IMG/VR virus record: IMGVR_UViG_3300027983_000080
Location: 1 to 29,208 of that record
Strand: one strand, 5' to 3'
DNA length: 29,208 bases
From: a virus
Under the pieces are notes generated by a model. The model was not told where the DNA came from and ran no database searches. It was given only the letters and a program-made list of their open reading frames with translations. This document shows, piece after piece, positions 1-29,208 of the stretch. The translations under genes and the position numbers were made by a program. Each line of letters starts with the position of its first letter. Position 1 is the stretch's first letter.

Positions 1-132
1 GTACTCGCTACTGAGTAACGAACGTTCTTTCCCCTCCTCGTCTATCCCGTGGAAAGCCCCGTACTTTAAAAGGGTTTCCTCTGCTTGTTGTTTAACCCAT
101 ACCTTTAGTGTTTTAGTAACTTTTCTTTCCAT
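1..132 (-). CDS. Hypothetical phage protein, 5'-end fragment (C-terminus beyond window)
   Basis: A - strand frame opens with ATG at 132-130 and stays open for 44 codons to the left edge, so the gene is partial. It begins MERKVTKTLKVWVKQQAEET. A good Shine-Dalgarno (AAGGGAG) lies a few bases upstream, inside the end of the preceding gene, whose stop is at 134-136. This packing and orientation match the rest of the leftward operon. The visible part is charged and hydrophilic, with no recognisable motif or membrane segment. I do not recognise it. The real start looks secure from the ribosome site and spacing. Confidence 0.6.
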   Translation of the reverse strand, partial: MERKVTKTLKVWVKQQAEETLLKYGAFHGIDEEGKERSLLSSEY

Positions 133-133
133 C

Positions 134-361
134 TTAAGCTCCCTTCTCTGTTAGCTGTTCGTATAAGTCACACAAGTCGCTGTGAACCTTTTTTAAATCT
201 TTTAGGTTAAATGTATCACATGCCCGATTGAACCTCGTATCAAGCTGCTTATCGATGCTGTGAAGGTCTACCTTCGATAGTTCCTCTATGCCGTTTAATA
301 TGACTAAGCATAGGCAGCGAGTTATTTTAACTTTATCGTGGTTTGTGCGTTTAGCTTTCAT
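134..361 (-). CDS. Small hypothetical phage protein (75 aa)
   Basis: A 75-residue basic protein beginning MKAKRTNHDKVKITRCLC. It is predicted helical, with two cysteines near residues 16-18 and a C-terminal stretch rich in Leu, Asp and Lys. Its ATG overlaps the stop of the upstream gene by four bases (ATGA), which indicates translational coupling. No family is recognised. Position in the leftward operon suggests an early or accessory function such as host interaction, but this is inference only. Confidence 0.65.
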   Translation of the reverse strand: MKAKRTNHDKVKITRCLCLVILNGIEELSKVDLHSIDKQLDTRFNRACDTFNLKDLKKVHSDLCDLYEQLTEKGA

Positions 362-735
362 GCTTTTCCTTTCCGGTAAACTTTACCAGTTAACTGATAG
401 TATTCATTTTTAAGTTGCCCTATGTCTGCTGGTTTACCTTCAATTAACTCCCTGAACTCTTTAACCTCTTCTTCGTATGAAGTGCACCACGATAAGTGCA
501 TAGGTTCGTAGGTTATTGATAAACGCGTTGGTTCGTAGGCTAGTATTGCCGCTTTATTTGCTTCAACGTTACCTTCATGTATCTGGTGCCCTACGCGTAT
601 TATTTCACGCATAAATTCTACGTCTATATTCTTATGCTCGGCTATCTTCTCAACTGTTAGATAGTCATTTCTGTATTCTAGATACAGTGATTGAAGTATT
701 TTGTTTAGCTCTGGCACGTTAGTCAGTTTGTACAT
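358..735 (-). CDS. Hypothetical phage protein with helix-turn-helix-like N-terminal part (125 aa)
   Basis: The chosen start is the ATG at 735-733 (MYKLTNVPEL), because AGAGGA lies six bases upstream; an in-frame ATG at 774 has no ribosome site and overlaps the previous gene. Residues about 22-45 (YRNDYLTVEKIAEHKNIDVE) look like a small helix-turn-helix, with 'YLTVEKIAEH' resembling the first helix and turn seen in many short phage proteins. The C-terminal third is acidic then basic. A DNA-binding role is possible but unproven; no specific family is assigned. It is coupled by ATGA overlap to the next gene downstream. Confidence 0.6.
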   Translation of the reverse strand: MYKLTNVPELNKILQSLYLEYRNDYLTVEKIAEHKNIDVEFMREIIRVGHQIHEGNVEANKAAILAYEPTRLSITYEPMHLSWCTSYEEEVKEFRELIEGKPADIGQLKNEYYQLTGKVYRKGKA

Positions 736-748
736 GCTATCCTCTTTT

Positions 749-1000
749 TTAAAATGGTCTATCGTCTGGGTCAAAAGTTGGCTGCATTTTTAGTGCTTCG
801 TCTGCTATCTCTTCATAAACTCCAAACTTCTCTTTGTGCCACTTAGCACGCCTATTGTTATCTATTTTATGGATAACTTTTAACGTCTTCGCTAACGCTA
901 GATAGTCAGTGTCAGGTTCGCTTAATACTTGTGCTACATGCGCGTCTAAAATGTCTTGGATAATTTCAAGCTCTTTGCTTGATAGTGCTTTAATTTTCAT
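749..1000 (-). CDS. Small hypothetical phage protein (83 aa)
   Basis: Start taken as the ATG at 1000-998 (MKIKALSSKELEIIQ), preceded by AGAGGATAAT. The longer in-frame start at 1048 would run through the small membrane peptide gene and has no ribosome site. The protein is mostly helical and charged and ends in a Pro/Asp-rich tail (FDPDDRPF). The upstream peptide gene ends TAA only one base before this ATG (TAATATG), so translation is probably coupled. No homology is recognised. Confidence 0.6.
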   Translation of the reverse strand: MKIKALSSKELEIIQDILDAHVAQVLSEPDTDYLALAKTLKVIHKIDNNRRAKWHKEKFGVYEEIADEALKMQPTFDPDDRPF

Positions 1001-1001
1001 A

Positions 1002-1082
1002 TTATCCTCTCTTAAGTAATTTGATTGATAAAACTGCAAAGCATACAAGCAATGCGGTAATGTTAAAAAGTTCTGCGCTCAT
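1002..1082 (-). CDS. Tiny predicted single-span membrane peptide (26 aa)
   Basis: Reading the - strand from ATG at 1082-1080 gives MSAELFNITALLVCFAVLSI followed by KLLKRG and a TAA stop at 1004-1002. Residues 5-20 are a continuous hydrophobic segment and the last six are basic, as in a small inner-membrane peptide with the basic end in the cytoplasm. A strong Shine-Dalgarno (AAGGAAG) sits seven bases before the ATG, and the gene exactly fills the gap between the 280-aa gene and the 83-aa gene. Function unknown; phage peptides of this type include inhibitors of host membrane processes and small lysis proteins. Confidence 0.6.
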   Translation of the reverse strand: MSAELFNITALLVCFAVLSIKLLKRG

Positions 1083-1083
1083 G

Positions 1084-1926
1084 TTAGACTTCCTTTGATT
1101 TAATGAATGTTAATAATTGTTTAGCTGAGTACATGGCATTTTCAGTGTGCTTGCGTACCCACGAAGTAGTTTTAGGTGAATACTTAAAACCATTGCGCTT
1201 AATTGCTTCAATGATCTCTTTGCTTGGCTTCTCATCGTGGTGGACTATAACTCGGTCGTTATCTATGAATATTTTGCCGCCTATGAATGTCATGTCTTCA
1301 AAGTCTGATTTTACTTCTATGCGGTTTTTCATAGTTTCTAGTTTCTTGTTACGCTCTCTGATCTTAGTGGTCAATGAGGTAACTTTATATGATGGAAGTG
1401 ACCCGTTACCCCACTCAAGGTCAGTGTGCATACGTAGAGTGTATAGGTTATTTGCCTTAAGCCATTCAACACGCGCCTCTGGTGTCTTGAGCTTGTTTAC
1501 CAACTTGTACATGTCGCGTCTGATCTCAAGGCGCTCAATTTCCTCTAACGTCTTATCTATTTCTGCTTCGGGGCTTAGGGTGCGCTCTCTGGTGGCTGCA
1601 TTGATATACTTTTTACGCCAATGATCGAAGTCGCTTAATGCTCTGTCTCTGCTATCCCATGCCTTGCCATTTCTGCGGTTGTTGAAGTTCGCTGGGCCTG
1701 TAATCATGGGACTTGCGCACCGTGATTGTCGGGCAAAAATAAGCATTACGCGCTGGCAATACTTGGCTTCGTAGTTTCCTGTAGAACCGTTTGCATCCAT
1801 GAGAGTTTTAAGGTCGTCTGATAGTTGACTGTCATAGTGGTTAAAGTCTGCCTCACCACGTTTCTCTGGGCTAAATGATGTCCACCCGTAGGATTGAATC
1901 ATGATTTGTTTGTTGAGTGTGCTCAT
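1084..1926 (-). CDS. Conserved-looking phage protein with 'GPANF' and 'NGFKYSP' motifs (280 aa)
   Basis: The largest gene of the leftward operon. It starts at an ATG preceded by AAAGGATACA. Residues 68-89 contain SRCASPMITGPANFNNRRNG and residues 245-261 contain NGFKYSPKTTSWVRKHT. From memory, both motif types occur together in uncharacterised phage and plasmid proteins; the C-terminal motif resembles the 'GF+(W/Y)SP...W.R.LT' ending of mobile-element proteins. The centre (115-205) is rich in Lys, Glu and Arg and probably coiled coil. I infer a nucleic-acid or replication-associated role, but no catalytic residues are identifiable. Confidence 0.7.
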   Translation of the reverse strand: MSTLNKQIMIQSYGWTSFSPEKRGEADFNHYDSQLSDDLKTLMDANGSTGNYEAKYCQRVMLIFARQSRCASPMITGPANFNNRRNGKAWDSRDRALSDFDHWRKKYINAATRERTLSPEAEIDKTLEEIERLEIRRDMYKLVNKLKTPEARVEWLKANNLYTLRMHTDLEWGNGSLPSYKVTSLTTKIRERNKKLETMKNRIEVKSDFEDMTFIGGKIFIDNDRVIVHHDEKPSKEIIEAIKRNGFKYSPKTTSWVRKHTENAMYSAKQLLTFIKSKEV

Positions 1927-1952
1927 ATTGTATCCTTTGTTTTGGTGGTTTT

Positions 1953-2252
1953 TTAGTATGTTTCTAGTGTAGGAAATTTCTTATTGAGCTTTAACGCTCC
2001 AACTTCGATTATCTCCTCAATGTAAAAGCTTAAGGTTTCACTGTCTGAAACTTTTAGCTCTAGCCTATCGTCAAATATAAATGGTGTACCGTAGTTTACT
2101 ATTATGTCCTTTAATGCTTGTTCGTAGCTTGTGGCGGTGAACTCGCCTATCTGATTAAAACTGTGGTTAGCGCGTCCACCACTTATAGAAGTGTGCTCCT
2201 CCCCAGTTACGGCAAAGTCAATCATTTGCATTACTGTGATTTTAAGTTCCAT
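1953..2252 (-). CDS. Hypothetical phage protein (99 aa)
   Basis: An acidic 99-residue protein, MELKITVMQMIDFAVTGEEH onward, preceded by an AAAGGGTACATT ribosome site. It mixes predicted beta strands (FIFDDRLELKVSD) with a C-terminal helix, a small globular fold. No family is recognised. It lies 27 bases from the next gene downstream and 29 bases from the one upstream, with the same leader style (TTTGTTAATTAA, then a GGGTA-type site) as its neighbours, so it is part of the same transcript. Confidence 0.6.
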   Translation of the reverse strand: MELKITVMQMIDFAVTGEEHTSISGGRANHSFNQIGEFTATSYEQALKDIIVNYGTPFIFDDRLELKVSDSETLSFYIEEIIEVGALKLNKKFPTLETY

Positions 2253-2281
2253 AATGTACCCTTTGTTAATTAACTAATTTA

Positions 2282-2737
2282 TTAATCTGCTTTCGATAGA
2301 AATGCTTGGATTGCTTTATAAGTGTGCTTGATACCCAGTACTTTGCAGGTGTTTTTAATCGATAGGTTATCTTTGTCAAAGTTATCCTGCGCAATTGCTA
2401 CGCACATAAGGTTAAAAGTATTCGCTAGGCTTGTACCGTTTTTATAGGCTTCATACTTATCCGCATACTGAGATTCTAGCTCGCAAAAGAATACGTCTGC
2501 GAATCGTTCGAATTGCACTTCGTTAATATGCGCCAATCGAGTCATGCGGTACTCTTCGCTTCCTCCAATTGACTTTTTATTAGTTAGTAGTGCGTATGCT
2601 TCAAAGTCTTCGGCTGCGGCTTTTACGTTAGCTGTGAATTGCTCACTAGCTCCTAGTGTATTGCATACAAGATCAAGTGAGGTGGCTTGCGTGGTAAACT
2701 GGGTATGCCCGTAGATTGTTATTACGTAGAGTTTCAT
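2282..2737 (-). CDS. Hypothetical phage protein (151 aa)
   Basis: Begins MKLYVITIYGHTQFTTQATS, preceded by AAAGGATATAAA. The first 15 residues look like a beta strand opening a small alpha/beta domain. The rest is helical with several Asn, Asp and Lys-rich turns and an Ala/Phe-rich middle. No known motif is seen. The leader is nearly identical to those of the genes at 2760-3146 and 3148-3348, suggesting duplicated leader sequences or shared translational control within the operon. Confidence 0.6.
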   Translation of the reverse strand: MKLYVITIYGHTQFTTQATSLDLVCNTLGASEQFTANVKAAAEDFEAYALLTNKKSIGGSEEYRMTRLAHINEVQFERFADVFFCELESQYADKYEAYKNGTSLANTFNLMCVAIAQDNFDKDNLSIKNTCKVLGIKHTYKAIQAFLSKAD

Positions 2738-2759
2738 TTTATATCCTTTGTTTATTTGT

Positions 2760-3146
2760 TTATTTAACTATTGCCGCATCAATTGACCGAATAACTTTGC
2801 CAGTTTCCATTGTGTACTCGCCTACGCTTATACATGCTTTATTTTTAAGCATGATGACCACTGATGAAAGGGAGTAGAAACAATCTTTTGAAGCGTTTTC
2901 TGGCCATATCTCTATCGATTGAATGTCATTAATTAGAGGTGCGAGTCTGTCACTTATATAAATTGAATTGTACTGGAAGTTTTTACCGTACATGACTGTA
3001 GCTTTAAAGGGTGCTTCGATAGCTCCTATAAATTCGTTCCATGTAACATCTTTACCGCTTATTTTGTGCCTTTCGGTATATCCAAGGGAAATACTGCCAT
3101 CTTGCATTACGTGAATTGTTTTTAGGTTTTTAGTCTTGATCTTCAT
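2760..3146 (-). CDS. Hypothetical phage protein (128 aa)
   Basis: Begins MKIKTKNLKTIHVMQDGSIS, with a GAGGATATAAA ribosome site formed by the last codons of the upstream gene (stop TAA, one base, then ATG), so translation is tightly coupled. Alternating hydrophobic and polar residues predict a beta-rich fold with few charged clusters. No family is recognised. Confidence 0.6.
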   Translation of the reverse strand: MKIKTKNLKTIHVMQDGSISLGYTERHKISGKDVTWNEFIGAIEAPFKATVMYGKNFQYNSIYISDRLAPLINDIQSIEIWPENASKDCFYSLSSVVIMLKNKACISVGEYTMETGKVIRSIDAAIVK

Positions 3147-3147
3147 T

Positions 3148-3348
3148 TTATATCCTCATTCTTATAGTTTCTGTAGTTACATTAGGCAGCTCAAGGTGAA
3201 ACATATCTAAGCCTGTAAACGTTCTACATATGTACTCGCCTGCGTGCGTGTACCAAGTCATACCGTTAAAAGTTTCAATGTCGCCTGACAGAATCATCTC
3301 TTTGGTCAGAGCTTTAACTTCGTTTAAGTTGTGTGCTGTATTTTTCAT
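3148..3348 (-). CDS. Small hypothetical phage protein (66 aa)
   Basis: Begins MKNTAHNLNEVKALTKEMIL, preceded by AAAGGGGTATAAA. The N-terminal half is helical; the second half (MTWYTHAGEYICRTFTGLDM) looks like beta strands. The last codons supply the ribosome site for the next gene. No known domain. An antisense frame of similar size on the + strand has no ribosome site and is disregarded. Confidence 0.55.
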   Translation of the reverse strand: MKNTAHNLNEVKALTKEMILSGDIETFNGMTWYTHAGEYICRTFTGLDMFHLELPNVTTETIRMRI

Positions 3349-3363
3349 TTTATACCCCTTTGT

Positions 3364-3648
3364 TTATTTGCTTATTCTTTTAGCTAGTTTTAGTTCACGT
3401 TTAGATTGTTTTGCAGCGTCGATAAGATGACGCTCGTATTGTTTATGCTGAATTTCGATGCGCTTTTGAGCGTCCAGTGAGTCGGCTTCCATGCGCTTGT
3501 ATTGCTCATTTAATAACTCTTCACGATGAGGCATATAGTCCACGTTATCAATGCCCACGCAGTGAGGGTGCGCAAGGATAGCGTCCAGCTTGCTAGTGTT
3601 CATCTTAGACCAGTTTGTACCGCGCTTGTGTCTGATGTTCTTGCTCAT
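3364..3648 (-). CDS. Small basic coiled-coil hypothetical protein (94 aa)
   Basis: Begins MSKNIRHKRGTNWSKMNTSK. From about residue 40 to the end the sequence is a continuous charged helix (EELLNEQYKRMEADSLDAQK and on), consistent with a short coiled coil. The ribosome site (AGGCGA) is weaker than those of its neighbours. The spacer upstream (3660-3680) carries tandem TTAAG pentamers. The lysine-rich tail could bind nucleic acid; this is inference. Confidence 0.55.
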   Translation of the reverse strand: MSKNIRHKRGTNWSKMNTSKLDAILAHPHCVGIDNVDYMPHREELLNEQYKRMEADSLDAQKRIEIQHKQYERHLIDAAKQSKRELKLAKRISK

Positions 3649-3699
3649 GGGTCGCCTATTAGTTAAGTTAAGTTAAGTAAATGGTTTGTAGGTTACTAT

Positions 3700-3921
3700 T
3701 TAGACTAGGCTATTTTTAAGGAACTCTTCTGACCTAGCTATTTCAGCTATGCAAGCCATTAATTCAGCTTTAGTAATAGTTACATGTAAATCTCGCCCTT
3801 CAATGTCAGTGTTTATGGCCACGATAACTGATAGCGCACTGCGACTAATTACTTGCATACCACTATCTGCGAGTGTCCTGACATGCCTACGGATGGACTT
3901 GTTCACTGTTTGAATTTTCAT
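3700..3921 (-). CDS. Small phage protein, paralogue of the next gene (73 aa)
   Basis: Begins MKIQTVNKSIRRHVRTLADS, preceded by AGAGGACCTATAAA. It aligns along its whole length with the product of 3923-4123: both start MK(I/V), have a basic first 20 residues, a Ser-rich strand in the middle, then a '(K/R)DL.(I/V)T(F/I)T+.EL' strand-helix ending. The shared layout suggests one small alpha/beta fold produced by tandem duplication. Function unknown. As the second gene after the promoter it should be expressed early and strongly. Confidence 0.6.
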   Translation of the reverse strand: MKIQTVNKSIRRHVRTLADSGMQVISRSALSVIVAINTDIEGRDLHVTITKAELMACIAEIARSEEFLKNSLV

Positions 3922-3922
3922 T

Positions 3923-4123
3923 TTATAGGTCCTCTAGGTTAATTAATACTTTAAGTGCTTCTTCTAGTTCAAGCCTAGTGAAAGTAATGAGTAAATCTTT
4001 CCCTGCTCCGATAGTGGGTACTGATAGGGTGACCGTAGTAGCACTGCTTTCTATTATCCTTGACGGGCTATTGGCTATCAGTTTGGTCCTTTCTCGTTCG
4101 CGGGTTCTAGTTATAACTTTCAT
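3923..4123 (-). CDS. Small phage protein, first gene of the leftward operon (66 aa)
   Basis: Start taken at ATG 4123-4121 (MKVITRTRERERTKLIANSP) because AAGGAC lies seven bases upstream, and because the longer in-frame start at 4204 would lie inside the -35 box of the promoter at 4176-4204. The first 15 residues are strongly basic. Residues about 46-58 (GKDLLITFTRLELEE) match the equivalent part of the neighbouring paralogue. The 5' leader after the promoter is about 45 bases. Early expression is expected; function unknown. Confidence 0.6.
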   Translation of the reverse strand: MKVITRTRERERTKLIANSPSRIIESSATTVTLSVPTIGAGKDLLITFTRLELEEALKVLINLEDL

Positions 4124-4175
4124 TTGTTGGTCCTTGTTGGTGTAGTTTGCGGTGCATTTTATATGCTTGACATGT

Positions 4176-4204
4176 ATAATATCAGTTGGTGAAATAGCTG
4201 TCAA
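4176..4204 (-). promoter_or_regulatory. Strong sigma70-like promoter for the leftward operon, with flanking operator-like motifs
   Basis: On the - strand, TTGACA (4204-4199) and TATTAT (4181-4176) are separated by exactly 17 bases: a perfect -35 and a 5/6 -10 at ideal spacing. The -35 box lies within a TGTCAAGG motif (4199-4206), and the inverted form GCTTGACA lies just past the expected start point at 4165-4172. Both resemble the TGTCAAGC repeats further right, so they may be operators. The promoter reads into all - strand genes. Confidence 0.75.
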
Positions 4205-4795
4205 GGCTTATTCCCGAAATAACTAAATCGCGTTTAAGGGATGAAATTTTTACAGTAAATAGGGGTAAATAGTTTACATGCGGCATGTTAGTGAAAAAGT
4301 GGTTCCTGTTATCCATGCTTTAGGTAGGGTAAAATGGTACCATGTCGATTGTTTAAATATTAAAAAATAATAGTGGTGCTTAATAAGCTAATAAGGAAGT
4401 TGATTTATATATATCCACAGGTCTTTTACACACGTAACGGGGTTAGGGCACTTAACTAGTTGATATCTGTATAGTACGTATATTCCAGCAAACTTCCACC
4501 GCTAACTCCCTGTAATCTCATTCGAAGTCATTGACAGCGAAACGCGAAAGCCCGTCAAGTCCTGTCAAGCCCTACAAGCGGTCCATTTTCAGCCTATACC
4601 TTGTCAAGCATGCTATCCTGAAAGCCTCGCCTCGGCAATCCTGCGAGGTCGTTATTTGCATTGCACTGCATAATATCAACTCTCCAAGCCCATTTCCATC
4701 AAAGCTCCTGTAAGCCCGTGAGCGCGTCCCACTAACCTAGAGGTAGGTACACAAGCACTGCACCGTAAAACTACCACCTAGTCAATCCTGCGCAG
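4205..4795. other. Non-coding regulatory region, left part
   Basis: No frame here has a convincing ribosome site or protein-like composition. Visible items are TGTCAAGC motifs at 4563-4570 and 4602-4609 plus a near match CGTCAAGT at 4553-4560; a hairpin CCTCGC/GCGAGG (4625-4630 with 4643-4648); a 10-bp direct repeat CAATCCTGCG at 4636 and 4783; and GTACGTATATTCC at about 4474, similar to the core of the 21-bp repeats near 5010. Composition differs from the genes on both sides. I infer a control or origin region. Confidence 0.5.
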
Positions 4796-4911
4796 CCTGT
4801 GAACCTGTGAACCTGTGAACCTGTGAACCTGTGAACCTGTGAACCTGTGAACCTGTGAACCTGTGAACCTGTGAACCTGTGAACCTGTGAACCTGTGAAC
4901 CTGTGAACCTG
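4796..4911. repeat. Tandem octamer array, about 14.5 copies of ACCTGTGA
   Basis: A perfect 8-bp period runs through 116 bp with no visible mismatch, bounded by GCAG on the left and GCTCCAG on the right. Such homogeneous arrays expand and contract by slippage, so copy number may vary between isolates or reflect assembly choices. Because three octamers make 24 bp, one - strand frame is open as an eight-residue peptide repeat, but nothing suggests it is translated. The array lies between scattered and clustered TGTCAAGC sites. Confidence 0.9.
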
Positions 4912-4917
4912 CTCCAG

Positions 4918-4975
4918 TGTCAAGCTGAGAGAGTGTCAAGCATGGCACGCTGTCAAGCATGTTACGCTGTCAAGC
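4918..4975 (+). repeat. Iteron-like cluster: four TGTCAAGC copies at 16-17 bp spacing
   Basis: TGTCAAGC occurs at 4918, 4934, 4951 and 4968, giving steps of 16, 17 and 17 bp. The two central copies share more (TGTCAAGCATG then CGC before the next). An inverted near copy GCTTGACT lies at 4999-5006. Regular same-face spacing of short direct repeats is typical of replication-initiator iterons or cooperative repressor arrays. Related copies overlap the early promoter at 4176-4204. Function is inferred from layout only. Confidence 0.65.
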
Positions 4976-5005
4976 TGGGATAGAATTAATTGGAGCGTGC
5001 TTGAC

Positions 5006-5063
5006 TAGAGGTGCGTATATTACATGTAAACGGTTGGGTAGGTAGAGGTGCGTATATTACATG
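5006..5063 (+). repeat. Pair of identical 21-bp direct repeats
   Basis: The 21 bases at 5006-5026 and 5043-5063 are identical (TAGAGGTGCGTATATTACAT plus G), 37 bp apart start to start. Each contains TATATT, a possible -10 box on the + strand (5016-5021 and 5053-5058), but I see no -35 at normal spacing. They could be activator-dependent or phage-specific promoter or protein-binding sites. A weaker relative of the core lies at about 4474. They immediately precede the C/G-run hairpins at 5077-5130. Confidence 0.7.
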
Positions 5064-5076
5064 CTGGAGAGGCGGT

Positions 5077-5130
5077 CCCCCCTTTTGCCGCACGCGCAGG
5101 GGGGTATACTCCCACCCCCCTTTAAATTTT
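5077..5130 (+). terminator. Competing hairpins resembling an attenuator / intrinsic terminator
   Basis: GGGGGGT (5099-5105) can pair with ACCCCCC (5114-5120), leaving an 8-base loop and followed by TTTAAATTTT, the form of an intrinsic terminator. The same G run can instead pair with CCCCCC at 5077-5082. The two pairings exclude each other, as in terminator/antiterminator switches. Transcription from upstream (possibly the 21-bp repeats) would meet it before reaching the RNA gene and terminase. A purely insulating terminator is the simpler alternative. Confidence 0.5.
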
Positions 5131-5286
5131 TGGCTATTTAAAATACTGCCAAACAGGGTACTTCCATAAATTTTTGGCTATTTAAAATACTGCCAAACAG
5201 GGTACTTCCCTAAACTTGTTAAAAATTTTTGGCTATTTAAAATACTTGTTAAACAGGGTACTTCCCTAAACTTGTTAAAAATTTTT
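5124..5286. repeat. Three AT-rich direct repeats with internal dyad (about 42 bp units)
   Basis: Units begin near 5124, 5168 and 5223. Each has AAATTTTTGGC, the core CTATTTAAAATACT and the ending AAACAGGGTACTTCC. Units 1 and 2 contain a perfect inverted repeat TTTGGC-N13-GCCAAA (5129-5153 and 5173-5197); unit 3 has lost the right arm (TTGTT instead of GCC). A second repeat, CCCTAAACTTGTTAAAAATT, occurs at about 5208 and 5264. The dyads look like protein-binding sites and the A+T richness would suit DNA unwinding beside an iteron cluster. Confidence 0.8.
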
Positions 5287-5304
5287 ACCGCCCATAATTT
5301 TTAC

Positions 5305-5334
5305 TTGACTATGTTTTAACACTTGAAATAAGCT
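5305..5334 (+). promoter_or_regulatory. Possible promoter for the structured RNA (weak)
   Basis: TTGACT (5305-5310) is a 5/6 match to a -35 box. At 18 bp spacing TAAGCT (5329-5334) matches only three of six -10 positions. An alternative, TTGTTA (5272-5277), 17 bp, TAATTT (5295-5300), is equally weak. TTGACT also overlaps an inverted TGTCAAG-like motif. Some start in this region seems required for the RNA and terminase genes. Confidence 0.3.
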
Positions 5335-5591
5335 GAACATGATTTCAAGGGGAATACCTTCTAGCTAAACTCGTAAGAGAGTTCTGATCGAAAGATCGTG
5401 GGCATACAAAACGAGAGGCGAAAAGGATGTATAACTGGACCATGTGTAGATAACCCTAAGGGCACATGCACCGACCTGATGGTGAACAATCAGCCTTGCA
5501 AGTGGGCGACTGGATCGGGGAACACTTGCACCTTAAAGTCTCTTACCTTATACCTCCGTGCAGGCAGTAGTATACAGTAAGAGGCTTTTTT
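5322..5591 (+). ncRNA. Uncharacterised structured non-coding RNA, about 250-270 nt, ending in an intrinsic terminator
   Basis: A chain of hairpins can be drawn by eye: CTTGAAAT/ATTTCAAG (5322-5329 with 5342-5349); AACTC/GAGTT (5368-5372 with 5379-5383); GATC-GAAA-GATC, a GNRA tetraloop (5386-5397); CATGTG/CACATG (5441-5446 with 5463-5468) enclosing CCC/GGG; CTGAT/ATCAG (5476-5480 with 5489-5493); TGCAAGTG/CACTTGCA (5497-5504 with 5523-5530); and the terminator stem GTCTCTTAC/GTAAGAGGC (5538-5546 with 5577-5585) followed by six T. The terminator loop contains ACCTCC, complementary to a Shine-Dalgarno. No match to tmRNA, RNase P, SRP, tRNA or group I intron signatures was seen. A 60-codon GTG frame here is not credible. 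Confidence 0.6.
5538..5591 (+). terminator. Rho-independent terminator of the structured RNA
   Basis: A nine-pair stem (one G-U) joins 5538-5546 and 5577-5585, with a further TATAC/GTATA stem inside (5549-5553 with 5570-5574), followed directly by TTTTTT (5586-5591) and more T-rich sequence. This would end the RNA about 150 bases before the small terminase gene, so read-through or a separate start is needed for late expression. Confidence 0.75.
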
Positions 5592-5605
5592 ATCTTTTAA
5601 ATTCA

Positions 5606-5706
5606 GTTTGGCCAGATTCGTCTATCGGAGTACTAATCTACTAATAAACCGTAGGGCAGTGTGTGAGCTTCAGTAGACGGGCTTGGTCACTTTACACCAA
5701 ACCTCC
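5606..5706 (+). promoter_or_regulatory. Structured leader element upstream of the small terminase gene
   Basis: 5609-5624 pairs with 5674-5689 in a 16-position helix with a single A-C mismatch (several G-U pairs, which suggests selection on RNA rather than DNA). Closing alternatives GTTTGG/CCAAAC (5606-5611 with 5697-5702) and TTGGT/ACCAA also exist. The 49-base internal loop holds smaller stems. The end reads CCAAACCTCCACCA, but no tRNA cloverleaf can be folded. It could be a second small RNA, an mRNA leader controlling terS, or a processed RNA. Confidence 0.5.
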
Positions 5707-5741
5707 ACCAATTCTAATTACTTGATTACTCAAACTATCCC

Positions 5742-6338
5742 ATGATACCATTTAGTATGGAATATGATCTGGTAGAATCCCCTAACATTACTGATCTTAT
5801 CGAAGACAGTTTAAGGCCTACGTTAAACGCTAACCCTAAGCTGCGTAAGTTCGTACGCGCATACGAAGGCGACTTGGTGTACGCCCTCAGGATCGCAGGG
5901 TATCACGGTACAGACATTTCACTACAAGCAAAAGGCATGGAGCTACTCAAGCGCCCAGACATTAAGCAAGCAATACTCAATCAAGTAGCTAAAACAGATA
6001 AACGAGAAGCAAACCTACTAACTAAAATAGACAGAATGGAATTTTTAGCATCGGTAGTGCGAAACTCAGACCCATTTGAGCGCCCAGTTAAAGACGACTA
6101 TGGACAAGAAGTAGCTCCCGAGCCTACAACCATGGCACTGCGCCTCAAAGCCCTAGACATGTACAACAAAATGGAAGGCGACTACCACACAAACGTACAC
6201 GTAAATCATGAAGTCAATATTACCGATTTAATACTATCCTCCTATACAGACGTTACTAGGCCCATAGAAGCCATAGAAGCAGATTATACCTCTACAGACG
6301 ACACACCCATACCTAAATTAGAAACATTAGGACTATAA
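5742..6338 (+). CDS. terS: Terminase small subunit (198 aa)
   Basis: The DNA-recognition subunit of the packaging motor, which selects viral DNA for the large subunit. Residues 39-75 have the helix-turn-helix layout common to small terminases: G43, A48, AGY (52-54), then the helix with ELL+RP.I at 67-75. The middle (93-115) carries the 'RMEFLASVVRN' helix and the rest is a charged tail ending in Thr/Asp-rich sequence. Length is typical. It lies directly before the large terminase. The start is uncertain: neither this ATG nor the one at 5757 has a Shine-Dalgarno, and an in-frame stop at 5715 blocks longer starts. Assignment rests on position and the motif. Confidence 0.8.
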   Translation: MIPFSMEYDLVESPNITDLIEDSLRPTLNANPKLRKFVRAYEGDLVYALRIAGYHGTDISLQAKGMELLKRPDIKQAILNQVAKTDKREANLLTKIDRMEFLASVVRNSDPFERPVKDDYGQEVAPEPTTMALRLKALDMYNKMEGDYHTNVHVNHEVNITDLILSSYTDVTRPIEAIEADYTSTDDTPIPKLETLGL

Positions 6339-6340
6339 CT

Positions 6341-8077
6341 TTGAACAATCCTAACGACATATTTGACCTACTACTGGCACCTAGAGTAATACCTACTCCT
6401 ACAGAAGTAACATCGAACGTATTAGTATTTGAACCAAAGTATGCAGAAGTACCAAAGCAGTCTTCACTCAATGAAAAGTTTAACTCAGCAGCGCCACTTA
6501 AAATATCAATAGCAGAAAAACTTAGACTATGGCGACTAAGGTACAGATACTTCTTCGAAGAAGTATTAGACATGGAGTTAGACGACTGGCAGGTAGACTT
6601 TGTAGAGAGCTTTTTAAAGAATGAACGTACAGTGGCCATTGCATCAAAAGGCGTAGGTAAAACTAAGCTACTAGCAGGATGCGCACTGTACATGCTAGTG
6701 CTATACCATGAACCTAAACTTGCAGTAATGTCAGTAACTAAAGATCACTTACGAGATAACTTATGGGCAGAAATACTTAAGTTTATAGAAAAGTCTCCAT
6801 TCTTAAAGTCGATATTAGATAAGAGTGCTACACGGATTAGCTTTAAAGGGTCTGACGTAGCGTTCATTGCATCAAGATCAATACCTAAAGGGTCTAACGA
6901 AGAAGATATGAAGTCTGCTCTGGCCGGACTTCACGCTAACCACGTAGCGTTTTTTGTAGATGAAGCTGGGTCTATGCCTGATTCACTATGGGATACTGCA
7001 GATGCAATCCTAGCGAATGAAGATTTACACCCGACTATACCAAAGTTCGCTAGGATACTTGCATGTGCAAACGCAGAGATGCCTAGAGGACTATTCTATC
7101 GGGTATACACTTCAAATATTGCAGGTAACAAGTCCGTAGAAGCAATGCAGTGGAACATGATAAATATCAGTTCTGACCCACTAGACCCTAAACGCTCAAA
7201 GCGAGTATCAAAAGCTTGGGCACAAGGGGTAATTGATAAATACGGTGGACGAGATCACCCAGTAGTAAAAATTAACGTACTAGGGATATACCCAGATACT
7301 TCACAGGAGCTATTCCTATCGGAGTGGGAAATTGATGAAGCAATGCGGCGCAGTTATGACGACCACTTAGTAGCTCACCATGAACCTTCCATGGGGGTAG
7401 ACGTTTCTAGGGGTGGAGATGATACGATAATAGTCACCCGTAAAGGGCTTAAAGTGTACCCATTTGTCCAAGTTAAGCCGGGTGCCGATGGGCATGAAGT
7501 AGGACGGGCAGTAAAACGTGAGGCCTTTGCACGTAGAGTAAACAGGGTAAAAGTAGATGGAACTGGAGGCTACGGGCTATCAGTAGTAGATTATTTAAAA
7601 GCAGAAGGGTCCCTAGACGTAATATCTATTATATACAACCGAACTGCGACTAGACCCGAAAGCTTTAATAACATACGTACAGAAATGTACTGCAAAATGA
7701 GGGACTGGATTAGAGCAGGTGGGGCTCTACCTATGGACCCTATGCTCAAAGAAGACCTACTTGCACCAAAGCTAAACATCAGAGGTTCAAGGTTTGAGCT
7801 AGAGCCTAAAGAAGAAATACGCAAACGACTTGGACGCTCACCAGATAGGGCAGATGCACTAGCACAGACATTTGCAGAAATGAATACTCTCGAAGAAGGT
7901 ACGTTAGATACTGCCCAAGACCCTGATACTTATGATGAAGAGGGCAACATTAGACCGCTAGACGAAAGGATTTTACTAAGAACTCTTAGGATGCGACAAT
8001 CTAGCAGTAATGAGGGTAATCATAAATCTAATGACACAAATGCTAGACATAATGTAAACTCTAAACATCTATCTTAA
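6341..8077 (+). CDS. terL: Terminase large subunit, ATPase and nuclease (578 aa)
   Basis: The motor that pumps DNA into the prohead and cuts the concatemer. Walker A is ASKGVGKTKL (residues 101-110); Walker B is VAFFVDEAG (202-210, with D207 and E208); a coupling-motif region follows around 240-245 (LACANA). The RNase H-like nuclease has acidic residues in MGVDVSRGGDD (D354), KVDGTGGYG (D406) and SPDRADALAQT (D502, D505). All expected catalytic elements are present, so it should be functional. It starts at TTG, three bases after terS, with only a weak AGGA upstream; no ATG fits. The C-terminal 60 residues are low-complexity and may contact the portal. Confidence 0.95.
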   Translation: MNNPNDIFDLLLAPRVIPTPTEVTSNVLVFEPKYAEVPKQSSLNEKFNSAAPLKISIAEKLRLWRLRYRYFFEEVLDMELDDWQVDFVESFLKNERTVAIASKGVGKTKLLAGCALYMLVLYHEPKLAVMSVTKDHLRDNLWAEILKFIEKSPFLKSILDKSATRISFKGSDVAFIASRSIPKGSNEEDMKSALAGLHANHVAFFVDEAGSMPDSLWDTADAILANEDLHPTIPKFARILACANAEMPRGLFYRVYTSNIAGNKSVEAMQWNMINISSDPLDPKRSKRVSKAWAQGVIDKYGGRDHPVVKINVLGIYPDTSQELFLSEWEIDEAMRRSYDDHLVAHHEPSMGVDVSRGGDDTIIVTRKGLKVYPFVQVKPGADGHEVGRAVKREAFARRVNRVKVDGTGGYGLSVVDYLKAEGSLDVISIIYNRTATRPESFNNIRTEMYCKMRDWIRAGGALPMDPMLKEDLLAPKLNIRGSRFELEPKEEIRKRLGRSPDRADALAQTFAEMNTLEEGTLDTAQDPDTYDEEGNIRPLDERILLRTLRMRQSSSNEGNHKSNDTNARHNVNSKHLS

Positions 8078-8091
8078 AATGAGGGTTATAT

Positions 8092-8757
8092 ATGGCAACT
8101 AAAAAGAAAGCAAGAAGAGTATCAACAGTGTTCGGTAAGCAGAAAGTAATGACTACTCCCGAAGTTGCTGCAAAGATTAAGTCGGGGCAAATTTCCCCAG
8201 ACACGCATACATTTTCACAGAATGACGGATCAGTTAAATTTGCTCCTAAACGCAGAGCAGTAGTTGGTGGAAACGGGATTATTCCTACGGCAAATAGTGC
8301 TGCAGGTAGCATAGGTGCATCAGCAAATAGTGCTGCAGGTAGCATAGGTGCTGGGTACAACAGAGCTACAGGTGATGCTCCAGTATCTAACAAAGCTTCA
8401 GGCAGCATGGGTGCTGGAGCTAACAGAGCTACAGGTGATGCTCCAGTATCTAACAAAGCTTCAGGCAGCATGGGAGCCGGGGCAAATAGGGCCACAGGTA
8501 ACGCGCCTACGTCAGACAAAGTGCCCCAAACAGGAGTACCTACTACCGATAAGGCCACTGGCCAGCCGATAACTCCTGCTCAGAAAGTACAAATGCAAGA
8601 GCAGCAAGCTATCAAAGTAGCGCCTTTCAAAGCAGACCTAGCGGCATTATCCACCCAGATTAATGACTTAATGTCAGGGCTTGACTCCGCAGAGGACGAT
8701 GACCAAATAGGTGTTATTAGACAAAAAATTGACGCATTTAAATCAGCTATAGCCTAA
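8092..8757 (+). CDS. Repeat-containing virion-associated hypothetical protein (221 aa)
   Basis: Between the terminase and portal genes, with a good ribosome site (GAGGGTTATAT). The N-terminus is very basic (MATKKKARRVSTVFGKQK). Residues about 65-145 are low-complexity: two NSAAGSIGA units, then two near-exact 21-residue units starting NRATGDAPVSNKASGSMG and a third diverged one. The C-terminal 70 residues (from ITPAQKVQ) form a charged helical region that may oligomerise. I do not recognise a family. Position suggests a head-associated or portal-interacting protein; the Ala/Gly/Ser-rich linker resembles flexible linkers in minor virion proteins. Confidence 0.65.
   Translation: MATKKKARRVSTVFGKQKVMTTPEVAAKIKSGQISPDTHTFSQNDGSVKFAPKRRAVVGGNGIIPTANSAAGSIGASANSAAGSIGAGYNRATGDAPVSNKASGSMGAGANRATGDAPVSNKASGSMGAGANRATGNAPTSDKVPQTGVPTTDKATGQPITPAQKVQMQEQQAIKVAPFKADLAALSTQINDLMSGLDSAEDDDQIGVIRQKIDAFKSAIA
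8283..8514 (+). repeat. In-frame coding repeats (27-bp-type and 63-bp units)
   Basis: Within the 221-aa gene, units starting at 8359 and 8422 are near-identical over 63 bp, and a diverged third copy starts at 8485. Upstream are two copies of a shorter unit (GCAAATAGTGCTGCAGGTAG at about 8290 and 8323). All lengths are multiples of three, so copy-number change keeps the frame. The high DNA identity of the first two long copies points to recent duplication. Confidence 0.8.
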
Positions 8758-8768
8758 GGGGTACGCAA

Positions 8769-10556
8769 ATGTACACGTATAACTTATCTGAAGTTGAGTT
8801 TTTAAGAGCTGACATGGTGAACGAGCTGCAGGAATACATGCCTGAGTTTAGGCTTGCGGCAGCGTTTACTAACCCTAGATCAATTAAAAATCCCGGTGAA
8901 AAGCTACATCGTAAGATAGAATCAAAGGTATTAAAAAATACCGCAGGTATGGCACTTAGAACGGCCACCGCAGGTATGTTTAACGGGGCTACCCCTAAGA
9001 CTAGACCTTGGTTTACTTCGGTAGTGTCTAACCCAGTAGTAGCAAGAACTACGGCAAATAAACAGTTTACTACCCGTGAAGATGCAATAATTGCAGAAGT
9101 AATGCAGATAAATAATACCTACCGCGCATTACCTCTCTTATATAAAGATACCCTACAGTTTTCTACTGGCGCTTGTATGATGTTACCTCACCCTATATAC
9201 GGGTCATGGTTGTATCCTCTAGCTACTGGGACGTACTCTTTTTCATGTGATGCTGAGGGCAATCCCGAAATGTTTTGCCGTGACTTCGTGTACACAGTTA
9301 AACAAGTAGTAGACTCTTTTGGTACAGTTGGAGTAGACGGGGAGCCTATCTGGGATAACTTCCACCCGTACATTAAAGACTGTTATAATAAGTGCCTGTT
9401 CAATGAAAAGGTTTACCTTACTACGGTAATACTCCCGAATAAAAAGTGGCAACCGTTACGAGAAGACAAGTTAAACCCTACAGACCGAAAGTACCAAGCG
9501 TACACATACGTACAACGCTTTGGCTCCGCTTCAGGTAGATTCTCTGGACTTTCATCGAGAGAACTTAACCGTGACAGAAAGGACGTAGTAGGCAATAACG
9601 GGTTTTTGAAAGTGGCAGGGTTTAGTTATTTCCCAGTGATTATTTCACGGTGGGAATTGCTGGCCGAAGAAAACTTTGGTGCAGGAGCCCCTACGCAGCT
9701 TGCCCTTGCAGACATTATGACTTTCCAAGAAATGCAAAGAGCAAGGCTTAATGCTATCGATAAAATGGTAAGACCTCCTATGGTTGGACCTGCTAGTATG
9801 AAAAGACACCAGTCTTCTATTCTTGCTGGAGGGATTACGTACGTTGAGGATAACCAGTTAGGAGCCTCATTCAGACCCGCTTTCGAAGTTAGCTCACGCA
9901 TATCTGACCTAATTGCAGACCAAGCAGAATACAAGGACATTATTGACGAGGCCTACTACATTAACTTGTTCATGATGTTAATTGGCCAAGACTTAAAATC
10001 ACACGTATCTGCCCAAGAGATAAATGCCCGAGCGGCAGAAAAGCTACAACTTTTAGGCCCAGCACTATCGCAGTGGGACTTTGATATAGGGTCTAAGTTA
10101 ATTGGTAACAATAGGCATATACTTAGAGAGCAAGGAAGGCTTCAGCCTCTACCTAGAGCAATGCTAGAAAATATGGGGGCAGGAAATGTACCTATAAGAG
10201 TTGAATACGTTTCTACTTTGGCACTAGCGCAGAAAGCGGCTAACCTAAATACTATGGAAAGATTCATAGGGATTGTAGGTACGATAGCTGAAACTACTCA
10301 AGACTTAAGCGTTATTAAAATTATTAAGCCAGAACAGTATTTACGAACTTATGGGGATTCTATAGGATTAGACCCTAACCTACTTTTAACTGAAGACGAG
10401 TTTGCCAGTGCTAAAAAAGCTGAAGCTCAAAAGCAAGCAGAGGCCCAACAGCAAAACGCTTCAATGCAACAGTCAGAAGTAGCTAAAAACCTATCTCAAG
10501 CAAAAATTGGCGAAGGGTCAATGCTTGATACAATGATGAGCGCATCGAGTTTATAA
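8769..10556 (+). CDS. Portal (head-to-tail connector) protein (595 aa)
   Basis: Forms the dodecameric ring at the special vertex through which DNA enters and leaves. The N-terminal segment ATAGMFNGATPKTRPWFTSV (66-85) is the hallmark 'A.aGM..G.T.P.r.WF' motif of podoviral head-to-tail connecting proteins. Length is near the 500-600 expected. The part at 310-345 (LADIMTFQEMQRARLNAIDKM, residues 318-338) and the following Met/Pro segment (RPPMVGPASM) match the stem and crown-proximal region of the family. The tail is Gln/Ala-rich (about 540-575). AAGGGG lies seven bases upstream. Its stop overlaps the next gene's ATG (TAATG). Confidence 0.9.
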   Translation: MYTYNLSEVEFLRADMVNELQEYMPEFRLAAAFTNPRSIKNPGEKLHRKIESKVLKNTAGMALRTATAGMFNGATPKTRPWFTSVVSNPVVARTTANKQFTTREDAIIAEVMQINNTYRALPLLYKDTLQFSTGACMMLPHPIYGSWLYPLATGTYSFSCDAEGNPEMFCRDFVYTVKQVVDSFGTVGVDGEPIWDNFHPYIKDCYNKCLFNEKVYLTTVILPNKKWQPLREDKLNPTDRKYQAYTYVQRFGSASGRFSGLSSRELNRDRKDVVGNNGFLKVAGFSYFPVIISRWELLAEENFGAGAPTQLALADIMTFQEMQRARLNAIDKMVRPPMVGPASMKRHQSSILAGGITYVEDNQLGASFRPAFEVSSRISDLIADQAEYKDIIDEAYYINLFMMLIGQDLKSHVSAQEINARAAEKLQLLGPALSQWDFDIGSKLIGNNRHILREQGRLQPLPRAMLENMGAGNVPIRVEYVSTLALAQKAANLNTMERFIGIVGTIAETTQDLSVIKIIKPEQYLRTYGDSIGLDPNLLLTEDEFASAKKAEAQKQAEAQQQNASMQQSEVAKNLSQAKIGEGSMLDTMMSASSL

Positions 10557-10921
10557 TGAGCTACATATCTAAAGTTATTGCTACAAAAGACGGGCGCAAG
10601 TTCATTAATGAAGTGCTGTCCTTTTGTGGAGTGTACCAGTCGTCTGACGGAACTGCTAATGACCTATTAAGGAAAGAAGGCAAGCGTCAGGTAGGGTTAC
10701 ACATACTAAGTTTAATTAAGGAAAAAAATGACAGGACGCACCTATATTCTATGATGGAGGAAGCGTACCTCGCTAACAAGGAGAAAGAAGATGAGCAAAG
10801 AGAATCAAGCAAACGTAGCCGAGAAGATCACGACTCCGGAACCAATTTCAACTACCAGTACTACACCGGAGATAGAAGCGACGACGAAGGACACGACTCT
10901 GGAGAAGGACTTAACCTCTAA
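10556..10921 (+). CDS. Bbp19-like small structural protein (121 aa) with overprinted tail
   Basis: Residues 8-75 fit the Bbp19-type phage domain: 'ATKDGRKFINEVLSFCGVYQ', then the 'EGKRQVGLHILSLI' helix and 'HLYSMMEEAYLANK'. In BPP-1-like phages this gene also lies between portal and capsid genes, and the protein is thought to be a minor structural or assembly component. The start overlaps the portal stop by one base. The last 43 codons (10791-10921) lie in the same DNA as the start of the scaffold-like gene, read in another frame; there the protein is low-complexity (Ser, Arg, Asp, Gly), beyond the conserved domain. Confidence 0.75.
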   Translation: MSYISKVIATKDGRKFINEVLSFCGVYQSSDGTANDLLRKEGKRQVGLHILSLIKEKNDRTHLYSMMEEAYLANKEKEDEQRESSKRSREDHDSGTNFNYQYYTGDRSDDEGHDSGEGLNL

Positions 10922-11486
10922 TGCAGGCATTATCGAAGAAGCAGTTTCTACCGAAGTACCCGTAGAAGTTGCAGCGGTAGAGGCCGCTACTGAAGTAGTT
11001 GCCGCTACTGAAATAGAGCCGTATGAACTATCTCTAGATGAGGAAAGCCCTCTGACAGATGAAGAGTTTGACGAAGTAGTACAAGAGGCAGAACGTCTTA
11101 AACTTGGTAAAGAAGATGCTGAAAAGTTAATCAAGATGAGAGAGTACTCCCACAAAGCTAGTACTGAAATATTTGAGAAGTCTATCCAAGAACGTAACGA
11201 TAACATGGTTAAAGAATACAAGAGCGATACCGCGCTACACACAGTAGAGGCCAAGCTTTCTCTACGTGAAGCAGTTAAAGCTTTTGGAGGCGATCCATCT
11301 TTCAAAGAGATGTTTAAAGACCCTTCTATGAACTTTAATGTACCTCTTGCTAAGTTCCTTATCTCGGTAGGGGATAGAATTAGAGGCGGCCAAGATACTC
11401 TTCCTACTAAGAAAGGTAGCAGTGTTATTTCGGACGATGCGTCAACGTTAACTAAGGCAGCGAACAATTTTTATAAAGGTATGTAA
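10791..11486 (+). CDS. Probable capsid assembly scaffolding protein (231 aa)
   Basis: Scaffolds guide capsid protein into proheads and then leave. This protein lies immediately before the major capsid gene, is very acidic, and has a disordered N-terminal third (Glu/Thr/Ala-rich, residues 1-80), a helical middle (DEEFDEVVQEAERLKLGKED and on) and a basic end, the usual layout. There is no sequence signature, so the call rests on position and composition. The start is supported by AAGGAG seven bases upstream, inside the previous gene, giving a 131-base overlap in a different frame. Confidence 0.7.
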   Translation: MSKENQANVAEKITTPEPISTTSTTPEIEATTKDTTLEKDLTSNAGIIEEAVSTEVPVEVAAVEAATEVVAATEIEPYELSLDEESPLTDEEFDEVVQEAERLKLGKEDAEKLIKMREYSHKASTEIFEKSIQERNDNMVKEYKSDTALHTVEAKLSLREAVKAFGGDPSFKEMFKDPSMNFNVPLAKFLISVGDRIRGGQDTLPTKKGSSVISDDASTLTKAANNFYKGM

Positions 11487-11494
11487 AAAGGTTG

Positions 11495-11523
11495 TTGACA
11501 CAAATATAGTATGCAAATACCAT
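11495..11523 (+). promoter_or_regulatory. Sigma70-like promoter ahead of the major capsid gene
   Basis: A perfect -35 TTGACA (11495-11500), 17 bp, then TACCAT (11518-11523), a 4/6 -10. The gap between scaffold and capsid genes is 82 bases, the longest within the head block, and ends with the AAAGGTTAAATAT ribosome site. This would give the most abundant virion protein its own transcript. Confidence 0.6.
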
Positions 11524-11568
11524 ATAAGTACTAAGTGCTAATTGCCTAACTAAACAAAGGTTAAATAT

Positions 11569-12687
11569 ATGTCAATCGTATCACAAAATTATTACTCGTT
11601 CAAAGACCTAGCTCTACAAATGGGTAAAGATAGCTCTGAAGCAGACGTTATCAACATGGCTTCACGCAATAAGCCCATCCTTGAAGATGCTTTGGCGTTA
11701 CCTTGTAATGATGGTACGAAGCATAAAACGTTAATCAAGAAAGGTTTACCTACGTATGTGTTGAAAGCACTTTACGGCGGTGTTCCTGCTTCACGCGGTA
11801 ACAAGATGCCAGTAGAAGATACTTGCTCTGTTATTGCTTCTGCTGCAGAAATTGAAACTGATTACATTGATATTTTTGAAAAAGCTGAAGATAAAAAATC
11901 TGCAAGACTTGAAGAAGCTTCGGATCACATTGAGGCCCTAGGCCAAGGTGTAGAAACAATGGTTATCTACGGTAACTCTTCTTCTAACCCTCGCGCTCCT
12001 AGAGGGCTAGTTCAACGTTACTCTTCTCTTACTGCTGAAAACGGTAAGAACATTGTACACGGTGCTGGTACAATTGGTGGAGGAGACTCTGGTAAGTGTA
12101 CTTCAGTTTGGTTCATCACTTGGGATAGTTGCACTATCCACTTGATCTACCCTAAAGGTGCTAAAGCTGGTGTTGACCAGAAAGATAACGGCAAGATTAA
12201 TAAAGAAGGCCCAGAGGGTACTTACTTTGTATTCCGTGACGACTTTTCTTGGCATGTAGGGGTTTCTCTACGTGACTGGAGATACGTAGTTCGAGTTGCA
12301 GGTATCAACACTGAAGACCTACTTGCATTTATTAACGCTCAAAAAACATTCAAGTACTACTCTACTGCAAATGCTTTAACAGCTAATGCCAACGTAGCTG
12401 ATGGTTCTGGTGCAGACGTTCAGTCTACTCTAGTGTCGGAAGCTGATAACGTTGCAGGATTGTTCAAGCTTGCTTACTACCAGCATGAAGGTCGTAACCA
12501 GCAGAAAGGTAAGACATACATCTACGCTAATACTATGGTAGTAGCTGCACTAGACTTCATGGTTGACTTAGGTCTACCGGGATTTTCTAGATCAGAAATC
12601 GAAGGTGGTATGGAAGTTCTTAAGTTCCGTGGTATTCAAATTAGAGAATGTGCGGCGATCCTTAACACTGAAGACCCTCTACAATAG
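11569..12687 (+). CDS. Major capsid protein (372 aa)
   Basis: The HK97-fold shell subunit. The pattern follows capsid proteins of podoviruses near BPP-1: an N-terminal helix (YYSFKDLALQMG), 'NKPILEDALALPCNDGTKHK' (34-53), 'GLPTYVLKALYGGVPASRGN' and a following acidic helix (EIETDYIDIFEKAEDKKSAR), then 'YGNSSSNPRAPRGLVQRYSS' (134-153). Length, position after scaffold, a dedicated upstream promoter, a strong ribosome site, and cement gene next support the call. No cleavage site or protease gene is seen nearby, so maturation may not involve proteolysis. Confidence 0.88.
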   Translation: MSIVSQNYYSFKDLALQMGKDSSEADVINMASRNKPILEDALALPCNDGTKHKTLIKKGLPTYVLKALYGGVPASRGNKMPVEDTCSVIASAAEIETDYIDIFEKAEDKKSARLEEASDHIEALGQGVETMVIYGNSSSNPRAPRGLVQRYSSLTAENGKNIVHGAGTIGGGDSGKCTSVWFITWDSCTIHLIYPKGAKAGVDQKDNGKINKEGPEGTYFVFRDDFSWHVGVSLRDWRYVVRVAGINTEDLLAFINAQKTFKYYSTANALTANANVADGSGADVQSTLVSEADNVAGLFKLAYYQHEGRNQQKGKTYIYANTMVVAALDFMVDLGLPGFSRSEIEGGMEVLKFRGIQIRECAAILNTEDPLQ

Positions 12688-12699
12688 TAGTGGTCCTAG

Positions 12700-12734
12700 T
12701 ATAATGTTTTATAATTTTAAACAAAGGTAACTAT
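12700..12734 (+). promoter_or_regulatory. Consensus -10 box ahead of the cement gene (promoter uncertain)
   Basis: TATAAT at 12700-12705 is a perfect -10, but nothing near -35 fits at 16-18 bp, and there is no TGn extension. It may be chance in an AT-rich gap or a factor-dependent start. AAAGGTAACTAT provides the ribosome site for the cement gene. Confidence 0.3.
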
Positions 12735-13217
12735 ATGTATCAAGATTTACAGTCGAGCTTCACAAAAGATATGGCCTCAGCTACTAATGACTCAGCTCAG
12801 ACGGTAGTGGGAGCTTTTGGAGTAGCAATCTTGTCTAAGAACGTTTTAGACATGGGCGCTCCTGCGAATGTTAAGAGAAACTCTCTTAGCCAAAACGCAC
12901 AAGTTAATAACTTTAACGCAGCTAACATCCCAGTACGTATCCAAATTGTAGAAAAACTTTTGGGCGCTACTGGCGGTATCAAAGTAGACATAGTAACTGA
13001 TTCTGCTTCAGACCTAGTTACTGCTCCAGTAGTTCTTTATACAACTACTATTCCACTTGCTGAGGCGTTAGTGGGTAAAGTACTTCTTATTAAAGACCTA
13101 CCTATGGGTATCGTTAAGCGTTACGTAGGGATGAAGTTCACTCCGTTAACAGCTAACTCTACTGCTGGTAAGATTGACGCTTTTATCTCTTCTGATACAA
13201 TTTCAGACGACAACTAA
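12735..13217 (+). CDS. Bbp16-like capsid cement (decoration) protein (160 aa)
   Basis: Resembles the Bbp16 family of beta-rich cement proteins that clamp neighbouring capsomers in BPP-1-like heads. The order of features fits: 'MYQDLQSSFTKDMASATNDS' with following 'NVLDMGA', the strand 'PVRIQIVEKLLGATGGIKVD', a 'D...LVTAPVVLYTT' strand, 'IPLAEALVGKVLLIKDLP', 'RYVGMKFTPLT' and the end 'AGKIDAFISSD'. It follows the major capsid gene as in that group. High expression is expected from its position. Confidence 0.8.
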   Translation: MYQDLQSSFTKDMASATNDSAQTVVGAFGVAILSKNVLDMGAPANVKRNSLSQNAQVNNFNAANIPVRIQIVEKLLGATGGIKVDIVTDSASDLVTAPVVLYTTTIPLAEALVGKVLLIKDLPMGIVKRYVGMKFTPLTANSTAGKIDAFISSDTISDDN

Positions 13218-13236
13218 AAACAAGACTTAACATTAA

Positions 13237-13258
13237 TAGGAGGGCGAAAGCTCTCCTA
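13237..13258 (+). terminator. Stable GNRA-capped hairpin between cement and following gene
   Basis: TAGGAGGGC (13237-13245) pairs with GCTCTCCTA (13250-13258) through nine pairs, one G-U, with a GAAA tetraloop. The downstream sequence CTTATACCTTAAATT is only weakly T-rich, so it may terminate partially or protect the capsid/cement mRNA end, raising their level over tail genes. Confidence 0.55.
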
Positions 13259-13287
13259 CTTATACCTTAAATTCATACGGAGAAATT

Positions 13288-13575
13288 ATGAAAAAGTTCA
13301 TTGAAGTAACTGGTACTCTTCGCGCACCTGCATACATTGGCAACATTTACTACATGGGTGGCGAAAGCATTACTATGAATGTGTTGGTAACTTCTGCAAA
13401 GAGTCTTGCCCCTGAAGTGGTAGAACTATCGGAAGCTTCTAACGCACTAGTTGAAAAGACTATTAAAGAGTTAAAGGCTGACGTTAAAGCTGCTAAAGCT
13501 CCTACCAAAGCTCCGGCCAAGGCTCCTGTAAAAAATGATAATAAGTCAGTAGAAAGGGAAGTTCCCCTAGTATAA
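13288..13575 (+). CDS. Small head-tail region protein with Lys/Ala/Pro tail (95 aa)
   Basis: The N-terminal 40 residues predict beta structure (MKKFIEVTGTLRAPAYIGNI). Residues 62-82 are a helix passing into a repeat of (K)AP(T/A)KAP, resembling flexible basic tails. A good ribosome site (GGAGAAATT) precedes it. No known family; position between cement and tail adaptor genes suggests a minor head or completion protein, an inference only. Confidence 0.6.
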   Translation: MKKFIEVTGTLRAPAYIGNIYYMGGESITMNVLVTSAKSLAPEVVELSEASNALVEKTIKELKADVKAAKAPTKAPAKAPVKNDNKSVEREVPLV

Positions 13576-13603
13576 TTTTATAAACTAAAGTAGGATTGTA
13601 GCT

Positions 13604-14224
13604 ATGAACAAGAATGACATTGCTAACTTAGCTACATCCAATTTAGGTCAGACAATTAGAATAGTTGACTTTGAAACTGATAACTCACTAGCTGCCAAAC
13701 TTATACAGCAGTGGTGGCGAATATCCCTACTAACTTTCCTTGAGTCACACCCTTGGGCATTTGCTACCTCATTCGCAGCATTGCCCGTAGGACTTTCTAC
13801 CCCTTCCGCTGGGTACGCATACGCTTACACTAAACCTGCAGACGCACTGGTTATTAGGCGAATTGCTCCGAATGGAGTATTCCCTAAGGCCGAAATACAA
13901 GAAGAGTACGCCCTTAGATGGCGCGAAGTTAACGTAGGTACTGGTACTGAAATATGGAGTGACGTATCTGAAGCTCACGCAGAGTACACCGTAGCTCTTG
14001 GTGATAACTATGACTTCCCTATCTACTTCGCTAGAGGGTTAGCGTATCAACTAGCTATCGATATTGGACCCAAACTTATTACCCAGAACTGGCCAAAGAT
14101 TGTTCAGAACATTATGCCTATGTACCAGTCTGAAATGCAGAAGGCCATAGCTAAAGATATTGCACACCAACCTGAAAACTATGAAGGTAACTCTTCGTTC
14201 ATTAATGTACGGGGGTCATACTAA
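13604..14224 (+). CDS. Tail tubular protein A / head-to-tail adaptor (206 aa)
   Basis: Equivalent to T7 gp11 and P22 gp4: a ring below the portal that joins head and tail nozzle. The family pattern is visible: an N-terminal 'NDIANLATSNLGQTIRIVDF' helix with the '.E....A' stretch, 'WWRISLLTFLESHPWAFAT' (the L...PW.FA motif, near residues 37-55), 'GYAYAYTKPADALVIRRI' (the YAY.(K/Y)P.D.L.(I/V).R. segment), and a long C-terminal helix containing QLAIDIGPKLI. Length matches the 190-210 typical. The stop overlaps the next gene's ATG (TAATG), showing coupling. Confidence 0.88.
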   Translation: MNKNDIANLATSNLGQTIRIVDFETDNSLAAKLIQQWWRISLLTFLESHPWAFATSFAALPVGLSTPSAGYAYAYTKPADALVIRRIAPNGVFPKAEIQEEYALRWREVNVGTGTEIWSDVSEAHAEYTVALGDNYDFPIYFARGLAYQLAIDIGPKLITQNWPKIVQNIMPMYQSEMQKAIAKDIAHQPENYEGNSSFINVRGSY

Positions 14225-14763
14225 TGGCTACATGGGGTGAAAATTCTTCGTACCAAGGGGCTGCATCAGGTGCAGCTACAGGTGCTGTGTTTGGCGGTCC
14301 TATGGGTGCTCTAGCTGGAGCAGGGGTAGGATTTGTCGCAGGCGGGATAATGGGTGGCAGTCAAAAAGATGCTGCTAAAAGAGCAGAGGAAGATAGGCAG
14401 AGAGAAATTCAAAGAGCTATTGAACGACAGAACAAAAGTGAGTTTAACGCTAAATCTCAAGCTGAACAATGGGCTCTAGCAGATATAGGAGTAGGTGGAC
14501 AAGACAGAGCATTAGATGCTCAGGCCAACACCAAAGACCTTACACAAGACGTAAATAGGGCCCAAGCCGAACTAGATAGACCAGCACGTAGGTTACGCAA
14601 ACCGGACAAGTACTTAGGCGCTTTTGGGAAAACTACTTCCAGAGGATACGAGAAGAAAGACATTGCAGGCCTTACTCGTAACGTTAACGCTGCTACTAAT
14701 GCGTTAAACATTAATGAAGGTATACTTGCAGGATTCAATGACGGTGAACCCAGTAAATATTAA
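14224..14763 (+). CDS. Glycine-zipper virion protein, probable internal or ejection protein (179 aa)
   Basis: Residues 12-46 are a Gly/Ala-rich hydrophobic zipper (GAASGAATGAVFGGPMGALA and on), able to insert in membranes. A long charged helix follows (KRAEEDRQREIQRAIERQNK) and then a Gln/Ala-rich C-terminal half. Placed between the adaptor and nozzle genes. Similar small proteins of podoviruses are ejected with DNA or lie in the tail, but I cannot assign a family. The start overlaps the preceding stop by one base. Confidence 0.65.
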   Translation: MATWGENSSYQGAASGAATGAVFGGPMGALAGAGVGFVAGGIMGGSQKDAAKRAEEDRQREIQRAIERQNKSEFNAKSQAEQWALADIGVGGQDRALDAQANTKDLTQDVNRAQAELDRPARRLRKPDKYLGAFGKTTSRGYEKKDIAGLTRNVNAATNALNINEGILAGFNDGEPSKY

Positions 14764-14771
14764 AGGATTAT

Positions 14772-17700
14772 ATGTCAGGAGAAGCCCAACAGCTATCATT
14801 CATACAAGGGGAAATTTCCCCAGAGTTCTACTACCGAAGTGACCTAGCTAGTTTTAATAGTTCCGTTTCAAAAGCTTCCAATGTTAGACTAGGCCCATTA
14901 GGAGGGCTATCAAATAGAAACGGCAGTAGGGTAGAAATGTTACCTGCTTCTGCAGCAGCTATAGTAACCAATCTTAAAAGTTCAAATGACTATGTAGCTT
15001 GTGTTTTCCAGCACTATATAACTAAGGCTATATTTAAACTTGAAGTATTCAACAACAACGGGGTAGTAAAAATATACTGCAACGGAGAACTGGATACCGA
15101 GATATACGGCCCACTGGCAACTCCAGTAACTATGAACATAGCCGGAGATATACTTACAGGCATTAAAGGGCTTCACTTTGTACTTCATAATGACCTAATA
15201 ATATTTTCTAAAACCCTCCCTATAAGGTATGCCAATGCTGATATAGAAGGGTCCGAACAGTACGTACTTCCTGCAGGAGGAGCTTTCTCGTATACGGAAA
15301 CTCAGTTTTGCTTACGTATGATACCTCCTACTGGTGGAGTTGGTAGTAAGGCAAATGGGTTACAATTAGAATCTAACTTCACCCTTCAAAATGCTTCTAA
15401 CTTAGCAGTACCGTATACGACTAGTGTGCAGTCTACTTATACAGGAACGATAACAGGTAACGCTTCATACGCACTGGTAGCTGAAACTAATGACGGGGTA
15501 GACATATCCCTTTATATTTTAAATACGCTTGTCGGGGCCAACATGCCCGTATTACCAACAGCTACCATAACAGGAGTTATCCCATACCCGAATAGTACCG
15601 TTACTAATCTTTTAAATTTTAGCAGCATAAGTAACGCAATTTTAGCTTTCGGAGGGAAGACCGTATCTAAGTTAAAAGTGTATCGGGCGACAGGTAAGCA
15701 TGTCGCGTACAATGGCCTATATAAGCTAGTAGCAAAGTTTGGAGTAGACGGGGCATCACTGTTAACGGTAACTGATAAAGGTCAAGATGAAGCGGCGTAC
15801 ACAGTTTGTAGTGACACTTCTGCCTTGTACAAACAACCGTCTTTCTCGACTCTTTCTAATACCCCTATGGTGAATATACTAACTGGTGGACTTAAGACGG
15901 TAGTTGATACCGCAGTATTCCAACAGAGAGCGTACTACGCGATAAATAAAGGTCTATGGTGGGGAACTAGCGTATACAACAATACCATTGTAGCTTCGAG
16001 AGTAGGGTCACTAAGTCAAGTGCTGTACCCTCAAATATCTAACCCAGCAGATGCTTTTCAATTTAGTGTACCTGAAGATAAAGGTGGGTTCCTCACTCAC
16101 CTTGCCAGCTTGTCTAGGCTTGTGGCCTTTACTAATACTTCCACCTTTGTAATACAAGGGGATGATGCTGGGATTATAACGCCCACTTCAATTAACCCGT
16201 ATAAAGTATTGTCCTTTGGTTGCATGGAAGGAGTGCCTCCTGCAGTATCAGGAGAGACTTGTGTATTTGCCGCTTCAGGTGGTGGGGTAGGATACCTTAG
16301 CATAACTGCTTACGGGTCCATAGTAGCAGGTAATGCTTCTGCTCTTGCAGGACACATGTTTGAAAACAAAACAATTCTTTCGATAGTACCTTTGAGGGAC
16401 CGCAAAGCCCTGCCTGTATTTTTAATAAATACTACTGAAGGTGACGTATACGAGTGCTATAAAGTGGGCGAGTTTTTTGCGTTCTTTAGAGTTAATATGC
16501 TAGGGCTTCCTTCTAATGGTAAAATCACTGACGGGGGTATTTTCCCGTCAACTCAGATTATGTCTCCTGCATACTCTGGGTATTCTTTCGGAGCCGAAGT
16601 ATATATTAACTACCGTATGTTAAACACTGACACACTTAATAGTTATGTTAATTCGGTGGCCATGATACCGGAGCCTTTAGTAAGTACTAAGTACTTAGAC
16701 TTTAGTAGTATATTAGATTATTCAACGGGAGTAGGGACTATCCCTATCTACTACGAGTACCCCTATGAGGTAGACGTAGATACCTTTATTACAGGGTGGT
16801 ACACATTTAATAACTATACTGTTAGGTCATTGGTAGAACCTTATAACGTCAACTCATTTTTAACTCAACTTAATGACCCTACAAGCAACTGGCTTCCTAA
16901 TACTACTATTCAAGTTACTGCAGGAAGCTTGCCGCTAAACTTAGACAGTATAAACCCAGTTACTAAAGGTACTCTGTACATGAAGTTCACTTGGCTTGAG
17001 GGTGGCGAGTTGAAAACTTCTTATGCTGAGTTAGTGCGTGGTACGGCAATAGATGCGTTTCACTTTAACTACACTTTTGAGTTTAGTGAGATAGTACCTA
17101 CCTACCTACGGACTAGTGATATTCTATTTAGTCCTTTACCTACGGTGAACAGAGAGAGCATTATGGTTCAAGGCATGGCTATAGCAGAAATTGCTTTCAC
17201 CACTTCATTGATACCATCAAGCTCCGCAGCGTACGCCAGTCTTAGGGGTTACTGCGACATGATGGGGTACTACGTAAATGGGCTAGGCACTATGCTGGCA
17301 CCAATAGAAATTCCTATAACTATCGAAGTCAATGGCAATATTTACGGTAACTACAAAGACCCTAGCGAGACTATTACAGTAACGCTTAAGCACTACTATG
17401 ACACACCGACTTCAAATACTGAGGTTATAAGTGGGCTAGGCAACTTCTTCGAAATAACTTTACCTGAAGCTTGTAGCTGGTTTGTAATGGGAGCCCCTGC
17501 AATTGGTGAGATTGAAACTCTCCCAGTAGCCTCAATTGAGCAGGACATAACTGATACTAAGAAAAACATAGATTACACTTCAGTTCTTTTGTACAAAACT
17601 AAAGGGCTTAGAGTGGGAGAGGTAGGTCAACCTGATACTGAGCTGGAGAGGTTTGACTTTACTACCGAAGACTCAGTAAGTGACCCCGTAGAGTTCTCGG

Positions 17701-17831
17701 GCCCTAAGAGTCATAACTTCAGTTCAACTTGGAACGACCATGGTAAAGTACGAATATCTGGTATGGATTTACAGCCTTTCAGTATATCTGGTATCATACC
17801 TAAAGGTAACGTAGGAGGGTTCGGTGGCTGA
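14772..17831 (+). CDS. Tail tubular protein B / nozzle protein (1019 aa)
   Basis: Equivalent to T7 gp12 by position and by its opening 'LSFIQGEISPEFYYRSDLAS' with 'NVRLGPLGGLSNRNGSRV' near residues 38-55; the pattern 'F..GE.SP....R.D' plus 'GG...R.Gs' is characteristic. The bulk is a beta-rich, Thr/Tyr/Asn-rich sequence expected of a hexameric nozzle. It is longer than T7 gp12 (about 794 residues); the extra length probably lies in distal domains. AAAGGATTAT is the ribosome site. The C-terminus (GIIPKGNVGGFGG) overlaps the next gene by eight bases. Confidence 0.85.
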   Translation: MSGEAQQLSFIQGEISPEFYYRSDLASFNSSVSKASNVRLGPLGGLSNRNGSRVEMLPASAAAIVTNLKSSNDYVACVFQHYITKAIFKLEVFNNNGVVKIYCNGELDTEIYGPLATPVTMNIAGDILTGIKGLHFVLHNDLIIFSKTLPIRYANADIEGSEQYVLPAGGAFSYTETQFCLRMIPPTGGVGSKANGLQLESNFTLQNASNLAVPYTTSVQSTYTGTITGNASYALVAETNDGVDISLYILNTLVGANMPVLPTATITGVIPYPNSTVTNLLNFSSISNAILAFGGKTVSKLKVYRATGKHVAYNGLYKLVAKFGVDGASLLTVTDKGQDEAAYTVCSDTSALYKQPSFSTLSNTPMVNILTGGLKTVVDTAVFQQRAYYAINKGLWWGTSVYNNTIVASRVGSLSQVLYPQISNPADAFQFSVPEDKGGFLTHLASLSRLVAFTNTSTFVIQGDDAGIITPTSINPYKVLSFGCMEGVPPAVSGETCVFAASGGGVGYLSITAYGSIVAGNASALAGHMFENKTILSIVPLRDRKALPVFLINTTEGDVYECYKVGEFFAFFRVNMLGLPSNGKITDGGIFPSTQIMSPAYSGYSFGAEVYINYRMLNTDTLNSYVNSVAMIPEPLVSTKYLDFSSILDYSTGVGTIPIYYEYPYEVDVDTFITGWYTFNNYTVRSLVEPYNVNSFLTQLNDPTSNWLPNTTIQVTAGSLPLNLDSINPVTKGTLYMKFTWLEGGELKTSYAELVRGTAIDAFHFNYTFEFSEIVPTYLRTSDILFSPLPTVNRESIMVQGMAIAEIAFTTSLIPSSSAAYASLRGYCDMMGYYVNGLGTMLAPIEIPITIEVNGNIYGNYKDPSETITVTLKHYYDTPTSNTEVISGLGNFFEITLPEACSWFVMGAPAIGEIETLPVASIEQDITDTKKNIDYTSVLLYKTKGLRVGEVGQPDTELERFDFTTEDSVSDPVEFSGPKSHNFSSTWNDHGKVRISGMDLQPFSISGIIPKGNVGGFGG

Positions 17832-18519
17832 AAGAAATTCTAGTAGAAGTTCAATTAATAATAGTGGCCGCAACTCGCCTAATGCTAAGTTTCCGGGCAA
17901 CTCTTACTTTTTACAAGAGCAAGAGGGGAACCCACTAGCTACCGAAATACAAAAGACCCCAAGGGTAGACCTTGGAGATATATTTAACCTTGCTGGCCCC
18001 GGAGCCGATGCAGCTAAAATTGACATAGCTGATAGGGAAGCAAAAGTTAAAGCCTTAGAGAACCAAAAGAAAGCCGCACTAACAAGTTCGGCATTGCAAT
18101 CACTGACAGATGTTATGGCCTCTGAAACTCAATACGAAGCTATTAAAGGTGCAGCGGCTACCAACATATATTTGATGAACCACCAGAAGTCTATGGTAAT
18201 GGCAGCAGGCAAGCAAGCTGCGCTAGATAGACAGATGGAAGGCGAACTAAATGCTGACAAAGCTTCCCTGTCATTAGCAGCTCAAGGTCAAGACCTTGGA
18301 GGGGCAGGAGCAGATAAAGTCACAAGCTCTTATCGTGCAATGGGCATAATGAACGCTGCAAGAGAAGAAGCTAAAATGTATGCTGAAATGGCCGGATACG
18401 ACATACAAATAGCTAATGAAGATTACGGCGTTGAAATGGCAGGATTACAAAATGATATGGCACTCACCCAAGGTATACTAAATGTTGGTATGTCTGCAGG
18501 TGGGTACTTCGCAAAATAG
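17824..18519 (+). CDS. Internal virion protein, T7 gp14-like by position (231 aa)
   Basis: Starts at GTG, with TAGGAGG five bases upstream and eight bases of overlap with the nozzle gene. The first 45 residues are polar and Ser/Asn-rich; after residue 65 the protein is nearly all helix, rich in Ala, Met, Gln (ALQSLTDVMASETQYEAIKG; KSMVMAAGKQAALDRQMEGE), with a hydrophobic Gly-rich end (LNVGMSAGGYFAK). This matches the small core/ejection protein that forms part of the trans-envelope channel in T7-like phages. Assignment is by synteny and composition. Confidence 0.65.
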   Translation: MAERNSSRSSINNSGRNSPNAKFPGNSYFLQEQEGNPLATEIQKTPRVDLGDIFNLAGPGADAAKIDIADREAKVKALENQKKAALTSSALQSLTDVMASETQYEAIKGAAATNIYLMNHQKSMVMAAGKQAALDRQMEGELNADKASLSLAAQGQDLGGAGADKVTSSYRAMGIMNAAREEAKMYAEMAGYDIQIANEDYGVEMAGLQNDMALTQGILNVGMSAGGYFAK

Positions 18520-18532
18520 TAGGAGTTAGTTT

Positions 18533-20371
18533 ATGGGACTTAGATCACCGCAAGAGCTAGAGCAAGTACAGGTAGGAGTTAATAACCTGCCTTCCGTTTC
18601 TGCGGCAAAAACTGCAGCAGTAGATTTAGCTACACCTGCTAATAACTTCCTTCAGCAGAAAGCTCTTAATGACCAGATCGAATCAGTTAAGGGTACAGTT
18701 GCACTTAGGAAAAATGCACTAGCTAAGATATCTTCGAAGTATGCAGTAGATAGTGTTACTAGTGAAATTAAAGCTAGGATGGCAGCACTTGAAGGTAACA
18801 ACGCCATAAAAGAAAGCGATAGCTTATACAAAGAAGCATTGAGAGAGTTAGACGGGATAGAAGATAAAGCCCCTGAACATCTTAAGGCCCAAGTACGTTC
18901 GGATAAAAAAGGGAAGGTACTTGAGCTGCAGACTCTTATGACAAATAAGATGCAGACCGAAGGGCGAAAAGCTTCTATTAAAAGTGGTGAAGCCATTACT
19001 AAAATGTACACTATGGAAGCTGCAAGCTCATTCTTAGATATTGATAAGTTTAAAGAAGAATATAACAATACTTATGACTTCGCTTCAAATACAGAAAGAA
19101 TGAAGGGAAGCTCTGACGATGATAGAGTATTTAGTTCAGGCGTAATAGCTTCTAACTCTGTATTCAAAGGAGTGGAGTTCTCACTATCGCAAGTAGCCAC
19201 CCCTGATAAAGTTGATGAAATTGAAAAATATTATAAGGATGTAGTACTTCAGGACGGTGACATACACGTAAACTCTGCCGACCAGACTAAAATTAATAAT
19301 GCGTTCACTAAGGCCAAAGATAAAACCGAAGGCGACATGGCTTACCACTTAGCCGCCAAGATGCGGGGAGAAGTTAAAGAAGGGCGAATGACCCTAGCAC
19401 AAGCAGAAGAGGAACTATTTAAGCAGAGTGGTAATGAAAAGGTAGCTAGAGGCAGTTACGGGCTTTTAATCCAGCAGGTAAAAGCTGACGGAGAGGCTAT
19501 TAAGGCTTCTGATAACACTAAGTTCGGTGCCGCCATTAAAGCTGCAGAGGAAGGTAATCCATTAAAGGCTGCAACTATTATCCAAGAGATGTCTCCTACT
19601 ATGCGAAGCAAAGCTTCCGAGTGGATGAATAAGACTGAAGGCGGTACTGCTAACTTATACACTGACCCTGAGACTTGGCAGAAAATTCAAAAAGACTTTG
19701 GGGCTAACGATCAATCAATCTTAAAAGTGAATCCCAATATAATGCTTAACGCAAAAGACCGTAGGTGGGTATTAAATACTCAGGCCATTATCGGAAGGCA
19801 AACTCAAGCTAAAAAAGAAGATATTGATACTGGAGCTAAGGGGCTTACTCAGGCGTACGCTGAAGCTGGTAAAATAGCCACGGCTAAATTAGCTGAAGAC
19901 TACACGATGGATAAGCAAATGCAAGCCAAGGTTCAAATGAACGCTAGAGTACTATGGTTTGATGTAGTGGCCAAGTACCCTGCAGACGTTAACCCGGCAG
20001 TACTAGTAGGGGAATTTAATAGATTAGCTAAAGACCCTGAACAAGGTATCCTTAAAGATGTTACTGAAGTAGGAACGCTAGGCAGTATTATCAAATACAT
20101 TAAGCCTAAAGCTAAATTATGGGACTGGTTTTATGATACTAAAACAGAGGCCCGTCCAGAAGAGGAGTTCACCCCTAGAAAGCAGACCGGGGGTAGGGAA
20201 AAACAAGTTAACCCTAATGAATATGATAAAGACCCTATGCCTAGTGCCGCTAAGATTAATCAGTTACAAGACGCGTATGCTAAGGTAGGTACGAAGTTAA
20301 CGCGAGGAGAGGCGGCAAACCTAGCTAAAGAATTTGAGCGTCGAAGAAAAGCTAAAGCTAAAGCTAAATAG
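18533..20371 (+). CDS. Internal virion protein, T7 gp15-like by position (612 aa)
   Basis: A long, hydrophilic, Ala/Lys/Glu-rich helical protein (many stretches such as 'KMRGEVKEGRMTLAQAEEEL') with no membrane segment and no catalytic motif that I can see. The C-terminus is strongly basic (EFERRRKAKAKAK). It lies between the gp14-like gene and the giant gp16-like gene, as T7 gp15 does, and is of comparable length (T7 gp15 is about 750). Ejected into the host with DNA, if the analogy holds. Ribosome site TAGGAG. Confidence 0.65.
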   Translation: MGLRSPQELEQVQVGVNNLPSVSAAKTAAVDLATPANNFLQQKALNDQIESVKGTVALRKNALAKISSKYAVDSVTSEIKARMAALEGNNAIKESDSLYKEALRELDGIEDKAPEHLKAQVRSDKKGKVLELQTLMTNKMQTEGRKASIKSGEAITKMYTMEAASSFLDIDKFKEEYNNTYDFASNTERMKGSSDDDRVFSSGVIASNSVFKGVEFSLSQVATPDKVDEIEKYYKDVVLQDGDIHVNSADQTKINNAFTKAKDKTEGDMAYHLAAKMRGEVKEGRMTLAQAEEELFKQSGNEKVARGSYGLLIQQVKADGEAIKASDNTKFGAAIKAAEEGNPLKAATIIQEMSPTMRSKASEWMNKTEGGTANLYTDPETWQKIQKDFGANDQSILKVNPNIMLNAKDRRWVLNTQAIIGRQTQAKKEDIDTGAKGLTQAYAEAGKIATAKLAEDYTMDKQMQAKVQMNARVLWFDVVAKYPADVNPAVLVGEFNRLAKDPEQGILKDVTEVGTLGSIIKYIKPKAKLWDWFYDTKTEARPEEEFTPRKQTGGREKQVNPNEYDKDPMPSAAKINQLQDAYAKVGTKLTRGEAANLAKEFERRRKAKAKAK

Positions 20372-20387
20372 GCGATCCCGATAGTAT

Positions 20388-20417
20388 TTGTCTCGAAGTA
20401 AATATCAGTGGTACACT
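20388..20417 (+). promoter_or_regulatory. Possible promoter ahead of the giant virion protein gene (weak)
   Basis: TTGTCT (20388-20393), 18 bp, TACACT (20412-20417): four of six matches in each box. The 70-base gap is otherwise unused, and CAGGAG before the ATG is a strong ribosome site. Low confidence. Confidence 0.3.
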
Positions 20418-20441
20418 TAAATCACCAACCTCAGGAGATTT

Positions 20442-23400
20442 ATGTCTGACGATACTTTCGACCAATCCGAACTAGATTCATTTGTTATTAACGATACTTC
20501 TGAAAAAGATACCCTAGAAGATACTGGTAAAGAAGACTCTTTTGACTCAGCTGAATTAGATAGCTTTGTATCAAAGCAAAATCCTGTCGTAGATACCATA
20601 GATCAAGAAGTGGTAGCTGCACCTGAAACAGACTATGTTCAATCCGCGTCGATAGGTGTCAAAAGAGCCATTGATAAAGTCGATACGTACTTCAACACAA
20701 CTGACCCTTCAAAAGCTGTTAAGAGTAAAGCGTACACCCTTAAGGAAAAAGCTAGTATGCTAGGTATGGCGAACTCTAGCGACTTAGAAGGTGTGCCTGA
20801 TAAAGACATAGATCAAATGCTAATTAAGCGTAAGGCAAATGCTGCGGCTTTAATGTTTCCTGACTTCGTTAATAAGGCAGATGCTAAGTCACTAGAGTAT
20901 ATGTTCAGTAACCCCGAAGTAGTTAATAAGCTTAATAACTCTGCCAAGGCTAGAGCTATGAAGTCTACTACGGTAGAAAAGTTTTTAGCTACCAACAAAG
21001 CTTCAATACTGGCTATGGGTAATAACCTGTCTTTTATAACTGGTAAGACAGACTTTGACGAATGGGCGTACACGTACCAGATACTCGCTTCAGAACGTAT
21101 GGCAAATAATGTTGAGACTAAAGGGACTCCAGTACTCAATAACATGTACGCCAAGTGGCACCCATTTAGTGATAAGAGCGAGTTCAGCTTTGTTGATATT
21201 GCTAAATATATCCTAACTGACCCTGACGGGGCTAAAGCGGCGTACGCTGAAGCGTCTAACTCGGCCTTCTCTGTTGGAGCTTCTATCGCAGGTAGAGTAG
21301 CTGGTGGGGCTGTTGGAGTAGCAGTAGGTGCAGTTGGTAGTCCTATCGGTATGGTAGGCGGTGCAGTAGCTGGGTCCTTCCTTGCTGGTGGTGTAGCCGC
21401 AATGGATGAATTTATCCAAAATGAAATTGCTGAAAAATACACTACCGTAAATGGAGTTATCAATTGGGAGGCACTACGTACTGACATCGATAGTATCAAG
21501 GCCCGTTGGCAGATTGAGGCAGTAGAACACTCACTCATTGGTGCAGTAGCAGAAACTTTAATAGCACCTAAGCTGCTAGGGCTGGCAGGAAAAGTAATCC
21601 CTGACGCAGTAAAAGAAAAAGTAGCTACTAAGGTTTTTAAATCATCAGTAGTAAACGCTCTAGCTAAAGCTGGAAAGTTCACTGGTAAAGTGGGTAAAGA
21701 AGGCGTTAAAGAGTTTGTCGGTGAAGGACTAGGAGGCACTGCCCCTAAGAATATTATCGATTTCCAAAACGGAAGACTTACTACAAACAAAGTATTATCA
21801 AGTGTTAAAGACTTCGCCCGTGAAGGTACTGCTGGGGCAATAACTGCGGGTACTGTGGGATCGTTTACAGTCTCATTAGAGGCCGGACTTAATAAGGCAC
21901 AAGGTAAGATAGATGCGTATAAAGCTGATAATACCCCGCCACCAATTCCACCATCAGCTAAACCTTTCAATGAGCGTACTGCCGAAGAGAGTGCTACTGC
22001 TGACTATAAAACTCGCCAAGCTGAAACTACGGTAGATCATATTGAAGGTATGGATCAGGACGCAGACACGTTAGATAGTGTTACTGATAGGACTGATAGA
22101 GAAAAAGTTAACTTAGTAGATGCTGCCAATGCAGAATCTTTTACTACTGACGATACTACTGATGCAGATGGAGTGGTTACTAGAGGCGTATTTGTAGAAG
22201 GTACTCCTACTGAAGAGAACGTCAACGGTGCCGATCTTAATACTCTTATCGGGGAAGACGTAGCAGTGTTTAAAGAGATACTATCTGAAGATAGATACGT
22301 AGCTTTAGATGCGGCCATTAAGACTGGAGAAAACTTTACGTTTACTTACGGGGAGTGGATTGTAGGTACCAACAAGCTTAAAACAAAGCACCCTACCATT
22401 ACCCATCTAGTCATTAATAAAGAAACAGAAATGTCCGGGTACGAAGCGGTATCCCACCTATCCGAAGTGCTGGACTTGTTACAGTCTCAATACGATAGTC
22501 TAGTTGCCCCTGCCGTGGAGTCTACACCTCCAGCGATACCCGGCATTTCTGCTGATATGATAGCGGATAGTAATACCGCAGCAATCGGACAACGTAAACA
22601 GACAGGTGTAGTAAAATCTGTAACACCAACTGGAAACATTAACCAAGTTAAGTTAACCCTTATCGATGGAAGTGAGCATACGATTGAACTCTACGATAAA
22701 GAATCTGCCCAAGATATTCAGGGCATTGCCGACAATTTATCTAAGCAGTTCTCTAATGCCCTAAAGGCTTCCGGTAACACCCCTGAAATTACCCAGCAAG
22801 CTTCTCTCCAAGGTATCCCTGTCATCATGAGAGTATTAATTAAGAGAGCTAAGGCACTAGGTAAACCTCTTTCAGAAATGGCAAAGAGTATTACTTTCAA
22901 GAGTGATGCTTCTAGCGGTAGTGCTTATATTGGGATGCAAGGGTTAGATAGTAAGTCAGTGGTCTACGGAGTAGGTAGAACGGCGCAACGGGTGTCTACT
23001 GTAGCTCACGAATTTGCTCACGCTATCCTGCACTTCATGACAGTTGATAGTAATGAACTTGAAGCTCAGTCGCAAGCAGGTACGCTAAATGCTGAAGGGA
23101 TAGAGTACCTAGATGTTATTAGGTCCACGGCTAAACTTTTGGGGCTAAATAATATTTCAGAAGTTAATAATATTACAGCCACCACCCTTACAGACCCTAA
23201 GACTGGGAAGATAATAACTAAAAACCAAAGCAGACAGCCACTTACTATGCGAACCGTAGTCCATGAAAAGATGGCCACAACTATGGAAGTGTTTCTCAAG
23301 GCAGGTAAGTTAGAAACTGAAACGATGGAAGTTGAGATGGCCCAAATCCTACTTTACTGGAGAGGGCTTATTCCTTCGGAAGTACTAAGTAGGCAAGCTT

Positions 23401-26400
23401 CAGTGGCAGCGGTAGAAGGCTGGACATACTCAGGAGAGTATCATCAAGCACTTGACCCTACTGACGAAGTGGGACACGTATTTCACGGCATGTATTCGGT
23501 TAATCAGGAAATTGATAAGACTATTGTCCCAATGTTTAACTTCAACTATTTCCCTGTTGAAATCCTTGGCAAGGGTGGGCAGTTAATTATTAATAAACTT
23601 ATTGAAGCCAAGCACACTGCTATCGCTAAAGTATTTGCCAAGATGTACGCGGATTCAATTAATGCCAGACACTTGATAAATACGCCTGAAGCGATTGCTA
23701 AGATGAACAAGAGACTATCTGCAGTCTACGCTTCTACCTACGCTGGTGGAATAGTCATGCAGCTTAATGCTTTAGGGCTTAAAGTTACTGAAGCCATGTC
23801 TAAAGACTTAAGTGCTATTCAAGAGTTGCTTAATAGAAATGCTATCGATAAGGCAGAGTACACAGGTGAGGCAACTACTGACGACATTATAACTTTAACT
23901 GAAGCTGAGTCTGACCCTAGTGACTCTGCTGAAGCTATCATTAGTAGAATGGTTGAAACCTTTACCGGGACTAAGGTAGAAGTATATACGGAAGCCTTGG
24001 AGTCTTTAGGTTATGTGACTGACGATAAGGTTAAGCAAGCATCAGAAGACATGCTTGCTAAAAGTCTACCTGCTATTCTCAATGACCAATTCACCCAGAT
24101 AGTAGCTGCCTTTCCTGTAGAAGCTAAACAGCTTTTTGCCGCATACATTAAGAGTGGCAAGGTATCTTCGAGAGTGGTCAATAAGCAAGTAGCCGTAGCT
24201 GCTGGAGTAGCTATCAATAAAATGCCCGCAAATAAGTTAAGTCTAAAGGGTGCTATTGCGGAAGTACGAACCTCAAATACTGCAGTAGTAAATTTATTCA
24301 ACCAAGGAAAGTACCTTGAAGCTTTAGCGACCAAGTTTGATGGGCTAGTTAAGTCTGGGATAATGGACCGTATTTCTGATATTATGGTTAAAGTTGCTGC
24401 TGCTAAAAAGGCGATAGAGACTTTCAGTTCAGTTAAATACATGTCATCAAAAGAAAATGCAGGTAAGGTCCACCCTGAAACGATGGCCTTTCTAAGAGAT
24501 GTACTTTTCAAAATAGATAATAAAATACCAGTAATTTTTACCAACATTGATTCATTAGACCCTGACTTAAATATGTTCACAGAAATGCTAACTGAAGACA
24601 TGTTGGCGAATATTGCAGGGAAGGAACTAGGCTCTGTCGAGGTAACTCTGGAGCTTGGAGACTACGCTAGAGTAATGGCCAAAGTAGCTGCTCACGGGAT
24701 CAAGCTTGAAAAGGAAGCGCAAGCCTTCTTAGCTACTACCCAAGTTCAGAAGATGAAAGGTGAAGTACTTAAGTCTACAAAAGTTTGGGATGTACGTAGC
24801 TGGCTCCCACAAGTCAACTCCGTACATGGAATATTTAGCGCGTTTTATACTAGTCAAGAGGCGTACCACAGGTCCTTCGTATTCAAAAAGATATATGCTA
24901 TTGAGCAAGGTGAAGCTAAGGCGACTAATGGGGCCAATGAGATTGGGATTAGAATTAAGAAGATGGCAGCAAAATCACTATCAAGAAAATTTGAACCCAC
25001 TACACTTACTCGTACAGGCATTATCGTTAATACCCGTGACCAGCTTATAAGCGTACTTATGCACCTAGGTTCAACATCAGGTAGAGATACCCTGCTTAGA
25101 ACGCATGGAGCAGTTACGGTAGACCCTAATACGGGCACTGACATCCTTATGGAGTCAGAGCTTATGGAAGATTTAAACGACATGTTTAGTCAAGGGGTAA
25201 TTAACGCTGACGATATTAAGCTGGCCAATGATTTATGGAAAGAATTTCCACTACTGCTTGGTATGCTTAAAGAGGTATACCGTAGAGACAAAGGCGTAGC
25301 AGTAGGGGAAATTGTTGCAGTACCATACGATATTGGAGGATTAACTTTAGACGGTGGCTACTGGCCACTATCTACCGACGAAGTAATTCCAGTAGGTGCA
25401 AATTCAGTTAAATTTTTACAGAAAGTATTTGGTGGATCACTTAACTTCGGAAGAACTAAAGAACGTGGAAGCGGTAAAAAAGAACCACTTAAACTAGGCT
25501 TAGGCCCAATGTCTTCTTACGTTAACTACGTAATGAGGGACTACCATATCAAACCACCAATGGCGTTATTCAATGCCTTTATCAATGATACTGAAGTCAG
25601 GGAGCACTTAGTAAATACTAGGCCCGGAGCACTTGAAAATCCTAGTCGCATAGGAAACAACTCTTATGAGACAGGTATCATTGGCGACTGGATCAAAGAC
25701 GTAGATGGGCAGATACGCAGTGACGTAGACCCTAACACGGACAAGCTACTAAACTGGCTAGTCACTAATACTGCAGTAGTTTTTTATTCTATGGATGCAC
25801 TGGCAGCAGTGACCAACCTTGTCTCAGGACTACCCGCTGCGCTACCGTACACTGCAAGCAAGTCAAGACTTACGATGAACGCAGCTTTATGGTTCTTTAA
25901 AAAAGGGACTTTTAACGAGCGTATGCAGCTATCTGAACAGATGAAAGCTAACGAAAAAAGCTTTGTTCAGTACTTTGCAAACACTAATACGGAAGACTTG
26001 TATAGCCAAAAGACTAAGACTAAAGAATTTGTAGATAAAGTTTCAATGACTGCCATGCGAATGTCACAGCATATCCTCGAAAGCATTGTCTGGAATACGG
26101 AGTTTGAATCTCAATCCGCTAAGGGGGTGCCACAAGAAGCTGCAGTAATTAAAGCTGATGCAGTAACGCGGGACACCATAGGAAGTTACTCAATATCCAA
26201 TAGGGCGATAGGGCAGAAAGGCGGGACACTAGGTAGACTACGCAACATGGCAACTATGCACTTGTTTAAGTTTAAAGCATCACTTAACCTAGAAATGAAT
26301 AGGGACGGTGCAACATCTCGCAAGGCCTACATGTCAACAATGCTTATAGGTTCGGCGCTATTATCAACTAAGATCGCCATGGAACTATACGACATGGAGA

Positions 26401-26831
26401 CTCCTGATAAAGCAGGGGAAGATGAAGAAGAGAAGAAGTTTAAAATGCAGTTGCAAATGTACACTGAAATGCTTCCATACTTCTTCGGCTCTTACGGGCG
26501 CATGTTGTCTGCCACTATTAACTTCGGTATAGGGGCAGACTTGTCTATTACCCCTATGGAACAGGCAATCAAGAAGTCATTTAGAGCCCCTAAACGCCTA
26601 GCAGTAATTGCTAAAACTAACAGTACTTTGACCACTAGAGACTTCGCAGATGTTATGGCAATGGCGACTATGTTATCTGGAGTACCTTTCTCAGGACTAG
26701 CAAACCTTAGTGACATAGGTACTACGTTTAGCGACCATGACAAGCTATCGAAAGAGCGTAGGAAAGAGGATGCCCTTAGAATACGTTACACACAGGAGTT
26801 TGACCGAAAGTACAATCCATTGATTGATTAA
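20442..26831 (+). CDS. Giant internal virion / ejection protein with HEFAH zincin-like motif (2129 aa)
   Basis: By position the counterpart of T7 gp16 (1318 residues), but far larger. The N-terminus carries a repeated peptide FD..ELDSFV (6-15 and 34-43). Residues about 277-316 are a Gly/Ala/Val membrane-active zipper (GASIAGRVAGGAVGVAVGAV). Residues 854-864 read VAHEFAHAILH, an HExxH zinc-binding motif; E942 or E949 in VHEKMATTMEVFL (940-952) could be the third ligand. No lytic transglycosylase motif was seen. The C-terminal 400 residues are helical, with a hydrophobic stretch near 1780-1800 (VFYSMDALAAVTNLVSGLPA). Probably ejected to help DNA cross the envelope; the protease-like motif may aid degradation of cell wall proteins or self-processing. 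Confidence 0.8.
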   Translation: MSDDTFDQSELDSFVINDTSEKDTLEDTGKEDSFDSAELDSFVSKQNPVVDTIDQEVVAAPETDYVQSASIGVKRAIDKVDTYFNTTDPSKAVKSKAYTLKEKASMLGMANSSDLEGVPDKDIDQMLIKRKANAAALMFPDFVNKADAKSLEYMFSNPEVVNKLNNSAKARAMKSTTVEKFLATNKASILAMGNNLSFITGKTDFDEWAYTYQILASERMANNVETKGTPVLNNMYAKWHPFSDKSEFSFVDIAKYILTDPDGAKAAYAEASNSAFSVGASIAGRVAGGAVGVAVGAVGSPIGMVGGAVAGSFLAGGVAAMDEFIQNEIAEKYTTVNGVINWEALRTDIDSIKARWQIEAVEHSLIGAVAETLIAPKLLGLAGKVIPDAVKEKVATKVFKSSVVNALAKAGKFTGKVGKEGVKEFVGEGLGGTAPKNIIDFQNGRLTTNKVLSSVKDFAREGTAGAITAGTVGSFTVSLEAGLNKAQGKIDAYKADNTPPPIPPSAKPFNERTAEESATADYKTRQAETTVDHIEGMDQDADTLDSVTDRTDREKVNLVDAANAESFTTDDTTDADGVVTRGVFVEGTPTEENVNGADLNTLIGEDVAVFKEILSEDRYVALDAAIKTGENFTFTYGEWIVGTNKLKTKHPTITHLVINKETEMSGYEAVSHLSEVLDLLQSQYDSLVAPAVESTPPAIPGISADMIADSNTAAIGQRKQTGVVKSVTPTGNINQVKLTLIDGSEHTIELYDKESAQDIQGIADNLSKQFSNALKASGNTPEITQQASLQGIPVIMRVLIKRAKALGKPLSEMAKSITFKSDASSGSAYIGMQGLDSKSVVYGVGRTAQRVSTVAHEFAHAILHFMTVDSNELEAQSQAGTLNAEGIEYLDVIRSTAKLLGLNNISEVNNITATTLTDPKTGKIITKNQSRQPLTMRTVVHEKMATTMEVFLKAGKLETETMEVEMAQILLYWRGLIPSEVLSRQASVAAVEGWTYSGEYHQALDPTDEVGHVFHGMYSVNQEIDKTIVPMFNFNYFPVEILGKGGQLIINKLIEAKHTAIAKVFAKMYADSINARHLINTPEAIAKMNKRLSAVYASTYAGGIVMQLNALGLKVTEAMSKDLSAIQELLNRNAIDKAEYTGEATTDDIITLTEAESDPSDSAEAIISRMVETFTGTKVEVYTEALESLGYVTDDKVKQASEDMLAKSLPAILNDQFTQIVAAFPVEAKQLFAAYIKSGKVSSRVVNKQVAVAAGVAINKMPANKLSLKGAIAEVRTSNTAVVNLFNQGKYLEALATKFDGLVKSGIMDRISDIMVKVAAAKKAIETFSSVKYMSSKENAGKVHPETMAFLRDVLFKIDNKIPVIFTNIDSLDPDLNMFTEMLTEDMLANIAGKELGSVEVTLELGDYARVMAKVAAHGIKLEKEAQAFLATTQVQKMKGEVLKSTKVWDVRSWLPQVNSVHGIFSAFYTSQEAYHRSFVFKKIYAIEQGEAKATNGANEIGIRIKKMAAKSLSRKFEPTTLTRTGIIVNTRDQLISVLMHLGSTSGRDTLLRTHGAVTVDPNTGTDILMESELMEDLNDMFSQGVINADDIKLANDLWKEFPLLLGMLKEVYRRDKGVAVGEIVAVPYDIGGLTLDGGYWPLSTDEVIPVGANSVKFLQKVFGGSLNFGRTKERGSGKKEPLKLGLGPMSSYVNYVMRDYHIKPPMALFNAFINDTEVREHLVNTRPGALENPSRIGNNSYETGIIGDWIKDVDGQIRSDVDPNTDKLLNWLVTNTAVVFYSMDALAAVTNLVSGLPAALPYTASKSRLTMNAALWFFKKGTFNERMQLSEQMKANEKSFVQYFANTNTEDLYSQKTKTKEFVDKVSMTAMRMSQHILESIVWNTEFESQSAKGVPQEAAVIKADAVTRDTIGSYSISNRAIGQKGGTLGRLRNMATMHLFKFKASLNLEMNRDGATSRKAYMSTMLIGSALLSTKIAMELYDMETPDKAGEDEEEKKFKMQLQMYTEMLPYFFGSYGRMLSATINFGIGADLSITPMEQAIKKSFRAPKRLAVIAKTNSTLTTRDFADVMAMATMLSGVPFSGLANLSDIGTTFSDHDKLSKERRKEDALRIRYTQEFDRKYNPLID

Positions 26832-26871
26832 TAACTGCGTATGATGTTACACTTGTACAAATAGGGGAAAT

Positions 26872-28155
26872 ATGACCATACCTTTAAGTACTATATCGTA
26901 CGACCAATATACAGGTGACGGCTCTTTAAGTGTCTACCCTATTACTTTCCCTACTTATGAGACTTCTACCGTTAAGGTGTTTGTATCTACTAGAGCAGAA
27001 TGGGACCGTATACAAACCATTGCACCTATTACCGAAATAGTTTTAAGTACTGACTACGTTATAAATAACATAGGTAAGCCTAGTACTTCGGTAACTCTAC
27101 TAGATGCTTCTGACGTACCCGTTGACTGGGTAGGTCCAATACCTGCTAGACAAATATGGCTTGATGCTAGTGGGTTTTTAAAAACAGGATACTTCCTATT
27201 TATAGAGTTCATATCTAACCCGATGCGACCTTCAGTATTGTCCCATGGCAATCAACTTGTTCCTGCCTTATCGAAAGATTTAGACAGGCTTACTATGCAT
27301 GTTAAAGCTCTCGACCATAAATTACTAGAAAGTTTTAGTTACCTTAATAACCTTGCAACTGGTGGACAGGTAGGCGACCTACTTCCTACTGACGGTGTAT
27401 TAGGGGATTACTTAGAGCATGACGGTATAGAAGCAATTTGGCAGACAGGTGTTTTTTCTGGATTCTCTGCTAGGTACAACACTGCACTAGACTTACCAGA
27501 CCTACGTGCAGCTTTACTTTATATATTTAACTTTTCGTATGTTGCCCCAACTATATCTCTATCGTGCTCTCCATCTCAGACAGTACGTGAGAAGGGGTCT
27601 GACGTAGCTGCAGTTACTATGAACGCTACAACTGTTAAGAAAGCTTTAGATATTACTGCGGTAACGCACTTTAGAAATAGCGTACTTGTAGAAACTGAAG
27701 CGGCTCCACAAGCAGGTGGAGGCCTTGAGAGTTATGTAGACTCAACTCCTTTCTCAGACACTATGACATTCTTTTCGAAAGTATTTGACGGTACTACGCT
27801 TGTACAGTCAAACACAGTTACCTACTCATACGCGTACCCTTACTACGAAGGTGTTGGCGCAGCAGCTTTGGATTCAACTGGAATTGTAACTAACTTAACT
27901 AAGGTAGTTAGAGCTTCAACTGCTACTGTTGCGGTGACTAGTTCTCCTGTTGGGCAGAAGATTTACTTCTGTTACCCAGCAGCATACGCAGACTTAACAT
28001 CTATCCTTGACCCAAGTAGTTTTGAAGTTCTCTCAGCGTTCACCAAGAGGTTGGTAACTATTACTGGCCTAGACGGAACGCCTCAGTCTTATAAGGTGTA
28101 CGAGTTGAACGCATTAACTACTCAGACTGGGTATACGATAACTTTTAAAAGGTAA
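26872..28155 (+). CDS. Tail fibre-type protein with T7 gp17-like N-terminal attachment domain (427 aa)
   Basis: Residues 1-150 fit the T7 tail fibre anchor: 'ISYDQYTGDGSLSVYPITFP', 'TVKVFVSTRAEWDR', 'LSTDYVINNIGKPSTSVTLL' and 'SHGNQLVPALSKDLDRLTMH'. A short stalk follows (LESFSYLNNLATGGQVGDLL). Residues about 222-427 form a separate beta-rich domain (PTISLSCSPSQTVREKGSDV; YPYYEGVG; YFCYPAAYADLTSILDPSSF; GYTITFKR end), a composition I associate with phage adhesion or baseplate domains. The receptor-binding portion of T7 gp17 is absent, so it may be an adaptor to which further proteins attach. Ribosome site GGGGAAAT. Confidence 0.75.
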   Translation: MTIPLSTISYDQYTGDGSLSVYPITFPTYETSTVKVFVSTRAEWDRIQTIAPITEIVLSTDYVINNIGKPSTSVTLLDASDVPVDWVGPIPARQIWLDASGFLKTGYFLFIEFISNPMRPSVLSHGNQLVPALSKDLDRLTMHVKALDHKLLESFSYLNNLATGGQVGDLLPTDGVLGDYLEHDGIEAIWQTGVFSGFSARYNTALDLPDLRAALLYIFNFSYVAPTISLSCSPSQTVREKGSDVAAVTMNATTVKKALDITAVTHFRNSVLVETEAAPQAGGGLESYVDSTPFSDTMTFFSKVFDGTTLVQSNTVTYSYAYPYYEGVGAAALDSTGIVTNLTKVVRASTATVAVTSSPVGQKIYFCYPAAYADLTSILDPSSFEVLSAFTKRLVTITGLDGTPQSYKVYELNALTTQTGYTITFKR

Positions 28156-28161
28156 TTGATA

Positions 28162-28824
28162 ATGGGTATTAATCTAGTCACAAATTTTTCAGTAGGTGTG
28201 CCTTCACCGCTTGATGACCGTGACGTTGTTGCCGACATAGCTGCCCGTGATGCTATTGCTGCTGGAGTTCGGTATCCGGGTATGGGTGTTCACGTAATTG
28301 ATTCAGATGGCTTTGGTCTTGTAAAGAACTACCAACTAGTCGGAGGCATAACTAATAGTGATTGGGATGAGTTTGCTGGTGGAGGTTCAGGTGGGATATC
28401 TGAATGGGTGGATGCAACGGTCTACGCTCTAGATGCTCAGGTAGTTTTCGAAAACAGTATTTACAAGTGTACTACTGCCCATACTTCAAGTGCTGCCTTC
28501 ATTACTGACATAGCTAATTGGACCAAGATATTATCTTATGACACAGTAGTTACTTCGGTAGTAGGAGATAGGACGGCAGATTACAGTGACGATGTTCTAT
28601 TAGTAGATTGTTCAGCGTTCAATGTTACTATCACAATAACGCTACCTGCGGCAGTAGACGCTAAGAAAATTTTAACCATTAAGAGAATAGATAATACTGC
28701 TTACGATGTAATTATCATTAGGGTAGGGGCAGACCTCATCGACGGTCAAACATCAATAACACTTTTCAGACAGTACGACTCTATTCGGTTAGTAGGTACG
28801 TCAACACTTTGGAGCGTAATATGA
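28162..28824 (+). CDS. Fibre-associated protein with carbohydrate-binding-module-like domain (220 aa)
   Basis: ATG at 28162 is preferred over the TTG at 28156 (AAAGG lies nine bases upstream). Residues 15-75 (DDRDVVADIAARDAIAAGVR ... DWDEF) are a segment common at the start of phage fibre proteins. Residues 81-122 resemble the chitin-binding CBM5/12 fold: W82, 'ATVYALDAQVVFENSIYKCT' and 'ITDIANWTKI', with aromatics at positions typical for sugar stacking. The C-terminal third (VTITITLPAAVDAKKILTIK; LIDGQTSITLF; STLWSVI) is the beta-rich pattern frequent in phage tail proteins. Probably surface or receptor binding. Its stop overlaps the next ATG (ATGA). Confidence 0.7.
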   Translation: MGINLVTNFSVGVPSPLDDRDVVADIAARDAIAAGVRYPGMGVHVIDSDGFGLVKNYQLVGGITNSDWDEFAGGGSGGISEWVDATVYALDAQVVFENSIYKCTTAHTSSAAFITDIANWTKILSYDTVVTSVVGDRTADYSDDVLLVDCSAFNVTITITLPAAVDAKKILTIKRIDNTAYDVIIIRVGADLIDGQTSITLFRQYDSIRLVGTSTLWSVI

Positions 28825-29208
28825 TAAAAATACTCATAGCATTTGCACTGACCTTTAATGCACTTGCAGCTAACTTACCTCTTTCTGTTAAGGGGCAAGG
28901 TTCGACAATTATTAAGAACGTTACTGACCTTACGCTACCTAATCAACAGGTAACATCCCTTGGCAAAAACACAGTCCACTTAGAAACTGGCAACAATAAC
29001 ATCCTCCACAATCCAAGCTTCGAGCAAGCTACATTAGATGCTGGGGTTACTACATGGAACCACGGGGCACTAGCTCCAACTCTTGAAGAGTCAAGCACTG
29101 TAATTGCAGGTAAAAAAGTATTGGTCTTTAGTGCTTCGGCACAAGCGATTCTACTTACCCAAAGCTCAACTCTATATGAAGCGGCATTTGCTGACGGTGT
29201 TCAATGCC
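28821..29208 (+). CDS. Partial tail/adsorption-type protein with N-terminal secretion signal (C-terminus beyond window)
   Basis: Open from ATG 28821 to the window edge (129 codons). It begins MIKILIAFALTFNALA, a short basic start, a hydrophobic core and an AxA-type site after residue 16, followed by mature ANLPLSVKG. The next part (TGNNNILHNPSFEQATLDAG) contains the 'ILxNPSFE' motif seen at the start of carbohydrate-binding-like beta-sandwich domains in phage and bacterial surface proteins. A signal peptide on a virion-type protein is unusual. Coupled by ATGA to the preceding gene. It may be exported, e.g. to modify the host surface, or the peptide may be cleaved during release. Confidence 0.65.
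   Translation, partial: MIKILIAFALTFNALAANLPLSVKGQGSTIIKNVTDLTLPNQQVTSLGKNTVHLETGNNNILHNPSFEQATLDAGVTTWNHGALAPTLEESSTVIAGKKVLVFSASAQAILLTQSSTLYEAAFADGVQC

Follow-up and report, generated by a model that had tools for sequence, protein, structure and literature searches.

We consider the region at 5322-5591 of the analysed DNA to be an autonomous non-coding RNA gene, most likely specifying a trans-acting accessory small RNA, with a probability of about 0.5. The DNA, hereafter the window, comprises 29,208 bases and is a virus record of IMG/VR with unproven ends. A non-coding gap of 1.5 kb separates its two gene arms, and the RNA segment lies inside this gap (Table 1). The phage is a tailed phage with an ordinary TerS/TerL pair of terminase genes. 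Searches of prokaryote genomes gave TerL matches of only 36-38% and did not identify the host. Downstream of the tail genes, at 28156-28824, a protein with a CBM_5_12 carbohydrate-binding module (E 5e-6) is encoded. A reading made from the sequence alone (hereafter the sequence-only reading) had placed the RNA immediately upstream of the terminase: it is indeed upstream of terS, but its end is separated from the gene by 150 nt and hence does not adjoin it.

Table 1. Features of the window considered in this analysis (positions are those of the window)
Feature	Position	Strand	Evidence or remark
Leftward genes	134-4204	-	primase recognisable among them
Predicted sigma70-type promoter of the RNA unit	5305..5334	+	TTGACT 5305-5310, 18-nt spacer, TAAGCT 5329-5334; start ~5341
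Perfect 8-bp inverted repeat CTTGAAAT/ATTTCAAG	5322..5349	+	stem count; spans -10 and +1
Predicted non-coding RNA, ~250 nt	5341..5591	+	hairpin excess, fold z -2.18, no coding or family match
GATC-GAAA-GATC stem, GNRA tetraloop	5386..5397	+	sequence, fold
Hairpin CATGTG...CACATG, 6 bp perfect, inner CCC-TAA-GGG	5441..5468	+	fold, stem count
Possible H-type pseudoknot CACC-GAC-CTGAT-GGTG-AACA-ATCAG	5469..5493	+	weak
Perfect 8-bp stem TGCAAGTG/CACTTGCA, 18-nt loop	5497..5530	+	fold, stem count
Intrinsic terminator	5537..5592 (about)	+	imperfect stem 5537-5586, -18.6 kcal/mol, into T-run
Second promoter-like site, before terS	5691..5718	+	TTTACA-N16-TCTAAT, 10/12, p 0.025 alone
Rightward gene arm	from 5742	+	terS, terL, head-tail adaptor (portal), epsilon15-type major head protein, tail genes
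Terminase small subunit (terS)	5742..6338	+	PHROG 51, E 2e-5; downstream neighbour of the RNA segment
Terminase large subunit (terL)	6341..8077	+	PHROG 2, E 4e-31

The sequence-only reading had found in the region neither a credible protein nor the signature of a known RNA, and both claims hold. The only open reading frame of at least 60 aa in the segment starts with GTG (5398-5580) and extends into the terminator; it has no Pfam match and no recognisable ribosome-binding site. A possible 8-codon leader-peptide frame (MYNWTMCR) is found at 5427. Neither ARAGORN nor Rfam detected a tRNA or a tmRNA in the segment, and the covariance models of Rfam 15, used with both gathering and relaxed thresholds, matched no family in it, which supports the absence of a known family. 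Blastn of the RNA against phages and against plasmids gave nothing relevant, and no antisense target of the RNA within the window was better than chance. Exact 18-mers of the RNA core were found in IMG/VR only in a near-identical contig and in one G+C-rich contig (L106); the similarity of the latter is limited to the 18-mer, so that we took it as chance and rejected it as a homologue.

Perfect non-overlapping stems of at least 5 bp number 7 in 5322-5591, compared with 2.57 after dinucleotide shuffling (p 0.002), in agreement with the seven or more successive hairpins of the sequence-only reading, and stems of at least 8 bp are 2 (5322-5349 and 5497-5530), against 0.03 expected. The GATC-GAAA-GATC tetraloop stem that had been pointed out is also present in the sequence. 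The region had been called highly structured, and this stands in that real hairpins cluster here, but the term overstates the energy evidence, since the z-score of the fold energy against shuffles is a modest -2.45, it drops to -1.26 once the terminator is removed (p 0.10, not significant), and in a scan in 200-nt steps of width several stretches within genes of the same phage have far more extreme values. Unusually stable folds are predicted in coding sequence at 16501-16700 (z -4.75) and at 25501-25700 (z -4.28). We considered the possible pseudoknot as weak because an equally good one occurs in 7.7% of the shuffles; a similar weak pseudoknot was seen, by eye only, in one of the related phages (L004, see below). 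As concerns the first inverted repeat, it may be a DNA operator, or the first hairpin of the RNA if transcription starts further up. Since it overlaps the -10 and the predicted +1, this hairpin may be outside the RNA.

An intrinsic terminator at the 3' end is a generic mark of phage small RNAs, and one is found here, as the sequence-only reading had claimed, with an imperfect stem. No other terminator on the + strand of the window is as strong as this one (5537-5591); by chance, one strand of 29 kb should contain 0.2 stems that reach -16 or better and have a T-run behind them.

The relatives used for the comparison were taken from IMG/VR, and their contigs may be fragments. The members of the clade are L002 (99%) and the two phages L003 and L004 (~84% TerL identity); about ten further relatives have an identity of 40-46%. 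Over the RNA core L002 does not differ from the window, so that the RNA is represented by one effective sequence and L002 is uninformative on covariation. The flanks of the segment align in the window, L003 and L004, and comprise a G+C-rich element together with an AT-rich block whose last letters are CTTGACT.

This alignment includes the TTGACT-N18 site of the predicted upstream promoter (window 5305, L003 4615, L004 4186), which sits behind the shared AT-rich block, and the similarity ends near the RNA start. The -10 at the aligned site is TAAGCT in the window, TATGCT in L003 and AATAAA in L004, the one of the window being weak (3/6). The promoter-like site before terS recurs in 6 of 7 relatives (L003 4811, L004 4844, L019 2086, L020 5782, L022 6142, L025 1977), with a combined p of 1e-5 over the eight phages; none was found in L018 in the same scan. 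Its spacer is 16 nt in the window and mostly 18 nt in the relatives, and its distance from the first gene is 18-29 nt in L003, L019, L020, L022 and L025 and 88 nt in L004. We assigned promoters by consensus matches backed by their position in the relatives; the starts are predicted, not measured. The order of the elements in the window is hence promoter, RNA, terminator, promoter and terS, which makes a separate RNA unit more likely than a late leader.

The RNA segment itself is lineage-specific. Neither blastn nor MAFFT gave a trustworthy alignment of it to L003 or L004, and a covariance model of the window lineage found no homologue in 632 kb of relatives, nor in L003 and L004 with the filters off. 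At this slot L003 has a different and very stable non-coding segment (z about -5) with a 19-bp hairpin. In that phage, CCGTCCTAAGGT, which we presumed to resemble part of 23S rRNA, was dropped as such because Rfam gave no support. L004 has a longer non-coding segment without folding excess (z +0.5 to +1.3), followed by a tRNA-Pro (TGG, 4765-4842), the only Rfam match that we obtained, located between that segment and csrA. Since only 2 nt separate this tRNA from the start of the csrA promoter, the slot of L004 also holds an RNA-only unit. The gene csrA (PF02599) lies between the slot and terS, directly before the latter, in L003 (5157-5393), L004 (4962-5210) and L022 (6200-6403); its leader is common to L003 and L004 (82% over 95 nt), with a CGTCCTRAGC-like core also in L022. 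No csrA was found in the window record. Among phage genomes, csrA has been reported in 30 of 2517 (PMC7366521). In the distant relatives L019, L020 and L025 terS is directly behind its promoter and there is no room for such an RNA, which is therefore an addition. The cargo of the slot in the close relatives is thus different non-coding sequence, a tRNA or csrA, and the RNA of the window is probably genuine but confined to the lineage of this phage.

The G+C-rich element of the flank, CCCCCTTTTG...GGGGGGTATA-CCCACCCCC, is at 5074-5265 of the window and is followed by AT-rich sequence and by three 44-nt direct repeats. The eight closest loci (TerL 41-99%) have it ahead of terS, and the same pattern did not find it in L025 or in more distant loci. 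It may be a cos site or a packaging site of another kind. The intergenic sequence of the window further contains the 8-mer CCTGTGAA in about 14 tandem copies, at 4796-4907, and L002 has them too; in L022 dense short tandem repeats (ggctatgag.., gccaccaa..) are found at 5240-5800, upstream of the packaging-site-like element.

A different reading of the same elements is a cis-acting leader of the late operon, in which the RNA and its terminator would attenuate transcription from a constitutive promoter towards terS unless an antiterminator (a protein, a ligand or a put-like RNA) acts. The order of promoter, structured leader, strong terminator and packaging genes is the same as in lambda pR'-6S RNA-tR'. 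However, a promoter-like site follows the terminator; a clear terminator is missing at the equivalent place in both L003 and L004; L019, L020 and L025 drive terS straight from a promoter with a short leader; and among the window proteins scanned and 20 proteins from the genome of L003, none could be recognised as an antiterminator. The RNA switch controlling late transcription that had been proposed from the sequence is made less likely by the late promoter-like site past the terminator and by the relatives lacking an equivalent terminator. Since the late site of the window matches at 10/12 with a p of only 0.025, the leader model keeps a place as a tentative alternative, possible but on the unlikely side. 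It is doubtful, and we would not expect it, that there is no functional RNA at all, so that the region would be a terminator insulating two units, an untranslated spacer with chance hairpins and the operator dyad at 5322-5349. The loss of significance of the fold energy without the terminator, the wholesale replacement of the sequence in 84%-related phages and the lack of folding excess in L004 speak for this; the significant excess in stems of 5 bp or more, the presence of another 8-bp stem apart from the dyad, and a 250-nt spacer kept behind a promoter with its own terminator, which would be unusual, speak against it.

Two more specific functions appear very improbable. The sequence-only reading had mentioned a packaging cofactor, and an RNA analogous to the pRNA of phi29 would fit the position beside the terminase genes and the candidate packaging site, its one point in favour. 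The terminase pair is ordinary, though, and phages with an 84%-identical TerL have unrelated sequence at this place; as a part of the packaging motor should be conserved with the motor, the cofactor is not supported. A CsrB/RsmZ-like sponge for CsrA came into consideration because csrA adjoins the slot before terS in three of the relatives. We rejected it, and consider it scarcely credible, since GGA is neither enriched nor loop-exposed: its counts are at or below random (window 5 vs 4.9, L003 2 vs 1.7, L004 3 vs 6.2), the window RNA has one ANGGA only and most of its GGA are outside open loops, and the window itself lacks the gene.

We return to the separate RNA gene. Among the roles previously suggested, a trans-acting RNA is the leading one, since a promoter and a terminator of its own appear to delimit the unit and terS appears to have a promoter-like site of its own downstream. 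Precisely, the host sigma70 RNA polymerase would start at TTGACT-N18-TAAGCT, at about 5341, would make an RNA of ~250 nt with several short hairpins and would stop at the intrinsic terminator at about 5591, while the terS/late operon would be started separately at 5691-5718. The RNA would occupy the slot between the conserved packaging-site-like element and the late operon, and would act in trans, its targets being RNAs or proteins of the host or of the phage. Such an accessory role would be in keeping with an autonomous unit in a fast-turnover slot that elsewhere holds a tRNA and csrA. What speaks against this explanation is the weak -10, the 16-nt spacer of the terS site, the missing folding excess in L004, the missing clear terminator in L003 and L004, the fold energy that loses significance once the terminator is removed, and the search within the window that gave no antisense target beyond chance. 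It is decidedly improbable, in our opinion, that the segment belongs to a hitherto undescribed class of structured phage RNAs, whose core may be pseudoknotted, with a dedicated RNA slot between the packaging site and the late operon and a diversification so fast that the relatives share the promoter only, which an arms race with the host would lead one to expect. If transcribed, the RNA would be one more orphan structured small RNA, of which few are known, from phages of uncultivated hosts. The slot, from the candidate packaging site to the terS promoter, is where this clade appears to keep RNA genes, a tRNA and csrA, and a survey of it could look for RNA-based functions in host takeover or anti-defence.

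As for known systems, lambda pR'-6S-tR' has promoter, short leader RNA and intrinsic terminator ahead of the late/packaging genes. The window resembles it in this order and differs from it in having a second promoter-like site past the terminator, in its relatives without terminator and in that no Q-like protein was recognised in the protein sets scanned. StxS originates ahead of late genes, as does the lambda 6S leader. In T4, the RNAs C and D are stable phage RNAs of unknown function in the tRNA region; the likeness, drawn from their description and not from sequence, is to the tRNA-Pro at the slot in L004, whereas the window has no tRNA. With CsrB/RsmZ the window RNA shares several hairpins, a terminator at the end and a csrA neighbour in the relatives, but not an enrichment of loop-exposed GGA. 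The pRNA of phi29 is similarly near packaging genes, but the window phage has another type of terminase and its RNA is not conserved with it. The coliphage and prophage small RNAs StxS, AsxR, IsrK and DicF (reviewed in PMC12197685) are, as is the window RNA, short non-coding phage RNAs ending at an intrinsic terminator; no sequence match to them was found, and the window RNA is longer than StxS, which is 74 nt in length (PMC12197685). Since other phage small RNAs have been described that target transcripts of the host or of the phage (PMC12197685), the kind is already known and only this member of it is new.
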